Positions 1 to 64,000 of a stretch of 64,000 nt of DNA are shown one piece after another. The notes below the pieces were generated by a model, which was not told the DNA's origin, made no database searches, and was given only the letters and a program-made list of their open reading frames with translations. Position 1 is the first letter of the stretch. Each line of letters opens with the position of its first letter. The position numbers and the translations under genes are program-made. Source of the stretch: Skermania sp. ID1734 (GTDB taxonomy: Bacteria > Actinomycetota > Actinomycetes > Mycobacteriales > Mycobacteriaceae); assembly GCF_007489285.1 (NCBI RefSeq), contig NZ_VLIY01000010.1, positions 62,001 through 126,000 on the forward strand. The letters are read 5' to 3'.

Positions 1-426
1 CACGGATGTCAGCTCCGCCACCACGCTGCCGTCGGTCCGAGTCACCGTCGACTCTTTGACGACGAATTCCAGCGCGCCACCCTTCTTGCTGTACACGTCG
101 GTGATCCGTGGGGTGGAGGTGAGGACGTCACCGGCATGGGCCATCGAGTGGTAGCGGAACTGCTGTTCGCCATGCAGGACGTGGCGCAGGTCGATGCCGA
201 GCTGGCCTAGCCATGCGAAGGGGTCCGGGTTTTCCAGTTCGATAGCGAACAGGAAGGTCGGCGGTACCGGCAGTGTCGGATACCCGGCGGCGCGGGCCGC
301 GGCCTCGTCGGTGAAGACCGGGTTGGTTTCGCCGATCGCCTTGGCGAAGAACCGCAACCGCCCGGCGTCGATGGTCATCCGGCTGGCCGGCAGTGCGGTG
401 CCGATGGCGCTGGTGTCGATTGCCAT
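1..426 (-). CDS. MaoC/FAS1-dehydratase-like protein (partial, C-terminus outside window)
   Basis: The frame opens with an ATG at 426 and runs off the left edge, giving 142 residues. The sequence has the N-terminal hotdog hydratase features of the MaoC/FAS1-DH family: RFFAKAIGETNPVF near residues 24-37, then a PTLPVPPTF block and a GEQQFRYH block. Such proteins hydrate enoyl-CoA or dehydrate 3-hydroxyacyl-CoA thioesters. It lies 2 nt downstream of the thiolase at 429-1613 on the same strand, so the two are probably one beta-oxidation-type transcript, as in mycobacterial Ltp/ChsH arrangements. The substrate cannot be told from this fragment. Confidence 0.85.
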   Translation of the reverse strand, partial: MAIDTSAIGTALPASRMTIDAGRLRFFAKAIGETNPVFTDEAAARAAGYPTLPVPPTFLFAIELENPDPFAWLGQLGIDLRHVLHGEQQFRYHSMAHAGDVLTSTPRITDVYSKKGGALEFVVKESTVTRTDGSVVAELTSV

Positions 427-428
427 GC

Positions 429-1613
429 TCAGCCCAGCTTCTCGTACAAGGTGACGACGGCTGCGCCGCCGAGTCCGATGTTGTGCTGCAATGCGACCCG
501 TGCACCGTCGACCTGTCGGTCGCCGGCCTGACCGCGCAGTTGCCACACCAGTTCCGTGCACTGGGCGAGACCGGTCGCACCGAGTGGATGCCCCTTCGAC
601 AACAGCCCGCCCGATGGGTTGGTCACCACCTGTCCGCCGTAGGTGTTGTCGCCGTCGGCGATGAACTTCTCGGCAGAGCCTTCCGGCGTCAGCCCGAGCG
701 CCTCATAGGTGAGCACCTCGTTGGTGGTGAAGCAGTCGTGCAATTCCACGACCGGTATGGCAGTCGGTTCCACGCCGGAGGCCTCGTAAACCTGCGCCGC
801 CGCAGCCTTCGACATGTCGTAACCGACGATCTTCATCATCGAGTGGTCCTCGAATGTCGAAGCCGTGTCCGTGGTCATGGCCTGCGCCCGAATCACCACG
901 TCGGTCGAGAGTCCATGTTTGCGGGCGTAGTCCTCGCTCACCAGCACCGCCGCGGCCGCTCCACAGGTCGGCGGGCAGCATTGCAGCCGCGTCAGCGGTC
1001 CGTAGATGTGCGGTGACGCGAGGACCTCCTCGGCGGTGACCGGATCACGGAAGACCGCATACGGGTTGTTCGATGCGTGCCGGCGCGCTTTCACCGAAAT
1101 CTCGGCGAACACCCTCGGGTCCGTCCCGTACCGCTCGCAGTATTCGCGCCCGGCACCGCCGAAGAATTGGGCGGCAAATGGTGCTTCACTCGGGTCTTGC
1201 AGTTCGTGTACCACCCGGTTGAAGCTGTCGAAGGGCGACGGCCGGTCCGCATAGGCCATGGCCAGCGCTCCCCGCTGCATCTGCTCGAAGCCCAGGGCCA
1301 GCACCACGTCCGCGACGCCGTACTCGACCGCTTGGCGCGCCAGATACAGCGCAGACGAGCCCGTTGAGCAGTTGTTGTTGACGTTGACCACCGGAATCCC
1401 AGGTGTGCCAACACGATACAGGGCGGCCTGTCCCGAGGTGGAATCGCCGTACACGTAGCCGACATACGCCTGCTGAACCGCGTCGTAGCCGACACCGGCG
1501 TCGGTCAGGGCTGCGCGGACCGCACGCTCGCCCATCACGTCGTACGACTCGGTCCGGCTTGGCGTGGTGAACGGAATCATCCCCACCCCGGCGACACAAA
1601 CACGATGGCTCAT
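429..1613 (-). CDS. Ltp1-like thiolase / lipid-transfer protein family acetyl-CoA acetyltransferase
   Basis: This 394-residue protein belongs to the SCP2-type thiolase family. It has VNVNNNCSTGSSAL with the nucleophilic Cys at about residue 82, the late GHPLGATGLAQC block, and the terminal HNIGLGGAAVV. It closely resembles mycobacterial Ltp1, including the TSGQ and QAMTTD blocks. These enzymes cleave or form C-C bonds in acyl-CoA thioesters during lipid or steroid side-chain breakdown. The ATG at 1613 follows a TTGGAGA ribosome-binding site. The MaoC-like gene follows at 2 nt. Upstream, a divergent region with an inverted repeat separates it from the thioesterase gene. The physiological substrate is unknown. 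Confidence 0.9.
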   Translation of the reverse strand: MSHRVCVAGVGMIPFTTPSRTESYDVMGERAVRAALTDAGVGYDAVQQAYVGYVYGDSTSGQAALYRVGTPGIPVVNVNNNCSTGSSALYLARQAVEYGVADVVLALGFEQMQRGALAMAYADRPSPFDSFNRVVHELQDPSEAPFAAQFFGGAGREYCERYGTDPRVFAEISVKARRHASNNPYAVFRDPVTAEEVLASPHIYGPLTRLQCCPPTCGAAAAVLVSEDYARKHGLSTDVVIRAQAMTTDTASTFEDHSMMKIVGYDMSKAAAAQVYEASGVEPTAIPVVELHDCFTTNEVLTYEALGLTPEGSAEKFIADGDNTYGGQVVTNPSGGLLSKGHPLGATGLAQCTELVWQLRGQAGDRQVDGARVALQHNIGLGGAAVVTLYEKLG

Positions 1614-1620
1614 TGGATCT

Positions 1621-1679
1621 CCAAACTATTGTTCCTTCACATAGGAGACCACGAGCTAAGTGAATATGCAATAGTCTGG
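1621..1679. promoter_or_regulatory. Candidate operator: split inverted repeat between divergent genes
   Basis: Positions 1621-1631 (CCAAACTATTG) and 1669-1679 (CAATAGTCTGG) are inverted repeats of 11 nt with one mismatch, 37 nt apart. They lie in the intergenic space between the thiolase (minus) and the thioesterase (plus). The symmetry is seen directly. That a regulator binds it is inference. Confidence 0.35.
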
Positions 1680-1796
1680 TGGTACGAGCGCCAGCAACCG
1701 CGAACCGCGTGCAGGTAGTCGGTGCATCGATTAGGAAACATCGATGCCGACCGGCGATACGCCGTCGATGCCCGACATGGGAGGTAGTTTGGCGCC

Positions 1797-2210
1797 GTGA
1801 CCTTTACATACCGTGCGCCTGTCCGCTACCTCGAGGTCGACCAGCAGGGTGTTGTCTTCAACATGTGGTACCTCGCCTACATGGACGAGGCGTTCGGCGA
1901 GTTCGTGGCTCACACCACGCCATGGGCGGACATCTTCGCTCTCGGCGCCGACGTACAGCTAGTGCACTCCGAGCAGGACTGGTCCGGATCGCTGCACTGG
2001 GGTGACACGGTGCATGTCGACGTCTCGCTCGAGAAGCTCGGTCGCACCTCCTTCACGATCGGATTCGCAATTCACTCAGGCGATTCCAGCCGCCGTGCGC
2101 TAACCGCAAGCACGGTTTACGTCTGCATCGCGAAAGATGGGTCCGGAAAGATGGAGCCGCCGCCAATCCTTGTCGATGCGCTGCGCTTCCAGAACGCTGC
2201 CGGGTCCTGA
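1797..2210 (+). CDS. acyl-CoA thioesterase, hotdog (4HBT/YbgC-like) family
   Basis: This 137-residue single-hotdog protein begins at a GTG. The segment YLEVDQQGVVFNMWYLAYMDEAF matches the 4-hydroxybenzoyl-CoA thioesterase/YbgC signature, in which the Asp after the first strand (about residue 15) and the following Gly-Val-Val-Phe form the active site. The family hydrolyses acyl- or aroyl-CoA thioesters in the cytoplasm. It is transcribed away from the thiolase/hydratase pair and could release CoA from their products, but that pairing is inferred from position only. Confidence 0.85.
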   Translation: MTFTYRAPVRYLEVDQQGVVFNMWYLAYMDEAFGEFVAHTTPWADIFALGADVQLVHSEQDWSGSLHWGDTVHVDVSLEKLGRTSFTIGFAIHSGDSSRRALTASTVYVCIAKDGSGKMEPPPILVDALRFQNAAGS

Positions 2211-2257
2211 GCCGGCACGCTCGGCGCAGCTACCGCTAGCCTTCAATTCGCCGCCTC

Positions 2258-2392
2258 ATGACCGTGATTCAGTACCACGGCCCGGCCCATTTCAGCGGTG
2301 CTGCCGGCAAGCACGGCGTAATCAACATGGTGGATCACCGCGACGTCGACGGGTATCGTCGTCGTTCGTGCCGAGGGGTGAACCTGCCGTGA
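2258..2392 (+). CDS. possible 44-residue ORF overlapping the GNAT start
   Basis: An ATG at 2258 opens a 44-residue frame whose TGA (2390-2392) overlaps the GTG start of the acetyltransferase (2389-2391) in a GTGA arrangement typical of translational coupling. The peptide is basic near its end (YRRRSC) and resembles nothing I recognise. Only the overlap argues that it is translated. It could equally be a decayed gene end or chance. Confidence 0.3.
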   Translation: MTVIQYHGPAHFSGAAGKHGVINMVDHRDVDGYRRRSCRGVNLP

Positions 2393-2898
2393 GTTCCGAC
2401 TGGACCACCCGCGCGGAAACCGCCGACGATGCCGCCGCCACGCGCCGGATCAATCTGGCCGCCTTCGATACTGCCGAAGAAGCCGACTTGGTGGAAGCAC
2501 TGCGCCGCGACCCCGCCTGGATACCGCAGCTATCGGTGCTGAGCATCGGTGAGGACGGCAACCCTGCGGGCTACGCCTTGCTCACCAGGTGCCACATCGA
2601 CCAGACACCCGCCCTGTGTCTGGGGCCGTGCGCAGTGCTACCCGAACGTCAAGGGGTCGGCGCGGGTTCGGCCGCGATACGCGCCGCTCTGTCGAACGCC
2701 ACCGAACTCGGCGAGCACTACGTGGTGGTTCTCGGCCACCCCGGGTACTACCCGCGGTTCGGGTTTCGCCGAGCGTCCGGATTCGAAATCCGGCTTTCGA
2801 TCGAAGTGCCGGACGAAGCGCTGATGGCGCTCAGCCTCGACGGCTCGCCCATGCCGTCCGGCACGGTCCGCTACGCGGCACCTTTCGGCATCAACTGA
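2389..2898 (+). CDS. GNAT family N-acetyltransferase (YhbS-like)
   Basis: This is a 169-residue GNAT protein. The acetyl-CoA pyrophosphate loop is visible as LPERQGVGAGSAAIRAAL (about residues 80-97), followed by VVVLGHPGYYPRFGFRRA, which is characteristic of the YhbS subgroup. The frame is open further upstream, but the GTG at 2389 is preceded by GAGGGG at 2373-2378 and gives the usual family length. The substrate is not predictable. It faces the HxlR gene across about 100 nt. Confidence 0.85.
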   Translation: MSSDWTTRAETADDAAATRRINLAAFDTAEEADLVEALRRDPAWIPQLSVLSIGEDGNPAGYALLTRCHIDQTPALCLGPCAVLPERQGVGAGSAAIRAALSNATELGEHYVVVLGHPGYYPRFGFRRASGFEIRLSIEVPDEALMALSLDGSPMPSGTVRYAAPFGIN

Positions 2899-3002
2899 CC
2901 ACCCGCACGCGGCGGTACAGCACGTCGTCCTAGCGGCTAGATCCGACGCGGCTTTTTCCGGCACGACAATCACGACATTGAGAATCGCTGGAGTCCGCGG
3001 CC

Positions 3003-3644
3003 CTAAGACCGCTGGGCACTCAGGACGGTGCGCACTGCGGCTTCATCGCCATCTATATCGACCAGCTCGTGAACGTTGTCGAGCGTGAGCATGCCGGCGG
3101 CGAGCCCGAGGATTATCGGGGGTTCGGCCCGAACGATCGCGTCGAGTTCGCGGCCCTCGTGCGGACTCACCTCGATGCCTGCGGGCGTTGCCTGCACCTG
3201 GATCAGTTGGCCGTTGACGGATAGGCCGATGGCCGCTGACGACTCTGGGGAGATCCGTCCGGCGAAAAGGGCTGGGAGGGCGATCAGGAGCCACTCATCA
3301 TGGAAGTGGTCGCCTTCGGGCCCGCGCACCATCAGTGGAGCGGACCAGCGAATCAGACCCTCGATCGGCTCGCGCAACGCCGCGCCCCACGGGGTGAGGG
3401 CGTACACGACCGTCGCACCGTCCTCAGCCAACCGTCGTTCGACCACCCCTGCTGCTTCGAGATCCCGCAACCGGTCTGTGAGCAGATTCGTCGCGACACC
3501 CGGAAGGCCTTCAATGAGCTGCCGGTAGCGGGCGGGAGCGATGAGCAACTCACGAACGATCAGCAGATTCCATCGATCACCCACCACCTCGAGGGCTCTG
3601 GCAAGTCCGCAGTACTGACGGTAATTTCGACCCATTTCGACCAT
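3003..3644 (-). CDS. HxlR-type winged-helix regulator with C-terminal SCP2-like domain
   Basis: The protein has 213 residues. The first 95 form an HxlR winged helix (CGLARALEVVGDRWNLLIVRELL, then RYRQLIEGLPGVATNLLTDRLRDLEAAGVVERR). The remainder resembles the SCP2/sterol-carrier-like domain often fused to actinobacterial HxlR proteins, with LSVNGQLIQVQATPAG as a strand pair. It is divergent from the haloalkane-dehalogenase-like gene across a 59-bp spacer with clear dyad symmetry, so it probably controls itself and that hydrolase. The ATG at 3644 was used; a second ATG at 3635 would leave the operator fully outside the coding region. Confidence 0.88.
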   Translation of the reverse strand: MVEMGRNYRQYCGLARALEVVGDRWNLLIVRELLIAPARYRQLIEGLPGVATNLLTDRLRDLEAAGVVERRLAEDGATVVYALTPWGAALREPIEGLIRWSAPLMVRGPEGDHFHDEWLLIALPALFAGRISPESSAAIGLSVNGQLIQVQATPAGIEVSPHEGRELDAIVRAEPPIILGLAAGMLTLDNVHELVDIDGDEAAVRTVLSAQRS

Positions 3645-3646
3645 CC

Positions 3647-3682
3647 ACTTGATAATTTAAAGCGCGCTTGATTATATCAAGT
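3647..3682. promoter_or_regulatory. palindromic operator for the divergent HxlR/hydrolase pair
   Basis: ACTTGATA at 3647-3654 and TATCAAGT at 3675-3682 form an 8-nt inverted repeat. Inside it, CTTGA-N5-TCAAG at 3667-3681 is a second perfect dyad sharing the right arm. The stretch is A+T-rich relative to its surroundings, as expected of a promoter. The dyads are observed; assignment to the adjacent HxlR protein is inference from position. Confidence 0.6.
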
Positions 3683-3703
3683 ACAACCGAAGAAGGATGG
3701 TCT

Positions 3704-4576
3704 ATGACAGCCACAGTCAGGCCCGACTGGGTCGATGATGAATTGTTCCCGTTCGAGAGTCGGTTCATCAGCATCAACGGTCACACTGTCCACTACGTGG
3801 ATGAAGGATCAGGGCCCATCCTGCTGTTCCTGCACGGCAACCCGACTTGGTCGTTCGACTACAGCCAGGTCATCCAGTCACTGCGGCACGAATTTCGTTG
3901 CGTCGCAGTGGACTATCCCGGATTCGGGCTGTCGGTGGCGGCGTCGGGGTACCGGTACCTGCCCGCCGAACATGCCCAGGTGATCGGTTCGTTCGTGAAA
4001 GAACTTGCGCTGAGGGAAATTACGCTGGTCGCTCATGACTGGGGCGGCCCGATTGGGCTGGCAACCGTGCAACGCCATCCCCAGGCCTTTGACCGGCTGG
4101 TTTTGACCAACACGTGGGCATGGCCGGTGGGCACTCCGCTGGTGCAAATCATGTCCCATGCGATGGGCAGCGCGATCGGTCGCCTGCTGATTCGTCAACT
4201 CAACCTCTTCGTCGACGTCATGGTCCCGCTCGGTCACCGCTTGACCAAGCCCACCGACGAGCAGATGTCCCACTACCAAAAGGCCCTCGACACTCCCGCG
4301 CGGCGAGAGGCCTCGGCTGTATTCCCCCGTGAAATTACCGCCAGCCGCCGCTTTCTCACCGACGTCGAAGCGGGTTTGACTGGCATTGCGGCACTTCCGA
4401 CGCTGATCATCTGGGGAGATTCCGACTTCGCGTTCGGCAGCAGCGAATTGCGGCGGTGGGAGCAGACCTTTGCCGATCATCAGACCGTCATCGTCAAAGG
4501 TGCCGGCCACTTCGTCCCCTCCGATGCGCCCGAACAATTCGCCGCAGCGATCCGCAACTGGAACGCACAGCACTAG
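3704..4576 (+). CDS. haloalkane dehalogenase-like alpha/beta hydrolase
   Basis: The 290-residue alpha/beta hydrolase has HGNPTWS (about 44-50) and the nucleophile elbow VAHDWGGPIG with Asp112 rather than Ser. His269 lies in GAGHFVP and the likely acid is Asp239 or Asp241 in WGDSDFAF. An Asp nucleophile followed by Trp113, with Asn46 and Trp49, is the pattern of haloalkane dehalogenases, where Trp and Asn hold the halide; epoxide hydrolases are the alternative. The ATG at 3704 follows AGAAGGA. It is divergent from the HxlR gene and ends at a shared terminator. Substrate specificity cannot be read from the sequence. Confidence 0.8.
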   Translation: MTATVRPDWVDDELFPFESRFISINGHTVHYVDEGSGPILLFLHGNPTWSFDYSQVIQSLRHEFRCVAVDYPGFGLSVAASGYRYLPAEHAQVIGSFVKELALREITLVAHDWGGPIGLATVQRHPQAFDRLVLTNTWAWPVGTPLVQIMSHAMGSAIGRLLIRQLNLFVDVMVPLGHRLTKPTDEQMSHYQKALDTPARREASAVFPREITASRRFLTDVEAGLTGIAALPTLIIWGDSDFAFGSSELRRWEQTFADHQTVIVKGAGHFVPSDAPEQFAAAIRNWNAQH

Positions 4577-4597
4577 TCGTATCCGCCTAAGCCCGGC

Positions 4598-4633
4598 GGG
4601 GTGACCTCCAAGCACGGGTCAGGAGGTAACCCC
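4598..4633. terminator. bidirectional hairpin terminator between convergent hydrolases
   Basis: GGGGTGACCTCC at 4598-4609 pairs with GGAGGTAACCCC at 4622-4633 (12 nt, one mismatch) around a 12-nt loop. It lies exactly between two convergent genes and overlaps the stop of the minus-strand one. There is no U-tract, which is common for mycobacterial intrinsic terminators. Confidence 0.55.
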
Positions 4634-5485
4634 ATGCCTCGAGAGATACTGCCGAAGCACGTCGTTGAATTCGTCGGCGCGTTCGATTTGGGACCAGTGA
4701 CCGCATTGACTGAAGATGTGGGCGTCTGCAGTCGGGATCGTGTGCAGTAGCTCCAGTGTGCGCGAGACGGGAATGACCACGTCCTGCATGCCATGTATCA
4801 GCAGGACCGGGATTTCGAGCGTGGCCAAGGCATCCAGGTTCAGCGGCAGCGCGTCGCGGTCTCGATCGCGGGCCGCGACGACCTTGACGAGCCTGTCGGC
4901 CGCGGTGTCGTTCAGGGCGGCTCGATAGCGAAGGCGCACTAGCTCGTCGGTGATGAGCGAGGTATCCACTACGAACTGCTCGAGGGTGCGGCGGATGCCG
5001 GCCTCGGACAGTTCGGGCCGGGAATGACCGGCCAACGCAGCGGTTTTCTTCGCTCCCCCGGTGCCCATCGACACGATGCCCAGCAGACGTTCCGGAAAAT
5101 CGATGGCGAACTGCATGGCCACCCAGCCGCCGATGGAATTGCCCACAAGCCAGGTCTTTTCGATATCGAGGGCGTCCAGCACCCGCACCGCGTGCCGGAC
5201 CCATTCCCGGATGCCGTATTCGGTGCCTGGTGCCACGACCGTCTGTCCGTAGCCGATGGAGTCGATCGCGATGCAGCGACCCTGTTCGGCAATGCTGGGC
5301 AAATTCAGCCACCAGTTCGCCGCTGCAGTTACGCCGGTGCCGGAGCCGTGTAGGAACAGGATCGGGGTGCCCGCGCCCAGCTCGTGATAGTGAGTGAGCT
5401 CGCCGTCGGCGGTCGGCAGCCACTTGTCCTCGAGACCGAAGAAGGCGTCGGTCCGGTAGTCCGGGATGTGCAGAGTTGTTGCCAT
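4619..5485 (-). CDS. meta-cleavage product C-C bond hydrolase (MhpC/HsaD/BphD-like)
   Basis: The 288-residue alpha/beta hydrolase has the triad Ser117 (GNSIGGW), Asp235 (HGMQDVVIP) and His263 (CGHWSQIER), plus the oxyanion-region HGSGTGVTAAANWW. The Gly-His-Trp after the last strand and Asn before the Ser are hallmarks of meta-cleavage product hydrolases. These split 2-hydroxy-6-oxo-dienoates into a carboxylic acid and 2-hydroxypenta-2,4-dienoate. It is the last gene of a six-gene minus-strand unit that contains a ring-cleavage dioxygenase, and the dienoate hydratase, aldolase and dehydrogenase are encoded in the divergent arm. Its ATG follows AAAAGGA. Confidence 0.88.
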   Translation of the reverse strand: MATTLHIPDYRTDAFFGLEDKWLPTADGELTHYHELGAGTPILFLHGSGTGVTAAANWWLNLPSIAEQGRCIAIDSIGYGQTVVAPGTEYGIREWVRHAVRVLDALDIEKTWLVGNSIGGWVAMQFAIDFPERLLGIVSMGTGGAKKTAALAGHSRPELSEAGIRRTLEQFVVDTSLITDELVRLRYRAALNDTAADRLVKVVAARDRDRDALPLNLDALATLEIPVLLIHGMQDVVIPVSRTLELLHTIPTADAHIFSQCGHWSQIERADEFNDVLRQYLSRHGVTS

Positions 5486-5535
5486 TTAAGAATCCTTTTC
5501 GGTGGAATGCGGTCTATGGCGGCTCGGGTCGATGG

Positions 5536-6504
5536 TCAACGGTGGCGGGTGAATTTCTCGATGACCGTGTGGACCCCGACGATGTTGTTCACCAGCTGCG
5601 TCACGCGGACATCCGCCGCGATGGAGCACAGGCTGTAGGCTTCATCGGCGCTGAGGCCTTCGTCCGTCAGCCAATTCACCAAGTCGTCCACCGCGTCGTG
5701 CGCGGCGTCCTCGAGAGTTGCTCCGAACCCGGTGGAGATGAAGTGGTGCGCGGTCTCAACGCGGGGGGTGCGCAACCCAGCGGCCGGCTCCACCGCGAAC
5801 CGCAGCCGCACATGGTCCATGCCGGTCTCGATGGCGGTTTGGTTCACTTCACCGTCGCCCTGAACCGCGTGTCCGTCGCCGCAGTAGAATCCAGCGCCGT
5901 CCCTGAACACCGGCAATTTCAGACGAGCGCCGACCACCAGTTCGGACAGGTCCATGTTGCCGCCGAACGGTCCGGGTTCCACGGTGCTGCGGGGACCGTC
6001 GTCGGCGGGGGCCACGCCCATGATTCCCAGGAATGGCTTCAGCGGGACGGTCACGCTACCGCCGATGGTGGTGGTCATTGATCTGCGATCCAGCATGAAG
6101 TGGCGGATCCTGCCGTCGGGGAACCGGTTGCGCAGCACTCCGCGTCCACGAGGATGGGCCACCACCAGGTTGAATCCGTATGCGGCAGGCACAAGTTCGA
6201 GGACATCGACCACCAGTGCATCACCTGGACGGGCACCGCGCACGTGGATGGGTCCGGTAATCGAGTGCGGGCCGAGTGCGTCGGGGAATCGCTGACGCAG
6301 ACTGGGAAAATCCGTCATAACCGTCTCCGGCGTGACCTGGTTGCCCCAATGGCCCCACGTAGACAGGATGACCTCGTCGCCGGAGTCCACCGAGAGCACC
6401 GGCGCGGCGGCGGGATCGATGACTCCCACCCGGACCGTCTGCGGCTCCGCAGGCAAATGGTGAACGGTTGCCGTGGACACCTGCACGGCTGCCTCCTGCA
6501 TCAT
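5536..6504 (-). CDS. acetamidase/formamidase family amidohydrolase
   Basis: The 322-residue protein matches the acetamidase/formamidase (FmdA/AmdA) family. Visible blocks are SGDEVILSTWGHWGNQ, HSITGPIHVRGARPGDALVVDVLE, GPFGGNMD, FYCGDGHAVQGDGEVNQTAIE, and a late YSLCSIAADVRVTQLVN. Family members release ammonia from short amides such as formamide. Its start overlaps the LigA stop by 4 nt (ATGA), so it is probably translationally coupled to the ring-cleavage enzyme. That suggests an amide intermediate in the same pathway. Two adjacent ATGs (6504 and 6501) are possible starts. Confidence 0.88.
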   Translation of the reverse strand: MMQEAAVQVSTATVHHLPAEPQTVRVGVIDPAAAPVLSVDSGDEVILSTWGHWGNQVTPETVMTDFPSLRQRFPDALGPHSITGPIHVRGARPGDALVVDVLELVPAAYGFNLVVAHPRGRGVLRNRFPDGRIRHFMLDRRSMTTTIGGSVTVPLKPFLGIMGVAPADDGPRSTVEPGPFGGNMDLSELVVGARLKLPVFRDGAGFYCGDGHAVQGDGEVNQTAIETGMDHVRLRFAVEPAAGLRTPRVETAHHFISTGFGATLEDAAHDAVDDLVNWLTDEGLSADEAYSLCSIAADVRVTQLVNNIVGVHTVIEKFTRHR

Positions 6505-6821
6505 CGCTGGCTCGTTGCGGATCCGGCCGGCGCCTGACGGATCGACGCCAGCAACATTTGGACCGCGCTGGTGGCACCGGACTTGTTGTTTGCAAACAGG
6601 ATTCGCGCGAACTGTGCTCCCAGGTAGGGATGAAATCCGAGGTCGTAGAGGGCGCGGAAGTCCCGTTGCTCGATGGCCGTACGCTCTGCCGGCGTCAGGT
6701 CATAGCGGTCGAGGACGCCAGCCTGATCCTGCTCGAATTCGTGGCGCAGGTCGGCATTCCACTTGAGGTCCTGCACCAGATCGTGGGACACCAAGGCTCG
6801 GTTGATGTTTTCCAGACTCAT
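6501..6821 (-). CDS. LigA-type small subunit of an extradiol ring-cleavage dioxygenase
   Basis: The 106-residue helical protein resembles protocatechuate 4,5-dioxygenase alpha subunits: an early FEQDQAGVLDRYDLTPAERTAIE, then LYDLGFHPYLGAQFARI. In LigAB enzymes the small subunit caps the active site of the LigB-type catalytic chain. It lies 12 nt downstream of the LigB-type gene and overlaps the amidase by 4 nt. The ATG follows TAGGAGAA. The order is catalytic subunit first, the reverse of the classical ligAB order. Confidence 0.85.
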   Translation of the reverse strand: MSLENINRALVSHDLVQDLKWNADLRHEFEQDQAGVLDRYDLTPAERTAIEQRDFRALYDLGFHPYLGAQFARILFANNKSGATSAVQMLLASIRQAPAGSATSQR

Positions 6822-6833
6822 GACGTGTTTCTC

Positions 6834-7700
6834 CTAGTGCCCAGCCGGTGCGGATGTCATGTCCCAACTGACGGCCCCGATGCCGCAGCGCCACTGGTCC
6901 CAGGCGGTGTAGCCGAGTACGTTGCAGAACCGCTCGCCGATGGCACCCATGACCAGAATCCAGCTGAGCAGTTCCCCGGTCCCGCCTATGCCGGCCTCAT
7001 CGAGGCGTTGCGGGGTGATCTCGGTGAGGACCTTGTCGTGATCGCCGTTGGCAAGCAGGTCGAGGAACCACTGGTCGAATTCCTCGTCGATCCAGAAGTC
7101 CCGTACGCCGCCGGGTTCATGGCTCATGCCGCCGGTGGCGAACAGTCCTACCCGCAGGTCATCGGGCAGGTCGTGCTCGATGACGTCCGCGAACTGCTGC
7201 CCGATCTCGTAGCAGCGGTGCTGATCGGGGAAAGGCGGAACCGTCAAGTTCTGCAGGATTGGGATGATCGCCACACCGCTGGCTTCGATCTCGGTCTTGA
7301 CCACAGGAACGGAAATGTTGTCGTCGAAGTTGAGGTTCTCCCGCGTCGCGGTGACGTGGGTGCCCCGCTGGCTGAGGCCGTTGACAACCTTCTCCGCGAT
7401 GTCGGGACGCCCGGGAATGGTGTATTCGCCGCAACCCAGCCAGTCCTTGAAAAACTCGGCCGGCCCACGGTGCTCGGGCGCCATTCCGATCACGAAATCG
7501 GGGTACGACCGAATCCGATTGTTGGCCATATGGTCATTGGCCACCATGATGATCACATCGAGGTCGGCCTCGCGGATTTGTTTCGCAATAGTGCCGTAGG
7601 CGGATGAAACGATCTGCTGCGATTCTTTCGGGGCTTGATCGAACATGCCGATCAGGCCCGGCGCGTGGCTCGCGGCCACCGCAAAGACGATTTTGGCCAT
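6834..7700 (-). CDS. LigB-type class III extradiol dioxygenase, catalytic subunit
   Basis: The protein has 288 residues and the LigB fold. Candidate Fe(II) ligands align well with the known LigB set: His12 in ASHAPG, His57 in NDHMANN and Glu243 in GGTGELLSW, with the catalytic His194 in GMSHEPGG. The enzyme should open a catechol-type ring next to the two hydroxyls using O2. With a C-C hydrolase downstream instead of a LigC-type dehydrogenase, the product is more likely a ring-fission ketone handled as in the mhp pathway than the protocatechuate product. The ATG follows CGAGGAG. Confidence 0.88.
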   Translation of the reverse strand: MAKIVFAVAASHAPGLIGMFDQAPKESQQIVSSAYGTIAKQIREADLDVIIMVANDHMANNRIRSYPDFVIGMAPEHRGPAEFFKDWLGCGEYTIPGRPDIAEKVVNGLSQRGTHVTATRENLNFDDNISVPVVKTEIEASGVAIIPILQNLTVPPFPDQHRCYEIGQQFADVIEHDLPDDLRVGLFATGGMSHEPGGVRDFWIDEEFDQWFLDLLANGDHDKVLTEITPQRLDEAGIGGTGELLSWILVMGAIGERFCNVLGYTAWDQWRCGIGAVSWDMTSAPAGH

Positions 7701-7729
7701 GGTGAAACTCCTCGGGTATTAGCGGAATG

Positions 7730-9484
7730 TCAGCGAGTGCCCGCACGCAGCGTTGCGGTTTCGGCCCCGCGGATTTCGAAAGTGTCCGGGTCGATGTCGA
7801 CGCCGTAGACCGCGCGCGCGGCGTCGAGGGACACCACACCTTCGCGCACGTCGCGCAGCACCAGCTCGGCGTCGCGCAGATGAGGGTCGCCGAATCCGCC
7901 GCCGCCGCTGGCCACGACCTCGAAGACGTCGCCCTCGTTCAGCGTGTAGAAGGAGTTGGTGTCGATCTGCTCCGGTTCGGCGCCCGGTCGGGTCAGGGTC
8001 AGCGTCTGCACGATGCCGGGTTGGCCGCCGAGAAGTCCCACCGGAGCGGTCTCCGGCCGGAACCCACTGCCGTATGTGGCGCAGGCGATGTCATTGGCCT
8101 GCACGCGCCAGCGGTAGCGCACGCCCAGTCCCCCACGCCACTGGCCACCGCCGGCACTGTCGGGAAGGTATTCGAGTTCCTCGAGCAGGTACGGCGTGTC
8201 CAGCTCGTGAAGTTCAGGGTCCGGGGTACGCAGACCGCCCAAGGTGTTCGCCGGTGACAGGTGGTCCCAGCCGTCGAATCCCTCGGTCGCGCCGCTGCCG
8301 CCCTTGCCCAAGAAATGCAAATCGCCGAACGCCCGCCCGGTGCGGGGGTTCATCCCCATCGTGGCCGGGGTGCACCAGCGTGCCCACCCGGCGTGGGCGC
8401 GGCTCGGAACGGCCTTGGCCATGGCCATCCACACTGTCGCGGCGATCGCTTCGCACGTGGGAACCGTGCAGGCAGCCACCGGTGCCGGGGCGTCGGGATT
8501 GACGATGGACCCCTTGGGGGCAACGATCTCGAGCGGCTCGATCGCACCGCTGTTGTAGCGAATGTCGGGGTCGATGGAGCCGAACAGCGCAAGGTGAGCC
8601 GAGGCCACCGTGTTGGCGATCGGGCTGTTGATAAACCCTTGGGCCTGCGGGTCGCTGGCGCTGAAATCGAAGGTGAGCTTTTCGCCGTCGACCTTGATGG
8701 TCACCGCGACTCGGTAGGGCCGATCCCGGTCGATACCATCGTTGTCGATCAAGGTCTCGGCGCTGTATTCCCCGTCGGGAATGGTGGCGATTTCGGCGCG
8801 AACCTGGCGAGCGCTGGCGCGCATCAGTTCGTCGGTGGCCGCCCGAACCGTTTGGGTGCCATACTTTTTCAGCAATGCGTGCAGCCGACGCTCGCCGATG
8901 GCGGTGGCACCGATCTGGCAGTTCAGCACGCTCTCGACCAGCGACCGCATGCGGACGTTGCTGAGGATGAGTTCCCAAGCGTCCTTGCGCAGTGTGCCGC
9001 GGTCGATGATGCGGACCGGTGGAATGCGAACGCCCTCTTCCTGAACATCGCGGGCACCGGGATTGAACCCGACCACACCCCCGCCGCCGACATCGGCGTT
9101 GTGTCCCTTGGTCATTGCCCAGAAGACGAGTTCGCCGTCGAAGAAGACCGGTCGGGTGATGGTGATGTCGGGCAGGTGGGAGCCGCCGTTGAAGGGGTCG
9201 TTGTGGATGAAGACGTCACCGTCATGAATGTCGTCGCCGAAGAATTCTGCGATGGCGCGCTGGGCAAACGGCGTGGCACCGCCGATCACCGGAATGTAGT
9301 GGGTCTGGGCCACGAGCTGGCAATCCGCACCGAAGATGGAGGTGGCGAAGTCACGTGCCTCCACGAAGATCGGTGAGCGCGACGTGCGCAGCATGGTCTG
9401 GCCGATCTCGCGCGTGATTCCGTCCAGGGCGTTGCCGATCACCGCGACGAGGATGGGATCGGATTTAGTTGGTATCTGGGTCAT
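7730..9484 (-). CDS. HyuB-like subunit (hydantoinase B/oxoprolinase/ketone carboxylase family)
   Basis: The 584-residue protein has the HyuB signatures DPILVAVIGNALDGITREIGQTM, then FIHNDPFNGGSHLPDITITRPVF and GHNADVGG, and a late GEPVGLLGG-like PVGLLGGQPG block. With HyuA it forms ATP-dependent enzymes. Known members open 5-oxoproline or N-methylhydantoin rings or carboxylate acetone and acetophenone. HyuA lies 13 nt upstream. No gamma subunit of acetone carboxylase and no extra acetophenone carboxylase subunits are present, which favours a two-subunit lactamase or imidase, though this is inference. The ATG follows GAAAGGAAA. Confidence 0.88.
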   Translation of the reverse strand: MTQIPTKSDPILVAVIGNALDGITREIGQTMLRTSRSPIFVEARDFATSIFGADCQLVAQTHYIPVIGGATPFAQRAIAEFFGDDIHDGDVFIHNDPFNGGSHLPDITITRPVFFDGELVFWAMTKGHNADVGGGGVVGFNPGARDVQEEGVRIPPVRIIDRGTLRKDAWELILSNVRMRSLVESVLNCQIGATAIGERRLHALLKKYGTQTVRAATDELMRASARQVRAEIATIPDGEYSAETLIDNDGIDRDRPYRVAVTIKVDGEKLTFDFSASDPQAQGFINSPIANTVASAHLALFGSIDPDIRYNSGAIEPLEIVAPKGSIVNPDAPAPVAACTVPTCEAIAATVWMAMAKAVPSRAHAGWARWCTPATMGMNPRTGRAFGDLHFLGKGGSGATEGFDGWDHLSPANTLGGLRTPDPELHELDTPYLLEELEYLPDSAGGGQWRGGLGVRYRWRVQANDIACATYGSGFRPETAPVGLLGGQPGIVQTLTLTRPGAEPEQIDTNSFYTLNEGDVFEVVASGGGGFGDPHLRDAELVLRDVREGVVSLDAARAVYGVDIDPDTFEIRGAETATLRAGTR

Positions 9485-9497
9485 TTCGGATTTCCTT

Positions 9498-11591
9498 TCA
9501 GTCCGCTGCGCGGGCCGGTTCGATGACGTAGGTGCCCTGGGCGTCCACTGTCAGGGTGTAGCCCTCGATGAGGACGACGGTCGTGGTCGGCTGCTCGATG
9601 ACCGCGGGGCCGAAGACGCGGTTGTCCCGTCGAAGCTCGAGACCGTCGTAGACATCCACCTGAATCTCCGAGCCGGAGAAGATGGCTTCGCGGGTGCCCT
9701 TGTGGGCCGCGGACGGATCCTGGCCGGCCGACGGGTCTTCGGCGAGGGCGGGCTTGGTGGTCCGACCGAACGCGGTCAAGCGCACGTTGATCAACTCGGT
9801 GGCCTCCCCCGGCATCGAGTAGCCGTTGAGCGACTCGTGCTTTTCCTCGAAATCGGCAACGAGCTGCTTGAGCGCCGCAGGCGTGAGTTCGCCGTCGAAC
9901 TCCAGCGGCACTTCGATCTCATCGAATTGGCCCACGTAGCGCACATCGGCGGTGAAGATCAGATCGATCGCGTCCGGGTCTACATTTTCCGAGCGCAACG
10001 TGACAATTGCTTCGTCCCGCATCTCCCGATACACCGCGCTGACCCGGCTCAGATCCAGCGAATCCATGTCGGAGACAAAGGTTCTCGCATACATGTGCTT
10101 GAGGTCGGTCAGCAGCGTTCCGACAGCGCAGAACACCGACGACTCGCGGGGGACGATGATGCGGCTGATGCCGAGTTCCTGGGCGATCGGCACGGCGTGG
10201 ATCGGTCCGGCGCCACCGGCTACCACCAGCGTGAATTCGCGGGGGTCGACACCGCGCTTGACCGAGACTGCATTGACGGCCTCGGCCATGGTGGCGTTGA
10301 CCACCCGGTAAATGCCTTCGACCGCTTCGGTGACCGACAGGCCCAACGGTTCGGCAACCTTCTCCTCGACTGCCTTGCGGGCGGCGTCGACGTCGAGGGT
10401 GAATGCGCCATCGCCGAACAGGTCTGGGTTCAGGTAGCCCATGAGTAGTTCGGCGTCGGTGGTGGTGGGGTTCTGCCCACCCCGGCCGTAGCAGGCGGGA
10501 CCGGGTGTGGCGGTGGCGCTTTGGGGTCCGACGCGCAGGATGCCGCCGGAGTCCACCCACACCAGAGAACCCCCGCCCGCACCCACGGTGTGGATGTCGA
10601 GCATCGGCAGGGCCACCCGATAGCCGCCGATCTCGCTGTCGCTGGTGAGCAGTGGTTTGCCATCGCGGACGAGTGCCACATCGAAGCTGGTGCCGCCCAT
10701 GTCCACGGTGATGACATCCTCCGAACCGTGGCGGCGGGCGTACTGCAGGGCTGCTTCCGGTGCGGCAGCCGGTCCGGACATCAGCGCGTTGACGGCCATC
10801 TCGCTGGCGATTTCGGGCGACATCACCCCGCCGTTGGACTGCACGATGAGCAAGGTGCCGCCGAAGCCGCGGTCGGCCAACTGCCGTTTGATGTTGGCCA
10901 GGTACTTCTGCAACTTCGGGCCGACAAACGCATTCAGCACCGTTGTGCTGTGCCGCTCGTAGGCGCGAATCTGCGGCAGCACGTCGCTCGAAATCGTGAC
11001 GAAGGCGTCCGGGAGCTCTTCGCGCAGAATTTCCGCGGTCCGTTGCTCGTGAGCAGGATCTAGGAAGGACCACAGGTAGGAGATCGCCACGGCGTCGACG
11101 CCTTGGTCCCGGAACAGCTGGGCAGCCGCTCGGACGTCATCCTCATTCAGCGTGACGAGCTCATTGCCCAACACGTCGATACGTTCGCGCACGGTGGCCA
11201 CGAGGTCGCGGGGCACGAGGGGAACGGGCGGGGCGTACTTCGAGTCGTTCTGGCGGTCCCGGATCCCGCGGCGCATGTTCAGCAGATCCCGGAATCCGCG
11301 CGTCGTGACGAAGCCGGTCTTCGCGCCTTGGCGGGTGAGGACGGCGTTGGTCGCGATCGTCGTGCCGTGCACGATCGCGGACACGCCGCTGAGGAACTCT
11401 TCCAGCGATTCGCCGACAGCGTCCGCCGCCTTGGTCAATCCGTTCAGCAAACCGACCGACGGGTCGTGTGGCGTGGTGGGCGACTTGTAGATCCGCCCCT
11501 GCCCGTCCCCCTCGACCACGAAGAGATCGGTAAAGGTGCCCCCGATATCTATCCCGACCCGTCGACCGGTCGTGTTGCTTGTATTAACCAT
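9498..11591 (-). CDS. HyuA-like ATPase subunit (hydantoinase A/oxoprolinase/ketone carboxylase family)
   Basis: The protein has 697 residues, the normal HyuA length. The N-terminus carries the ASKHA phosphate loop RVGIDIGGTFTDLFVV. Further motifs are SGVSAIVHGTTIATNAVL, the VDMGGTSFDVALV loop near residue 290, and GGAGPIHAVPIAQELG. It should activate a carbonyl by phosphorylation for hydrolysis or carboxylation by the HyuAB complex. It is the first gene of the six-gene minus-strand unit and starts at an ATG after CGGAGAG. About 210 nt of promoter-sized space separate it from the IclR gene upstream. Confidence 0.9.
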   Translation of the reverse strand: MVNTSNTTGRRVGIDIGGTFTDLFVVEGDGQGRIYKSPTTPHDPSVGLLNGLTKAADAVGESLEEFLSGVSAIVHGTTIATNAVLTRQGAKTGFVTTRGFRDLLNMRRGIRDRQNDSKYAPPVPLVPRDLVATVRERIDVLGNELVTLNEDDVRAAAQLFRDQGVDAVAISYLWSFLDPAHEQRTAEILREELPDAFVTISSDVLPQIRAYERHSTTVLNAFVGPKLQKYLANIKRQLADRGFGGTLLIVQSNGGVMSPEIASEMAVNALMSGPAAAPEAALQYARRHGSEDVITVDMGGTSFDVALVRDGKPLLTSDSEIGGYRVALPMLDIHTVGAGGGSLVWVDSGGILRVGPQSATATPGPACYGRGGQNPTTTDAELLMGYLNPDLFGDGAFTLDVDAARKAVEEKVAEPLGLSVTEAVEGIYRVVNATMAEAVNAVSVKRGVDPREFTLVVAGGAGPIHAVPIAQELGISRIIVPRESSVFCAVGTLLTDLKHMYARTFVSDMDSLDLSRVSAVYREMRDEAIVTLRSENVDPDAIDLIFTADVRYVGQFDEIEVPLEFDGELTPAALKQLVADFEEKHESLNGYSMPGEATELINVRLTAFGRTTKPALAEDPSAGQDPSAAHKGTREAIFSGSEIQVDVYDGLELRRDNRVFGPAVIEQPTTTVVLIEGYTLTVDAQGTYVIEPARAAD

Positions 11592-11760
11592 CGAGACTCT
11601 CCGTAAATGATCGGCGTGGACATTTTTCAGGCATGACGAATAACCGTGGGCGCAATAAGCGACGAATTTGAGGGAAAATCAATCGAGCGGTGAGTGGAAT
11701 TTTCGGTTGAAATCTCTCTGCGAAAAAATGTAACCGGCCTCACAAGACGGCCGCAACGGT

Positions 11761-11786
11761 CCCGTTCGGCTGAGCCGAACAACGGG
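11761..11786 (-). terminator. hairpin just downstream of the first IclR gene
   Basis: GTTCGGC (11764-11770) and GCCGAAC (11774-11780) form a perfect stem with a 3-nt loop, flanked by partly pairing CCC and GGG. It lies 15 nt past the IclR stop on the minus strand and so probably separates the regulator transcript from the hyuA operon. There is no U-tract. Confidence 0.45.
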
Positions 11787-11800
11787 TGCGCTCGGGACGC

Positions 11801-12559
11801 CTAGCGCTGGTCGAGACCGAAATCCTTCGGGCGAGACAGGCGTTGGGCGGCGTCGACAATCGCCTGGGCGTAGGTATCGCCGTGCGTGAGCTGGCGATAT
11901 TCGAGAAAGCTCATGCTCAAGGCCCACGTCACATCGCCGTCGGCATTGCGGACCGGCGCAGCGACACAGCACATGCCCTCGACCGTCTCCTCCACGTCGA
12001 GGCCATAGCCACGCTCGCGGACGATGGCCAGTTCCGACTCCAACACGGGCAGCGATCCGATGGAATGCTCGGTCAGCCGGGCCATTTCTTTGCCGGCATA
12101 TATGTTGCGCACTTCGCCGGGCGGTAGATGGCTCAACAGAACCTTGCCGGCCGCGGTGCAGTGCGCCGGCAGTCGCTCGCCCACCCGAGTCAGGTTGACG
12201 TGCACGCCGGTGCGAGGAGAAATCTTCTCCAGATAGACCACCTCGTTGCGGTAACGCGAAACCAGTTGAACGGTCTCGTTGTACGTCTCGACGAGCTTGG
12301 CCATTTCCACGCGGGCAGGGCCGGAGATCTCCGATGTCATGCGGGCCCGCAGTCCCCACTGAAACGCCCGCCACCCCAGCCGGTACCGGCCTCGTGTGGT
12401 ACGCCGCAGCAGCCCTAGCCCCGTCATAGCCTGCATGTATTCCCACACTGTGGTTTTCGGCAGCTGCAACGCGCGGCAGACCTCAGTGACGCTCCACTCG
12501 GGAACATCGGAGCAAAAAAGATCCAGGACCTGCGTGGCCCGTTCCAGTCCGTCGATCAC
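11801..12559 (-). CDS. IclR family transcriptional regulator
   Basis: The 252-residue protein has an N-terminal winged helix (WSVTEVCRALQLPKTTVWEYMQAM) and a C-terminal IclR effector domain containing LPAHCTAAGKVLLSHLPPGEV and VEGMCCVAAPVRNADGDV. IclR proteins bind small aromatic or aliphatic acids. It lies directly upstream of the hyuA-containing unit and is probably its regulator. The GTG start at 12559 follows GGGAGGG. The second IclR gene is 63 nt upstream on the same strand. The helix-turn-helix is somewhat divergent from the usual DIA-x-x-x-GLxKST form. Confidence 0.9.
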   Translation of the reverse strand: MIDGLERATQVLDLFCSDVPEWSVTEVCRALQLPKTTVWEYMQAMTGLGLLRRTTRGRYRLGWRAFQWGLRARMTSEISGPARVEMAKLVETYNETVQLVSRYRNEVVYLEKISPRTGVHVNLTRVGERLPAHCTAAGKVLLSHLPPGEVRNIYAGKEMARLTEHSIGSLPVLESELAIVRERGYGLDVEETVEGMCCVAAPVRNADGDVTWALSMSFLEYRQLTHGDTYAQAIVDAAQRLSRPKDFGLDQR

Positions 12560-12622
12560 TGCGCAGCCCTCCCGAGCATGCGGTGGACGATACTCGCCGG
12601 GACGCTGCGGGGTCCTTACCTT

Positions 12623-13384
12623 TCAGCGGAGCCGTTCGCGGCGGACCAACGTGCTGCTCAGGCCGGTCGCCGCGGCTCGCACAGTGGCGGCATTGGCCTC
12701 CGGCCGGAATCGGTTCGTGGGACCGGTCACGCTTATCGCCGCAAGCAGTTGCGCTTCGGGCCCGAAGACCGGGGCGGCCACGCAGGCGATGCCCAGCGCG
12801 GACTCTTCGCGTTCATAGGCCACGCCGGTCTTGACGACCTGGGAAAGTTGGCGCCGCAGCATCCCCGGCGCCACCACCGTGTGCGGGGTGCGGCGGACCA
12901 GCGGCCCCGACAGCACCTCCCGGCGCAGTTGCGGGTCGGCATTCGCGAGCAATGCCTTGCCAATGCCGGTGCAGTACAGCGGCATTCGACCTCCCGCCCG
13001 CGACGGCGACTTCGCCTGCCGGTGGCCGCCGAGCTTGGCCACATACACCACGTCGTGGCCTTCCAGCACGCCCAGATGCACCGTCTCGTGGGTGCGTTCG
13101 TAGATGTCTTGCAGGAACGGCATGGCCAGCTCGAGCAGTCCGCGTTCGAGCGATGCCATCATGCCCAGCTCGAACAGCCCGCCGCTGAGGCGGTAACCGC
13201 TCCCAGTGCGGTCGAGCAGCCGATTGGCGACGAGCTCGCCAGCGAGCCGGTGCACTGTCGCTTTGTGTAGCCCGGTTCGCCGAACCAGCTCCGCGAGTCC
13301 GAGCACCTGATCGTCGGGGCGAAACGCGCGCAGGATGGTCACCGCCTTACCCAGCACGGTGTCGAGGTCGGCCGCGTCGCTCAC
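12623..13384 (-). CDS. IclR family transcriptional regulator (second copy, unlike the first)
   Basis: This 253-residue IclR protein has the standard helix-turn-helix LGLAELVRRTGLHKATVHRLAGELV and an effector domain with MPLYCTGIGKALLA and ESALGIACVAAPVFG. It differs clearly in sequence from the neighbouring IclR protein. It is divergent from the hydratase gene across 60 nt, so it is the likely controller of the hydratase-dehydrogenase-aldolase arm. The GTG at 13384 was used as start. Confidence 0.9.
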   Translation of the reverse strand: MSDAADLDTVLGKAVTILRAFRPDDQVLGLAELVRRTGLHKATVHRLAGELVANRLLDRTGSGYRLSGGLFELGMMASLERGLLELAMPFLQDIYERTHETVHLGVLEGHDVVYVAKLGGHRQAKSPSRAGGRMPLYCTGIGKALLANADPQLRREVLSGPLVRRTPHTVVAPGMLRRQLSQVVKTGVAYEREESALGIACVAAPVFGPEAQLLAAISVTGPTNRFRPEANAATVRAAATGLSSTLVRRERLR

Positions 13385-13444
13385 CCGGCGATCGTATCGC
13401 TGAGTGAGACACTGCCCTGTTCTTCGGCTGCGCCTACCCGCACA
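13385..13444. promoter_or_regulatory. divergent promoter region with short dyad
   Basis: The 60-nt spacer between the IclR gene and the hydratase gene must contain both promoters. GCGAT-CGT-ATCGC at 13388-13400 is a perfect 5-nt dyad close to the IclR start and could be an operator. The dyad is short, and it may be chance in high-GC DNA. Confidence 0.35.
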
Positions 13445-14278
13445 GTGAATGCCATGACCGAATCCACCACCTTCGCAGTGGCCTCCGAAACCGACATCGT
13501 GGCGGCCGCAGACCGACTCGCCAACGCCGCGGCAACCGGCGTCCCGTGTGCACCGGTACGGGACCTGATCGGCTCAGAGAATCTCGCCGCCGCATATGCC
13601 GTGCAGCGTCACCTCGTCACGCGACGCGAAAATTCCGGCGCGTCCGTGGTTGGGCGCAAGGTTGGGCTCACGTCGGTGGCGGTACAACGCCAACTCGGCG
13701 TCGACCAGCCAGATCTCGGAGTGCTTTTCGACGATATGGCCTACGCCGACGGCGACACGGTGCCGATCGGGACGCTGCTGCAGCCCAAGGTCGAGGCGGA
13801 AGTCGCGTTCGTGCTCGGCGCCGATCTCGTCGACGGGCCATTGGATGCAGCCCAAGTGCGGGACGCGATCGACTCCGTCGTTGCCGCGCTGGAAATTTGC
13901 GACAGCCGCATCGCGTCATGGGATATCCGCTTCGCCGACACCGTGGCCGACAACGCGTCGTCGGGCGCGTATGTCCTTGGCTCGCAGCATTTTACGTTGG
14001 ACGACGTCGAGCCCGTCGACGTTGTCATGTCGATGAGTATCGACGGGCAAGAGGTGTCCACCGGCACGGGGGCAGCATGTCTGGGTGATCCGATCGCGGC
14101 GGTGGTGTGGCTTGCCCGGACTGCCCGCGACTTCGGGCAGCCGCTACGAGCGGGTCAGGTGGTGCTGTCCGGGGCGTTGGGCCCCATGGCATCTGCCGCG
14201 GCCGGTAACCACGTCACGGCCACCCTGTCCGGGCTCGGCACGGTGAGTGTCCGCTTCGCTGAAGGAGTTCAGAAATGA
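13445..14278 (+). CDS. 2-hydroxypenta-2,4-dienoate (2-keto-4-pentenoate) hydratase
   Basis: The 277-residue protein belongs to the MhpD/HpaH/4-oxalocrotonate decarboxylase family. The metal-binding glutamates are visible in [13 protein letters not shown] (Glu117 and Glu119), with the upstream [23 protein letters not shown] and the later [11 protein letters not shown] block. It should hydrate 2-hydroxypenta-2,4-dienoate to 4-hydroxy-2-oxovalerate. It is the first gene of a three-gene unit with 4-nt overlaps. The start could be the GTG at 13445 or the ATG at 13454; neither has a convincing ribosome-binding site, so the transcript may be leaderless or nearly so. A decarboxylase function is less likely given its neighbours. 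Confidence 0.87.
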
Positions 14279-15234
14279 CCAGCACAGGAACCAACAAGGT
14301 GAAGGTCGCGATCATCGGATCCGGCAACATCGGCACCGACCTGATGATCAAGGTGTTGCGCAACTCGGAGTACCTGGAAATGGGCGCCATGGTGGGCATC
14401 GACCCCGCATCCGACGGCCTGGCGCGAGCTAGCAGGCTCGGGGTGCCGACGACCGCCGACGGCGTCGAAGGACTGATCGCGATGGCGGGATTCGACGAGA
14501 TCGAGATCGTCTTCGATGCCACCTCGGCCAAGGCCCACATCGCCAACGACGCCCGGTTGCGGCCCCTCGGCAAGCGGTTGATCGATCTGACCCCGGCGGC
14601 GATCGGGCCCTACGTCGTTCCCGCGGTCAATGCCGACGACCACCTCGATGCGCCCAACGTCAACATGGTGACCTGCGGCGGACAGGCCACTATCCCCATA
14701 GTTGCCGCGGTGGCGCGGGTGGTTCCGGTCGCCTACGCCGAGATCGTCGCATCGATCGCGTCGAAGTCGGCCGGGCCCGGTACGCGCGCCAACATCGACG
14801 AGTTCACCGAAACCACTTCCCAGGCAATCGTTTCCGTGGGCGGCGCCCGCCGCGGCAAGGCGATCATCATCCTCAACCCCGCCGAACCCCCGCTGGTCAT
14901 GCGCGACACAGTGTTCTGTCTGGTCAATGCCCCCGATCCGGGTATGCACGACGAGATCCGCAGGTCTGTGGAGAAGATGGTCGCCGACGTCGCCGCCTAC
15001 GTTCCGGGCTACCGGCTCAAGCAGCAGGTTCAGATCGCCGAGATTCCCGCCGACCAACCGATCGAGACGCTGCTCGCCGACCCGCACCGACCCACCCACC
15101 AAGTCTCGGTGTTCCTCGAGGTCGAGGGCGCCGCGCACTACCTACCCGCCTACGCCGGCAACCTCGACATCATGACCTCTGCTGGACTGCAGGTCGCCGA
15201 GCGAATCGCCGCGCTGAACGGAGTTTCCCGATGA
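14275..15234 (+). CDS. acetaldehyde dehydrogenase (acylating)
   Basis: The 319-residue enzyme has the Rossmann motif [12 protein letters not shown] (about 14-25), the catalytic Cys134 in [12 protein letters not shown], and [16 protein letters not shown] typical of MhpF/BphJ/HsaG. It oxidises acetaldehyde to acetyl-CoA with NAD+, normally channelled from the partner aldolase. It overlaps the hydratase by ATGA and the aldolase by ATGA, so the three are translationally coupled. Confidence 0.95.
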
Positions 15235-16259
15235 GCCAGCCAACCCTGTACATCCAGGACGTCACCCTGCGCGACGGCATGCACGCGGTCCGGCACCGGA
15301 TCACCCCAACCGATGTCCGACGGATCGTGACCGCGCTCGACGCCGCCGGCGTGGACGCGATCGAGGTCGCCCACGGCGACGGACTGTCCGGCGGGTCGGC
15401 GAACTACGGGCCGGGCTCCCACACCGACTGGGAATGGATCGAGGCCGCCGCCGACGTGCTCGAACGCGCCCGGCTCACTACGCTGCTGCTGCCCGGTGTC
15501 GGCACCGTGCACGACCTGCACCGCGCCTACGACCTCGGAGTCCGGTCGGTCCGAGTGGCCACACATTGCACCGAGGCCGACGTCTCCGCCCAGCACATCG
15601 CCACCGCCCGCGAGATCGGCATGGACGTCTCGGGTTTCCTGATGATGAGCCACATGGCACCGGCCGACGAGCTGGCCAAACAGGCCAAGCTGATGGAATC
15701 CTATGGCGCACACTGTGTCTACGTCACCGACTCCGGCGGTCGGCTCACCATGTCCGGCGTCGCCGAGCGGGTGCGCGCCTACCGCGACCTTCTCGATGCG
15801 GGTACCGAGATCGGCATCCACGCGCACGAGAACCTGTCCCTGTCTGTCGCGAATTCCGTTGTCGCCGTGGAAAACGGAGTGACCCGCGTGGACGCGTCGC
15901 TGGCCGGTCACGGCGCCGGCGCTGGCAATTGCCCGATCGAGGCCTTCATCGCCGTGGCCGACCTGTATGGATTCAAGCACGGCTGCAACGTCTTTGCGCT
16001 GCAGGATGCTGCGGACGACATTGTCCGGCCGCTGCAGGACCGTCCGGTCCGGGTTGACCGAGAGACGTTGACGCTCGGCTATGCCGGGGTGTACTCGAGC
16101 TTCCTGCGTCATGCCGAGGCGGCATCGCAGCGCTACGGCATCGATGTGCGCACACTGCTCATGGAGGCCGGACGTCGCAGGCTCGTCGGCGGCCAAGAAG
16201 ACATGATCGTCGACATCGCACTTACTTTGGCCGCCGAGCGCGAGACACAGCCAGTCTGA
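15231..16259 (+). CDS. 4-hydroxy-2-oxovalerate aldolase
   Basis: The 342-residue enzyme shows TLRDGMH with Arg14, Asp15 and His18 matching the catalytic Arg, metal Asp and base His of DmpG-type aldolases. The metal His pair is in [10 protein letters not shown] (His197 and His199). It cleaves 4-hydroxy-2-oxovalerate to pyruvate and acetaldehyde, working in complex with the dehydrogenase encoded just upstream. Its 3' end overlaps the convergent SRPBCC/thiolase-like gene by 38 nt. Confidence 0.95.
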
Positions 16260-18495
16260 AGCTGTCGTCGTCGATGGTGATCTTGTTCGGGCCATCGACG
16301 GTGATTCGACAACCCAGCAGGTCGCCGGTAGCGATCGCGTCGACCAGGTCAGCGTCGGTGATACGCAACAAGATGCGCGCCCCCTGTGCGTGAATCTTCA
16401 CCGCGGACGGTGAAAATTCACGCACGGCGGGAGTGAGTGCGCTGATGATGGCAGCCTGGGGCTGGCCGTCACGCCGGTAGGGCACGGTGTAGGAATCAAC
16501 GATCGCCGGCCCGGTGTAGTCGATGAGCACGCGCCGCGGCGTCGGGCGTTGCATCCGCATACCGGCGTCGATCTGCTTGTACGGCTTGGCAGGTGGCGTG
16601 GCCGAATAGATGCCCAGTGCGTTCTTGGTGAGGTACCAGCCGACGGCGGTGGACAGTCCGTAACTTTCTGGTTCGGCGCGTAGCAGCGGCACCAGGGTGG
16701 CCACCGCGTGGCTGGTGTAGTTGTTGCCCGGACCGCCCGCGAAGGTGAGGCCGCCGGTCACCGTCAACGGCCGGTCGGGGTTGCCGATCGGCAGACCGAG
16801 CGCGTCCGCCGCAATTTGCACCGCTGATGGGAAACAGGAGTACAGGTCCACGTGTGCGATCTGGTCGATGGTCAGTCCGAGGTGTTGCAGAGCCGCTGAC
16901 CCCATGGCACGGATGGCCGGTGAGTCGCCGAGATCGGCGCGCTCGGATACATACCACTGCTCCTCGGCGTGGGCGCTGACATGGACGAACACCCATTTGT
17001 CTTGCGGGACTCCAGCTTCGGTGGCTGCCGCGGCGCTGCACAGGATCAGCCCGCTGGCCTGGTTCACCTGGAGATTGGCGGTCAGCAGCTTCACATAGGG
17101 AGCGCTGATGGGTCGGTTGTCCTCTCCGGCGGTGGCCAACTGTTCAGCGCTGAAGGTCTGCGGTAGCCATGCATACGGGTTGGCTGCAGCAACGTGGGAG
17201 AACTGCGACCACACGTCGGTGATCTCGGCCAGGTGGGTGGCCGGGTCAGCGCCTTTGCGGTGACGCACGGCGTTCTCGAGCAGTGCGTATACGAAAATCG
17301 GCGCGATCAGTCCCACTGCGCTTTCCGCGTCGTTGTGTGGACCGGTGTCGTTGCCCAGCACCCGGGTGGGGGCACCGCTGCCATGCGACCACGGCAGCTC
17401 GTCCCCGCGCTTCTCGGCCGCCGCGACAATGCCGCCGGACTCGGCCCCGCCCAGGAGCGCGATCTCAACCAGGCCATTGGCGATGTCGGCGGCGGCGTCA
17501 TTGATGAGCCGCTGTGAGCCGTCACCACCGAACTGCGTTGTCTGCACCGTTTCCTGCGGTGCGGCGCCAACCTTTTCGGCGATGACCGCCGCGCCGTCGG
17601 CGTAGCGCCAGGACACGCTGGCGACGAAACGCACCGAATCCGCGTCGCTCAGCAGCGACGGAACTCCCGCATCAGCCGCCGCGAGTCGCAGCGCCTGCGC
17701 GGCCAGGGAGGCCGGGTCCTTTCCGGTGGACGTCGTGTTGTCGCGGTCGACCAGTTGGCCGACGCCGACTATCACGGGCGTCCACGCATCGATGTCAACT
17801 CCGGTGCGCTGGTAGCGGATAGGAGCGGGCTTTGCCCGGCGCGGTTGCCGGACTGTGGGAACGGGCTTGGCTGTCGCCGAATGCGCTTCGCCACTTCCGG
17901 TTTCGGCCAGCGCGGCGAGTTTCTGCAGCGACTGCTGCATCGCCTCACCGAGGCTGCGTGCCACCACTGAACCCATGGGCCCCTTCAACACATCGCCCTC
18001 AACGCCGCCATCGATCCGAACGACCGTGCCGGAACTGGCAGCAGCTATCGACAGATAGCAGCCAACGGTCGTGCCCATGGGCCCGTCGGCCTCCATCCAC
18101 AGCACCGTCGGCTCATCGACCCGGGTCACCGTCCACCGAACTTCGCTGGGCACGCCCATGAGCACGACTCGCTGCCCGAACGCGACGCCCTCGGCGAGTT
18201 CGGCGGGCGGGTGCCCGGACCAGGCCGAGTGGATGACGAGCCAGTCCGGTATTCGCTTGGGGTCACCGAGGATCGCGAAAACCTTCTCTGGGCTCGCGGC
18301 GGTCTGGACCATGGCGGTGGCCGGATGCGCCAGTCGACGCGGCGGTTCCACTACCGGCGCAACCGTTGGGATCGCCGCGGCCGGCCGCAGGCGCGCTGAC
18401 AGGTCTGATCCGATCGCCCGTGCAACAGCCCAGCCGGTGCGAAGGGTGGTGAGCCGCTTACGCAGGCGCAATGCCGACAAGATCCGAGCGGCCAT
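16222..18495 (-). CDS. fusion of SRPBCC domain and thiolase-like (acetyl-CoA acetyltransferase-like) domain
   Basis: This 757-residue protein starts at the ATG at 18495 after AGGAG. Residues about 55-195 form an SRPBCC/polyketide-cyclase-like lipid-binding domain ([22 protein letters not shown]). From about residue 225 it is a thiolase-like protein of the mycobacterial Rv1867 type ([14 protein letters not shown], then [19 protein letters not shown] and [20 protein letters not shown]). The segment where thiolases carry the Cys nucleophile reads QFGGDGSQ, with no Cys, so classical thiolysis is doubtful. The C-terminus contains a palindromic repeat (16381-16424). It is convergent with the aldolase. 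A role in lipid handling is likely; the reaction is unknown. Confidence 0.82.
16381..16424. repeat. palindromic element copy 2, inside a coding sequence
   Basis: GTGCGTGAATCTTCACCG (16387-16404 region) pairs with CGGTGAAAATTCACGCAC (16408-16425 region) around a CGGA loop, with one mismatched pair. The left arm matches the left arm of the intergenic palindrome at 55908-55957 at 23 of 24 positions, including the outer CCCC. It encodes residues around [13 protein letters not shown] of the thiolase-like protein without breaking the frame. Confidence 0.7.
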
Positions 18496-18544
18496 CGATA
18501 ACTCCTGACGACGAAGCAAGATGGGACAACATCAGGGGCACGAT

Positions 18545-18832
18545 TTACAGCGGTGACAGCCTCATGCCCGCCTCGTGCAACCCGGTGAGCAGTGCCTGAA
18601 CTTTGGCCGTGTCAAGCCGCCCGCGAAGGTAGCGATGGATGGCAGCGCGTATCACATCGGATACCGAGCGATCGGCGGCCTTGGCGGCGGCACGCAGCGC
18701 CGCGAACTCGTCTTCGGGCAGTCGGACATGGCCATGTCGGCCAACAGATTTCCCACGGACTGGTGCATCGAGATCGGTTGCGAACGCCATGCGGAGACCG
18801 TTGTTAATCTGCGCCCCGGGAATGTGATACAT
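18545..18832 (-). CDS. ribbon-helix-helix (CopG-like) DNA-binding protein
   Basis: The 95-residue protein has the RHH strand and helices as HGHVRLPEDEFAALRAAAKAADRSVSDVIRAAIHRYL (written in parts: GHVRLPEDEFAALR, then DRSVSDVIRAAIHRYLRG). The start was taken at 18832; an internal ATG at 18790 would give 81 residues. Such proteins are often antitoxins. A truncated toxin-like fragment lies divergently 27 nt away. TGTGATACAT and GTGACACA around its start hint at autoregulation but are imperfect. Confidence 0.72.
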   Translation of the reverse strand: MYHIPGAQINNGLRMAFATDLDAPVRGKSVGRHGHVRLPEDEFAALRAAAKAADRSVSDVIRAAIHRYLRGRLDTAKVQALLTGLHEAGMRLSPL

Positions 18833-18859
18833 ACGTGACACATTAGGTGTGCAGCTGAG

Positions 18860-18985
18860 GTGGGACCGGAGGCGGTCGAGCACATGTGGGAGCGTCATCG
18901 CGTGCTGCCCGAGCATGCCGAAGAAGCCCTCGCCGATCCGTATGTTCTCGCTTACCGGCCCGACCCGCGAAGTAGGACCGGCAGG
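18860..18985 (+). pseudogene. 5' fragment of a small toxin-like gene
   Basis: From the GTG at 18860 the frame reads about 42 residues including HMWERHRVLPEHAEEALADP and then PDPRSRTGRTN. This looks like the first half of a small BrnT-like family in which WERH and EEAxxDP are followed by further strands. After SRTGRTN the frame runs into unrelated sequence and then an acyl-CoA dehydrogenase tail, so the second half of the toxin is missing. The family assignment rests on memory of the pattern and is tentative. Confidence 0.4.
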
Positions 18986-19085
18986 ACCAACATGGAGGAA
19001 GCTTTCGCGCTCGAACAGGAGGAGTTGCTGCCTGAAGTTCGGTCGGTCCCTGCGGCGAATCCTAACGCGGCGAAGTCGCTGGTAG

Positions 19086-19375
19086 TTCAACCAAGCTGCG
19101 CGCCGCCCGTCTGCTCACGCTCGACGCGGCCGAGAAACTCGTTGCCGGTGAACGTGCCGACATGGAAGCGGGCACGGCGAAGCTTGCTCCCCTCCGAGGA
19201 TGCCATGCAGGTCGCCCTCGACGCCGTCTGCGCGCACGGCGGCTACGGCTACTCCAAGGAATACGACGCCGAACGGTACGTCGGCGACGCCCCACTGATG
19301 ATCGTCGGCGACGGCACCAACGAAATCCCACGCAATATCGTTGCCGCACAACTAATTGCCCGCGATAAGGTCTGA
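19086..19375 (+). pseudogene. acyl-CoA dehydrogenase C-terminal fragment with frameshift
   Basis: In frame 1, 19093-19182 reads KLRAARLLTLDAAEKLVAGE and then RADMEAGTAKLAP. In frame 2, from 19193, it continues SEDAMQVALDAVCAHGGYGY and ends with IVGDGTNEIPRNIVAAQLIA. Joined, these are the last 95 or so residues of an acyl-CoA dehydrogenase, including the GGYGY and GDGTNEI motifs. The break falls in a CCCC run at about 19189-19192 and is explained by one extra C. The first 300 residues of the enzyme are absent, so this is a truncated and frameshifted relic. Confidence 0.8.
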
Positions 19376-19554
19376 TGTGACAGCGATGCAGGACTGGCAA
19401 CCTCAGATTGTCACCACTTAACGAGACGCTGGATGCCCCAGTCGGTGGCTGCGCTGCTGTTCGATGACGGCTTGCCGGCTCCTGGTTCCGGCGGCTCGAC
19501 ATCGACTCTGCGGATATCGGTAAGCGAGATTATGCATCATGTTCGCGGAATGCG

Positions 19555-19583
19555 TTGTTGCAAAACATGTCCCATGCTACAAT
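19555..19583 (+). promoter_or_regulatory. near-consensus SigA promoter for a leaderless transcript
   Basis: TTGTTG at 19555-19560 and TACAAT at 19578-19583 are 17 nt apart. The -10 box ends 7 nt before an ATG at 19591, so transcription should start at or next to that A. No ribosome-binding site precedes the ATG, consistent with leaderless translation, which is common in mycobacteria. Confidence 0.6.
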
Positions 19584-19590
19584 CGAACAC

Positions 19591-21000
19591 ATGAGCGAAA
19601 CACTGACTGGGCCAGCTGGTCAGTCGTCGACGCTCACCCTAATCACCGCTGCCAGCCGCGCGGAAGCTGCCGCCGCGGCGCACAAGATAGCTCTGGTCAA
19701 ACAATTTCAGGAAGCGCATCCGAATCCGGATGACAGATCGTCGCTCGAAGAGATCGCCATGGCGCTGTCGACCACCTACGCCGTGGTCGCGGACTGGTTG
19801 CGGATGTCTTTCGAACTCGAGCGAATGCCCGAGATTGCCGCGGCGTTCACCGACGGGCTCCTCACCCTGCCCGCCGTGCAGGCCGTCACCGAACACACCT
19901 GCGGTGCCCCGCTGGCGACCATCGTGCGGCTCGAACAGCGCATCCTCGACGCCGCGCAGACCCTGCCGCCGCGCAAGCTCGGCACCGAGATCGACCGCCT
20001 GCTCGCCGAAGACGACCCGGACTGGGCCAGCCGCGCACACGAGCGCGCCAAGCGCGAACGCAACGTCAAGCAACGACCGCTCGCGCGCGGCATGGGCCGG
20101 GTGACGGCAACACTCACCGCCACCGAAACCGCCGAGGTCTCCGCCCTGATCACGGCCGTGGCCAAGACGGTGTGTCACGGCGATCCGCGCAGCATCACCC
20201 AGCGCCGCGCGGATGCCTATCTGGCGTTGATGCGCGGACAGTCATGCCTAGGCTGCCAATGTGGCGATCCCGCATGCGAATACGGACCCGGCCAGCCCAT
20301 GCCCCGCCCAGAGATCCGCCTGACTCTCCTGTGCGGGCTGGCCACCGTTCTCGGCATCGGCCGCAACCCCGCACATCTCGACGGATACGGCGCGCTGGAC
20401 CCAGAAACCACGCGCGCGCTCGCCGCCGACGCAACCTGGCAGGCAATCATCGACACCGCCGAACGCGCCGTCGACTCCTTCGACGGACCCTACGCGCACG
20501 CCACCATCCTGGTCAGCCCGATCATGCCGGCCGGCGCCGTCGCGGCGCCCAGCCCCTACGGTTTCGGCAGCGCCCAGATCGCCCAAGCCCACGACCTACT
20601 GGCGCGGTTGCGGCAATACGTCCTCGACTTCCCCCACACCGTGCATGCCGAATTCCCCGACGGCCACGGCGGATTCACCCAACCACCGCCAGGCGCGCTC
20701 GCCTACCGGCCCGCCGCCGCGCTCGCCGACGCCGTCCGTCTTCGAGACGGAACCTGCCGCCACCCGGGATGCTGCGTACCCGCCGCAGACTGCCAAATCG
20801 ACCACATTCAGGAGTACGACCACAGCAAACCGGTCCGCGGCGGCTGGACGATTCTGGCCAACCTGCAATGCCTGTGCGCGCGACATCATGCCTTGAAGAC
20901 CGCGAAACTCTGGGACTACGGGCTGCTGCGCCACGGAATCGTGCACGCGCGCAGCACCCTCGGACAGCACGGATTTTCACTCCCCGCGAATCTGAATTGA
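19591..21000 (+). CDS. DUF222 / 13E12-repeat family HNH endonuclease-like protein
   Basis: The protein has 469 residues from the ATG at 19591; the frame is open from 19555, but the promoter geometry favours 19591. The N-terminal two thirds is the DUF222 domain of the mycobacterial 13E12 family (ALSTTYAVVADWLRMSFELE, LPAVQAVTEHT, and so on). The C-terminus is an HNH nuclease: CRHPGCCVPAADCQIDHIQEYD, then NLQCLCARHHALKT, with the metal/catalytic His in DHI and RHH and a pair of zinc-type Cys. These genes are mobile-associated and multicopy in mycobacteria; in M. tuberculosis REP13E12 repeats serve as prophage integration sites. The function is unproven. Confidence 0.9.
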   Translation: MSETLTGPAGQSSTLTLITAASRAEAAAAAHKIALVKQFQEAHPNPDDRSSLEEIAMALSTTYAVVADWLRMSFELERMPEIAAAFTDGLLTLPAVQAVTEHTCGAPLATIVRLEQRILDAAQTLPPRKLGTEIDRLLAEDDPDWASRAHERAKRERNVKQRPLARGMGRVTATLTATETAEVSALITAVAKTVCHGDPRSITQRRADAYLALMRGQSCLGCQCGDPACEYGPGQPMPRPEIRLTLLCGLATVLGIGRNPAHLDGYGALDPETTRALAADATWQAIIDTAERAVDSFDGPYAHATILVSPIMPAGAVAAPSPYGFGSAQIAQAHDLLARLRQYVLDFPHTVHAEFPDGHGGFTQPPPGALAYRPAAALADAVRLRDGTCRHPGCCVPAADCQIDHIQEYDHSKPVRGGWTILANLQCLCARHHALKTAKLWDYGLLRHGIVHARSTLGQHGFSLPANLN

Positions 21001-21226
21001 GCTGCGTCGACGTGGCCTCATCATGCTCGGTGCTGCAGGGCTTGCCGCAGCGCGGACCTTGCGTCGATGCCCGAGACGGAAGGCCGCATCGTGGCGCGCC
21101 GGGTCGGTGAATGGGAGCAGAAGGCCCGGAACGGCTCGCGGATCATGAACGGGCACGGCCCCGACGTCCTGCGCGCTAGTCTGCCGCGGAAGGCGCAAGC
21201 ACCTTTAATGACGACAGGGGGACACG

Positions 21227-21652
21227 ATGAAGCCTGGACCGCTCAGGGCGGCGGTGTTCGGCATTGCGCAGATTAGCGCCGCAGCCGGGCTGGCGCTCGG
21301 ACTGTGCGTAACCCCGGCATCGGCCGCAACGACTGCGACCTACCAATTCCAGGACGGGATCTCCAGCGGCGACCCGTGGCCATTCAGCGTGGAAACTCTC
21401 ACCGCCACAACCAACGGCACCGGCGTGGTACGGCTGTCGTCCGGGCCTCTTTGCAACGCCATCGTCCAGACGACCTGCGCACCCTACTCGCAGCCAATCA
21501 TGGTCTCCTGGCTGAATTTCGCCACCGGCGCGCATGGAACCCTACAAGTCACCAGCAACGGAGTGGATGTGGCGACAGGCGCCGGTCCGGTAGCGCTGAC
21601 CGGCGGAGCCGGCAACCTCGGCATACCGAGCCTCGGCCTCATCGCGGCCTGA
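21227..21652 (+). CDS. small secreted protein of unknown function
   Basis: The 141-residue protein has a Sec-type signal peptide: a basic start, a hydrophobic stretch AVFGIAQISAAAGLALGLCV and a PASA-A cleavage site near residue 33. The mature part has about 108 residues, two Cys (about 82 and 88) that could form a disulfide, and mostly beta-type sequence rich in Thr, Gly and Ser. I recognise it only as a mycobacterial-style exported hypothetical. ATG follows GGGGGACACG. It is convergent with the methyltransferase gene 8 nt away. Confidence 0.75.
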   Translation: MKPGPLRAAVFGIAQISAAAGLALGLCVTPASAATTATYQFQDGISSGDPWPFSVETLTATTNGTGVVRLSSGPLCNAIVQTTCAPYSQPIMVSWLNFATGAHGTLQVTSNGVDVATGAGPVALTGGAGNLGIPSLGLIAA

Positions 21653-21660
21653 CACAACGG

Positions 21661-22233
21661 TCAAAACAGGTATGGCACAAGCATTTTGGTCGACTGTTTG
21701 TACGCCGGATAGATGTCAGGGAACTGCCCGGCCAGGTAGCGCTCTTCGACGGTCGCGCTGTAGATGAAGTAGATCGCGGCAACAAGGACCACGATCAGCC
21801 ACGTCCAGCGCAAAGCAATTGCCGTTCCAACTCCGGCGAGCAGGATGCCCGAATAGATCGGGTGACGAACAAGCCGGTACGGGCCGTTGGTGACCAATTC
21901 CGGTTCGTTTTTCTGCGTCATCGGCATACCCCAGTTGCGACCGAGGTGTACGCGCGCCCAGACCGCGAACCCCAGCCCGACGACGAGCAGCACGAGCCCG
22001 AGCACAGCTCGCCAGGTGTCTGTGCTGGGCCGCGATCTTGAAAGTGCTCCGAACCGGACCAGCATGACCACGATGACGCCGATCACCACCCTGATTGCCA
22101 GTTCGCGAGACCACCGCACGCGGCCCTTCTTCATCGACAGCGCCGCCACCAGCCAATACAGCCAGAACGCCGCCCACAGCACTGCGCAAACGAGCCCAAC
22201 CACCCTCACCACCGCCCCAGCCTGACACAGCAA
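21661..22233 (-). CDS. isoprenylcysteine carboxyl methyltransferase (ICMT/PEMT-like) family membrane protein
   Basis: The 190-residue protein has about five hydrophobic segments and the conserved C-terminal block of the ICMT/phospholipid methyltransferase superfamily: LGRNWGMPMTQKNEPELVTNGPYRLVRHPIYSG (seen as NGPYRLVRHPIYSG at about 122-135), then EERYLAGQFPDIYPAYKQST. These enzymes methylate small lipophilic substrates with SAM in the membrane; the bacterial substrates are mostly unknown. An internal GTG (VVRVVG) could be the true start. Confidence 0.85.
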   Translation of the reverse strand: MLCQAGAVVRVVGLVCAVLWAAFWLYWLVAALSMKKGRVRWSRELAIRVVIGVIVVMLVRFGALSRSRPSTDTWRAVLGLVLLVVGLGFAVWARVHLGRNWGMPMTQKNEPELVTNGPYRLVRHPIYSGILLAGVGTAIALRWTWLIVVLVAAIYFIYSATVEERYLAGQFPDIYPAYKQSTKMLVPYLF

Positions 22234-22331
22234 CGCTGAAACCCTGTGCCGCAGTTATCGCGACACGCAACTACCGGAGTTCGATATCAGCCGTGCCACC
22301 AGACCGTCGCTGAACTGGCCGACGTGCGCAT

Positions 22332-22439
22332 TGAACGTCGGCGCGCTGCGGTTCATCGCCATCGATCGCAATCCGTCCGGCCGAGTACAGTCCGGCATTC
22401 AGGCTCGAGAACGCTGCGGAAAGCACCACGATGTTCATC
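22332..22439 (-). pseudogene. 108-bp fragment of an ansP-type permease gene
   Basis: Positions 22332-22439 match 48130-48239, inside the intact ansP gene in this window, at nearly every base, with a 2-nt deletion after 22370 and about five substitutions. Read on the minus strand it encodes [23 protein letters not shown] and then goes out of frame. The matched piece covers one transmembrane segment only. The flanks (22240-22331 and 22440-22575) do not match the permease, and I see no gene in them. Confidence 0.8.
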
Positions 22440-22575
22440 GCTGGCCGCACCAGCGAGTGTTTCAGCAGCAAGCTGGTCGACTGGATGATCAAGTTCCAGT
22501 TCGGCGGCGAGGCGGCGACCATCGCTACCTCACAAATTGCCTACTCGTGGGTGCGGCGCAGAAAGGCGGTACGGC

Positions 22576-23136
22576 ATGAGGAACAACTTCCCCACGGCGC
22601 GCGAATTGGCGACGGTGTTCGCCGAGGAGCTGCAATCAGCGGTGTCCGGCAGGGGCGTGCGGTCGGATACCGGACTCGACGATGACGTCGACCTTGCGCT
22701 CGCTGCAATCCAGGCCGCGTATCCCGACGTGCCCGCTGAATTGGTCGATGCGGCAAAGGCGGCGTTTCAGGGGCAGATCGACGGGTCGAACGATTTGCGG
22801 CAAGACGCCGAAGAACAACGGTTGTTCGCTGAGCTGAACGCCCATCAGGAGGAACCGAGTCCCGATGACGGTCAGGCATTGGAAGCGGCCGTCGAGGCTG
22901 CACGACGCGCGTTGCCGGGCGACCGGCTTGTACGCGATTACGGCTGGGTGAGCTCTGACGGCACCGTGATCGTGTTCGCTGGGTCCGTGAACCCGGAACT
23001 CGACGACGTTCTGGGCGCCGAAACGCTCGCACGGGTGGCACCGGACGGCACCGTCACTTCGGGCAACTCCGCGATTTTCATGCCCGAGCTCGAAACAATG
23101 TCACAGGTCGGTGACTGGCCGGCAGACGAGGATTGA
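22576..23136 (+). CDS. hypothetical acidic protein
   Basis: The 186-residue protein starts at an ATG (22576) after GAAAGGCGG. It is rich in Glu, Asp and Ala with predicted helices (ARELATVFAEELQSAV, DVDLALAAIQAAYPDVPAELVDAAKAAF) and a C-terminal beta part (DYGWVSSDGTVIVFAGSVNPELDD). There is no signal peptide or membrane segment. I do not recognise the family. It stands alone between the permease fragment and the secreted nuclease gene. Confidence 0.65.
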   Translation: MRNNFPTARELATVFAEELQSAVSGRGVRSDTGLDDDVDLALAAIQAAYPDVPAELVDAAKAAFQGQIDGSNDLRQDAEEQRLFAELNAHQEEPSPDDGQALEAAVEAARRALPGDRLVRDYGWVSSDGTVIVFAGSVNPELDDVLGAETLARVAPDGTVTSGNSAIFMPELETMSQVGDWPADED

Positions 23137-23246
23137 CTAGCCTGCCTCGTTGCCCGAACCTGCCCACGCAGTAACGCGCCGCGCACCGCCGCCGATTGTT
23201 GTGTTGAGTAAGTAAGTGGTCTTATCCACCAAGCAGGAGGATGGCG

Positions 23247-24155
23247 GTGTTTCAACGGCCGCTGCGTGCCGGTGCGGCGTGCGCCGCCGTCGCCCTCGGG
23301 ATCGCCGGGGCGGGATTGGTTGGTCACAACGCTGAGGCGAAGGCCAGCCCAGCCACCAGCAGTACCGACGCGGTCAGCAGGCTCGCCGCGTTGCCGATCA
23401 AGGGCCGTGCCCCCAAGACCGGCTATTCGCGAGATCAGTTCGGCCAGGCATGGTCCGACGACGTCGCCGTCGCCGACGGTCACAACGGATGCGATACCCG
23501 CAACGACGTTCTGCGCCGCGACCTCACCTCCGTCGTGATCAAGCCCGGAACGAACGGTTGCGTCGTTCAGTCAGGCCAACTCACTGACCCCTATACCGCA
23601 CAGTCGATTTCATTCACCAGAGGCCAAAAAACATCAATCGCAGTACAAATCGACCACGTCGTCAGCTTGTCCGACGCTTGGCAGACCGGCGCACAGCAGT
23701 GGGATGCCGACAAGCGCCGCAACTTTGCCAACGACCCGCTGGAATTGCAGGCCACTACGGCGGCGGCCAACGACCAGAAGAGCGACGGCGACGCCGCAAC
23801 CTGGCTGCCGTCGAACAAGTCATACCGGTGCACGTTTGTGTCACGTCAGATAGAGATCAAGGCGACCTACGGTCTGTGGGTCACGCAGGCAGAACACGAT
23901 GCAATGTCGCGCGTACTCGGTCAATGCGGCGCGCCGGCCACCGAACAGGTTCCCGCACAATCGATTCCGTCGTCACCTGCAACCGAGCAGAGCCCACCGC
24001 CACCCGCCCCAGCGCAACCGCTGCAGCAATCACAGGTGTATTACCCGAATTGCTCCGCTGCCCGGGCCGCGGGTGCGGCGCCGATCTACGCGGGTCAGCC
24101 CGGATACAGCACGAAGCTCGACCGCGATGGCGACGGTGTGGCCTGCGAGAAGTGA
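23247..24155 (+). CDS. secreted HNH nuclease (GmrSD C-terminal/DUF1524-like) with excalibur domain
   Basis: The protein has about 302 residues. An ATG at 23241 directly abuts AGGAGG (23235-23240), leaving no spacing, whereas the GTG at 23247 has the normal 6-nt spacing, so the GTG is preferred. A signal peptide (AACAAVALGIAGAGLVG) is followed by a nuclease domain with QIDHVVSLSDAWQTGA, then RRNFANDPLELQATTAAANDQKSDGDAATWLP, the HNH-type fold of the DUF1524/GmrSD C-terminus. A Pro-rich linker leads to an excalibur calcium-binding domain ending DRDGDGVACEK. It should be an exported DNA/RNA nuclease. It is convergent with hsdR, 13 nt away, but as an exported enzyme is unlikely to belong to that system. 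Confidence 0.85.
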   Translation: MFQRPLRAGAACAAVALGIAGAGLVGHNAEAKASPATSSTDAVSRLAALPIKGRAPKTGYSRDQFGQAWSDDVAVADGHNGCDTRNDVLRRDLTSVVIKPGTNGCVVQSGQLTDPYTAQSISFTRGQKTSIAVQIDHVVSLSDAWQTGAQQWDADKRRNFANDPLELQATTAAANDQKSDGDAATWLPSNKSYRCTFVSRQIEIKATYGLWVTQAEHDAMSRVLGQCGAPATEQVPAQSIPSSPATEQSPPPPAPAQPLQQSQVYYPNCSAARAAGAAPIYAGQPGYSTKLDRDGDGVACEK

Positions 24156-24168
24156 GCAACTCCCCTAT

Positions 24169-27100
24169 TCATGCCGCCCCGCCCGGCGCGGCATTCGCCT
24201 CGAACCGGTGCAAAATATCCACGATCACTTCGACGTCCTTCTCCGGGAAGATGAAGTCCGGTCCGGTCGGTGCCGTATCGGTGTACGGGGATTCGTAGAG
24301 CCGCTCGGGTTTCATGACGCCGTTGGCAGTGAGCTCGTCGACGATCAGGTTGACGAACCGCACCTGGTTGATGTCGATGCGCGGGCCGTCAAGGTACCTT
24401 CCGAATGCCTCGAGCGCGGCCTGTCGATCCAATCCCACCAACGACCGAATGAACAGTCCCAGACCAGCTGCCTCCTTCTTGGCCTTGTCGATGTCACTGT
24501 CGGAAGCGCCACTGTCGACGAGCATCTGCTCGAGCGCGGCGAGGTCATCCGGGGTGAGTTGCTTGTTGCGCCGGAGTCGTTGCAGCGCAATGTGGTCCTC
24601 GTGTTGTTTGAGGTAGGCCGCGGCTTTGGCGCGGAATCGTTCCCAGTTGGTGCCCGGGGTCGTGCCTGGCAGGTCGACGACGGTTCGCTCGCCGAGGGTG
24701 TCTTCGAAATCGGTGTAGACAACCACCTTCTTGGCTTTTTCGAGGAACCGCACCAGCCCGCGCAGGCGTTTTCGGGCGACCTCGAGCATCGGCAGAGTGA
24801 CATCGACCCACCACTCCTCCCCCGCGACGTCGTCCAGCAGTTCCTGCTGGGCAGCGACCGAGGGAATCGCCGTCTGACTCAACAGCCCGACCGCGATATT
24901 CTGCACCTGCTCCCGAATACGTTCAGCTGCAAGCGAATCGCCTTCGAGCTGGGCGAGCTGGCGGCGCAGGATCAGCAAGTCGAACCGTTTGGCGTCCTCA
25001 TCGTTGTCCTTGACCGTCGACGGCAAACCGGCCAGGTGCTCGGCCACCTCGCCGGCACCCTCGCGGGTGAGCACGGTCCACGGCTCCCACTTCGCGTACT
25101 CCTGCACCCACTTTCGGTGCGGACGGACGAGAAAATTGTCGAGGTTCATCCCGGCGACGATGTTCTGCAGCGTTTTTGCGGTTTCTTCGCGAAGATTCGG
25201 CTCCGTATCACCCGACAATGCAGTCACAAGATCCAGCCGCGACTCGAACAGCCGCTGGTTGAGCGATTTCTGATGTGACCCTTCCGATCCCGGTAGGTCT
25301 TGACTGAAGAATTCGAGGTTGCCGCAGAAATCGAAAACAAAGAAGTTCTCCTTGTCCTGGCCGGGACCGAAGAGGTCTGGGCGCAGTCGGGTGCCGCGGC
25401 CGATCATCTGCCAGAACTTCGACTTAGACCGCACCATCTTGAAGAACACCAGGTTGACAACCTCGGGCACGTCGATACCGGTGTCGAGCATGTCCACCGA
25501 GATCGCGATGTGCGGGGCTTTGTCGGGAATCGTGAAATCGTCGATCAAGCTTTGTGCGTACGGCTGCCCATGGGTGATGACGCGGGCGAAATGGCCTGCA
25601 TACTCAGGGTATTGAATGTCGAACCGCTGCGCGATGAACTCGGCGTGGGCTTTGTTCTTGGCGAAAATTATTGTCTTGCCGAGCCGGTCACCGCCAGCGA
25701 CCTTGTAGCCCTGGTCCATCACCGACGCGATCACCTTGTCGACGGTGTCTTCGTTGAACAGGAAGCGGTTCAGCTCCTCCGAGGACACCTCGTCCGGCGG
25801 ATCGTCCTCGCCCCAGTCCAGCGCATCCCACTGGTCCTTCTCTTCATCGGTCAGATCGGCGTACTTGATCCCCTGACGCAGGAATTTCGTGCCGAGCGAC
25901 ACCGACAGCGGCGGAACGAGATAGCCGTCGTCGACCGCGTCCTGAAGACTGTAGGCGTCGGTCGGTATGCCGTCTTCGAGGTTGAACAGCCGGTAAGTGT
26001 TGTGGGAGACTTCGTCTTTCGGGGTGGCGGTCAGGCCCACCAGTAATGAATCGAACCAGGCGAAGATTGCGCCGTACTTCTGATACACCGAGCGGTGGGC
26101 CTCGTCGATCACCACCAGGTCGAAGTAGCCAGGCCCGAACTTTCGGCCACCGTCGTCGGTGGTGTTGATGAGGTTCATCATTGTCGGATAGGTGCACACG
26201 TACACCCGGCCGTCGGTGACCTTCTCGGTCAGCAGGTTGACCGTCGTCGCCGCGGGTAGTTGCTTTTTGAACACGTCGGTGGCCTGCTTGACCAGCGCGG
26301 TGCGGTCGGCGAGGAACAGCACTCGCTTGACCCAGTTCGCTTTCATCAGCTGATCCACCAGCGCAATGACCGTGCGGGTCTTGCCGGAACCGGTGGCCAT
26401 CACCAGCAATGCCTGGCGCTGCTTCTGATCAAAAGCCTCGCCTACAGCTTTGATTGCCCGCACCTGATATGGCCGACCGGCGATTTCGGTATTGACCGGC
26501 GCCGTGGACAGCGGCAGGCGGGTGTGGCGACGCTGGATGAGTAACTCGAGTTCGTTACGGGTGTAGAACCCCTGGATCTCGCGCGGTGGGTAACCGGCCT
26601 CGTCGTCCCATATCCAGTGCTCGAAACCGTTGGTGTAGAAGATGACCGGGCGACGACCGAACTGGTTCTCCAGCGCGTCGGCGTACAGCTTGGCCTGCTG
26701 CTGGCCGTCATGGACACTTTTGGTGGTGCGTTTGGCTTCCACCACTGCCAGCGGCAGACCGTCCGCACCCCACAACACGTAGTCGATGAAGCCTTTGCCG
26801 GTCGCGTTGGGCATGCGGGTGACTTCGTACTCGCGGTCGCGTATTTCGGTCAGCGGCCAGCCCGCCTCGGCGAGCAGCACGTCGATGTAGAGGTCGCGGG
26901 TTTGCGCTTCGGAGTAGTCGTGGTCGTCTGTCTTCGCGTTCGCGGCTTGGGCGGCGGCAATGTGCGCGCGCAGCTTGGCCAGCTCGGCTTCGTGCGCGGC
27001 CTTTTGGTCTGCCAACGCTTTTGCGTGTGCCTCGTCCTGCGCCTGAAACTTCGCCGCTAGCTGCGCGAGCTCCTGTCGTGACAACGGCGCAGCTTTCGCG

Positions 27101-27519
27101 GCCAATGCCGGATCGAACTGCGACTTGGTCGGCACCGCTTGCGGATTCGGCGAGTAGCGAAAGGCCGCCCACACCATCACGTGATAGAGCTCGCGCAACA
27201 CCGCCTGGGAGACCGTGGCCGCAATCGGCTTGTCCTCATGCACCGCCGTGTTGCCGACCTTGCGAATCAGATTCAGCTTCTGCGTGATTGCGGTGCCGGT
27301 CTTGGCTTTGAACGCTGGATCATTGATGCGAGCGGCTAGGTCACTCTGGTACGGCGGTCCTAGTGCAAGGACGTCGTAGAGGTGTTTGACCAGGCCCTCG
27401 ATCGCCCGGCGGCTATGGAAGCACGCCGAGCGTGGGTCCGAGGTGAGGTAAGACTCGGCGCGAGCGCAGTCGGGATAGGCGCCGGGGAGAGTGGTTTTGA
27501 GGAAGTCGAAGTTGCTCAT
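24169..27519 (-). CDS. hsdR: type I restriction endonuclease, R subunit
   Basis: The 1116-residue protein begins with a DUF4145-like helical region, then a coiled segment (about 135-190). The nuclease motif follows, with IDYVLWGADGLPLAVVEAKR (the PD-(D/E)xK type) near 235-255. The SF2 translocase has Walker A MATGSGKTRTV, DEAH as VIDEAHRSVYQK, GLTATP, and motif VI IGRGTRLRP. The C-terminus resembles the EcoEI R-subunit C-terminal domain. It translocates DNA and cuts at a distance once HsdMS recognises unmethylated sites. Its start overlaps the hsdS stop by 1 nt (TGATG). The frame is intact. Confidence 0.95.
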   Translation of the reverse strand: MSNFDFLKTTLPGAYPDCARAESYLTSDPRSACFHSRRAIEGLVKHLYDVLALGPPYQSDLAARINDPAFKAKTGTAITQKLNLIRKVGNTAVHEDKPIAATVSQAVLRELYHVMVWAAFRYSPNPQAVPTKSQFDPALAAKAAPLSRQELAQLAAKFQAQDEAHAKALADQKAAHEAELAKLRAHIAAAQAANAKTDDHDYSEAQTRDLYIDVLLAEAGWPLTEIRDREYEVTRMPNATGKGFIDYVLWGADGLPLAVVEAKRTTKSVHDGQQQAKLYADALENQFGRRPVIFYTNGFEHWIWDDEAGYPPREIQGFYTRNELELLIQRRHTRLPLSTAPVNTEIAGRPYQVRAIKAVGEAFDQKQRQALLVMATGSGKTRTVIALVDQLMKANWVKRVLFLADRTALVKQATDVFKKQLPAATTVNLLTEKVTDGRVYVCTYPTMMNLINTTDDGGRKFGPGYFDLVVIDEAHRSVYQKYGAIFAWFDSLLVGLTATPKDEVSHNTYRLFNLEDGIPTDAYSLQDAVDDGYLVPPLSVSLGTKFLRQGIKYADLTDEEKDQWDALDWGEDDPPDEVSSEELNRFLFNEDTVDKVIASVMDQGYKVAGGDRLGKTIIFAKNKAHAEFIAQRFDIQYPEYAGHFARVITHGQPYAQSLIDDFTIPDKAPHIAISVDMLDTGIDVPEVVNLVFFKMVRSKSKFWQMIGRGTRLRPDLFGPGQDKENFFVFDFCGNLEFFSQDLPGSEGSHQKSLNQRLFESRLDLVTALSGDTEPNLREETAKTLQNIVAGMNLDNFLVRPHRKWVQEYAKWEPWTVLTREGAGEVAEHLAGLPSTVKDNDEDAKRFDLLILRRQLAQLEGDSLAAERIREQVQNIAVGLLSQTAIPSVAAQQELLDDVAGEEWWVDVTLPMLEVARKRLRGLVRFLEKAKKVVVYTDFEDTLGERTVVDLPGTTPGTNWERFRAKAAAYLKQHEDHIALQRLRRNKQLTPDDLAALEQMLVDSGASDSDIDKAKKEAAGLGLFIRSLVGLDRQAALEAFGRYLDGPRIDINQVRFVNLIVDELTANGVMKPERLYESPYTDTAPTGPDFIFPEKDVEVIVDILHRFEANAAPGGAA

Positions 27520-28694
27520 CAGAGTTCGCCCCGGAATGCGCGGGATTGGAGAGAGGCGAAGAGTTCGTCATGCTCAACGAGCAGCTGCCGTGCGGCGATC
27601 TGTCGGCCGGTAACCGCCGCGATCCGGGTGACGAACTTCTTTTGTTGATCCATATCCGGCACCGGTATTGGCATCGACTTGATGATGCCCATGTTGAGAC
27701 CATCCATGATCGACCCCTTGGTCTGGCGGCGTAGATGCGCCCGCGATTCGGGGTGCCAAAGAAATGCTGCCCGTAGGAACAACGGTTCAAGTCGCTGCCG
27801 ATCAACGGTGATTGCACAGAGGTGCTTGGTATTGATCGCAGTCGGTATGTCTTCTGGCACAACGGCGCAACGCCCTACGGTGCCCATAATGCTGATCAAG
27901 ACATCTCCCGCATGCACGGTGTACCGGGCAAGTTGGGCGTACTTCTTTGGGGTGATGTACCGCCGCTCGGCCCATCGGAATTGATTGTTCACGACGTTGT
28001 CGAGCCCGAGAACCGCGATTCCGTCGTCGACGAATTCACCATGTAGTAACTGACTTCCGAACGGGCCCGTACGGATGCTGCTTCTATCCGCTGCGGCAAC
28101 GTCCTCGACAGTCGACCCTGCGACCACGTCGCCGAACATGTCGCGAAAAATAGATTCTTCGAGAGCGTCGATCTCGGCGAAAACATTTCGGCGCTTCGTA
28201 CGAATGGCGTCTGCCTGGTCGAGGATCGCGGCGATCCGGCGTTGCTCGTCAAGCGGCGGAAGACATATTTCAAGGTCAAGGAGATTGTCTATTGGGAAGT
28301 TGTCCGCTGTAGTTGCACGAACCCAGCTCAGCACCTTTGGCTGCAAAGCCTTCACCAATCTAGCAAGGTACCCGCCGTAAACGGCGCCATTTGGCACCAA
28401 TGCCTTCATATCTTGATTGACGGTCACAGGTTTTGTGGTCAACGCGACGGGCAAGGTGTGCTTCAGAACTCCGGAACGAACAACAAGTAGAACCGACCCA
28501 GCGGGTATTAGCTTTGCGGGCGAATTTGTAACACCCTTTGGTGTGAGGGTTATTTCGGACGATTCGATTAGGGATCGCTTCATGTCCTTCGGCGTCACCC
28601 AAGGAATATGACCACCATAGTAGTCGCCGACTGATTTACGAGGTGTCCCGCCTCCCACAACCGACACTACGTCGCGTAAGGTAACCGTCCTCAC
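27519..28694 (-). CDS. hsdS: type I restriction-modification specificity subunit
   Basis: The protein has 391 residues with two target-recognition domains separated by conserved spacers: TRD1 about 1-155, then LPPLDEQRRIAAILDQADAIR and a helical spacer, TRD2 about 195-345, then a second spacer ending QLLVEHDELFASLQSRAFRGEL. It defines the bipartite recognition sequence. The base composition in the TRD regions (about 27.7-28.6 kb) is visibly more A+T-rich than the flanking hsdR and hsdM, as usual for horizontally exchanged TRDs. It overlaps hsdM by ATGA. The target sequence cannot be predicted. Confidence 0.93.
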   Translation of the reverse strand: MRTVTLRDVVSVVGGGTPRKSVGDYYGGHIPWVTPKDMKRSLIESSEITLTPKGVTNSPAKLIPAGSVLLVVRSGVLKHTLPVALTTKPVTVNQDMKALVPNGAVYGGYLARLVKALQPKVLSWVRATTADNFPIDNLLDLEICLPPLDEQRRIAAILDQADAIRTKRRNVFAEIDALEESIFRDMFGDVVAGSTVEDVAAADRSSIRTGPFGSQLLHGEFVDDGIAVLGLDNVVNNQFRWAERRYITPKKYAQLARYTVHAGDVLISIMGTVGRCAVVPEDIPTAINTKHLCAITVDRQRLEPLFLRAAFLWHPESRAHLRRQTKGSIMDGLNMGIIKSMPIPVPDMDQQKKFVTRIAAVTGRQIAARQLLVEHDELFASLQSRAFRGEL

Positions 28695-30160
28695 GACAAC
28701 ATCGCCTTCAACTCCGCCAACCCTTTACAGATCTCCTCCTCCAACGCCTCGATGTCGGCGATGATCTCCAGCGGCGGGCGGTGCTCGACTTCGTCGTGCA
28801 CGATCTCTTTGTACCGGTTCAGCGAGAGGTCGTAACCCTGGGCGACAATGTCGGCCTTGGGCACACAAAACGATTGCTCGGTGCGCGCACGGTCCCGCTC
28901 GGACCCGTCACGCTGCGCCCAGCGGGCCAGCACATCGGGAAGGTCGTTGGCCGCAACCGGGTTTCGTTTGTCGTCCAGCGAGAACCCGTCCGCGTGCACG
29001 TCGTAGAACCAAACATCGTCGGTGCCACCAGAATTGGTCTTGGTGAACAACAAGATCGCCGTCGACACGCCCGCGTACGGGCGGAAAACACCGGACGGCA
29101 GTTTCACCACACCATCGAGCTTCTGCTCCTCCACCAGAATCTTGCGTAAGTCCTTGTGCGCCTTGCTCGACCCGAACAACACCCCATCCGGCACGATCAC
29201 CGCCGCCCGCCCACCGGGCTTGAGCAGCTTCAAGAACAGAGCCAGAAACAGCAACTCGGTCTTCTTGGTCTTCACCACCCGCTGCAAGTCCTTGCTGGTC
29301 GACTCGTAATCAAGCGACCCAGCGAACGGCGGATTGGCCAGAATCAGCGTGTACTTCTCGGTGTCCTCACTCGCGCCTTCCGACAACGAGTCTCGATACC
29401 GAATGTCGGGTGCCTCCACGCCGTGCAGCAGCATGTTCATGCTGCCGATCCGCAGCATGGTCGAATCGAAGTCGTAGCCGTGGAACATCGAGCGGTGAAA
29501 ATGGTGGCGCTGCGTCGCATCCGTCATCGCGGTCGGATGCGTCCGACGCACATACTCCGACGCCGCGACCAAAAATCCGGCCGTCCCGCAGGCCGGATCG
29601 CAAATCTCATCACTCGGTGTCGGCGCCATCATCTCGACCATCAGGTTGATGATGTGACGCGGCGTGCGGAACTGCCCATTGGTACCGGCGGTCGCGATCT
29701 TCGAGAGCATGTACTCGTACAGATCGCCGTTGGTGTCACGATCGGCCATCGGGATGTCATCGAGCATGTCGACGACCTTCGACAGCAACGCCGGCGTCGG
29801 GATGGTGAACCGGGCATCCCGCATGTGGTCGGAATACGTGGAACCGTCCCCACCGAGGGCGCGCAGGAACGGAAACGCCTGCTCGCCGACAAGCCGAAAC
29901 ATCACCTCAGCGTCGTCGTTCTTGAACCGCGACCAGCGCAGATTCTCCTGACCGGGAAGGAACACCAGGTCTTCGATCTTGCCGGTGACTCGAGCCTTCT
30001 TCTCCGCCAACGTCTGTAGATCGTCCAATCGGCGGATGAACAGCAGGTACGTGATCTGCTCGATCACCTCGAGCGGGTTACTGATTCCTCCGGACCAGAA
30101 CGCATCCCAAACGCGGTCGATCTTGCTTTTCAGCTCCCCTGTGATCACGACGTTGACCAT
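28691..30160 (-). CDS. hsdM: type I restriction-modification methyltransferase subunit
   Basis: The 489-residue N6-adenine methyltransferase has an N-terminal helical domain (ELKSKIDRVWDAFWSGGISNP), SAM motif I DPACGTAGFLVAA and catalytic motif IV NPPF (ILANPPFAGS). The frame is open far upstream, but the ATG at 30160 (MVNVVITGELKSK) follows GGCGGAG and matches the family start; an ATG at 30178 is a weaker alternative. It is the first gene of the hsdM-hsdS-hsdR operon, so modification is made before restriction. Confidence 0.94.
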   Translation of the reverse strand: MVNVVITGELKSKIDRVWDAFWSGGISNPLEVIEQITYLLFIRRLDDLQTLAEKKARVTGKIEDLVFLPGQENLRWSRFKNDDAEVMFRLVGEQAFPFLRALGGDGSTYSDHMRDARFTIPTPALLSKVVDMLDDIPMADRDTNGDLYEYMLSKIATAGTNGQFRTPRHIINLMVEMMAPTPSDEICDPACGTAGFLVAASEYVRRTHPTAMTDATQRHHFHRSMFHGYDFDSTMLRIGSMNMLLHGVEAPDIRYRDSLSEGASEDTEKYTLILANPPFAGSLDYESTSKDLQRVVKTKKTELLFLALFLKLLKPGGRAAVIVPDGVLFGSSKAHKDLRKILVEEQKLDGVVKLPSGVFRPYAGVSTAILLFTKTNSGGTDDVWFYDVHADGFSLDDKRNPVAANDLPDVLARWAQRDGSERDRARTEQSFCVPKADIVAQGYDLSLNRYKEIVHDEVEHRPPLEIIADIEALEEEICKGLAELKAMLS

Positions 30161-30393
30161 AGCGAAGGACTCCGCCATATCGCCGGATCCAGGGGAACGC
30201 ACGTTGCAGAACATCCCGGTGAGCTCGGAGTTCACAGGCGTGATCGAGACGGCACGTGGCGCGGCTGCCCTGATCACCGCAGTGCACTCCCCCGTTCGTC
30301 GAATAGGCAAAACGGACGTCGCGGGTGTCGGCGTATCGTTGTCTCGACAATCCCGCGAAATCCATCCGCAGGACCGACATCGGGAGAACAACG

Positions 30394-31104
30394 TTGAATC
30401 TCGATACGTCTGGTGCTGACCCCGCGACGGTTTTCGCCGGGCTCGCCGAAATTGTCTACGACCGGGAGAATTACGAGCAGATCCATGCCGCCCTGTGCGT
30501 TGCGGCGACAATTCTGGTGCCCGGATGCGACCGCGCCAGCATGATGGTGCGCCGCGACGGCCGATATCTCACTTCGGCGGCCACCGATCCGGTCGCGGCG
30601 TCGATCGACGCGACCGAGCGGCGGCTGGGTCAGGGTCCGTGTGTAGATGCGATCGACGAGGAGACACCTCACCTCGAGCAGGATCTGGCTGCAAGCGGCG
30701 AGTGGCCGGACCTCGCGCGCATCGTTGTCGACACGACGCCGGTGCGCGCAGCGATTGCCTTGCGGCTGAAAACAGCAGATGCCAAGAGCGGCGCACTGAA
30801 CCTTTTTAGCGACACCGTCGGCGGATTCGATGACCGCTCGGTGGAGCAGGCGGTGATATTGGCAGCGTTTGCCTCGGTCTCGCTGGCAGCGCGTGCCAAT
30901 GCCGAAGAGGCCTCTACACTGCGTCGTGGCCTGGAGCACGGTCGCGAGATCGGTAAAGCGCTCGGGTTGGTAATGGCAACCCATGGGGTCGACGACGATG
31001 GCGCTTTCGCGATGTTGACCCGCGCATCTCAGCACACCAACACCAAAATTGCCGACCTGGCTCGGCGAATGATCGACCAGCACCATCAACAGTTACAACA
31101 CTGA
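30394..31104 (+). CDS. GAF and ANTAR domain protein
   Basis: The protein has about 236 residues from a TTG at 30394 preceded by GGGAGAA; the frame is open from 30325. The GAF domain spans about residues 15-160 (VPGCDRASMMVRRDG, RLGQGPCVDAIDEE), and an ANTAR RNA-binding domain ends the protein (REIGKALGLVMATHGVDDDGAFAMLTRASQHTNTKIADLARRMI, cited in parts). ANTAR proteins bind paired RNA hairpins and prevent termination. No target hairpin is evident nearby. It is divergent from hsdM across 233 nt in which I see no gene. Confidence 0.88.
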   Translation: MNLDTSGADPATVFAGLAEIVYDRENYEQIHAALCVAATILVPGCDRASMMVRRDGRYLTSAATDPVAASIDATERRLGQGPCVDAIDEETPHLEQDLAASGEWPDLARIVVDTTPVRAAIALRLKTADAKSGALNLFSDTVGGFDDRSVEQAVILAAFASVSLAARANAEEASTLRRGLEHGREIGKALGLVMATHGVDDDGAFAMLTRASQHTNTKIADLARRMIDQHHQQLQH

Positions 31105-31164
31105 ATTCACTTGGCGCGAGACTGCAAAGCAACGCCACAACACCGATCAGAACGTCACGGAATC

Positions 31165-32328
31165 TCACGCCGCACTTGGTCCGAATCTGTTAGGGACGGC
31201 AGCAAGGCGGCCGCGTTTGCGGGGAGCGAGGTTGGCGCGCGTCAGGTCGCCGTTGTAGTGGTCGCGGACGCGGTGGTCCATGATGTGTCGCCACAGCGGC
31301 GGGATCATCGCGTAGACCACCATCGTGGCATAGCCGGCGGGTAGTTGCGGGGCCTGTGCGGCGCTGCGCAGAGTTTGGTAACGCCGCCCAGGATTGGCGT
31401 GGTGATCGCTGTGGCGCTGCAGGTGGAACAGGAAAATATTGGTGACCAACCGGTCGCTGTTCCAGCTGTGCTCGGGCGCGATCCGCTCGTAGCCGCGGCC
31501 GACGCGACAACGCAGCAGGCCGTAGTGCTCGACGTAGTTGACGGTCTCAAGCAACACGATCGCGACCACAGCCTGGACGATCAGATACGGCACGACAGCG
31601 GGCCCGAAGACGGCTCCCAGCACGGAGAACAGCACCACACTCATGGTCCAGGCCTGCAGGTTGTCGTTATGGATCGACCACACTCGCCGGTTTTGGCGGG
31701 CCAGGCGGTCACGTTCGAGGCGCCACGCCGAAACCAGACCGCCCACGATGCTGCGCGGCAGGAATTCCCACAAGGTTTCCCCGTAGCGGGCCGACGCTGG
31801 ATCCTCCGGGGTGGCCACTCGGGCGTGGTGGCCGCGGTTGTGCTCGACGAAGAAATGTCCGTAACAGCTTTGGGCCAAAGCGATTTTGGCCAGCCAACGT
31901 TCGTGTTTTTCGAAGCGGTGCCCAAGTTCATGGGCGGCGTTGATACCGATCCCGCTGGACACTCCGACCGTCACGGCGAGCCCGATCTTGTCGGTCAGGC
32001 TCAACGCCGACCCGGCCCACAAGTAGGAGGCGATCAGCAACCCCGTCAAAAGCACCGGCAGGAACAGATACGTGCACCAGCGGTAGTAGCGGTCAGCCGA
32101 TAGCCGGTGGTAGACCTCTTCGGGCGGGTTCTGACCGTCCTCACCGACCAAGGCATCGACGAGCGGGATGACACCGAAAACGAACACCGGTCCGATCCAC
32201 CACATCACCTCCAGGCCGGTCAGCCGTACCAGAGTGGAGGGCAGCAAAGCGCACGCCGGAGCAATGAGACCGAGCAGCCATAGGTAGCGCTTGCGGTCGC
32301 GCCATACGACAGTATTCGAGGTGGTCAC
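31165..32328 (-). CDS. alkB: alkane 1-monooxygenase (AlkB family), without rubredoxin genes
   Basis: The 387-residue integral membrane di-iron oxygenase has about six hydrophobic helices. The histidine boxes are complete: HELGHR, EHNRGHH, LQRHSDHH, plus the AlkB-specific NYVEHYGLLR. It hydroxylates terminal carbons of alkanes or fatty chains using electrons from rubredoxin. The GTG at 32328 follows AGGAGG. Mycobacterial alkB genes are usually followed by rubredoxin genes and a TetR gene. Here it is monocistronic and ends against the convergent GAF-ANTAR gene, so it must borrow rubredoxin from elsewhere. Confidence 0.92.
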   Translation of the reverse strand: MTTSNTVVWRDRKRYLWLLGLIAPACALLPSTLVRLTGLEVMWWIGPVFVFGVIPLVDALVGEDGQNPPEEVYHRLSADRYYRWCTYLFLPVLLTGLLIASYLWAGSALSLTDKIGLAVTVGVSSGIGINAAHELGHRFEKHERWLAKIALAQSCYGHFFVEHNRGHHARVATPEDPASARYGETLWEFLPRSIVGGLVSAWRLERDRLARQNRRVWSIHNDNLQAWTMSVVLFSVLGAVFGPAVVPYLIVQAVVAIVLLETVNYVEHYGLLRCRVGRGYERIAPEHSWNSDRLVTNIFLFHLQRHSDHHANPGRRYQTLRSAAQAPQLPAGYATMVVYAMIPPLWRHIMDHRVRDHYNGDLTRANLAPRKRGRLAAVPNRFGPSAA

Positions 32329-33079
32329 GGGCGCCTCCTGTCTCGCAGCCCGCTGGGTATTTCTTGAAGTACCTGCTACATCACCGAGAACCGCCGGCTG
32401 TTACGGATTTTCGGGTGCGTTCCGGGAAAACCGTTGAATTGGAACCTAAATGCGATTTCAGCTCGTTCCATGTCACCACATCGTGACACCATACCGCCCG
32501 GTTCGCACCACTAGTGATCGTCGCTTTTCCGGATCGGTCCCCAGATTGTCGGGCGCATCTGGCTAAGATATTCCACTAACTTCTTGAGAATTCGACTCTT
32601 CCTTCCAGCGGGTTAACTCATTGCACCTACGAAACGGGAAAACGGCTCGTAAAGCGCCACAGGACAGCGCCGATCAACTCGACTGTCGCCCGCCGGCGGA
32701 GTGAAATCGTTACGAGCGAAGCCACACCGGCGAGAAAACGTGACACAGATGATAATCACAGAAGAGTTTGATTTCCGAAAATAGTTAATTAGCTCGGCTG
32801 TCGTTGAATGTTGACCCCTCTACTCAAATGCCGGTATGCGATTTTGCCGACTTTGCCGGTTTACCTGATAAACAACAGGAGTCGGCGCCATCGAAAACCA
32901 TTACGAAATGGTGGCCTGGCGACAGGATGGCGGCGCGGTGTCGCGGTGACCCGTAAAGCGCCCGGACCGGTGTGACCCGCACCACCGATGTTTCGAGCGC
33001 CGCCACGGCGAGGTACACCCTCCCTTAACGCGCAGCCAGACCGACCGACAAGCTTGCGATCCTGTGAGGACTAACGACG
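32329..33079. other. 751-nt gene-free divergent region
   Basis: This lies between alkB (minus) and the RsbW-like gene (plus). It contains patches that are A+T-rich for this genome (about 32555-32600 and 32740-32800) and no open frame with coding character. It presumably holds promoters for both genes. I could not identify a convincing -35/-10 pair, operator or structured RNA. Confidence 0.5.
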
Positions 33080-33595
33080 ATGACCAGAATGCAGCCCACC
33101 GGGGTGAGCCGCGTGAGGACGTTGTCGTTCACCGCAGCGGCCACCGCACGCGAGGCCACCCGTGCCCGTGACCGGGTGCGCCGTTGGGCATGGGCCAACG
33201 ACATCGAAGCCGACACTATCTACGACATGGTGTTGGCGGTGTATGAGGCCATCGCCAACGTCATCGATTACGCCTACCCCGAACGGCCCGGGTCGTTCAC
33301 GGTGCAGGGCCGTGCCACCGGCGGCCGGGTCACGGTGCAGGTCAGCGACCACGGCCAGTGGGCACCCTGTTCCGTACCGCGGGCGAGCAACCGGGGCCGC
33401 GGCATCGCATTGATGAAAAACCTCGCCGACCATGTCGAACTGCGCCACGACTCTCAGGGCACCGACGTGGTCCTTGCCTGGAACACCGTCGACCTACCCG
33501 TCGACGACAGCCACGAGCCCGCACTGGATTCGTCGTTGACAGGACAGCACAACGATGTCGAGCAGCGTGATACCGACGGCGACCTGGTCGGGTGA
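33080..33595 (+). CDS. RsbW-like anti-sigma factor (HATPase_c kinase-type)
   Basis: The 171-residue protein has a GHKL ATPase fold: the N-box VYEAIANVIDYAYP, G1 SDHGQW and G2 NRGRGIALMKNLADHVEL. Such proteins bind a sigma factor or phosphorylate STAS anti-anti-sigma partners. Its ATG follows GAGGACT. Two STAS protein genes are in the next 1.3 kb, one of them 59 nt away on the opposite strand, which makes a partner-switching module likely. No sigma factor gene is in the window. Confidence 0.85.
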   Translation: MTRMQPTGVSRVRTLSFTAAATAREATRARDRVRRWAWANDIEADTIYDMVLAVYEAIANVIDYAYPERPGSFTVQGRATGGRVTVQVSDHGQWAPCSVPRASNRGRGIALMKNLADHVELRHDSQGTDVVLAWNTVDLPVDDSHEPALDSSLTGQHNDVEQRDTDGDLVG

Positions 33596-33654
33596 CCTGC
33601 AACAACCAGTTTCGCGCGCGGTCGGCCACACAGCAGGTGGCGGAGCCTGTTGTA

Positions 33655-34113
33655 CTAAACAGCCGGGCAGCCAGCAGCAGTGTCCCTGGGGTCCTCGCGC
33701 CGAGCAGTCCGGTCCCCGCAGTCCAAGTTCTCGAGTACCTCGAGCGCTTCGGGCAGTGTCGAATACACGTCGAGTTCCGCATCTACCCCTGTCAACTGCA
33801 GGGGGCGTCTGCTGACCTGTCCCAGGGCAACGACCGCTAGGCGTGTGTGCGAACCACCACGCAGACGGATGCGCTCAGCGGCGTCGAGCAATGCGGTGAT
33901 CCCCACCGAAGCCAGGAAGTGCAAGCCGGTCAAATCGACGATCACGCTTGCCGAGTCGCGATGCAGGCTGGCGTGAAGGGCGGCGCTCAACCGCGGCGCC
34001 GTCAGCAAATCTAGGTCGCCTGTGACTGTGAGGACGGTCACGGTCCGACGGAATTCCGTGGTGATCTGCAACGCGGAATCGGATCCGTCGATGCCTGCAT
34101 CGACTGTGGCCAT
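33655..34113 (-). CDS. STAS-domain anti-sigma factor antagonist
   Basis: The 152-residue protein begins at an ATG (34113) preceded by GGAGG. The STAS domain spans about 15-125: VTVLTVTGDLDLLTAPRL, then VIVDLTGLHFLASVGITALL. The phosphorylatable Ser of SpoIIAA-type proteins corresponds to SVGI here, so Ser regulation is possible. The C-terminal 25 residues are charged and not conserved. It is convergent with the RsbW-like gene. Confidence 0.87.
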   Translation of the reverse strand: MATVDAGIDGSDSALQITTEFRRTVTVLTVTGDLDLLTAPRLSAALHASLHRDSASVIVDLTGLHFLASVGITALLDAAERIRLRGGSHTRLAVVALGQVSRRPLQLTGVDAELDVYSTLPEALEVLENLDCGDRTARREDPRDTAAGCPAV

Positions 34114-34473
34114 CGTGCCTCCTGGGAACGTCCGAGCATGAGCCGGGCAACGGGGAGACAGCTGGCTTCTCAACTGTTTTGTCACGACAGTAATAGACGT
34201 GGCGACGTCGACGACCGCGGTGCCCGGCAGGCACTTTTTGATCCAGAGCCCGGTTTTAGGTCGCCGCGATCGCGGGCATAACCACAGACAGTGGGACCGG
34301 CTGCGTGGCTTCTCGTCGAGTAGCATCAACGGCAGCGAGGTCATGGACTCGCCGTTCGGGCCAGACCAAAGCGCTCCAAGCCAGCGTCAAGTGTCCTGAC
34401 TATTGCCATGAGGCGGTTGAGTCACCAGCTGCGTCACCGTGCCGCAGTGCACGCAACGCCCTGGAGGCCGCTG
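34114..34473. other. 360-nt divergent spacer between two STAS genes
   Basis: There is no coding frame of quality here. It holds the ribosome-binding sites of both flanking STAS genes and a SigF-type promoter candidate at 34252-34279 pointing toward the plus-strand gene. Confidence 0.5.
34252..34279 (+). promoter_or_regulatory. SigF-type promoter candidate
   Basis: GGTTTT at 34252-34257 and GGGCAT at 34274-34279 resemble the mycobacterial SigF pattern GTTT-N15-17-GGGTA with one base off in the -10 element. It would drive the STAS gene at 34474, leaving a leader of about 185 nt. Confidence 0.35.
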
Positions 34474-34860
34474 ATGACCAGCACCGACACTCTCATCACC
34501 AATGACAACCACAGTCCTAACTTCGCCATCACCACAACCGTCCTCGGCAGCGTCACGGTTTTGCAGCTCTGCGGTGACCTCGACCTGCTGACCTCACCCG
34601 AGCTGAAAGCAGCGATCCAGTCACGTATCGGCGCCGACCCCGCCACTATCATCGTCGACCTGACCGACCTCGCGTTCCTGTCCTGCAGCGGAATCGCAGT
34701 GCTCATCGACACCTACTCCAAAATCACCAGTGGCACAAGGTTTCTCGTCGTCGCCGACGGACCCGTCACGCGGCGGCCGATGCATCTGATCGGAGTCGAC
34801 GAACAACTGCATATGCACACCACCCTGAGCGAGGCACTCGAAACCCTCACTGGCACATAG
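34474..34860 (+). CDS. STAS-domain anti-sigma factor antagonist
   Basis: The 128-residue STAS protein starts at an ATG after TGGAGG. It shows VTVLQLCGDLDLLTSPELKAAI and IIVDLTDLAFLSCSGIAVLI, with the conserved phosphoacceptor-type Ser in SCSGI. It is similar in sequence to the protein at 33655-34113 (shared GDLDLLT, DLT-L-FL-S-GI and RRPMHLIGVD/RRPLQLTGVD), so the two are paralogues around one RsbW-like kinase. Confidence 0.88.
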   Translation: MTSTDTLITNDNHSPNFAITTTVLGSVTVLQLCGDLDLLTSPELKAAIQSRIGADPATIIVDLTDLAFLSCSGIAVLIDTYSKITSGTRFLVVADGPVTRRPMHLIGVDEQLHMHTTLSEALETLTGT

Positions 34861-35025
34861 AGCTACCACACATCACCGGGACCCGGGTCGACACGGTGCT
34901 CCCCTTTTCACGACGACCCACCACCGGTCACCGGATTTGCGCACGTGCACGGCTCGGCTCGAAGCCGCTGCTGCCGAACATGTCCGGGACATCAGCGCCG
35001 AACTGACAAAACGATTGGAAGCAGA

Positions 35026-35223
35026 ATGTGGCCTTTCCTCGGGCTCACCATCACGATCGCAACCGCGGCAACCGCCGGGGCTTTCGCGACCACCGCCTAT
35101 GTCTTCTGGTCCGAAACACGCCGCGACGCAGCGAGCCGCGGTATGCATCGACTATCCCGTCGCCATCTTTGGATCGTCGCGACACACAAGATGACTCGCA
35201 GGCTACTTCGGGCAATGCGGTAA
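35026..35223 (+). CDS. small single-pass membrane protein
   Basis: The 65-residue protein starts at an ATG (35026) preceded by GGAAG. Residues about 4-28 are a hydrophobic helix (FLGLTITIATAATAGAFATTAYVF), followed by a strongly basic cytoplasmic-type tail (HRLSRRHLWIVATHKMTRRLLRAMR, cited in parts). I do not recognise the family. It is downstream of the STAS gene, 165 nt away. Confidence 0.5.
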   Translation: MWPFLGLTITIATAATAGAFATTAYVFWSETRRDAASRGMHRLSRRHLWIVATHKMTRRLLRAMR

Positions 35224-35282
35224 TCCAGGGTGCACCACAGATATCCGGACCCCGCCGGTCTCAGTCGCCTCGACGACTCGCT

Positions 35283-35456
35283 TCAGTGGCTGGTGTCGCC
35301 GTGCACGTCCCGCTCGACGAGCAAAACCTGCAGCTCAGCCAACCGCAGCTGTTCCTGCTGGTCCAGTGTGGCTCCGCGGCACATCAACCGCTCGTACTCG
35401 GCGCGTAACTCCGGATCCGTCATCGCAGCCAGGTGCCTGCCGTTATCGTCGTCCAC
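35283..35456 (-). CDS. small acidic protein of unknown function
   Basis: The 57-residue protein starts at a GTG (35456) with a strong AGGAGG 7 nt upstream; the frame is open further up but lacks such a site. It is helical and charged (MTDPELRAEYERLMCRGATL, then EQLRLAELQVLLVERD). It could be a small regulator or coiled-coil peptide. No family is recognised. Confidence 0.55.
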   Translation of the reverse strand: MDDDNGRHLAAMTDPELRAEYERLMCRGATLDQQEQLRLAELQVLLVERDVHGDTSH

Positions 35457-35588
35457 CCGTGCGCCTCCTGCGATGTAGTCGATGCCCCACACACAACCTA
35501 GCCTTGGACTTGCAGCGTTGCCCCTCGCCGACACGTGCCGGATTGTGCGCGCCCTGCGTTTCGATCGGAAGTTGCGCGGTTGTTCGAG

Positions 35589-37037
35589 TCACGCTGCAGT
35601 ATGCGCGGATGGGCCCGACCCCACCGCGGCGAACAACCACGCCATCGCCGCATGGAAGGCGACCGCCGCCGAGGTCCATGTATGGGCTCCCGGGGATAGG
35701 TAGAGCGCGGCGTCAATGCCGACGCGGTGCGCGGTGGTGTAAAGCGTCTCGGCAGCGTGGAATTGCGCAGCAAGTCCCTTGATATGTGGCGCGGCGGCGG
35801 CCTCGGGCCGTGCACCACCAATCCAAGCGCGCGCCGGACCCGTCGGCGCGAAGGTGTAGAACAACCCGGTGCTGCCGGTATACGGACCGTGCGTCGTCAT
35901 CACGGTCTTGGGATCGAATGCGTTCCACTGCGCCGGATTTCCCACGTACAGCCGTTGGATCGTCTGCTGCTTGTTGCCTGCGTTTGGACCGACGTCCCCG
36001 GCGATGTCGACGAAAGTTCCGAAGAGCTCCGGATGCGTCACCGCGAGATCGATCGCGCAGGTGCCGCCCATCGAGAACCCGGCCACGCCCCAGTTCGCCG
36101 CGGCCGTCGACGCGTTGAATGTCTTTTCGACGTAAGGCACCACTTCGGCCGTCAGGTGCGTGGCGGAGTTGTCTCGCGGGCCGTTGACGCACTCCGTGTC
36201 GTTGGTGAAGGTGCCGCCGGTGTCCGGGAAGACCAGTATCGGCGCCGAGCCGCCGTGGGCGGCCGCGTAGGCGTCGAGTTGGGGTACGATGCCGCCGATC
36301 CGCAGCCAATCGGCGGGGGTGGCGAACTCGCCGCCAATCATCATCACCGCTGGCAGCTTCGGCGGGGTCGGCCTGTCGAACCACGCCGGCGGCAGGTAGA
36401 CGTATTCGGTTCGGTGCGTCATGCCGCTGAGATTGTTCGGCGTGTCGACAGCGACGATGCGTCCCTGCGTCAGTCTGGTGTTGCGCAAACCCGCAAGCGC
36501 GTCGAGCGAGACCTCGTTGGGCAGCGGGCTTGCGGTGGCCGCCGCATACGCCGCCTGAAGCGTCGGGAAGTAACCGACCCACTTGTTGACCGCGACGGCC
36601 GAACTCGCCGAGAGCAGCACGATGGCCGCCACGGATACTGCGCGGCGCCACCAGCGAGTGCCGCGCCACCCGAGAATCGCCACGATCACCGCGCTCACTG
36701 CGGCGCCGACAAACAGCCACACCGACAGTGGCGCAGTGTTGTTGCGACCCGTCAAGCCCTGGTCGGCCGTGAACCAGCGCGCGGCCACGGCAGCCACGGC
36801 CCCGACCGCAACAACGACAGGCAGTACGACCAACCGCCAGCGCCTTGTACGCCAGCCCACCGCCACGACGAGCGCAATAACCGCGGCGATCTGCACAGTG
36901 ACGGGCAGCCACCCATGCAGCAGTGATAGGCCATGGGCATGGTGCACATCACCGGCACGACTGATCGACGCCGGCGGCGGGGGCGATGGAAAGGGCAGTC
37001 GGCGCGTGACGGTCGTGTGGACGACAGGCTCGGTCAT
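35589..37037 (-). CDS. membrane-anchored esterase of the antigen 85/putative esterase (D) superfamily
   Basis: The 482-residue protein starts at an ATG (37037) after GAAAGGA. Four transmembrane helices (about 35-160) precede an extracytoplasmic alpha/beta hydrolase. The nucleophile is in VAGFSMGGTCAIDLA (Ser near 335), with a likely Asp in DIAGDVGP or later and a terminal His in SPGAHTWTS. This resembles the PF00756 esterases and mycolyltransferase relatives of mycobacteria. It could act on cell-envelope esters. The catalytic domain lacks the C-terminal features needed to call it FbpA-C. Confidence 0.85.
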   Translation of the reverse strand: MTEPVVHTTVTRRLPFPSPPPPASISRAGDVHHAHGLSLLHGWLPVTVQIAAVIALVVAVGWRTRRWRLVVLPVVVAVGAVAAVAARWFTADQGLTGRNNTAPLSVWLFVGAAVSAVIVAILGWRGTRWWRRAVSVAAIVLLSASSAVAVNKWVGYFPTLQAAYAAATASPLPNEVSLDALAGLRNTRLTQGRIVAVDTPNNLSGMTHRTEYVYLPPAWFDRPTPPKLPAVMMIGGEFATPADWLRIGGIVPQLDAYAAAHGGSAPILVFPDTGGTFTNDTECVNGPRDNSATHLTAEVVPYVEKTFNASTAAANWGVAGFSMGGTCAIDLAVTHPELFGTFVDIAGDVGPNAGNKQQTIQRLYVGNPAQWNAFDPKTVMTTHGPYTGSTGLFYTFAPTGPARAWIGGARPEAAAAPHIKGLAAQFHAAETLYTTAHRVGIDAALYLSPGAHTWTSAAVAFHAAMAWLFAAVGSGPSAHTAA

Positions 37038-37186
37038 CGCCGGATCAATCCTTTCTCCCCGTCGGACAGATCCAGTCAACCTTCACCGCAAGCGCGCCGG
37101 GAAGCACGAAAGGCCAACCCTCAGCGGTTCTTCAGCCCGGCTCTGCATGGTGACGGCTCTGGCCAGCCGCAATTCAACGAGCGTCC

Positions 37187-37354
37187 TCAGTGTCGGACGG
37201 CGCTTGGCACGATGACCTTGTGGTCGCGCATCATCTCGATCACCTTGCCGGGGTCGAACGCTCCGAACAGCACATTGCTGCCGCCGGCAAGCCACACCGG
37301 CAGGAACAGGTAGCCCGAGGCATGCGAGATGGGTCGTGCATGACCGACCGCGCT
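37187..37354 (-). pseudogene. fatty acyl-CoA synthetase (FadD-like) internal fragment
   Basis: On the minus strand, one frame reads GHARPISHASGYLFLPVWLA, then GGSNVLFGAFDPGKVIEMMR and DHKVIVPS before a stop at 37187. This is the middle of an AMP-forming acyl-CoA ligase (the HASG..LP.WL.GG...FDP block after the P-loop). No other part of such a gene is found in the flanking 300 nt on either side. It is a relic. Confidence 0.72.
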
Positions 37355-37657
37355 GGCCGCGGTCGGTGCGCTCCTATGCAGCCGTAACGTTCTTCTCTAG
37401 CATTGGTAATGCCAAACCGGTCGACCCGACGATTTAACCCATGGCGACCCCCGGCTCTGCGGTGGCGCAACATGTCCACCACATTCGCTGCCAGTTGGCC
37501 GATTCATTTAATTAGTTCTCCACCGAAAACATGACGTTCGATAAGGAAAGTAATAGCCGAATTTTCTGGCCGGAGAATGCGGCCACAAAATGTTTTCATC
37601 CTAGGCAATGCGCACTATATTCGTATCGGACGCCACTTCCGAATTAGGAGACACAAG
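37355..37657. other. gene-free stretch upstream of a small gene
   Basis: About 300 nt of mixed composition, more A+T-rich toward 37500-37650. No coding frame is supported. It ends with TTAGGAG, the ribosome-binding site for the gene at 37658. Confidence 0.5.
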
Positions 37658-37963
37658 ATGAGCGTTGTAGCGATCATTCGATTCGACGTATCCGACATGG
37701 CGCTGGCCATCAAAACCATCCGATCCAAAGACGAACTGCTCGAAAGCATCGCAGCCGACGCTAAGGCTCACGGAGCGCTACACCATCGGTTCGTGCACGA
37801 CGGGAAGCAGTTGGTCGTTGTTGACGAGTGGGACACGCCGCAGTCGTTTCAGGCGTTCTTCGACGGCAACACCAAGATCGCCGAGGTAACCGCCGAAGCG
37901 GGCGTGCGCGGTGCGCCGACGTCCGAATTTTACGAGACCATAGATTCAGCCGACGCGTTTTAG
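37658..37963 (+). CDS. small ABM-like (ferredoxin-fold) protein of unknown function
   Basis: The 101-residue protein starts at an ATG with a good TTAGGAG site. The pattern of strands and helices (SVVAIIRFDVSD..., AHGALHHRFVHDGKQLVVVDEWDTPQSFQAFF) suggests a dimeric alpha/beta barrel like antibiotic-biosynthesis monooxygenase (ABM) proteins, but no catalytic signature is evident. It lies upstream of a DUF4242 gene with a similar size and fold class. Confidence 0.7.
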   Translation: MSVVAIIRFDVSDMALAIKTIRSKDELLESIAADAKAHGALHHRFVHDGKQLVVVDEWDTPQSFQAFFDGNTKIAEVTAEAGVRGAPTSEFYETIDSADAF

Positions 37964-38323
37964 CCGACGTCACTTCGTGGCCTAAATTCGACGAAATCAC
38001 GAAACCGGTTGCACAGAAAATACAAGGGGGTTCGAAACTTGTCTGCGATGCGCCCCGATACATTGCAGGAGCCAACGCACCCCTGATCACCAATTAACCA
38101 ATATTGTCACCGGCTTCAGTCAAAGCGGTCGCGCGTTGGCACGTATTTGGATCGAAAGGCCGGTCATCGCTGCGGATGGATTCGTACGTCCATTCGGGTA
38201 GATTCGTCGGCGGGGTGTCAGGCAAAAGTTCGACGCGGCTGAAATATTGGATATTTACCTCTGTTCGAGCAGGCTCACCGCGGGTTTAACCAAGTTGTCC
38301 ATTCTCTAGGCAAGGAGTTTACG
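37964..38323. other. 360-nt stretch without a gene
   Basis: This is noticeably A+T-richer than the window average, with stops in all frames. CTAGGCAAGGAG at its end is the ribosome-binding site of the next gene. I see no fragment of a known family and no convincing hairpin. Confidence 0.5.
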
Positions 38324-38575
38324 GTGGCACTCTTCATGGACGTTCACACGATCGACGGTGGTGTCAACTCCGCGGATGTCGCACACGCACACGAGGCCGA
38401 TCTCGAGGTTCAGTCGAAGTACGGCGTCCGGTACCTGCGGTACTGGGTCAACGAGTCGGAGGGCAAGATCTTCTGCCTGGTCGAGGCGCCGGACGCAGAG
38501 GCCGCGGAAACGGTCCATCGCGAAGCGCACGGTCTGACTGCCGACGTTATCTACCCGGTGAGCGAAGGCAGTTAA
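38324..38575 (+). CDS. DUF4242 (SCO4226 nickel-binding-like) protein
   Basis: The 83-residue protein starts at a GTG after AAGGAG. The DUF4242 fold is recognised from LFMDVHTIDGGVNSADVAHAHEADL, then YGVRYLRYWVNESEGKIFCLVEAPDAEAAETVHREAHG (cited in parts). The His residues of AHAHEADL and VHREAHG correspond to metal-binding positions of the Streptomyces nickel-binding protein SCO4226. The physiological role is unknown. It may be co-expressed with the Rossmann-like gene downstream. Confidence 0.85.
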   Translation: MALFMDVHTIDGGVNSADVAHAHEADLEVQSKYGVRYLRYWVNESEGKIFCLVEAPDAEAAETVHREAHGLTADVIYPVSEGS

Positions 38576-38648
38576 CCCGGTTGCTGGGCTCCAAAGGTCG
38601 GTTAGACCGCGGGCGGTTTCATTGTGACTCCGGAATAGACTCTGCTTC

Positions 38649-39032
38649 GTGTCGACAGCCAAGAAGGTCCTTGTCATCGGCTTCGACCCCCGCAGCGTCG
38701 ATTTCTCGACCCCAGAGATGGTTGCGGCCCATCTCACTGCCGACACCGTGCTCGCCTCGATCGCCGTTGAGAACGACCGTATTCGCGCTCTCGGCTACGA
38801 GATTGAGCGTTGCCACATCGCGCCCGACAGCGACCTACAAGTCGTGCGTGATCGTTTGACGTCAAATCAGTGGGACGTCGTGGTGATCGGCGCAGGAATG
38901 CGTACCCGCCCCGAGGCGTTGCCGATTTTCGAACGCGTCATCAACCTCGTGCATGAGTGTGCCCCGGGCGCGCGCATCGGCTTCCCGACGGGCCCCGCCG
39001 ACGCGACCGAAGCGATCCAGCGCTGGGCGTGA
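38649..39032 (+). CDS. conserved hypothetical Rossmann-like protein
   Basis: The 127-residue protein begins at a GTG. It shows alternating strands and helices (KKVLVIGFDPRSVDF, DVVVIGAGMRTRPEALPIFERVINLVH), reminiscent of response-regulator or flavodoxin-like folds, without the acidic triad of receiver domains. No catalytic motif is evident. It lies 73 nt downstream of the DUF4242 gene. Confidence 0.72.
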   Translation: MSTAKKVLVIGFDPRSVDFSTPEMVAAHLTADTVLASIAVENDRIRALGYEIERCHIAPDSDLQVVRDRLTSNQWDVVVIGAGMRTRPEALPIFERVINLVHECAPGARIGFPTGPADATEAIQRWA

Positions 39033-39172
39033 CGGTTCACCTGAACAGAACCGACCAATCGTTGCTATGTCCGTGCGACCTCTGGTGCAGCGATGCTGTT
39101 GTTGACGACGCCGAGATGGCGCAGCCGCGGTGTTGGAAAGCGGATCCCTAACCGGACGCTGCGGCGCGAAGG

Positions 39173-39613
39173 TCAGCGGCCCGCGGCGCGTCGGGCAGCG
39201 GCCGTGACCGGGTTGTCGCCGGCCGACCACGCTATCTCCCAGAAGTTGCCCTCCGGGTCGGCGAAGTAGGCATCGCGGCCGTCAAAGAACTCGGCTGCGA
39301 TGGGTTCCTTGGTCACGCGGGCGCCAGCGGCGCGGGCCCGATCGGTCAACGCGTCCACGTCCTCGGGCCGGTCGACGGTGATGATGACCGCGCTGCGGAT
39401 GCCGCCGGCTCCACGTTCAGGCATCGCGCGTGCGTCTCGGCCGAGATCGTCGACGCCGAACAGCGCAAGCAGCGCTCCACCCAGCTCGAACACGACGAAA
39501 TCGTCGGTGTCGAGCACCAGCGGCCAGCCCAGTCGGCGGTAGAACTCCCGTTCGTCAGCGATGTCGGCCACCCCGAGGGTAATGATGTTGGCAAGAGGAA
39601 TTTGCTGAGTCAT
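39173..39613 (-). CDS. VOC (glyoxalase/bleomycin resistance) family protein
   Basis: The 146-residue protein consists of paired VOC modules: ITLGVADIADEREFYRRLGW at the start and AYFADPEGNFWEIAWS at the end, with the typical EFFDGRDAYFADPEGN segment. Likely metal residues are limited to the terminal Glu, so the enzyme type is open. ATG at 39613. It may bind a small hydrophobic ligand or act as a dioxygenase or lyase; nothing nearby decides. Confidence 0.85.
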   Translation of the reverse strand: MTQQIPLANIITLGVADIADEREFYRRLGWPLVLDTDDFVVFELGGALLALFGVDDLGRDARAMPERGAGGIRSAVIITVDRPEDVDALTDRARAAGARVTKEPIAAEFFDGRDAYFADPEGNFWEIAWSAGDNPVTAAARRAAGR

Positions 39614-39644
39614 CGGCTCATTCTGGCGCGCAGGTCCGACACTT

Positions 39645-40007
39645 TTACGGCCGATCGTGGCACCGCTGTAGGTAGACAACACGGTCGTTAAGATCCTCCG
39701 CGACGAGGGCAGCCACCGCCGTGGTCAGCGGTCCTATTCCGGCGGGACGACGTGAGAAGCGTGAGGACAGAGCGATGACGAGTCGGCTGTGGTGGCCGCC
39801 GGCGGTGAGGAGCTCCGCGGCCAGTCGGATGAAGTCGGCGACGTTCTCAGTGAGTACCGCTCGTTTGTCCGCGCGTGCGGCCGCGAAGACCTCCGAATCG
39901 GGGGCACCGCTTATGCGTAAGTCGGCGACAGTGACCGCATCGATACCGATCTGGCCGAGCGCTTCGGCCAACGCTCGCGGATTCATCTCGTCGAGCAGCA
40001 GCTTCAC
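39645..40007 (-). CDS. DUF5615 PIN-like toxin
   Basis: The 120-residue protein reads KLLLDEMNPRALAEAL, then AVTVADLRISGAPDSEVFAAARADKRAVLTENVADF. The first Asp (LLLDE), the later Asp-Ser-Glu and the TENVADF block match the acidic residues of the PIN-like DUF5615 family, which are probable ribonuclease toxins. The GTG start overlaps the stop of the upstream RHH gene by 4 nt (GTGA), the standard arrangement of an antitoxin-toxin operon. Confidence 0.8.
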   Translation of the reverse strand: MKLLLDEMNPRALAEALGQIGIDAVTVADLRISGAPDSEVFAAARADKRAVLTENVADFIRLAAELLTAGGHHSRLVIALSSRFSRRPAGIGPLTTAVAALVAEDLNDRVVYLQRCHDRP

Positions 40008-40390
40008 CGCGTTCGGGCCAGGGCTGTCTCGCTGCGATGCAATTCGATGCGGGCCGCGATTTCGTCGGGATAGACCGCCTGATACGCCAGGGCTGCATCG
40101 ACCTGCGTCCGGCTCACCACCCCGTCCGCGGCCAATTCTGCTGCCGGGTCGGCGGAGTCGAGTTCGCCTACCCACATGACGACCTCCCATACGTCCGGAC
40201 CGCCGATCAGTCCGGCGCGCCGCCCGGTAGGTCCGTCACGGAAGGTGATCATCGGATGCTCATCGCGGCGCGCGCCTTCTTCGGCGTAGCGGAGCAGCCG
40301 ATCCGAGAGGCTTTCTCCTGCGGCGCGCGAGCGAAGACGCAGCCGCTCGGCCAGCCCATCGTCCAGACGTACCGACACATTTACCGACAT
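40004..40390 (-). CDS. RHH antitoxin partner of the PIN-like toxin
   Basis: The 128-residue protein starts at an ATG (40390). Its N-terminus is ribbon-helix-helix (MSVNVSVRLDDGLAERLRLRSRAAGESLSDRLLRYAEEG, cited in parts). The C-terminal part, including DEIAARIELHR, would wrap the toxin and contains the DUF433/antitoxin-like LAYQAVYPDEIAARI block. It is translationally coupled to the toxin. It is divergent from the hydroxylase gene across 176 nt. Confidence 0.8.
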   Translation of the reverse strand: MSVNVSVRLDDGLAERLRLRSRAAGESLSDRLLRYAEEGARRDEHPMITFRDGPTGRRAGLIGGPDVWEVVMWVGELDSADPAAELAADGVVSRTQVDAALAYQAVYPDEIAARIELHRSETALARTR

Positions 40391-40566
40391 GTCACCAACG
40401 TAGGACAATGTAAACGCAATGCGACTGCTGGCGGCGCGTTGCGACCACAACATCATGCGCTTGTTTGCAGTACATCCCGACGAGGTACCCCGGCAACCAG
40501 TCGGCAATTGTCGGCGGTTGTTGGAGTCTGTCTCTGCAAGGTGATCGCACGAGAGGATGCAGTGCG

Positions 40567-41334
40567 ATGACGGTTTGTGTCGACGTCCGAGCCGAGCGTA
40601 AGCGCCTGTCACGCCGGTATCGCCTGGGGCAGCCGCTGCCCGATTTCGTCTACAGCAGCGATGAGGATGCGCTGTGGGCGCGCGTTTTCATGGCGCTCAG
40701 CGACATGCACGAACAGCTGAGCTGCGAGCATTACCACTCTGCCGCGCGACGTGTCGCGCTACCCGCCGACCGGGTCCCGCAACTGAGTGAGGTGTCGAGC
40801 ACGCTTCGGTCACTCACCGGTTTCGAGCTTGCGCCGGCGATGGGCGCCCTCTCCGGTCGGCTGTTTTTTGCGCCGCTGGCCGACGGCATCCTGCAGTCGA
40901 CCCCCGACGTGCGACCGGTGACGGAGCAGTTGTTTTCGCCGCAGCCCGACGTAATCCACGAATTGGTCGGACACGCAGTGATGCTTGCCGATCCAGAATT
41001 CGCAGATATGTATCGATGGTTCGGACGCGCCGCCAAACACGCCGCCTCCGACGATGTCAGCAAGGCGATCGGGCGGTTGTTCTGGTTCACCATGGAAGTC
41101 GGCGTCGTGGCCGAGAAGGGCCGGCCGCGAGCGTGCGGTGCGGCGATACTGTCCTCGATGACCGAGATGGAAAACATGGCCAACGCCGAGCTACGGGAGT
41201 TCCGGGCCGAGAATGTCATCGACTGCGACATCGATGACAGCGTGTGTCAGCCGGTCTTGTTCGTCGCTGATTCGGTGGGCCAGATGATGAACGAGGTACG
41301 GCGTTTCGTCCGAACACTCGTCAGCGCGGACTAA
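40567..41334 (+). CDS. biopterin-dependent aromatic amino acid hydroxylase-like protein
   Basis: The 255-residue protein matches the catalytic domain of Phe/Tyr/Trp hydroxylases. The iron triad is visible: His131 and His136 in PDVIHELVGHAVMLADP, and Glu177 in LFWFTMEVGVV. SGRLFFAPLADGI corresponds to the substrate/pterin wall. Bacterial phenylalanine 4-monooxygenases have about 260-300 residues, so this is a full catalytic domain without a regulatory ACT domain. It overlaps the COMT-like gene (TAATG). No pterin carbinolamine dehydratase gene is nearby. Whether it makes p-Tyr, m-Tyr or another product cannot be told. Confidence 0.85.
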   Translation: MTVCVDVRAERKRLSRRYRLGQPLPDFVYSSDEDALWARVFMALSDMHEQLSCEHYHSAARRVALPADRVPQLSEVSSTLRSLTGFELAPAMGALSGRLFFAPLADGILQSTPDVRPVTEQLFSPQPDVIHELVGHAVMLADPEFADMYRWFGRAAKHAASDDVSKAIGRLFWFTMEVGVVAEKGRPRACGAAILSSMTEMENMANAELREFRAENVIDCDIDDSVCQPVLFVADSVGQMMNEVRRFVRTLVSAD

Positions 41335-42260
41335 TGGGCACGGTCGCACGACGTCCAGGGCGGCATTCTGCTGCGATCGCCGCGGCTGTGTCGGTCGCTT
41401 CGACAATCCTGCTGGCCGCACGTCGATCACGATTGTTCGGGCTGCGGCTACCGCGTTCGGTGCTGGTGGCCATCGCGGCAATCAGTTCGGCCGTCGCCGT
41501 CAATGAGTCCATCGGCAAACCGGTCATTGTTTTGCGATGGTCGTTTCTGCGGTTGCTGTTCGGCCTTCGCCACATGGGTGCCACTTGGCAGGTCGGCGAC
41601 GGCCGAGAACAAGCCCTCGCCGATTACGTGTGCGCACATGCTCGCAGAAATGACATCGACGACGCGATCAGAGCGATCGACGAGTTCTGTTACGCCAGGA
41701 AGTACCTCATCAACGTCGGTGACGAGAAGGGCGAGATTCTCGATCGCGCCGTCGTCGCCGCGCACCCTCGGCGCCTGCTGGAACTGGGCACCTACTGCGG
41801 TTACAGCGCATTGCGGATTGCGCGGGCCATGCCCGCCGATGCTGTTCTGTACTCGATCGAATTCAATCCGGCCAACGCCGTAGTCGCCCGGCGGATCTGG
41901 GACCATGCCGGGATCGGCGAGCGCGTCGTCGTGATCGTCGGAACGTTCGGCGACCACGGAAAGACCCTCGGCACACTTCGTGAGGAATACGACTTCGCAC
42001 CCGGCACAGTCGATTTCGTTTTCCTCGACCACGACAAGGCAGAATATCTGCCCGACCTGCACCGGATCCTCGACGAGAAATGGCTGCACGCAGGTTCGGT
42101 TGTGGTGGCAGACAACATCAAATACCCTGGCGTACCGCAGTATCGAGAGTTTATGCGCCGCCGAGAGGGCGTCGACTGGCACACCCGAGAACACCAATCG
42201 CACGCCGAATATCAAAGGCTGATAAAGGATCTCGTGCTCGAATCGACCTACCTCGGCTGA
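41334..42260 (+). CDS. COMT-like class I SAM-dependent O-methyltransferase with N-terminal membrane segment
   Basis: The protein has 308 residues. Residues about 10-75 contain hydrophobic stretches (AAAVSVASTILLAARR, SVLVAIAAISSAVAV) that may anchor it. The remainder aligns with catechol O-methyltransferase: LLELGTYCGYSALRIARAM (SAM motif), YSIEFNP with the acidic ribose-binding residue, VFLDHDKAEYLPDL and VVVADNIKYPG with the metal-binding Asp and Asn. It should transfer a methyl to one hydroxyl of a catechol. It overlaps the hydroxylase stop by one base. Confidence 0.88.
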   Translation: MGTVARRPGRHSAAIAAAVSVASTILLAARRSRLFGLRLPRSVLVAIAAISSAVAVNESIGKPVIVLRWSFLRLLFGLRHMGATWQVGDGREQALADYVCAHARRNDIDDAIRAIDEFCYARKYLINVGDEKGEILDRAVVAAHPRRLLELGTYCGYSALRIARAMPADAVLYSIEFNPANAVVARRIWDHAGIGERVVVIVGTFGDHGKTLGTLREEYDFAPGTVDFVFLDHDKAEYLPDLHRILDEKWLHAGSVVVADNIKYPGVPQYREFMRRREGVDWHTREHQSHAEYQRLIKDLVLESTYLG

Positions 42261-42333
42261 GTTCGCTGCGGCCGCGCGGATTCACGGACCGGCGACGGGC
42301 TCAACGACGCCGATGGGTAAGAATTGCGCAGTG

Positions 42334-43893
42334 ATGGCGCGACAGTACCGACGACAGTTTTGCTTGTTGTGGATGGCGTTTGCACTGATCGCGGCGGGCT
42401 GTTCAACGGTCCAGGAACCCTCGCCTGCGCTGCCCACGCGGCCAAGCACGCCGGTTACCCAGCCGGTTCCGGCCGGCACGCCAGGTTGGCAAATCACCCA
42501 CGCTGGCCCGCCGCACGGGATCGAAGGATTCGCCGACACCACCAGCGCACTACCCGGAACCCCCGTGCGGTTGTTCGTGTCCACCACTGCCCGTACCTAC
42601 ACGGTCACCGCTTACCGCATGGGCAACTACACCGGCTCCGAAGCGCTACAGATCTGGAAGTCGTCACCGCAGCCCGGCGGGGTGCAGGCCGGTTACGTCG
42701 TGCAGAACCCGACCTCGACGGTCGTCGCGCCGTGGCATCCGACGCTGACTCTGGATACCCGGGACTGGCCGGCGGGTGACTACCTGCTGCGGCTCGACGG
42801 CGACAACAACACTCAGCAGTTCGTTCCGCTGACGATCCGAGCACCGTCGAACAAGGGCCGCATCGTCATCGTCAACGCCGTAACCACCTGGCAGGCCTAC
42901 AACCGTTGGGGCGGCTACAGCCTTTACGACAGTCCCAGCGGCAGCAAAGCACGCCGGTCGCGCGCAGTAAGTTTCGACCGGCCCTACCAGTCGCAAACAA
43001 TGCAGGGCGCGGGCGACTTCCTGTACTTCGAACTGCCGTTTGTGCTGTTCGCCGAGCGCTCCGGGCATCGCTTGGGGTATGCCACCGACGTGGATTTGGC
43101 CACCGACCCACACCTGCTCGACGGAGCCGCCGCCGTCATCACCCTCAGCCACGACGAATACTGGACCGCCAGCATGCGCAACAACGTGGTCACCGCCCGC
43201 GACAACGGTGTCAACGTCGCCTTCCTCGGCGGCAACGACGCCTACCGGCACATGCGCTTTGGCGACTCCCCCGTCGGTCCGAACCGGCTCGAGATCGACT
43301 ACAAGTCCTTCACCGAAGACCCGATCCACACCACCGACCCACTGGCGGCCACCCAGGAATGGCGCTCACCGCCCAACCCGCGCCCGGAAAGCGCGATGCT
43401 CGGCAACTACTACCAGTGCAACCCGGTCCAGGCCGACCTCGTTGTCGCCGCACCCGACAACTGGTTGCTGCACGGGTTGGTGAGCGCCGGCCAACACCTG
43501 CCGCGCATGGTCGGCGACGAGTACAACGCCATCGATCTCGACGTGCCCACACCGCGACCCATCGAGTCGCTGTTCCACTCGCCGGTGACGTGCCAGCACC
43601 GCAGTGGATTCGCCGATGTCAGTTACTACGCGGCCTCCTCGGGCGCCGCCGTGTTCGCCGCCGGAACCGAATACTGGATCTGCGGACTGGATCCCTACTG
43701 CACCCGCGCCAACTCACCAGGCGACACCACCCGCCGAGTCATGCGCGCCATCACGACCCGGCTACTCGACGCATACGCCGCGGGCCCAGCGGGAGCCAAA
43801 CACCCGCCAGCCGACAATCTTGTCGCGCTCGGCCTCACCAAGATCCCCGCGCCGGCCAGACCGCAACTACCGGTGGCCACTGTCGGCGGATAG
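42334..43893 (+). CDS. lipoprotein with N,N-dimethylformamidase beta-subunit-like domain
   Basis: The protein has about 519 residues from an ATG at 42334. A lipoprotein signal (LLWMAFALIAAGCS, lipobox Cys near residue 23) is followed by a Pro/Thr-rich linker. The body resembles the N,N-dimethylformamidase large-subunit C-terminal domain: IVNAVTTWQAYNRWGGYSLYD, VITLSHDEYWTASMRNNV, VAFLGGNDAYRHMRF and YTNRNCTR-like later segments. The catalytic status is unknown. It lies 73 nt after the methyltransferase gene and may be in the same transcript. Confidence 0.82.
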   Translation: MARQYRRQFCLLWMAFALIAAGCSTVQEPSPALPTRPSTPVTQPVPAGTPGWQITHAGPPHGIEGFADTTSALPGTPVRLFVSTTARTYTVTAYRMGNYTGSEALQIWKSSPQPGGVQAGYVVQNPTSTVVAPWHPTLTLDTRDWPAGDYLLRLDGDNNTQQFVPLTIRAPSNKGRIVIVNAVTTWQAYNRWGGYSLYDSPSGSKARRSRAVSFDRPYQSQTMQGAGDFLYFELPFVLFAERSGHRLGYATDVDLATDPHLLDGAAAVITLSHDEYWTASMRNNVVTARDNGVNVAFLGGNDAYRHMRFGDSPVGPNRLEIDYKSFTEDPIHTTDPLAATQEWRSPPNPRPESAMLGNYYQCNPVQADLVVAAPDNWLLHGLVSAGQHLPRMVGDEYNAIDLDVPTPRPIESLFHSPVTCQHRSGFADVSYYAASSGAAVFAAGTEYWICGLDPYCTRANSPGDTTRRVMRAITTRLLDAYAAGPAGAKHPPADNLVALGLTKIPAPARPQLPVATVGG

Positions 43894-44012
43894 CTGAGTG
43901 CCCGAACGCTCGTCAGCCAGCAGCATCGGTCGCGATTGCGCACGCTCGCAGTGGAGTCGATGATGATCACCAACGTGCGACTGGATCCGCGTGCTGGATG
44001 TGAGGAGTATCG

Positions 44013-44639
44013 ATGGCCGAATCTAGCGTGTGGCCGATCATCCATGCCGAGCGCCAGGCGCTCGCAAAGGATCTGGCGGGCCTGCGCGACGAACAGTGGA
44101 AAATCCCCTCGTTGTGCGCCGGCTGGAACGTACAACAGGTGCTCGGCCACATGACCGCCACTGCCCAGATGACTCCGCTACGGTTCTTCACTGGCCTCGC
44201 CAAGTCAGGGTTCCGGTTCACCGCGATGGCCGAAAAGAACGTTGCCAAACAGACCGCCGGCTCCCCCGCCGACACTCTGGCGGCGTTTACCCGGGCGATC
44301 GACGCAACTACCGCCCCACCCGGGCCCGTCGATTCCTGGCTCGGCGAAACCATCGTGCACAGCGAAGACATTCGTCGACCCCTCGGCATCGCGCACGACT
44401 ACCCGCCGCAGGCGTGCGCGCGAGTTGCAGATTTCTACAAACGCTCCAACCTGCTGATCGGCGCGAAGAACCGCATCGCCGGACTCGCCCTGTCCGCCAC
44501 CGACACCGACTGGTCCGCCGGCACCGGACCCACCGTGTCCGGGCCGATCCTGTCACTCGTAATGGCGATGACCGGCCGCGCCGCCGCCCTGGCCGATCTG
44601 ACCGGCGACGGCGTGACCATCCTGCGCGACCGGATGTGA
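44013..44639 (+). CDS. DinB-like/maleylpyruvate isomerase N-terminal (TIGR03083-type) protein
   Basis: The 208-residue helical protein belongs to the DinB_2/MDMPI superfamily: WPIIHAERQALAKDLAGL, SLCAGWNVQQVLGHMTATAQ, then WLGETIVHSEDIRRPLG. The His of VLGHM and of IVHSEDI are candidate metal ligands. In actinobacteria relatives act as mycothiol-dependent transferases or isomerases. ATG follows TGAGGAG. Confidence 0.82.
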   Translation: MAESSVWPIIHAERQALAKDLAGLRDEQWKIPSLCAGWNVQQVLGHMTATAQMTPLRFFTGLAKSGFRFTAMAEKNVAKQTAGSPADTLAAFTRAIDATTAPPGPVDSWLGETIVHSEDIRRPLGIAHDYPPQACARVADFYKRSNLLIGAKNRIAGLALSATDTDWSAGTGPTVSGPILSLVMAMTGRAAALADLTGDGVTILRDRM

Positions 44640-44692
44640 CGACGCAGTCGCGGTAATTCCGAGCGTTTAGCTTCCGCCTCCTCGGGCTGAGC

Positions 44693-45030
44693 TCATTGTT
44701 GATTGCCTTTTATCGAGTCGGTGAGGTCTCTGGCTTTCGCCGCCAGATCATCGATGCGTTGACGTACCGCCGTGGACAGGTCATCACCGTGACCCTTGAC
44801 CGATTCGGTGAGGTCCTTGGCCATCGCGGCGAGGTCGTCGATGCGTTGACGGACCGACGCGGACACGTCGTCACCGCGTCCCTTCACCGAATCGGTAAGC
44901 TCTTTCACCCGCGCGGCGAGGTCATCGATGCGTTGACGGAGCGACGCAGACACGTCATCGCCGCGATCTTTGATGGAGTCGGTGAGCTCTTTCGCTCTCT
45001 CCGCCAGATCATCGATGCGGTGCTTGAGTG
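44693..45030 (-). repeat. 87-bp tandem repeat array
   Basis: The codon block for RIDDLA ends at 44758, 44845, 44932 and 45019, an exact 87-bp period over four units. Unit 2 and unit 3 are the most alike; the units differ mostly at third positions and in three variable residues after DDLA. The array encodes the repeat region of the CsbD-like protein. Confidence 0.9.
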
Positions 45031-45148
45031 CCGATGACACCTGCTCGACTTGTCCCCTCGAGCGCAACTCGTCGTCGTCGGTCAAAGCACCTACCGCTTC
45101 CTTGAGACGCCCTTGCAGTTCTTCGGCATCTTTGGGTGGCTGCGTCAT
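44693..45148 (-). CDS. CsbD-like protein with four tandem 29-residue coiled repeats
   Basis: The protein has 151 residues. Residues about 8-36 resemble the CsbD stress domain (EELQGRLKEAVGALTDDDEL). From residue 41 come four repeats of exactly 29 residues with the core RIDDLAxxxKELTDSxK, then GDDVSxxxRQ; the last is truncated at the C-terminus. Alternating charges and regularly spaced Leu, Ile and Val suggest an amphipathic helix of the apolipoprotein or LEA kind. It lies behind a SigF-type promoter (45224-45251), which fits a general-stress protein. It is convergent with the MDMPI-like gene. Confidence 0.82.
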   Translation of the reverse strand: MTQPPKDAEELQGRLKEAVGALTDDDELRSRGQVEQVSSALKHRIDDLAERAKELTDSIKDRGDDVSASLRQRIDDLAARVKELTDSVKGRGDDVSASVRQRIDDLAAMAKDLTESVKGHGDDLSTAVRQRIDDLAAKARDLTDSIKGNQQ

Positions 45149-45223
45149 ATCTTGCTTCTTTCCCTCGTCGCAAATTTCTCATTGCCGCGGTTCGACAGCA
45201 CTGTCAGTTCTACCGTTGAACCT

Positions 45224-45251
45224 CTACCCAGGACCAGGAAGCGGCGAAACC
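45224..45251 (-). promoter_or_regulatory. SigF-type promoter of the CsbD-like gene
   Basis: On the minus strand GGTTT (45251-45247) is followed after 17 nt by GGGTAG (45229-45224). This matches the mycobacterial SigF pattern GTTT-N15-17-GGGTA. The predicted start of transcription is about 70 nt before the ATG at 45148. Confidence 0.6.
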
Positions 45252-45344
45252 CGTGTGCCACTCAGCTCCGGGGTTGTTCGCGGCATGGTGATGCGCACCG
45301 TCCGACAGCAATTTCGCGCAGCATCCTAGCTGTGTACCCGCCTG

Positions 45345-45863
45345 TTATTGCGCACCGCCTGGCCGGTCCGTCGCAGACGGTGGCGACGCCACCGAAGCCG
45401 CTGGTGTCGCGGTTTCCTGCCGTCCCGGCATCGCGGTCGGCGACCGCCCCTGCCACCGATGCGGATGCCAGGTGGTTATCGCCCAGATGGCGAATGCATC
45501 CAAAGCGATGATCAGCACCGACCACCATGGCGCGTAGGGCAGCCAGGCAAAATTGGCGATCAGCGACAGGGCGGCGAGCGTGATCGCGCCGACCTTTGCC
45601 CACACCGCGCCGGTGGTCAATGCCGCGCCGAGCAGGATCAACAGACCACCGAGGACGACGTGGACTATGCCCCAGCCAGTGAGGTTCCACTGGTACACGT
45701 ACGACGGACCAACGACGATGATCGCATCGGCAGCCAGCGCCGAAATCCCTTCCAGGACTTGGATAGCGCCGACCGCGACCAGAACGATGGCGGCGGCGAT
45801 CACTCCCGACGCGGCCACGACGCTTTCCGCAGCTGAACCGCCTTGGCGACCACTAAATTCCAC
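45345..45863 (-). CDS. DUF7144-type four-helix membrane protein
   Basis: The 172-residue protein has four hydrophobic helices (ASGVIAAAIVLVAVGAIQVLEG, then WGIVHVVLGGLLILLGAALTTG, and so on) and the LTGWGIVHVVLG block typical of a widespread actinobacterial family, DUF7144. The C-terminal 40 residues are Pro/Ala/Thr-rich and polar. No function is known. Its upstream region contains GGGTAT with a poor -35, so SigF control is possible but weakly supported. Confidence 0.82.
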   Translation of the reverse strand: MEFSGRQGGSAAESVVAASGVIAAAIVLVAVGAIQVLEGISALAADAIIVVGPSYVYQWNLTGWGIVHVVLGGLLILLGAALTTGAVWAKVGAITLAALSLIANFAWLPYAPWWSVLIIALDAFAIWAITTWHPHRWQGRSPTAMPGRQETATPAASVASPPSATDRPGGAQ

Positions 45864-46092
45864 GATCCCTCCCGCTGTTTGGTTCGGTTCTTAACCGGTC
45901 GAGCACATACCCAGTCGAGGCTCGCACAACCACCGCTCGCCGAACCGATGGAAATTTCCGCGGAAAGGTCTCAGGGCTTGACCTTGACGCCGTGGCAGGG
46001 GGTCATACGAAACGAACTTAGATGGCACTCAAGCTCACACATCGACCTTGCAGCCGAGGTCGATGTGTGCGGCGGCTTGCGGGAACGATCGA

Positions 46093-47607
46093 TCAGCCGA
46101 CGACGGATGCGGCCGCCGATTCGTCGGCGGGCACCGCGGGCTTGGTGCGGGGCAGGAAGTACGCAGGAATCAACGTCAGCAAGATCAGCGCGAACGACAC
46201 GATGTAGGTGTGCGCGAACGCGGTAGCCGCGTGCTCGTGGATCTGTGCGAGCGCGTGCGGGTCGACGTGCTTCGGCGCGGCGCCGGAGGGACTGCCGCCG
46301 AGACCTTCATGCGTCAGGAAGGTGGTGAGCACCACCGAAATGGCGGCGGCACCGATCGAAAACCCGGTCTGATTCATGATGTTCATCAATGTCGAGCCCC
46401 GCGCGACCTGTTGGCGGGTCAGCGTCTGGATGGCGCCGGTCATCGTCGGCATCATGGTGCAACCCATGCCGAGGCCCATGACGAACAACGACACCTCGAT
46501 CCACACCAGCGACGTGTCGGCACCGATGTGCGTGAACGTCGACATCCCGATGGCTATCACCACCAGGCCGGTCATGACGATCTTCCCCGGCCCGATCTTG
46601 TCCACGAGCCGGCCAGCGATCGGCATGGTCAACATCGCGCCGAGACCCTGCGGGGCATTGAGCAAACCGGAGTGCAGGGTGGACTCCCCGCGAACCTGCT
46701 GCAGATACAGCTGCAACAGCAGCTGGGCACCGAAGAATGCGGCCGCGAAGAACACCATCGTGAGCACCGCGAACGTGAGATTCCGGTTACGGAACAGATG
46801 CACATCGATCAGTGGATGCTCGGTCCGCAAAGCGTGCACGACGAACCCGGCCACCAGCCCGATCCCGATGACGGCCGGGACGAGCACCTTCACCGACAGC
46901 ACAGTGCCCTCCCCCGGGATGGAGGAGACGCCGTAGAGGAACAGGGCAAGACCTGGCGAGGCCAACAGCATCCCGACGAAGTCGAACGATTCCGATGGTT
47001 CGGGCCGATCCTTTTCCAGCACAATAAAAGCGAGCACGAGCGCCACGACGCCGATCGGCAAGTTGATCAGGAAGATCCAGTGCCAGCTGAAGCTTTCGAT
47101 CAGCCACCCGCCCAGGATCGGGCCGCCGATCGGTCCCAATAGCATCGGTACGCCCATGATGGCCATCACGCGTCCGATGCGGTCCGAACCTGCCGCGTGG
47201 GTCATGATCGTGATGCCCAGGGGCATCAGCATCCCGCCGCCGAGGCCCTGAATAACGCGAAAAGTGATGAGCGACTCGATGTTCGATGCCGTGCTGCACA
47301 ACACGGAGCCAGCGACGAAGAACGTCAGCGCCAGCATGTAAAGGCGCTTCGTGCCAAATCGATCGGCCGCCCACCCGGTCAGCGGAATGACCGTTGCCAA
47401 TGCGAGCGTGTAGCCGGTCATCGTCCACGCGGCGACCGCGGGAGTTGTGTGGAATTCGATCTGGAACGTGTGCAGGGCGACATTGACGACGGTTACGTCG
47501 AGGATCGACATGATCGCGCCGAGAATGACCACACCGGCGACCTTGAAGACTGCTGCGTCGAGCTTGTCGGTGGTCTGAGTCGACCCCGTAACCGGAGGAT
47601 TCGTCAC
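46093..47607 (-). CDS. MFS transporter, DHA2 (EmrB/QacA) family
   Basis: The 504-residue protein has about 14 hydrophobic helices. DHA2 markers are MSILDVTVVNVALHTFQ in helix 1, WAADRFGTKRLYMLAL in the first loop, QGLGGGMLMPLG and the motif C-like GPIGGPILGGWLIESFSW. It is expected to export drugs or metabolites by proton antiport. It begins at a GTG (47607) with a weak ribosome-binding site. It is downstream of ansP on the same strand (64 nt), but no functional tie is apparent. Confidence 0.92.
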   Translation of the reverse strand: MTNPPVTGSTQTTDKLDAAVFKVAGVVILGAIMSILDVTVVNVALHTFQIEFHTTPAVAAWTMTGYTLALATVIPLTGWAADRFGTKRLYMLALTFFVAGSVLCSTASNIESLITFRVIQGLGGGMLMPLGITIMTHAAGSDRIGRVMAIMGVPMLLGPIGGPILGGWLIESFSWHWIFLINLPIGVVALVLAFIVLEKDRPEPSESFDFVGMLLASPGLALFLYGVSSIPGEGTVLSVKVLVPAVIGIGLVAGFVVHALRTEHPLIDVHLFRNRNLTFAVLTMVFFAAAFFGAQLLLQLYLQQVRGESTLHSGLLNAPQGLGAMLTMPIAGRLVDKIGPGKIVMTGLVVIAIGMSTFTHIGADTSLVWIEVSLFVMGLGMGCTMMPTMTGAIQTLTRQQVARGSTLMNIMNQTGFSIGAAAISVVLTTFLTHEGLGGSPSGAAPKHVDPHALAQIHEHAATAFAHTYIVSFALILLTLIPAYFLPRTKPAVPADESAAASVVG

Positions 47608-47671
47608 CGTTTTAGCGTGTCACGTTTTCCCGCCGCTTGACTAGATCCGGTCTGAAGAAACTTCGGCGCAC

Positions 47672-49138
47672 TCAGGTTCGACGATTCGCGACAACGGGGA
47701 ACTGCCCGGTGTGACCCTCCCGCTCGGCCGCAACCGCCAGCACTCGATTGCGCACCGCATACCAACCGCCGATCAATGCCGGAACAATGACGACCAGCGA
47801 CGCGACCGTCCAGGTTCCGATCGGATGGTCGAACGCCATGAGGACAAGGACGAGCAAGAGAAACGCGAGCGTCAGATACCCGGTGTACGGGGAACCCGCC
47901 AGTCGGAACGCCGGCCGCTCCACCAATCCTTTTCGCGACCACCGATACAGCTGGATCTGGCAGATCACGATCGTGGCCCAGGACGAGATGATCCCGAGCG
48001 AGGCCATATTGAGCACGATCTCGAATGCCTGACCCGGGACGACGCCGTTCAGCAGTACGCCGAAAAGCCCGATCACGGCGGTGAGGCAGATGCCACCGTA
48101 TGGGACACCGTTTCGCGACATTCTGGCGGTGAACGTCGGCGCGCTGCCGTTCATCGCCATCGATCGCAGGATCCGTCCGGTCGAGTACAGTCCGGCATTC
48201 AGGCTCGAGAACGCTGCGGTAAGCACCACGATGTTCATCAATGTTCCGGCGCCGCCGAAGCCAAGCTTGGAAAAGAACGTCACAAACGGGCTCTCCGCCG
48301 CCGAGTAATCGGTGTATGGCAACAACAGCCCGAGCAATATCAATGAACCGACGTAGAACACGGCGATGCGCGCAATCACCGAATTGATGGCCCGCGGCAT
48401 GATTTTGACCGGATTAGCGGTCTCGCCCGCGGCCGTCCCGACCAGTTCGACTGCGGCATAGGCGAACACGACACCGGAGGTGACCATCACCATCGGGATC
48501 GCGCCCGTCGGGAATAGTCCGCCGTGGTGCGCGATCACGCTGATTCCGGTGCTGTGACCGTCGATTGGGTAGCGGCCGGCAAGGAAAATAGTTCCGGCGA
48601 CCAAGAAGGTAATTAGGGCGAGAACCTTCACGAGCGCTGCCCAGAACTCCAGCTCACCGAACAACGTCACCGAGATCAGATTCATGCTGAGCACGATTGC
48701 GAGCGCGATCAACGCGATCAACCACTGCGGGACGGCTTTGAAGGCGCTCCAGAAGTGAAAGTAGGTGGCGATGGCCGTCGAATCGACGATTGCGGTCATC
48801 GCCCAGTTCAGGAAATACATCCAGCCGGCAACATAGGCCGCCTTTTCCCCCAAGAATTCGCGCGCATAGGACACGAACGATCCCGAGGACGGACGGTGCA
48901 AAACGAGTTCGCCAAGTGCTCGCAAAATGATGAAAACGAACACGCCGCAGACGGCGTAAACGATGAACAACCCGGGACCGGCGTCGCGCAATCGCCCACC
49001 GGTACCAAGGAACAGCCCGGTTCCGATGGCACCGCCAATAGCGATCATCTGCAATTGACGAGGCTTGAGGCTCTTGTGATAGCCCGAATCCTCCGTCTCG
49101 AGAGCCGGTCCATCGCCCGCCTGCTGAGTTGGCGTCAT
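47672..49138 (-). CDS. ansP: L-asparagine permease (AnsP-type APC transporter)
   Basis: The 488-residue protein has 12 predicted helices and close resemblance to mycobacterial AnsP1/AnsP2: [62 protein letters not shown] and [20 protein letters not shown]. The frame is open upstream, but the ATG at 49138 gives the family length and overlaps the small membrane protein stop (ATGA). It imports asparagine, probably with protons. A 108-bp broken copy of its 48130-48239 segment lies at 22332-22439. Confidence 0.88.
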
Positions 49139-49377
49139 GATGTCCGTTCCGGGTCCGCACCACTCGGCGGCGGACCCTGTCTCGGCGGCGGCGGATCGGA
49201 TAGATCGCGGAAGGTGAGCGCGAATCCCCATACGCCGACAACGGCCGCGACCGCGTACCCGATGATCGACAGCAATCCGGCATGCTGATACGCAGTGAAC
49301 GCGACGATCGCGAGCGCGGCGAAGATCATCAGCATTCCGATCAGCGGAGTCTTGGATGGAAACTCGGTTCTCGCCAC
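49135..49377 (-). CDS. small membrane protein translationally coupled to ansP
   Basis: The 80-residue protein starts at a GTG (49377) after TGGAGGTGA. Two hydrophobic helices are visible ([19 protein letters not shown] and [19 protein letters not shown]), followed by a Pro-rich cytoplasmic-type tail. Its stop overlaps the ansP ATG by 4 nt. It might be an accessory subunit of the permease or simply a leader gene. I do not recognise the family. Confidence 0.72.
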
Positions 49378-49585
49378 GTTCGCTCACCTCCAGTGCGGAG
49401 CTCATATTAAACGCGCCCGTCGGCGAGCGAAGCCATGCTTATGGATGCGCCCACTCGAAAAACGTCTCCCCAGCCATGATCTCGACGCAAGCCACATCCG
49501 CGGCTGACACGCATGTCCGGTGCGGTTACCGGGTACAACGCCACCAATCGCAGACATCGATTTGTTGACGAGGGAGGCAACGTTT

Positions 49586-50110
49586 ATGTACAGCAAGATC
49601 ACCGTCGCGCGGCACCCGGTTCACCCCGCGCTGGTGGCCTTCCCGGTCGCGTTCTACACCGGAAGTCTGGTGGGCTTCGCCGTGTACGTGGCCAACAACC
49701 ACCAGTTCTGGCTGAACCTCGCGATCGCGGCGAGCATCGCCGGCGCGGGTACCGCGATCCTGGCGGCGGTGCCCGGGTTCGTCGACTGGCTGTTGGGCGT
49801 GCCGCGCCACTCCCAAGCCAAGATCGTCGGCGCGGCCCATGGCGGACTCAACCTGGTGGCGCTCGGGCTCTTCATCGCCGTCGCCGTGCGCTATGTCGGC
49901 CACTGGAATGGTCCGGCCACCGATGCCACGCTCGGCTTGGCGCTCTCAGCTCTGGGGGTCGCTCTCACCATCGCGGCTGGAGCCATGGGCTGGACGCTGG
50001 TGCAGACCTTCCACATCGGGGTGAGCCTCACCGATGCGCAGTGTCGCGACGAGGACATCGTCCATTTGCATGTTCCTGGGCTGATGCTCGCTTCCCCTCG
50101 CCGCAACTGA
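49586..50110 (+). CDS. DUF2231 membrane protein
   Basis: The 174-residue protein starts at an ATG (49586) after GAGGGAGG. It has four hydrophobic helices and the DUF2231 opening HPVHPALVAFPVAFYTGSLV, with the later GFVDWLLGVP and HGGLNLVALGLF. The conserved His residues of HPVHP could bind haem or metal, as proposed for the family. It is convergent with qcrB, 8 nt apart. Confidence 0.87.
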   Translation: MYSKITVARHPVHPALVAFPVAFYTGSLVGFAVYVANNHQFWLNLAIAASIAGAGTAILAAVPGFVDWLLGVPRHSQAKIVGAAHGGLNLVALGLFIAVAVRYVGHWNGPATDATLGLALSALGVALTIAAGAMGWTLVQTFHIGVSLTDAQCRDEDIVHLHVPGLMLASPRRN

Positions 50111-50118
50111 CGCGAGGT

Positions 50119-51768
50119 TTAGTGCGGGCCTGCGCCGTTGCCGTCGCCGCGGGCCCGCTCTTGTTCTGCCTTCAGGACGGCGAGTTGGGTAGCTTCGCTC
50201 TCGTGCTCGGCGCGGCTGAACGCGTCGCTCTGCGCCACCGGGTCCGCCCGCAGCAGGCTGCCAGTGCCAGGGCGGCCCGCCGAGCCGAGCTTGTTCATCT
50301 TTTTCGGCATCGGCGCGCCCTGGTACTGCAACGGGATCGGGTGGCCGTGCGAATCGACCGGGCCGAGCGGCTGATGCACCTCGATGTACTCGCCATTGGC
50401 CAGCCTGCGGACCACTCCCGTCTCGATGCCGTGCTCGAGCACCTGACGGTCCGAACGCTGCAGGCCCAGGCAGAAGCGGTAGGCAACGTAGTAGGCCACG
50501 GGCGGCAGAATCAGCACACCCATCCGACCCATCCAGGTCGTCGCGTTCAGCGAGATGTGGAAGACCAAGGCGATGATGTCGTTGCAACCGGACAGGGTCA
50601 GCACAACATAGAAAGCAACAGCCATTGCTCCAATACCGGTGCGTACCGGCGCATCTCGCGGCCGCTGCAGCAGATTGTGGTGCGCGTCATCCTTCGTGAG
50701 CCGCTTCTCGATCCACGGGTAGGCCGTCATCACAGCCAGGACAACGAGCATGGTCAGCGCCACCCAGACCACCGCGGGCACCATGTACCGACCGAAATAC
50801 AGTTCCCACGGCGGGAAGATACGGGCCAGACCTTCCGTCCACAGCATGTAGAAGTCCGGCTGTGAACCGGCCGACACCTGCGACGGGTTGTACGGCCCGT
50901 AATTCCAGATCGCATTGATCTGTAGCAGCCCGCCCATCAGTGCCAGCACCGCAACGACCATGGCCATGAACGCGCCGCCGTGGGCCGCGAACACCGGCAT
51001 GATCCGGATACCGACCACATTCTTTTCGGTGCGGCCGGGCCCGGGGAACTGCGTGTGCTTCTGGTACCACACCACCGCCAGGTGAATGGCGATGAGGCCC
51101 AGGATGATTCCGGGGAACAGCAGCACGTGGATGATATAGAGGCGCGGGATGATGATGGTGCCCGGGAAGTCGCCGCCGAACAGCGCCCATTGGATCCAGG
51201 TGCCCACCACCGGAAGACTCATCGTGATGCCGCCCATGGCCACCCGCAGACCGGTTCCGGACAGCAGATCGTCGGGCAGCGAATAGCCGAAGTAGCCCTC
51301 GAACATGGCCAGGATCAGCAGCAGCGAGCCGATCACCCAGTTCAACTCGCGGGGGCGGCGGAATGCTCCGGTGAAGAAAATGCGGAGCATGTGGATGATG
51401 ATCGCGCACGCGAACAGCAGCGCTGCCCAGTGGTGGATCTGGCGGACGAACAGTCCGCCGCGGACCTCGAACGAGATCTGCAGCGCGCTCTCGTACGCAC
51501 GGGACATGTGCAGGCCGCGCAACGGTTGGTAGGGGCCGTTGTAGACGACCTCGGTCATCGACGGGTCGAAATAGAGAGTCAGATAAATCCCCGACAACAA
51601 CAGCACGATGAAGCTGTAGAGCGCGATCTCCCCGAGCATGAACGACCAGTGCGTCGGGAAGACCTTGTTCATTTGACGTTTGACGCCGGCGGCGAGTTTA
51701 TAGCGCGAGTCGACAGCGTCAGCCTGTTCGGCGCTCAGTTGGGCCAACCGACTCTTTATCGCCACCAT
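50119..51768 (-). CDS. qcrB: cytochrome b subunit of the cytochrome bcc complex (orphan QcrB)
   Basis: From the ATG at 51768 the protein has 549 residues, the same length as mycobacterial QcrB. Haem-ligand histidines are in [17 protein letters not shown] and [16 protein letters not shown]. The quinol site has [14 protein letters not shown] in place of PEWY, as in actinobacteria. [13 protein letters not shown]-like [17 protein letters not shown] and [20 protein letters not shown] are highly typical. QcrC, QcrA and CtaE genes, which normally precede qcrB, are absent; the neighbours are a DUF2231 gene and a 64-residue ORF. It is therefore an extra or relocated copy. Confidence 0.93.
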
Positions 51769-51847
51769 CGCCAGATCCCCGTTTCGAACGGCACAGCCGA
51801 ACGCAGCGGTACCCGACAGAATCGACGTCAAACGCTCGAATTGCTCT

Positions 51848-52042
51848 TCAGGTCTCGGCGTGCTGCGCGCGAACTATGCAATTCTCGAGTTGGGTCAGCC
51901 CCATCGCGATTCGCTTGCCGCCGCCATACACAGGCTCTGCCTCAACATAGGCAATCGGCCCATAACGGATTGTCTTGATCTCGTAGTCGATGGTTTTTCC
52001 GTTGATCTGCAACGGAAATCGGTCACCGCGGGTTATCGCCAT
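51848..52042 (-). CDS. small hypothetical protein
   Basis: The 64-residue protein starts at an ATG (52042) with GGGGGAGG at a 6-nt spacing, which is better than the GTG at 52108 that would add 22 residues. The sequence is a beta-rich small domain ([36 protein letters not shown]). No family is recognised. It is upstream of qcrB on the same strand by 79 nt, so the two could be co-transcribed. Confidence 0.6.
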
Positions 52043-52175
52043 GACCACCTCCCCCGGTTTCGGCTTATCGATTCGCGGGGGTTGCCCACCGGCGACCCAG
52101 GTAAACACCTTCTCGCCGGCCGGAAATTCGGTTATACAAAGTCAATTCGGACATGCCCGGCGTTAAGTGCTGCCG

Positions 52176-52649
52176 TCACAACCACAATCCACGCAGGGCG
52201 ACGAAGCGCATCAGCCCGACAAGGCCACCGACACCGATGACGAAGCCCGCCTGCAGCACGTCGCCAGCACCGGGAAACAGGAAGCTCAACAACGCCAGGG
52301 CGGCCGCGTTCACCGCGAGGCCGAGGAGCATCAATCCCCCGCCCTCCCATTGCGCTTCGAACCAGCCGACTCTCGAGTCCGCACGGAAGGTCAACCTGCG
52401 GTGCATCTCATTGGCCAGCGCCGTGCTCACCGCGGTGCCAGCGATGTTCGCCCACTGGGATCCCTCGCTGTGCATGCCGAGAAAGAGCAGAAAGTAGGCG
52501 ATATTGGAGATTCCGCCGACCGCCGCGAACCTCATCAACTGGACGATGACACCGTTGCTGCGCAGGAAACCGGCCAGGCCCGCCTCCGCGGCAGCACCCA
52601 CCGACGACGGCAGAACCGTCAGTCGGCGATTGAGCTGCATGACCGTCAT
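52176..52649 (-). CDS. GtrA family membrane protein
   Basis: The 157-residue protein starts at an ATG (52649) after CTGGAGG. It has four transmembrane helices and the GtrA signature MRFAAVGGISNIAYFLLFLG, then ANEMHRRLTFR. GtrA proteins are thought to flip or assist polyprenyl-linked sugars, in mycobacteria for arabinogalactan-type assembly. Immediately upstream, TGGAGG-N5-CCTCCA at 52692-52708 is a short dyad shared with the divergent gene. Confidence 0.87.
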   Translation of the reverse strand: MTVMQLNRRLTVLPSSVGAAAEAGLAGFLRSNGVIVQLMRFAAVGGISNIAYFLLFLGMHSEGSQWANIAGTAVSTALANEMHRRLTFRADSRVGWFEAQWEGGGLMLLGLAVNAAALALLSFLFPGAGDVLQAGFVIGVGGLVGLMRFVALRGLWL

Positions 52650-52845
52650 GAGGGCCTCCAGGAAGGGTGCTGATTCGAATATACCCCCAACTGGAGGAAA
52701 TGCCTCCACTTTGTTGGTGACTTGTTATACACCGCACAAGTGCCGGTTTCCTGCACGGGACACCACGGGTCAATTCACGGCAGGATTTGGCACCTGGTGT
52801 CCCGCGCGAACACGTGCAGAGTTGCAGGCAGATACGCTCCACCGC

Positions 52846-54090
52846 ATGGTGGACGCAACCGATCTGGCCGCACTCGACCGCGCGACACAACAGTTTTCGG
52901 AGGTCCTGGCATCGCTTGGCCCGGACGACCTTTCGCAGCCGTCGGCCTGCGACGGTTGGGACGTCCGGGACGTCGCCAACCACGTTTGTGGCGGAGCGTT
53001 GCGGTACGCCCACTACCTGCGCGGCGGAATGCCCGACGAGATCGCGTGGACCCGCACCGCCGACAACGCCGGAGACGACCCGCGTGCCGCTCACGACCAA
53101 CTCAGCCGTGAACTGCGCACGTTGTTCGCCCAGCCCAGCGCCGACACCATCCGCGCCCATCATCCGGTCCAGACGGTCAGCGGCACCGAACTGCTCTACA
53201 TGCGCGTCGAAGAGCTCGCCATCCATGCCTGGGATATCAGTGGCGCACTCGACGCATCCGCAACCATCGACGAGCCGTTGGCGGCCTACATCCTCGACCG
53301 CGGCACCGAAGTATTGCGCATCCAACGCGAGCACGGATACTTCGCCGGATCGAAAGCTATCGGCGACGACGCGCCGGCCGCCGCTCGATTGCTCGCCCTT
53401 ACCGGACGCGCGCCGCGCTACCAGGCCAGCAACATCCGAGCATCCAACTGCTCCAAGCCAACTAAAGTGATCGGCATGGACGAGCCCACGGTGCGCAACC
53501 GCAGCCCGTACCAAAGCACGGCGCTGAGCCTCATGCGCGTCGGGGTCCTGGACGCTCTGCACGATCTGCTGCTCGAACGGCGCTGGACGTCGATCACCAT
53601 GAACGACGTGGCCAAGGCTGCGGGGGTGAGCCGGGGAACGCTCTACAACGAATTTCAATCGAGGATCGGCCTGGCCCGCAGCTACGCACTGCGGCTGACC
53701 GACTCGGTCGTAGCCGGTATCGAGCGAGAAATCTACCGGCACCCCGGCGACGGGCACGGCGCACTGTGTGCGGCGTTCGGCGACTTCTTCAGCCAGATCG
53801 GGCACGATCCGCTGGTGCGCGCGCTACGCGCCGAAGACGCGCCGAACGACCTGCTCCGCATGATCACCGTCGAGAGCCAATTCATCGTCGACCATGCAAG
53901 CCGAAAGTTCTCGCGGACGTTTCAGGAAAGTTGGATCGGCGCCAGCAAACTCGACGCCGACATCATGGGCGAGGCCGTTGTGCGTACCGCGTTGAGCTTC
54001 CTCGCGCTCCCGCCGATCAGTCCCGAAGTCGCCGCGGAGGGCGTGGCACAGCTGCTCACGCCCTTCCTGACGGCAACGCGGTTGGACTGA
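52846..54090 (+). CDS. single open frame fusing a TIGR03086/MDMPI-type protein to a TetR regulator
   Basis: From the ATG at 52846 the frame is uninterrupted for 414 residues. Residues 1-190 are a DinB-like TIGR03086 protein (LASLGPDDLSQPSACDGWDVRDVANHVCGG, later VEELAIHAWDISGALD). Residues about 211-414 are a TetR protein. The junction (about 191-210, QASNIRASNCSKPTKVIG) has low complexity and looks like former intergenic DNA; TAA and TGA occur in the two other frames at 53464-53470. A single-base change could have removed the first stop. Whether one fused or two separate proteins are made is undecided. Confidence 0.7.
   Translation: MVDATDLAALDRATQQFSEVLASLGPDDLSQPSACDGWDVRDVANHVCGGALRYAHYLRGGMPDEIAWTRTADNAGDDPRAAHDQLSRELRTLFAQPSADTIRAHHPVQTVSGTELLYMRVEELAIHAWDISGALDASATIDEPLAAYILDRGTEVLRIQREHGYFAGSKAIGDDAPAAARLLALTGRAPRYQASNIRASNCSKPTKVIGMDEPTVRNRSPYQSTALSLMRVGVLDALHDLLLERRWTSITMNDVAKAAGVSRGTLYNEFQSRIGLARSYALRLTDSVVAGIEREIYRHPGDGHGALCAAFGDFFSQIGHDPLVRALRAEDAPNDLLRMITVESQFIVDHASRKFSRTFQESWIGASKLDADIMGEAVVRTALSFLALPPISPEVAAEGVAQLLTPFLTATRLD
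53476..54090 (+). CDS. TetR family regulator (AlkX-like), possible independent start
   Basis: An internal ATG at 53476 begins MDEPTVRNRSPYQ and gives a 204-residue protein of normal TetR length. The helix-turn-helix is WTSITMNDVAKAAGVSRGTLYNEF, similar to AlkX-type regulators. The C-terminal domain has GALCAAFGDFFSQIGHDPLVRAL. A weak AAAGTGA precedes the start. The same residues also form the end of the longer fused frame. Possible targets are the adjacent choD (2 nt beyond, convergent), gtrA or itself. Confidence 0.72.
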   Translation: MDEPTVRNRSPYQSTALSLMRVGVLDALHDLLLERRWTSITMNDVAKAAGVSRGTLYNEFQSRIGLARSYALRLTDSVVAGIEREIYRHPGDGHGALCAAFGDFFSQIGHDPLVRALRAEDAPNDLLRMITVESQFIVDHASRKFSRTFQESWIGASKLDADIMGEAVVRTALSFLALPPISPEVAAEGVAQLLTPFLTATRLD

Positions 54091-54091
54091 C

Positions 54092-55843
54092 TTACGCGGG
54101 AGAACTGGTTTCCTGCGGGTCGTCGACCACCTTCAGGCCGTTGCGCACCTCGGCGATCGGCAGGCGCAGCGCGCCGGGGGCCGACGTGGGCACGATCGGG
54201 CGTTTCGGCGCTACCGGCTTGATCCGCTGGTACGGCGATCCAATCGGTGGCCGAGAATCGGCTTCACCCTTGTTCGGCCACATGGCGGCCGCCCGTTCGG
54301 CCTGCGCGGTGATGGTCAGCGATGGGTTGACGCCCAGGTTTGCCGACACCGCGGATCCGTCGACCACGCTGAGCGTCGGATATCCGAAGACCCGGTGGTA
54401 GGGATCGATGAAGCCGTGCTCGGCGTCCGCGCCGATCGCGCAACCGCCGAGGAAATGGGCGGTCAGCGGGATGTTCACGATCTCGCCCCAGCTACCGGCC
54501 GGGATGCCGTCGATCTTGTCGGCGATGCGGCGGGTGGCTTCGTTGCCGACAGGGATCCAGGTGGGGTTGGGTTTCCCGTGCCCTTGCCGGCTGCTGAGCT
54601 TGCGGCCGAAGATCCCGCGCTTGGTGAAGGTAGTGATGGAGTTGTCCAGATGCTGCATGATCAGCGTGATGATCGTGCGCTCGCTCCACTTGCGGACCCC
54701 GACGATTCTGGCGAACTGAATCGGATGCATGAACATCAATCCGAAGAACTTGAGCCAGCGCGGGATGCGGCCGCCACCATCGGTCATCAGGGTCTGCAGC
54801 ATGCCCATCAGGTTGGACCCCTTGCCGTAGCGCACCGGCTCGATGTGGGTGTCCGACGTCGGGTGAATCGATGAGGTGATGGCGACGCCGCGGGTCAGGT
54901 CGAGGTTCTCGTCGACCGTGAAACGTTGAGCGCCGCAGATCGATTCGGAGTTGGTCCGAGTCAGCACGCCGAGCCGGTCGGACAGGTTCGGCAGATTTCC
55001 CTTGTCGCGCATCCGGTGCAGCAGGTTCTGGGTGCCCCAGGTGCCCGCGGCGAGCACTACGTGAGCGGAGGTGAGGACCTGGCGATCCTTGCGGAACCAC
55101 GCACCCGTGCGTTCCGTCGACACTTCCCACCCGCCGTCCGGGCGCTGCTGCAGCCCGGTCACCGTGGTCAGCGGACGAACGTCGACACCGGCGCGCTCCG
55201 CCAGACCGAGATAGTTCTTCACCAGAGTGTTCTTCGCGCCCACCCGGCAACCGGTCATGCAGGACCCGCATTCGGTGCATCCGGTCCGGCTCGGCCCGAC
55301 ACCGCCGAAGTACGGATCGGCGACAGGCTTGCCGGCCTCGCCGAAGAACACGCCGACCGGGGTCTGGACGAACGTGTCGCCTACGCCCATTTCGTCCGCG
55401 ACGGCCTTCACCACTTCATCGGCCGGGGTCATGTGCGGGTTGCGCACCACACCGAGCATGCGCTGGGCCTGGTCGTAGTACGGCGTCAACTCCGCGCGCC
55501 AGTCGGTGATGCCCGACCACTGCGGGTCGGCAAAGAACTCCTGCGGCGGAACGTAGAGCGTATTGGCGTAGTTCAGGGACCCGCCGCCGACACCGGCGCC
55601 GCCCAGGATCAGCACGTCGCGCAGCAGATGGATGCGTTGGATTCCGTACAGTCCCAGTTTCGGCGCCCAGATGAACCGGCGAATGTCCCAACTGGTCTTG
55701 GGAAAGTCCTCGTCCGTGAAGCGTCGGCCAGCCTCCAGCACGGCCACCCGATAGCCCTTCTCGGCCAACCGGAGGGCGGACACGCTGCCGCCGAAGCCTG
55801 ATCCGACGACGATGACGTCGTAGTCAAGTCCATCTACTGCCAT
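54092..55843 (-). CDS. choD: ChoD-like GMC oxidoreductase (cholesterol oxidase family)
   Basis: The protein has 583 residues and the FAD-binding motif VIVVGSGFGGSVSALRLAEKGY at the N-terminus. Blocks shared with M. tuberculosis ChoD include GAGVGGGSLNYANTLYVPP, RTGCTECGSCMTGCRVGAKNTLVKNYLG, GVLTRTNSESI, GVAITSSIHPTSDTHIEPVRYGKGSN and the C-terminal GVNPSLTITAQAERAA. Although annotated as a cholesterol oxidase, ChoD in mycobacteria has doubtful 3-beta-hydroxysterol oxidase activity. The ATG at 55843 was used. Its upstream region contains the perfect palindrome at 55908-55957. Confidence 0.88.
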   Translation of the reverse strand: MAVDGLDYDVIVVGSGFGGSVSALRLAEKGYRVAVLEAGRRFTDEDFPKTSWDIRRFIWAPKLGLYGIQRIHLLRDVLILGGAGVGGGSLNYANTLYVPPQEFFADPQWSGITDWRAELTPYYDQAQRMLGVVRNPHMTPADEVVKAVADEMGVGDTFVQTPVGVFFGEAGKPVADPYFGGVGPSRTGCTECGSCMTGCRVGAKNTLVKNYLGLAERAGVDVRPLTTVTGLQQRPDGGWEVSTERTGAWFRKDRQVLTSAHVVLAAGTWGTQNLLHRMRDKGNLPNLSDRLGVLTRTNSESICGAQRFTVDENLDLTRGVAITSSIHPTSDTHIEPVRYGKGSNLMGMLQTLMTDGGGRIPRWLKFFGLMFMHPIQFARIVGVRKWSERTIITLIMQHLDNSITTFTKRGIFGRKLSSRQGHGKPNPTWIPVGNEATRRIADKIDGIPAGSWGEIVNIPLTAHFLGGCAIGADAEHGFIDPYHRVFGYPTLSVVDGSAVSANLGVNPSLTITAQAERAAAMWPNKGEADSRPPIGSPYQRIKPVAPKRPIVPTSAPGALRLPIAEVRNGLKVVDDPQETSSPA

Positions 55844-55907
55844 GGTGACTCCCAACCCTTCATGGCGAATGATCTGCGCCCGCCTCGCACATCGCATAGC
55901 GCCGAGA

Positions 55908-55957
55908 CCCCTGTGCGTGAATGTTCACCGCCCGCGGTGAACATTCACGCACAGGGG
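55908..55957. repeat. perfect 24-bp inverted repeat (palindromic element copy 1)
   Basis: The arms 55908-55931 and 55934-55957 are perfect reverse complements around a CC loop. The arm runs CCCCTGTGCGTGAAT and then GTTCACCGC. It cannot be a terminator for the flanking genes because both point away from it. A second, imperfect copy lies inside the gene at 16222-18495. Confidence 0.9.
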
Positions 55958-56162
55958 ATCATTCGAACGGTCTCGCGTCGATCGCTGCTGACACGGCAAC
56001 GATGGGATCCGGTTTGATCGCGCGGTGTTTGGATCCCACCGTCGCCGCCCCACAATGCTCTTCAATTCGCCCAGACGTCGATATGGAGCCGCCTTCGAAG
56101 TTCCCCGGCGAATTTGGAGCACCACACAACGCTCACCCAGGTGACACGCACCACACACGTTT

Positions 56163-56215
56163 GAACATTACGAACTATTTGTTCAGGGCTTGTACATATG
56201 GTTAAATTTGTTCAG
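56163..56215. promoter_or_regulatory. candidate PucR operator with direct repeats
   Basis: TTTGTTCAG occurs at 56178-56186 and again at 56207-56215, 29 nt apart. The first copy is also part of GAAC-N5-GTTC (56172-56184). The sequence is A+T-rich and lies 53-105 nt before the PucR ATG. Binding by the PucR protein is inferred. Confidence 0.45.
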
Positions 56216-56267
56216 TCGGTGCATCGCCGGCCTCGCCGCTCGACATCACAGAGGAGCCGCACACGTT

Positions 56268-57599
56268 ATGGAGTCCTCGTTGAACAACTGGCGGTCCGCG
56301 GTCACATCAGCGGAGTTCCTCGACCTCGCGGTGGACACGCCACCGCGGCGGTTCGGCCAATTCCGCGACGCGACCTGCAACTTGATGTCCGCCGCGATCG
56401 CCGCCGAGGACTGGACGAGGCTGCTCGACCGCCTCGTGTCGGATCGTGTCCGGATCGCCGACAGCGTGGTGTCCGCGCTGCGTACCCGGATCCCCAGCTA
56501 CCGTCGGCTGTCGTTGGACACACTCGCCGCCGAGGTGCGCACCGTCGTCGAGTTGGCCCTTCGCTATGTCGGCAAGGACCGCGGCACCGTTGCCACCGAC
56601 AGTTCGGCCGCGCTGGAGGCGATCGGCAGGCTGCATGCCCATCAAGGAATTTCGGTGCAGGATCTCCTGCACGCCCGGCGTACCGTCGTTCAGCTGATTC
56701 TGCAACGGGCCCAAGATGTTTCCAGCGAGCTCGAGCTCAATTCCGCGGCCGCCATCGAGTTGGCGCAAACCATCTTCGCTTGGTCGGACTCCGCAACAGT
56801 CACCATCACCCGCGCCCATGACCACGTGGTGCATGAACTGGTCAACAGCGAGCTCGAACGCCGATCCGCCTACGTCCGGGGCGTCCTGCACGGCACCCTG
56901 TCCCCCGAAGAGACGCTCGACGGCGCCCGCGCGTACGGAATCGACCCGCGCGCCGAGTATGTGGCCGTCCGCATTCGTTGCGCCGGTCCCGCCACATCGA
57001 CACAGGCACAGTCCCGGCTACCTATCGAATTCAGTGCTATCCCAGGGCTTTACACCAGAATCGGCGACGACATCGCCGGCTTTCTGCAGTGTTCGCCGGC
57101 CAGTGACGATTCCAGCACGGTCGGGGTCGGTCCCAAACGACGGCTCGAGCGGCTCGCCGAATCGTTTCGGCTCGCCACCCGCGCGGTCGAGACCGCGTCG
57201 GGCTTCGGATTGACCGGCGTGCACGACTATTCCGCACTCGGGCTCCGGATGACCGTCGCCGCCGATGAAGAGGTCGGCGACATCCTGACCCGTAAGTATG
57301 TGCAGTTGCTCGCCGACAGCAATTCCGGCGACGAACTGATCGCCAGCCTGCGCGCCTACTTCGAGTGCGGCATGCACGTCGAGACAACGGCCGAGCGGCT
57401 GTTCGTCCATCAGAACACTGTCCGCTACCGCATCTCCCGATGCGAAGAACTGCTCAACGTCAGCCTGCGCGACTTACGCACGGTGTTCGAACTGTGGTGG
57501 GCGCTCGAGCGCGACGCCTTCGAAAAGCGCTGCGCCAAGACTGACCTACCGCAACCGCAGCACCCTGGAGCGAACTCCAAGGTCCGCGTCAAAAGTTGA
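56268..57599 (+). CDS. PucR/CdaR-type transcriptional regulator
   Basis: The 443-residue protein starts at an ATG (56268) with GAGGAG upstream. A helical N-terminal domain (RVRIADSVVSALRTRIPSYRRL, SVQDLLHARRTVVQLIL) precedes a GGDEF-like middle and the C-terminal PucR helix-turn-helix: AYFECGMHVETTAERLFVHQNTVRYRISRCEELL. Members sense metabolites and usually activate nearby genes. It may control the divergent choD or the DUF445/DUF4393 genes that follow. Confidence 0.87.
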   Translation: MESSLNNWRSAVTSAEFLDLAVDTPPRRFGQFRDATCNLMSAAIAAEDWTRLLDRLVSDRVRIADSVVSALRTRIPSYRRLSLDTLAAEVRTVVELALRYVGKDRGTVATDSSAALEAIGRLHAHQGISVQDLLHARRTVVQLILQRAQDVSSELELNSAAAIELAQTIFAWSDSATVTITRAHDHVVHELVNSELERRSAYVRGVLHGTLSPEETLDGARAYGIDPRAEYVAVRIRCAGPATSTQAQSRLPIEFSAIPGLYTRIGDDIAGFLQCSPASDDSSTVGVGPKRRLERLAESFRLATRAVETASGFGLTGVHDYSALGLRMTVAADEEVGDILTRKYVQLLADSNSGDELIASLRAYFECGMHVETTAERLFVHQNTVRYRISRCEELLNVSLRDLRTVFELWWALERDAFEKRCAKTDLPQPQHPGANSKVRVKS

Positions 57600-57672
57600 G
57601 GAACGACTCCGTTGAGCGGCGTCACGCGGTGAGGCGAGACTCACTTTTCCGGCATATCTGTGGAGGCGAGGA

Positions 57673-59031
57673 GTGCACATCCTTTCGGCAGGCCCTTTTC
57701 TGGACTGGGAAGAGCTGACCGGGCAGTCCAAGTTCGTCGTCGACATCGTGAGCGTGCCGATCTTCAGCGCGATCGCGGGATTGATCACCAACTGGACCGG
57801 CGTGATCATGCTGTTTGCGCCGGTGCGATTCACCGGCTTCTATGTGCCCGGACTGAAGTCCCTCTTCCCGTTTCTGCCCCGCAAGGTGCAGATTCTTCCC
57901 GTGTTCGCACCGGAAGGGATCCTGGGCTTCCAGGGATTCATTCCCTGCCGGGCGGAGAAGATGGCCAGCCTGATCGTCGACAAGTCGATCGCCCGAATCG
58001 GCGGGATCGGCGACTTCTATCAGGAACTTAATCCCGACAAGCTCGCCGAAACTCTCGCTGACGCCGCCCGCCCCCAGATCCGACAACTGACCACCGAGGT
58101 GATCGAGGCCGAACACCCCCAGCTGTGGCAGTCGCTGCCGAGATCGGTCAAGGAAACCGTTCTCAAGACTGTCGATGCCGAATTGCCGCAGATCTCGCGA
58201 CGCGCGTTCACCAAGATCGGCGCGAACATCGACGAACTGCTCGACGTCAAGCTGATGACGGTCAACCACCTGCGCAAGAACCCGGAGGTGCTGCGCGACA
58301 TCATCAAGGGAATGGCCGTCCCCGAGCTCAGAGTCATGGTGCGCATCGGTGCGCTCGGGTTTGTGTTCGGCATTCCGCTTGCGCTGTATCTCAACTGGGT
58401 GCACACCTTCCATCCCCCGGTGCTCGGCGGGATTCCGGGCTGGGTGACCGTGCTGTTCGGTGCCGCGTTGATCGGCGTGATCGTCAACATCATCGCCATC
58501 AAAGTTGTCTTCGAACCCGGCGAGCCCAAACCACGTTATCGATACTTGTGGCGCCAGGGCCTGTTTCCGCGACGCCAACACGAGGCGGCGGCACAGCTCG
58601 CGCGGATGCTGTCCATCGAGGTGCTCACCGTCGGCAATTTCTCCCGCGAACTTCTCGAAGGCGCCAGCGGCGACAAGACGCTCGCGTTCATTCAAGAGGC
58701 AGTGTCCGAGGAGGTCGATCGAATACTCGGTCCGGTCGCGGCCACCGTCGGCAAGTCGGTCCGAGTGGTCAACATGGAGGCGCTCGAGCACCGGGCCGGA
58801 ACCGCGGTGGTCACCTTTGCGCCGACCGTGTTCGAGGATGAGAAGTTCAATCGGAAGAAGGCGAAGCGGATCGACAAGTTCGCCACCGAGAAGTTCCGGG
58901 CGCTGCCACCCGACGAGTTCGGCGAAATGCTCTACGCGGCAATTGAACAGGACGCCTGGTTGCTGTACGTGCACGGCGGGCTGCTGGGCATCATCGTCGG
59001 CGCCGCCCACATTCTGATCTTCGGAACCTAG
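57673..59031 (+). CDS. DUF445 family membrane protein
   Basis: The 452-residue protein begins at a GTG. It has DUF445 features: an N-terminal helix with IFSAIAGLITNWTGVIMLFAPV, GFQGFIPCRAEKMASLIVDKSI, long amphipathic helices, a central pair of hydrophobic segments (IGALGFVFGIPLALYL and VTVLFGAALIGVIVNIIAIKVVF) and a C-terminal hydrophobic end (LLGIIVGAAHILIFG). Function unknown. The DUF4393 gene follows at 9 nt, so the two form an operon. Confidence 0.87.
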   Translation: MHILSAGPFLDWEELTGQSKFVVDIVSVPIFSAIAGLITNWTGVIMLFAPVRFTGFYVPGLKSLFPFLPRKVQILPVFAPEGILGFQGFIPCRAEKMASLIVDKSIARIGGIGDFYQELNPDKLAETLADAARPQIRQLTTEVIEAEHPQLWQSLPRSVKETVLKTVDAELPQISRRAFTKIGANIDELLDVKLMTVNHLRKNPEVLRDIIKGMAVPELRVMVRIGALGFVFGIPLALYLNWVHTFHPPVLGGIPGWVTVLFGAALIGVIVNIIAIKVVFEPGEPKPRYRYLWRQGLFPRRQHEAAAQLARMLSIEVLTVGNFSRELLEGASGDKTLAFIQEAVSEEVDRILGPVAATVGKSVRVVNMEALEHRAGTAVVTFAPTVFEDEKFNRKKAKRIDKFATEKFRALPPDEFGEMLYAAIEQDAWLLYVHGGLLGIIVGAAHILIFGT

Positions 59032-59040
59032 CGGAGAACG

Positions 59041-59907
59041 ATGACCGAACAGCACACCAACGGGTCCGGACCTATCGATGTCCCCGCCTCGGGCGTCGAT
59101 CGAGCGGCCCGGCTCGCCCACGACGCGGTCGGCAGCGTCGGTGCGGCCGCCGAAGCGGCGATAGCGGCCACCTCCCAATTCTGGTCTGCACTGTCCGCGC
59201 TCGGCACCGCACCGTTCGAAGCGACGAGTAGCGTGATCCGGCAGGCGAACGAGTTGAATCCGGTCTCCGGACTGCTCAACGGCGGCGTCCGGACCGCCCG
59301 CAGCATCGTCACCCCCGTTCTCGGTGCCGAGCCGGACGAGAACGACGAGGAAATGCGGGCCCTGCGCAAGCGCGGCAACCGGTTGATCGGGATCTCGCAC
59401 AAGTCCGGGCCCTGTTACCGCAAGGTGCATCCGTCCTTCCCGCTGATTCTCGACGAACTCACGCCCGACGAGGCTCGGATCGTTCGCTTCCTGGCCGTCG
59501 CCGGCAAGCAGCCGATGATCGACGTCCGGACCAAATCACTGTTCCAGGTCGGCTCCGAACTGATCGCCAGCGATATCAACATGGTCGCCGAAATGTCGGG
59601 ATGCCGTTGGCGCGAACACGATCGCAACTACTTCGCCAACCTCATCCGGCTCGGACTGGTGGTCTTCTCCCCCGAACCCGTCGACGATTTCCGCCGGTAT
59701 GCGCTCATCGAGGTGCAGCCGAAAGCGGTTGCCGCGATAGCTCGGACGAAGAAGGCCATCACTATCTACCGCAGCATCTACCTCTCCGATTTCGGCCGCC
59801 AGTTCGTCGAAGTATGTTTCGACACAGCCGGTTACCACGCCGGCGGCTGGGACTCCAACGAGCGCGGCGACAAAACCATCGGCAAGGGACCGCCGAGCCG
59901 GCGTTAG
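59041..59907 (+). CDS. DUF4393 (Abi-alpha-like) protein
   Basis: The 288-residue protein ends in the DUF4393/Abi-alpha region: ELTPDEARIVRFLAVAGKQPMIDV, then DRNYFANLIRLGLVVFSPEPVDD and RYALIEVQPKAVAAI. The N-terminal 90 residues are an Ala/Ser/Val-rich helix. A paralogue with the same C-terminal order is at the right edge (63606-64000). The stop overlaps the convergent CDF gene by 4 nt. The family name comes from an abortive-infection locus, but a phage-defence role here is unproven. Confidence 0.83.
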   Translation: MTEQHTNGSGPIDVPASGVDRAARLAHDAVGSVGAAAEAAIAATSQFWSALSALGTAPFEATSSVIRQANELNPVSGLLNGGVRTARSIVTPVLGAEPDENDEEMRALRKRGNRLIGISHKSGPCYRKVHPSFPLILDELTPDEARIVRFLAVAGKQPMIDVRTKSLFQVGSELIASDINMVAEMSGCRWREHDRNYFANLIRLGLVVFSPEPVDDFRRYALIEVQPKAVAAIARTKKAITIYRSIYLSDFGRQFVEVCFDTAGYHAGGWDSNERGDKTIGKGPPSRR

Positions 59908-60839
59908 CCGACGATGCTCGGCTGGTCCGCGGTGGACAGGCTCAGCACCGCCCGGACCACGTGTTCGTCGGTTTCCAGCTCGGCCGCGATCGCCCGCAGC
60001 CGCTCGGCGACCTGGGATTCCACCTCGTCGCCTCGCAGGTCGATACTGGCCACGAGGTAAATGCGCTTGGGGCCAAGGTATTCGGTGCGCAGGAAGGTCA
60101 CGCGCTCGACCTCCGGAATTGCCAGCAGTGTGGCAATGATGGCCGCCCGCAAGGTGGGTGAGGCCTCGACGCCGACCAGAAAGCGCCGGTTACGGTCGAC
60201 GAGCACAATCGCGATCACGGCGAGGAGGAGCCCAACGGCGATGGAGCCCAAGGCATCCCAACCCGCATACCCGGTCAACTGGTGCAGCAAAATTCCGAGA
60301 AACGCCAGCAACAAGCCGACGAGCGCACCACCGTCTTCGGCGAACACGGCGCGGGTGGTCGGATCCGATGTGCGCACTGCATGTTCCAGCAGTGTTCGGT
60401 CGAATTGGGGTGCCTCCGAACGCAGCTGGCGCACGGACTGCCGAAACGAGATGCCCTCGAGGACCGCGGAGACGCCCAGCACCAGGTAGGCAACGGTGAA
60501 ATCCGCCGCCGGTTCGGGATGGAGCAGCTCTTGCACGCCGTGGGTCACGGACACGCCTGCGCCCAGCGCGAATAACCCGAGCGCGGCGAACATCGACCAG
60601 ATGTAGGCCTCCCGCCCGTAGCCGAGCGGATGGTTGATGTCCGCTGCGCGCCGGGAACGTTGGTTGGCCACCATGAGCAGCACCTCGTTACCGGTGTCCG
60701 CCCACGAGTGGGCCGCCTCGGCAACCATCGACGCCGACCCAGTGACTGCGGCAGCCGCCGATTTCGCCGCCGCAATGAGCACGTTTGCGGCGAAGGCGAG
60801 CGCGACAGTTAGCCCGCTTTCATTGGATCCCTTCACCAT
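59904..60839 (-). CDS. cation diffusion facilitator (CDF) family transporter
   Basis: The 311-residue protein has about six helices and CDF metal sites: AEAAHSWADTGNEVLL (HxxxD) in helix 2 and AVFAEDGGALVGLLLA in helix 5. The cytoplasmic C-terminal domain is present (VEASPTLRAAIIATLLAIPEVERVTFLRTEYLGPKRIYL). It should export Zn2+, Mn2+ or another divalent cation by proton exchange. Helix 5 has EDGG in place of the common HxxxD, which may alter metal choice. Confidence 0.88.
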   Translation of the reverse strand: MVKGSNESGLTVALAFAANVLIAAAKSAAAAVTGSASMVAEAAHSWADTGNEVLLMVANQRSRRAADINHPLGYGREAYIWSMFAALGLFALGAGVSVTHGVQELLHPEPAADFTVAYLVLGVSAVLEGISFRQSVRQLRSEAPQFDRTLLEHAVRTSDPTTRAVFAEDGGALVGLLLAFLGILLHQLTGYAGWDALGSIAVGLLLAVIAIVLVDRNRRFLVGVEASPTLRAAIIATLLAIPEVERVTFLRTEYLGPKRIYLVASIDLRGDEVESQVAERLRAIAAELETDEHVVRAVLSLSTADQPSIVG

Positions 60840-60857
60840 TGGGCTTGCGACGCGTCG

Positions 60858-61274
60858 TTACCGAAAGCGCGACGCGATGACGGTGCGCGGCAAGTCATGC
60901 GGGCTCGGATGCGCGATGAGAATTCTGATCTCATCAGGGTCCACCCCGTCGACGAAGGTGATGCCGTTGACCGTTTGCGTGCAGGTGCTGGGATCGTACG
61001 CGCGCAAGCGCGCGGTGATCTGGTCGAGCTCTTCGACGGTTTCGGTGGCCCACATGACGAATTCGACGCCCACGTCGCCGACCCTGCGACGGGCTCCCGT
61101 GTGGCTTTCGTGCAGATAAATCTGAAAGCCATCCGGCGCGATGAGCAGCGCGGCCTGGTCATCTTGTACCGAGACCCGGCACCCGAGTACGTCGCAATAG
61201 AACTTCACCGACGGCGCCAGTTGCGAAACGTGCATCAACCACGACGTGGCCCGGACACCGCTTTGTTCGCTCAT
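60858..61274 (-). CDS. VOC family protein
   Basis: The 138-residue protein starts at an ATG (61274) after AAGGAG. The first VOC module is SWLMHVSQLAPSVKFYCDVLGC; the second ends DGVDPDEIRILIAHP. FQIYLHESHTGARRR supplies a His/Glu pattern seen in glyoxalase-like proteins. Its substrate is unknown. It is the next gene after the CDF transporter on the same strand (18 nt). Confidence 0.83.
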   Translation of the reverse strand: MSEQSGVRATSWLMHVSQLAPSVKFYCDVLGCRVSVQDDQAALLIAPDGFQIYLHESHTGARRRVGDVGVEFVMWATETVEELDQITARLRAYDPSTCTQTVNGITFVDGVDPDEIRILIAHPSPHDLPRTVIASRFR

Positions 61275-61382
61275 CGTCAATCGCTCCTTCTCCGGATCGG
61301 GCCGTGGGTGCGGTCTCATTCTGGTTCAGCAACATTCCGGGCGTCCAAGACTTGGGCGTTATCCGTTGATAAGCAACGCCGA

Positions 61383-62309
61383 TCACGTCTCCGCCGAGAG
61401 CACCGGGCGATTGAGAATCTGATCGATGCGCGTGTTGCGTGCCGTCTGCAGCAACGCCCGGGTGAGCACTGAACCCGGCTGCGCCGCGGCGGTGACCAGG
61501 ACGACACGCGCGGTGATCGACGGACTGTCGAGCCGACGCACGCGGGTCCCCGCCGGCGGCCGCAGCGTTTGCAGCCAGGTCTGCGGAATGATGGTGGCCC
61601 ATCGGCCGGTACTCACATGCGCCAGTAACGCCACCACCGAATCGGTTTCGAGCTGCGGTGTCACCACCAGATCGCGGCCGGCCAAGGCGTCGTCGATGAG
61701 CTGGCGTCCGCGCATGCCGTGCGCGAGCAGACACATCGGTAACTCCAGTGCGTCGGGCCAGCTGATGGTGCTCGACTGCCCGCCGAGTAGTTCACTGCTG
61801 GCCACCAGGACGTGCTGTTCCTCGTAGAGATGCGTGATGGCCAGGTCGCCGGTGTCTTGGCGGTCCGGGTAGATGATCCCGGCATCCAGCTCGAATCGGC
61901 GGATGCGATCGATGATGTCGGCCGAGCGCATGCTCGCCTCGAGTTGCACGCGCACCAGCGGGTGTTCGGCGCAAAACGGGTCGGTGAGCAGGGCGACCGT
62001 ACCGGCGGCGGCCGGAATCACCCCGAGGCGCAGGTCGCCGGTCAAGCCGGTCTGCAACGCGGTGACTTCCTGCTTGAGGGCGTCGTGGTCGGCCAGGATG
62101 CGCCGCGCCCACAACACCAGCCGCTCGCCTTCCGGCGTCAGCCCCTCGAAGGTGCGCCCGCGTCGCACCAGCGGCACCTTCAGCTCCTGCTCGAGCTTGC
62201 GAATGGCCTCCGACAACGCCGGTTGCGACACGTAACAGGCACTGGCCGCCCGCGCGAAATGACGCTCCCGGGCAAGTGCGACAAAGTATTCCAGCTGACG
62301 AAATAGCAC
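61383..62309 (-). CDS. LysR family transcriptional regulator
   Basis: The 308-residue protein begins MLFRQLEYFVALARERHFARAA with the LysR helix-turn-helix YVSQPALSEAIRKLEQELKVPLVRR. The effector domain is of normal length (GDLRLGVIPAAAGTVALLTDPF, later VVALLAHVSTGRWATIIPQ). It lies 3 nt downstream of the PucR gene on the same strand, so the two regulators are co-transcribed. Target genes are not evident in the window. Confidence 0.92.
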   Translation of the reverse strand: MLFRQLEYFVALARERHFARAASACYVSQPALSEAIRKLEQELKVPLVRRGRTFEGLTPEGERLVLWARRILADHDALKQEVTALQTGLTGDLRLGVIPAAAGTVALLTDPFCAEHPLVRVQLEASMRSADIIDRIRRFELDAGIIYPDRQDTGDLAITHLYEEQHVLVASSELLGGQSSTISWPDALELPMCLLAHGMRGRQLIDDALAGRDLVVTPQLETDSVVALLAHVSTGRWATIIPQTWLQTLRPPAGTRVRRLDSPSITARVVLVTAAAQPGSVLTRALLQTARNTRIDQILNRPVLSAET

Positions 62310-62312
62310 GTG

Positions 62313-63539
62313 CTATTCGACCATGCCCTTCTTCATTCGAACCGCTTGCACTGCGGCCGCCAACTCGGCGAGTGCGAGCGGGTCACTCAACGACCGACCG
62401 GTCAGCTCACGGATCCGGTTCAATCGGTAGCGGACGGTGTTCGGGTGACAGTGCAGGATTCGTGCGGCGCGGTCGGCCGACCCGCCGTTGTGCAAAAACG
62501 CGTGCAAAGTGTCGAGCAGTGCGTCACGATCCTCGGGCATCAGCTCGATTACAGCGCCGAGCACCTCCTTGGCCAACCGCCGTCCCTCGTCCGGGTCGTG
62601 CGCAACCAGGGCGGCCAGCGGGCTGCCGCTGAATACCCGAACTTCGGTCTTGCCGACCGGGATTTCCGCGAGCGCCGTGCGCGCCAAATGCAGGGCGCGC
62701 GGGGTGTCGGCAAGCGACGAGAAGGGCGGGCTCACGCCGGTGCGCGCGTGCGCAGTTGCGCGCAGAATCTCGAACACTGCGTCGCTGTGCTCGTCATGCA
62801 TCGCGACAACACCCGCCTGCAGCGTAGAGGTGAGTTGCCACGCCGACACGATCCCGCGTTCGGCCAGTCGCCGCTCGACACCGATAAGGCTCTCGTCGGC
62901 GAGTCCCCGCGTCTCGGCGGCAACAACGACCAACTTCGCGTCGATCGGCAGGCCGAGCAATTTGCCGACCTCCCACGGCGAAGTGTCGCGCATCATCTGA
63001 CCGGTGAGCAGCGACTCCACCAGCGCTGAGCGCCGCCGTTGCTGGGTGGCCACCAGTTCCGCGGTGGCCAGGCGGTACGCCTCGGTCAACACCAAGGCAT
63101 GCTCGTCGGACAGTCGCCACAACGTGCTCGAGGCCTCGACCAGCGCGGCCAGCGTTTCCGGCCGATCGTCTCGCCGGGCGTGCTCGGCAAGCACGTCCCA
63201 CAGCATTGCGCAGCCAATCCGGTAGACCTGCAACACTTCCGGCAGCGGTGCCCGCTGGTGAGCGCGGCGGCGACCGGTTTCCGACGGTGCGGCCAGGTCC
63301 GGGGTGACGGACGGATCGTCGAGGCCGCTGACCATGAAGCGCAGGTTGAGCGCGATCGAGCGGTGCAGATCGTCACGCGGGACGATGTCGCCCTCGCGGT
63401 AGAGATCGATTCGTGCACACGATGTCGTGCACACCTCGTCGATCAATTTGGGGAGGCGCTGGCGAGCAACGGCGACGAGGTCCGCGAATGCCGCGCCGCG
63501 CGTCGACGCGCAGGTATGGGCAGCAGTTCGATCGTTCAT
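62313..63539 (-). CDS. PucR/CdaR-type transcriptional regulator
   Basis: The 408-residue protein starts at an ATG (63539) with TTGGAG upstream; the longer frame to 63584 lacks a better site. It has an RsbRD-like helical N-terminal part, a middle GGDEF-like region (PWEVGKLLGLPIDAKLVVVAAETRG) and the PucR helix-turn-helix LHAFLHNGGSADRAARILHCHPNTVRYRLNRIRELTG. It differs from the PucR protein at 56268. It is co-transcribed with the LysR gene. Confidence 0.88.
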   Translation of the reverse strand: MNDRTAAHTCASTRGAAFADLVAVARQRLPKLIDEVCTTSCARIDLYREGDIVPRDDLHRSIALNLRFMVSGLDDPSVTPDLAAPSETGRRRAHQRAPLPEVLQVYRIGCAMLWDVLAEHARRDDRPETLAALVEASSTLWRLSDEHALVLTEAYRLATAELVATQQRRRSALVESLLTGQMMRDTSPWEVGKLLGLPIDAKLVVVAAETRGLADESLIGVERRLAERGIVSAWQLTSTLQAGVVAMHDEHSDAVFEILRATAHARTGVSPPFSSLADTPRALHLARTALAEIPVGKTEVRVFSGSPLAALVAHDPDEGRRLAKEVLGAVIELMPEDRDALLDTLHAFLHNGGSADRAARILHCHPNTVRYRLNRIRELTGRSLSDPLALAELAAAVQAVRMKKGMVE

Positions 63540-63605
63540 GGAACTCCAATTCCACCACGCGCAGCAATATGCGCCAGTCTGCACACCGGGTCGTTCAGAT
63601 CTGCG

Positions 63606-64000
63606 CTAGCCGGTCGGGCTGGCCGTGCCATCCAGGTCCTCTTCGGAGACAGCCTTTTCCCACGATTCCGGCAGACGCGGTCCTTTTCCGAAATACCGAT
63701 CCCCGCGTTCGTTGGTAGCCCAGCCACCGGCGGTGTAACCGGCGAGCGTGAAGCACGCTTCACAGAACTGTTTGCCGAACAGCGACAGGTAAATGCTGCG
63801 ATGGACCGTCCTCGCCTTGCCGTTCACTCGATCGAACGCCTCGGCGACAGCGGGCTGGGCCTCGAGCAGCGAGTAACGCCGGAAGTCCATCACCGGCTCC
63901 AGCGAAAAGCGAACTAAGCCAAGTCTGTTCAGGTTTGCCAGGTACTCTGTGTTTCGTTCGGGCCAGAAGCACCCTGCCATGTCGGCGATCATGTTGATCC
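63606..64000 (-). CDS. DUF4393 (Abi-alpha-like) protein, N-terminus outside window
   Basis: The visible 131 residues read through the right edge in the same frame (INMIADMAGCFW at the margin, matching INMVAEMSGCRW of the paralogue). Shared blocks are LANLNRLGLVRFSLEPV, DFRRYSLLEAQPAVAEA, RSIYLSLFGKQFCEACF and GGWATNERGDRYFGKGP. It is a paralogue of the protein at 59041-59907. An internal ATG at 63992 is not its start. Confidence 0.83.
   Translation of the reverse strand, partial: INMIADMAGCFWPERNTEYLANLNRLGLVRFSLEPVMDFRRYSLLEAQPAVAEAFDRVNGKARTVHRSIYLSLFGKQFCEACFTLAGYTAGGWATNERGDRYFGKGPRLPESWEKAVSEEDLDGTASPTG

What the first reader, a model, noticed from the sequence alone, without database searches (positions are those of the whole stretch)
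50119..51768. Full-length QcrB outside a qcrCAB operon
The respiratory cytochrome b is normally encoded once with its partners. A stand-alone full-length copy next to a DUF2231 membrane gene could swap into the bcc-aa3 supercomplex, respond to different conditions, or change sensitivity to QcrB-directed inhibitors.
Basis: partly seen in the sequence, partly recalled or inferred. Interest (0 to 1): 0.57.

Follow-up and report, generated by a model that had tools for sequence, protein, structure and literature searches.

The report
Spare stand-alone respiratory cytochrome b gene
This bacterium carries a second, intact copy of the gene for the central subunit of its main respiratory complex, away from the normal operon; such spare copies recur in its relatives and often differ at the very pocket where tuberculosis drug candidates bind, so they may give a drug- or toxin-tolerant version of the enzyme.

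Summary
Confirmed: an intact 549-residue QcrB lies on the minus strand (50119-51768), with no qcrA/qcrC in the window. The same genome has a normal ctaE-qcrC-qcrA-qcrB operon on another contig; its QcrB is 89% identical. The solo is a duplicate of the resident gene (recent, or older and homogenised by gene conversion), under purifying selection (dN/dS 0.09). The DUF2231 neighbour is tail-to-tail and looks incidental. Stand-alone copies recur: 41 of 401 family genomes carry at least one full-length solo beside a canonical operon. Across 48 solo/canonical pairs, published quinol-site (Qp) inhibitor contacts differ more than matched positions; residue 317 (M. tuberculosis numbering, a Q203/JNJ-2901 resistance site) is changed in 30 of 48 solos but 1 of 41 canonical partners. 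Some plasmid solos sit beside phenazine or meroterpenoid genes. The window copy itself shows only modest pocket change (Y161, V178, Q195) and keeps A317 and T313. Best reading: an alternative QcrB that assembles with the resident QcrA/QcrC, most likely giving a Qp-variant complex that tolerates quinol-site inhibitors. Function is inferred. Closest known: QcrB2/QcrB3 of Streptomyces coelicolor.

The parts
50119..51768 (-). stand-alone qcrB, 549 aa, ATG start at 51768 (a TTG 63 bases upstream, 51831, would give 570 aa)
   Evidence: dN/dS 0.09 against the canonical copy
51292..51294 (-). codon for Y159 (M. tuberculosis position 161, menaquinone/TB47 contact); own canonical copy has Phe
   Evidence: contact list PMC8616580
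51241..51243 (-). codon for V176 (Mtb position 178, beside Qp contacts 175 and 179); own canonical copy Ala, Val in 0 of 128 other canonical rows
51190..51192 (-). codon for Q193 (Mtb position 195, where H195Y is reported with TB47 resistance); own canonical copy His; Gln is native in 8 of 129 canonical rows
   Evidence: PMC8616580 and PMC8523172 passages
51848..52042 (-). possible 64-aa small gene upstream, same strand; no Pfam match and no tblastn relative in the loci then held; may or may not be co-transcribed
49520..50110 (+). DUF2231 membrane protein gene, convergent neighbour, not considered part of the feature

Best explanation
The gene is a duplicate of the resident qcrB, kept as a working gene. 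Its product has no QcrA or QcrC of its own nearby and most likely replaces the canonical QcrB in the bcc complex, pairing with the canonical Rieske (QcrA) and cytochrome cc (QcrC). The resulting complex would have a differently lined quinol-oxidation (Qp) pocket. The most likely benefit is continued menaquinol oxidation when the canonical pocket is blocked by quinol-site inhibitors made by neighbours or, in some relatives, by the same cell. Shown: duplication, intactness, purifying selection, absence of partner genes beside it, recurrence in the family, excess of change at published Qp contacts across pairs. Inferred: expression, assembly, inhibitor tolerance.
For: Two QcrB genes, one in ctaE-qcrC-qcrA-qcrB. 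Window and canonical copies are sisters, SH-aLRT 100. dN 0.059, dS 0.65, ratio 0.09. Ten of the 12 histidine columns invariant in 129 canonical rows are His in all 72 solo rows, and all 12 in the window. 41 of 401 family genomes have full-length solos; all 48 of these solos accompany a canonical copy. Qp contacts (19) differ between solo and own canonical at 0.197 (genus-averaged) against 0.119 for columns matched on conservation, 0 of 2000 draws as high; without residue 317 P 0.0035. Against canonical-canonical pairs of equal divergence the contact excess has median 0.092, Wilcoxon 6e-5, 48 pairs; genus means positive in 7 of 8 genera. Residue 317: changed in 30 of 48 survey solos and 1 of 41 of their canonical partners; A317V raises the JNJ-2901 IC50 over 700-fold (PMC11964921, passages). 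G or A at 338 occurs in 13 of 72 solo rows, in each with L or M at 317. Gene-cluster context in plasmid relatives. S. coelicolor QcrB3 is made and co-purifies with Nar1 together with bcc-aa3 components.
Against: The window copy keeps A317, T313, E314 and M342 and its own pocket excess is weak: 3 of 19 contacts, P 0.043 (pair-matched), 0.24 (column-matched); its differences do not cluster significantly (P 0.11 and 0.22). Part of the pocket difference is derived in the canonical copy (I174, V184). Pair-averaged without residue 317 the column test is not significant (P 0.18). Over wider Qp segments genus means are positive in only 5 of 8 genera. Many g23 (Nocardia-like) solos and G087 show no contact excess. 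Event counts on a tree over 23 Qp, tail and resistance positions gave odds 1.2, P 0.07, while six QN-site positions gave odds 5.2, P 0.002, and QN was raised in one of two averages (0.101 v 0.054, P 0.0095; genus-averaged P 0.73), so change is not confined to Qp. Pairs are not independent: 24 of the 48 survey solos share one flanking gene set. No sigma-70-like promoter was found, there are no expression data, and I recognised no biosynthetic cluster beside it.
Confidence: 0.42

Rival explanations
1. Condition-specific isoform: the solo QcrB tunes the supercomplex (redox, oxygen, dormancy, partner enzymes) and pocket changes follow from a different quinol or rate, not from inhibitors.
For: S. 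coelicolor QcrB3 is proposed to be spore-specific and affects nitrate reductase complexes (PMC7931247 passages). The genome also has two CydA homologues, a flexible respiratory chain. QN-site positions change too in some tests. C-terminal H476 is replaced in 12 of 72 solo rows and 0 of 129 canonical rows, hinting at changed partner contacts in some solos (not in the window).
Against: Repeated changes fall on a published inhibitor-resistance residue (317); gene-cluster contexts of some plasmid solos.
Confidence: 0.3
2. Gene-dosage backup or redundant copy with no special property; differences are drift under slightly relaxed constraint.
For: Solo branch longer than canonical (0.21 v 0.048); weak window-specific pocket signal; many g23 solos unchanged at contacts.
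Against: dS 0.65 with dN/dS 0.09: long retention with strong constraint; conserved histidines kept.
Confidence: 0.22
3. Assembly or contamination artefact: the second copy belongs to another organism or is a misassembly.
For: Draft genome of 56 contigs.
Against: Contamination 0.16, completeness 100 in the tool's table; the two copies are each other's closest relatives in the tree; the gene lies inside a 214.6 kb contig; the same arrangement is found in 40 other genomes.
Confidence: 0.03

Closest known systems
Streptomyces coelicolor QcrB2 (SCO7120) and QcrB3 (SCO7236)
   Same: Extra QcrB paralogues; QcrB3 is encoded away from the qcr-cta locus, is synthesised and is proposed to substitute for QcrB in the supercomplex (PMC7931247, passages).
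   Different: QcrB3 is 55% identical to QcrB and spore-linked; here 89% and in another order; no developmental role known.
Canonical actinobacterial QcrB of the bcc-aa3 supercomplex (M. tuberculosis Rv2196, PDB 7e1v)
   Same: Near-equal length, same domains, ungapped alignment over 538 residues, same conserved histidines as 129 canonical rows.
   Different: Encoded alone; V178 and Q195 in the Qp region.
Laboratory Qp-inhibitor-resistant QcrB variants (Q203, TB47, AX-35, JNJ-2901)
   Same: Many solo copies of relatives are changed at the same residue 317; the window copy is changed at 195.
   Different: Natural second copies, not selected mutants of the only copy; sensitivity not measured.
Antibiotic-producer target-duplication self-resistance (concept recalled)
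   Same: Some plasmid solos lie in or beside phenazine or meroterpenoid genes; a cytochrome b gene is listed in the furaquinocin cluster table of Streptomyces sp. Je 1-369 (PMC9686526, passages).
   Different: No such cluster was recognised beside the window copy.

Membership tests
QcrB (cytochrome b subunit of actinobacterial bcc) | Cytochrome b N-terminal domain over the curated cut-off | tested here: met
   PF13631 215.9 bits (cut-off 27), PF00033 84 bits (27.2)
QcrB (cytochrome b subunit of actinobacterial bcc) | Conserved histidines, including haem ligands | tested here: met
   All 12 His columns invariant in 129 canonical rows are His in the window; which of them bind haem is recalled, not tested
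QcrB (cytochrome b subunit of actinobacterial bcc) | Encoded with qcrC and qcrA | tested here: not met
   the other copy in the genome meets it
QcrB (cytochrome b subunit of actinobacterial bcc) | Assembles with QcrA and QcrC | not testable with these tools
   needs purification
Stand-alone QcrB paralogue (S. coelicolor QcrB2/QcrB3 kind) | Intact extra QcrB away from qcr-cta, canonical locus present | tested here: met
Stand-alone QcrB paralogue (S. coelicolor QcrB2/QcrB3 kind) | Expressed and found with the supercomplex | not testable with these tools
   no expression data
Target-duplication self-resistance gene | Inside or beside a cluster for a compound that hits the target | tested here: inconclusive
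   none recognised, but the window ORFs were judged mostly by eye with Pfam for a few; no systematic cluster search
Target-duplication self-resistance gene | Copy is insensitive to the compound | not testable with these tools
   pocket changes only suggestive

The most novel reading that the evidence does not exclude
Stand-alone QcrBs of the window's family and of other actinobacteria are a widespread, repeatedly evolved class of swap-in quinol-site variants: a resistant pocket carried on an otherwise canonical subunit, in some genomes kept different by selection while gene conversion homogenises the rest of the gene, and in some plasmids captured by phenazine/meroterpenoid clusters as self-resistance genes. 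The window gene would be a mild example.
Probability: 0.33. Interest if true: 0.75.

Novelty: new variant of a known kind. Interest (0 to 1): 0.5.

Why it matters
QcrB is the target of drug candidates tested in patients. If natural second copies lend Qp-inhibitor tolerance, they predict intrinsic insensitivity in Nocardia, Rhodococcus relatives and probably some mycobacteria, point to natural Qp inhibitors (a lone qcrB in a gene cluster would flag the product's target), and would show that one subunit of a multi-subunit respiratory complex can be exchanged alone.

Tried and rejected
DUF2231 partnership: rejected, convergent and without a relative in the flanks of other solos. Artefact or contamination: unlikely. 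Horizontal origin of the window copy: not supported, it is sister of the resident copy, though gene conversion could mimic that.

Synonymous 'islands' at the Qp region as a general sign of gene conversion: striking in G299, G061 and G369 but not general; the pooled test was negative against canonical-canonical pairs (P 0.84 and 0.9998). Clustering of window differences at the pocket: not significant. Pooled event count over Qp positions: P 0.07, and QN positions scored higher. Leucine at 313 and 317 in three Streptomyces plasmid solos looked like resistance changes, but such residues are common in canonical QcrB outside the family, so this was dropped as evidence. A shared neighbour of independent solos: none recognised; 38 of 72 solo rows (14 named Nocardia, 24 of genus g23) share one flanking gene set, hence one locus (Pfam of it); generic genes elsewhere. 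Promoters: none found. No structure was predicted; solved structures of close relatives exist.

Rows dropped: from the residue, event and pair tables I left out L001, L002 (repeats), L020, L026 (repeats), L048, L119-L121 (other order members) and L209 (divergent second operon of G413). Of the 49 multi-match genomes, 8 are not counted as solo carriers: G216 and G254 (apparently one gene in two pieces), G413 (second complete operon) and G167, G276, G384, G408, G416 (extra copies only in pieces). The 72-row solo set repeats five species (67 distinct rows, 36 of them changed at 317), so survey-only counts are given first. L127 (left of the window's contig neighbourhood) was fetched but not studied.

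Full report
What is there. The window encodes an intact 549-residue QcrB on the minus strand, 50119-51768. It aligns without gaps to M. tuberculosis QcrB, window residue i = Mtb residue i+2. Third-position G+C is 0.84 against 0.89 for the canonical copy. The gene downstream (DUF2231) converges on it with 8 bp between stops; upstream on the same strand is a possible 64-aa gene with no Pfam match, then GtrA. tblastn finds no QcrA, QcrC or CtaE in the window.

The canonical locus. The genome (5.12 Mb, 56 contigs, the only one held for its genus) shows one other QcrB, on contig 23, 89% identical, in the order ctaE-qcrC-qcrA-qcrB. A Pfam-profile search of the genome also finds these two only. It has two CydA homologues.

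Origin and selection. In a 119-row tree the two copies of this genome are sisters (SH-aLRT 100), the solo branch being longer, 0.21 against 0.048 (quick tree, no bootstrap). The solo label (26 rows there) needs 10 changes, at least 9 forced by starred branches. These are not all separate origins: gains and losses are not told apart, and 38 of 72 solo rows (14 named Nocardia, 24 of genus g23) share one flanking gene set, so the scatter of g23 solos in the tree may partly come from gene conversion with the canonical copy. For the same reason the window pair may be a recent duplication or an older one homogenised later; no relative in its genus is held to decide. Full-length solos occur in eight genus codes of the survey. 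Pairwise dS of the window pair is 0.65, dN 0.059, ratio 0.09 over 484 codons: time enough to decay, but it has not.

How common. In 401 genomes of the family (drawn evenly by the tool), 395 match at E 1e-100 and 49 show two or more matches. After fetching and classifying full-length copies, 41 of 401 carry at least one full-length solo, 7 of them two; all 48 solos accompany a canonical copy. Of 80 named loci from genome contigs (a capped list of best matches), 20 are solo: 19 Nocardia and Rhodococcus maanshanensis. Plasmids of Rhodococcus, Prescottella and Streptomyces also carry solos; the Tsukamurella plasmid copy lies in a whole operon. Genus g29, with solos changed at 317 in several species, is probably Mycobacterium: the canonical QcrB of G028 matches M. 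tuberculosis QcrB best among solved structures (1017 bits). That naming is inference.

The pocket. I took 19 QcrB positions named as menaquinone-head, Q203 or TB47 contacts in PMC8616580 (passages). Over 48 within-genome pairs these differ more than in canonical-canonical pairs of equal divergence (median excess 0.092, Wilcoxon 6e-5; drawn from 8256 control pairs) and more than columns matched on conservation (genus-averaged 0.197 v 0.119, 0 of 2000; pair-averaged 0.167 v 0.119, P 0.017; without residue 317, 0.0035 and 0.18). Pairs within a genus are not independent; genus means of the contact excess are positive in 7 of 8 genera (negative in g22), those of wider Qp segments in 5 of 8. The QN set (6 positions) was not raised by genus average (P 0.73) but was by pair average (P 0.0095) and by event count (12 v 4 events, P 0.002), so change is not confined to Qp. 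Residue 317 is the clearest single Qp position: Ala in 126 of 129 canonical rows, changed in 38 of 72 solo rows, or 30 of 48 survey solos v 1 of 41 of their canonical partners; 9 events on solo branches v 3 on others (nominal P 0.008 with 484 columns in play, seven columns ranking higher, position 476 highest). Codon 317 is among seven codons screened as resistance-associated in PMC6325196 (first of two parts of the letter), and A317V raises the JNJ-2901 IC50 over 700-fold (PMC11964921, passages); it does not affect AX-35 (PMC6178619, passages). Gly or Ala at 338 is found in 13 of 72 solo rows, in each with Leu or Met at 317; two canonical rows (one of them the partner of a solo) also have Leu317 with Ala338. 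This looks like a volume exchange (inference). T313 is changed (to Pro) in 2 of 72 solo rows.

The window copy. Relative to its canonical partner and 25 near canonical rows the solo is derived at F161Y, A178V and H195Q; the canonical partner is derived at T174I and T184V; they differ at 187 too. H195Y accompanies TB47 resistance in M. smegmatis (PMC8616580, PMC8523172; passages). Gln at 195 is also native in 8 of 129 canonical rows, so it is compatible with function and not diagnostic. The window-only test is weak (3 of 19 contacts: 161, 184, 187; P 0.043 or 0.24). I therefore rate inhibitor tolerance for this copy as likely only by analogy with the family trend.

Gene conversion in relatives. 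In G299 and G061 the two copies are 80-100% identical in DNA in 17 of 20 segments of 25 codons but 60-76% in the segments starting at 166, 316 and 341; in G369 the low segments start at 316, 341 and 366 (85, 68 and 83%). The solo islands of G299 and G061 resemble each other more (82, 91, 79%) than they do their own canonical copies. This suggests homogenisation except at the pocket. It is not general: pooled over 48 pairs synonymous divergence at the islands does not exceed the control, and the window pair shows no such island (pS 0.47 and 0.43 v 0.43).

Gene-cluster context elsewhere. R. erythropolis BG43 plasmid: solo about 5 kb from aqdC2 of the PQS-degradation genes. Rhodococcus plasmids, 3 of 6 near-identical hits read: solo beside a FAD monooxygenase and phz genes. 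Streptomyces plasmids, 3 of 33 records read: solo among mevalonate, FAD oxidoreductase and type III PKS or phz genes. A cytochrome b gene is also in the furaquinocin cluster table of PMC9686526 (passages). By eye, R. aetherivorans and P. equi plasmid solos were not in a recognisable cluster, nor were the chromosomal solos whose neighbours I scanned. Aurachins, made by some Rhodococcus and Streptomyces strains, block the bc1 complex (PMC10295502, passages). Leu at 313/317 in the Streptomyces copies is not evidence, since those residues are common in canonical QcrB outside the family.

Known or new. Lone QcrB paralogues are known in S. coelicolor (PMC7931247, passages). My searches (open-access library only) listed no paper that I recognised as describing stand-alone QcrB as an inhibitor-tolerant copy in Mycobacteriales or its repeated occurrence; that is no proof of absence. 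I file the gene as a new variant of a known kind.

Steps shown: existence, intactness, duplication, constraint, recurrence, pocket divergence as a trend. Steps inferred: expression, assembly with resident QcrA/QcrC, tolerance to Qp inhibitors, selection by natural inhibitors.

Noticed in passing
L177/L176 (G299), L179/L178 (G061), L203/L202 (G369): Solo and canonical qcrB nearly identical in DNA except at Qp-pocket segments (Mtb codons about 166-190 and 316-365 in G299/G061, 316-390 in G369), as if gene conversion spared the pocket.
   Followed up: partly
L124:9998-21370; L217; L218: Rhodococcus plasmids with a stand-alone qcrB beside a phenazine (phz) gene cluster.
   Followed up: partly
L214, L215, L216: Streptomyces linear plasmids with a stand-alone qcrB among mevalonate/meroterpenoid-like or phenazine genes, followed by a DUF3099 gene in all three.
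   Followed up: partly
L122:2793-13674: R. erythropolis BG43 plasmid: stand-alone qcrB about 5 kb from the aqd quinolone-signal degradation genes.
   Followed up: no
72 solo QcrB rows, Mtb position 476: C-terminal His476, invariant in 129 canonical rows, is replaced in 12 of 72 solo rows by six different residues, the most solo-biased column of the event count; the window copy keeps it.
   Followed up: no
window 52504-54090 (+): One open frame appears to hold both a TIGR03086/DinB-like part and a TetR-like regulator part (labels by eye; the one search tried failed on the frame).
   Followed up: no
L126 (contig 2, right of the window), 10915-13993: SelA and SelB homologues; nearby frames look by eye like SelD and formate dehydrogenase, suggesting a selenocysteine system.
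   Followed up: partly
L209 (G413:C123): G413 carries a second, divergent bcc-like operon (QcrB 47% identical, with QcrA, QcrC and CtaE relatives), unlike the other multi-copy genomes fetched.
   Followed up: no
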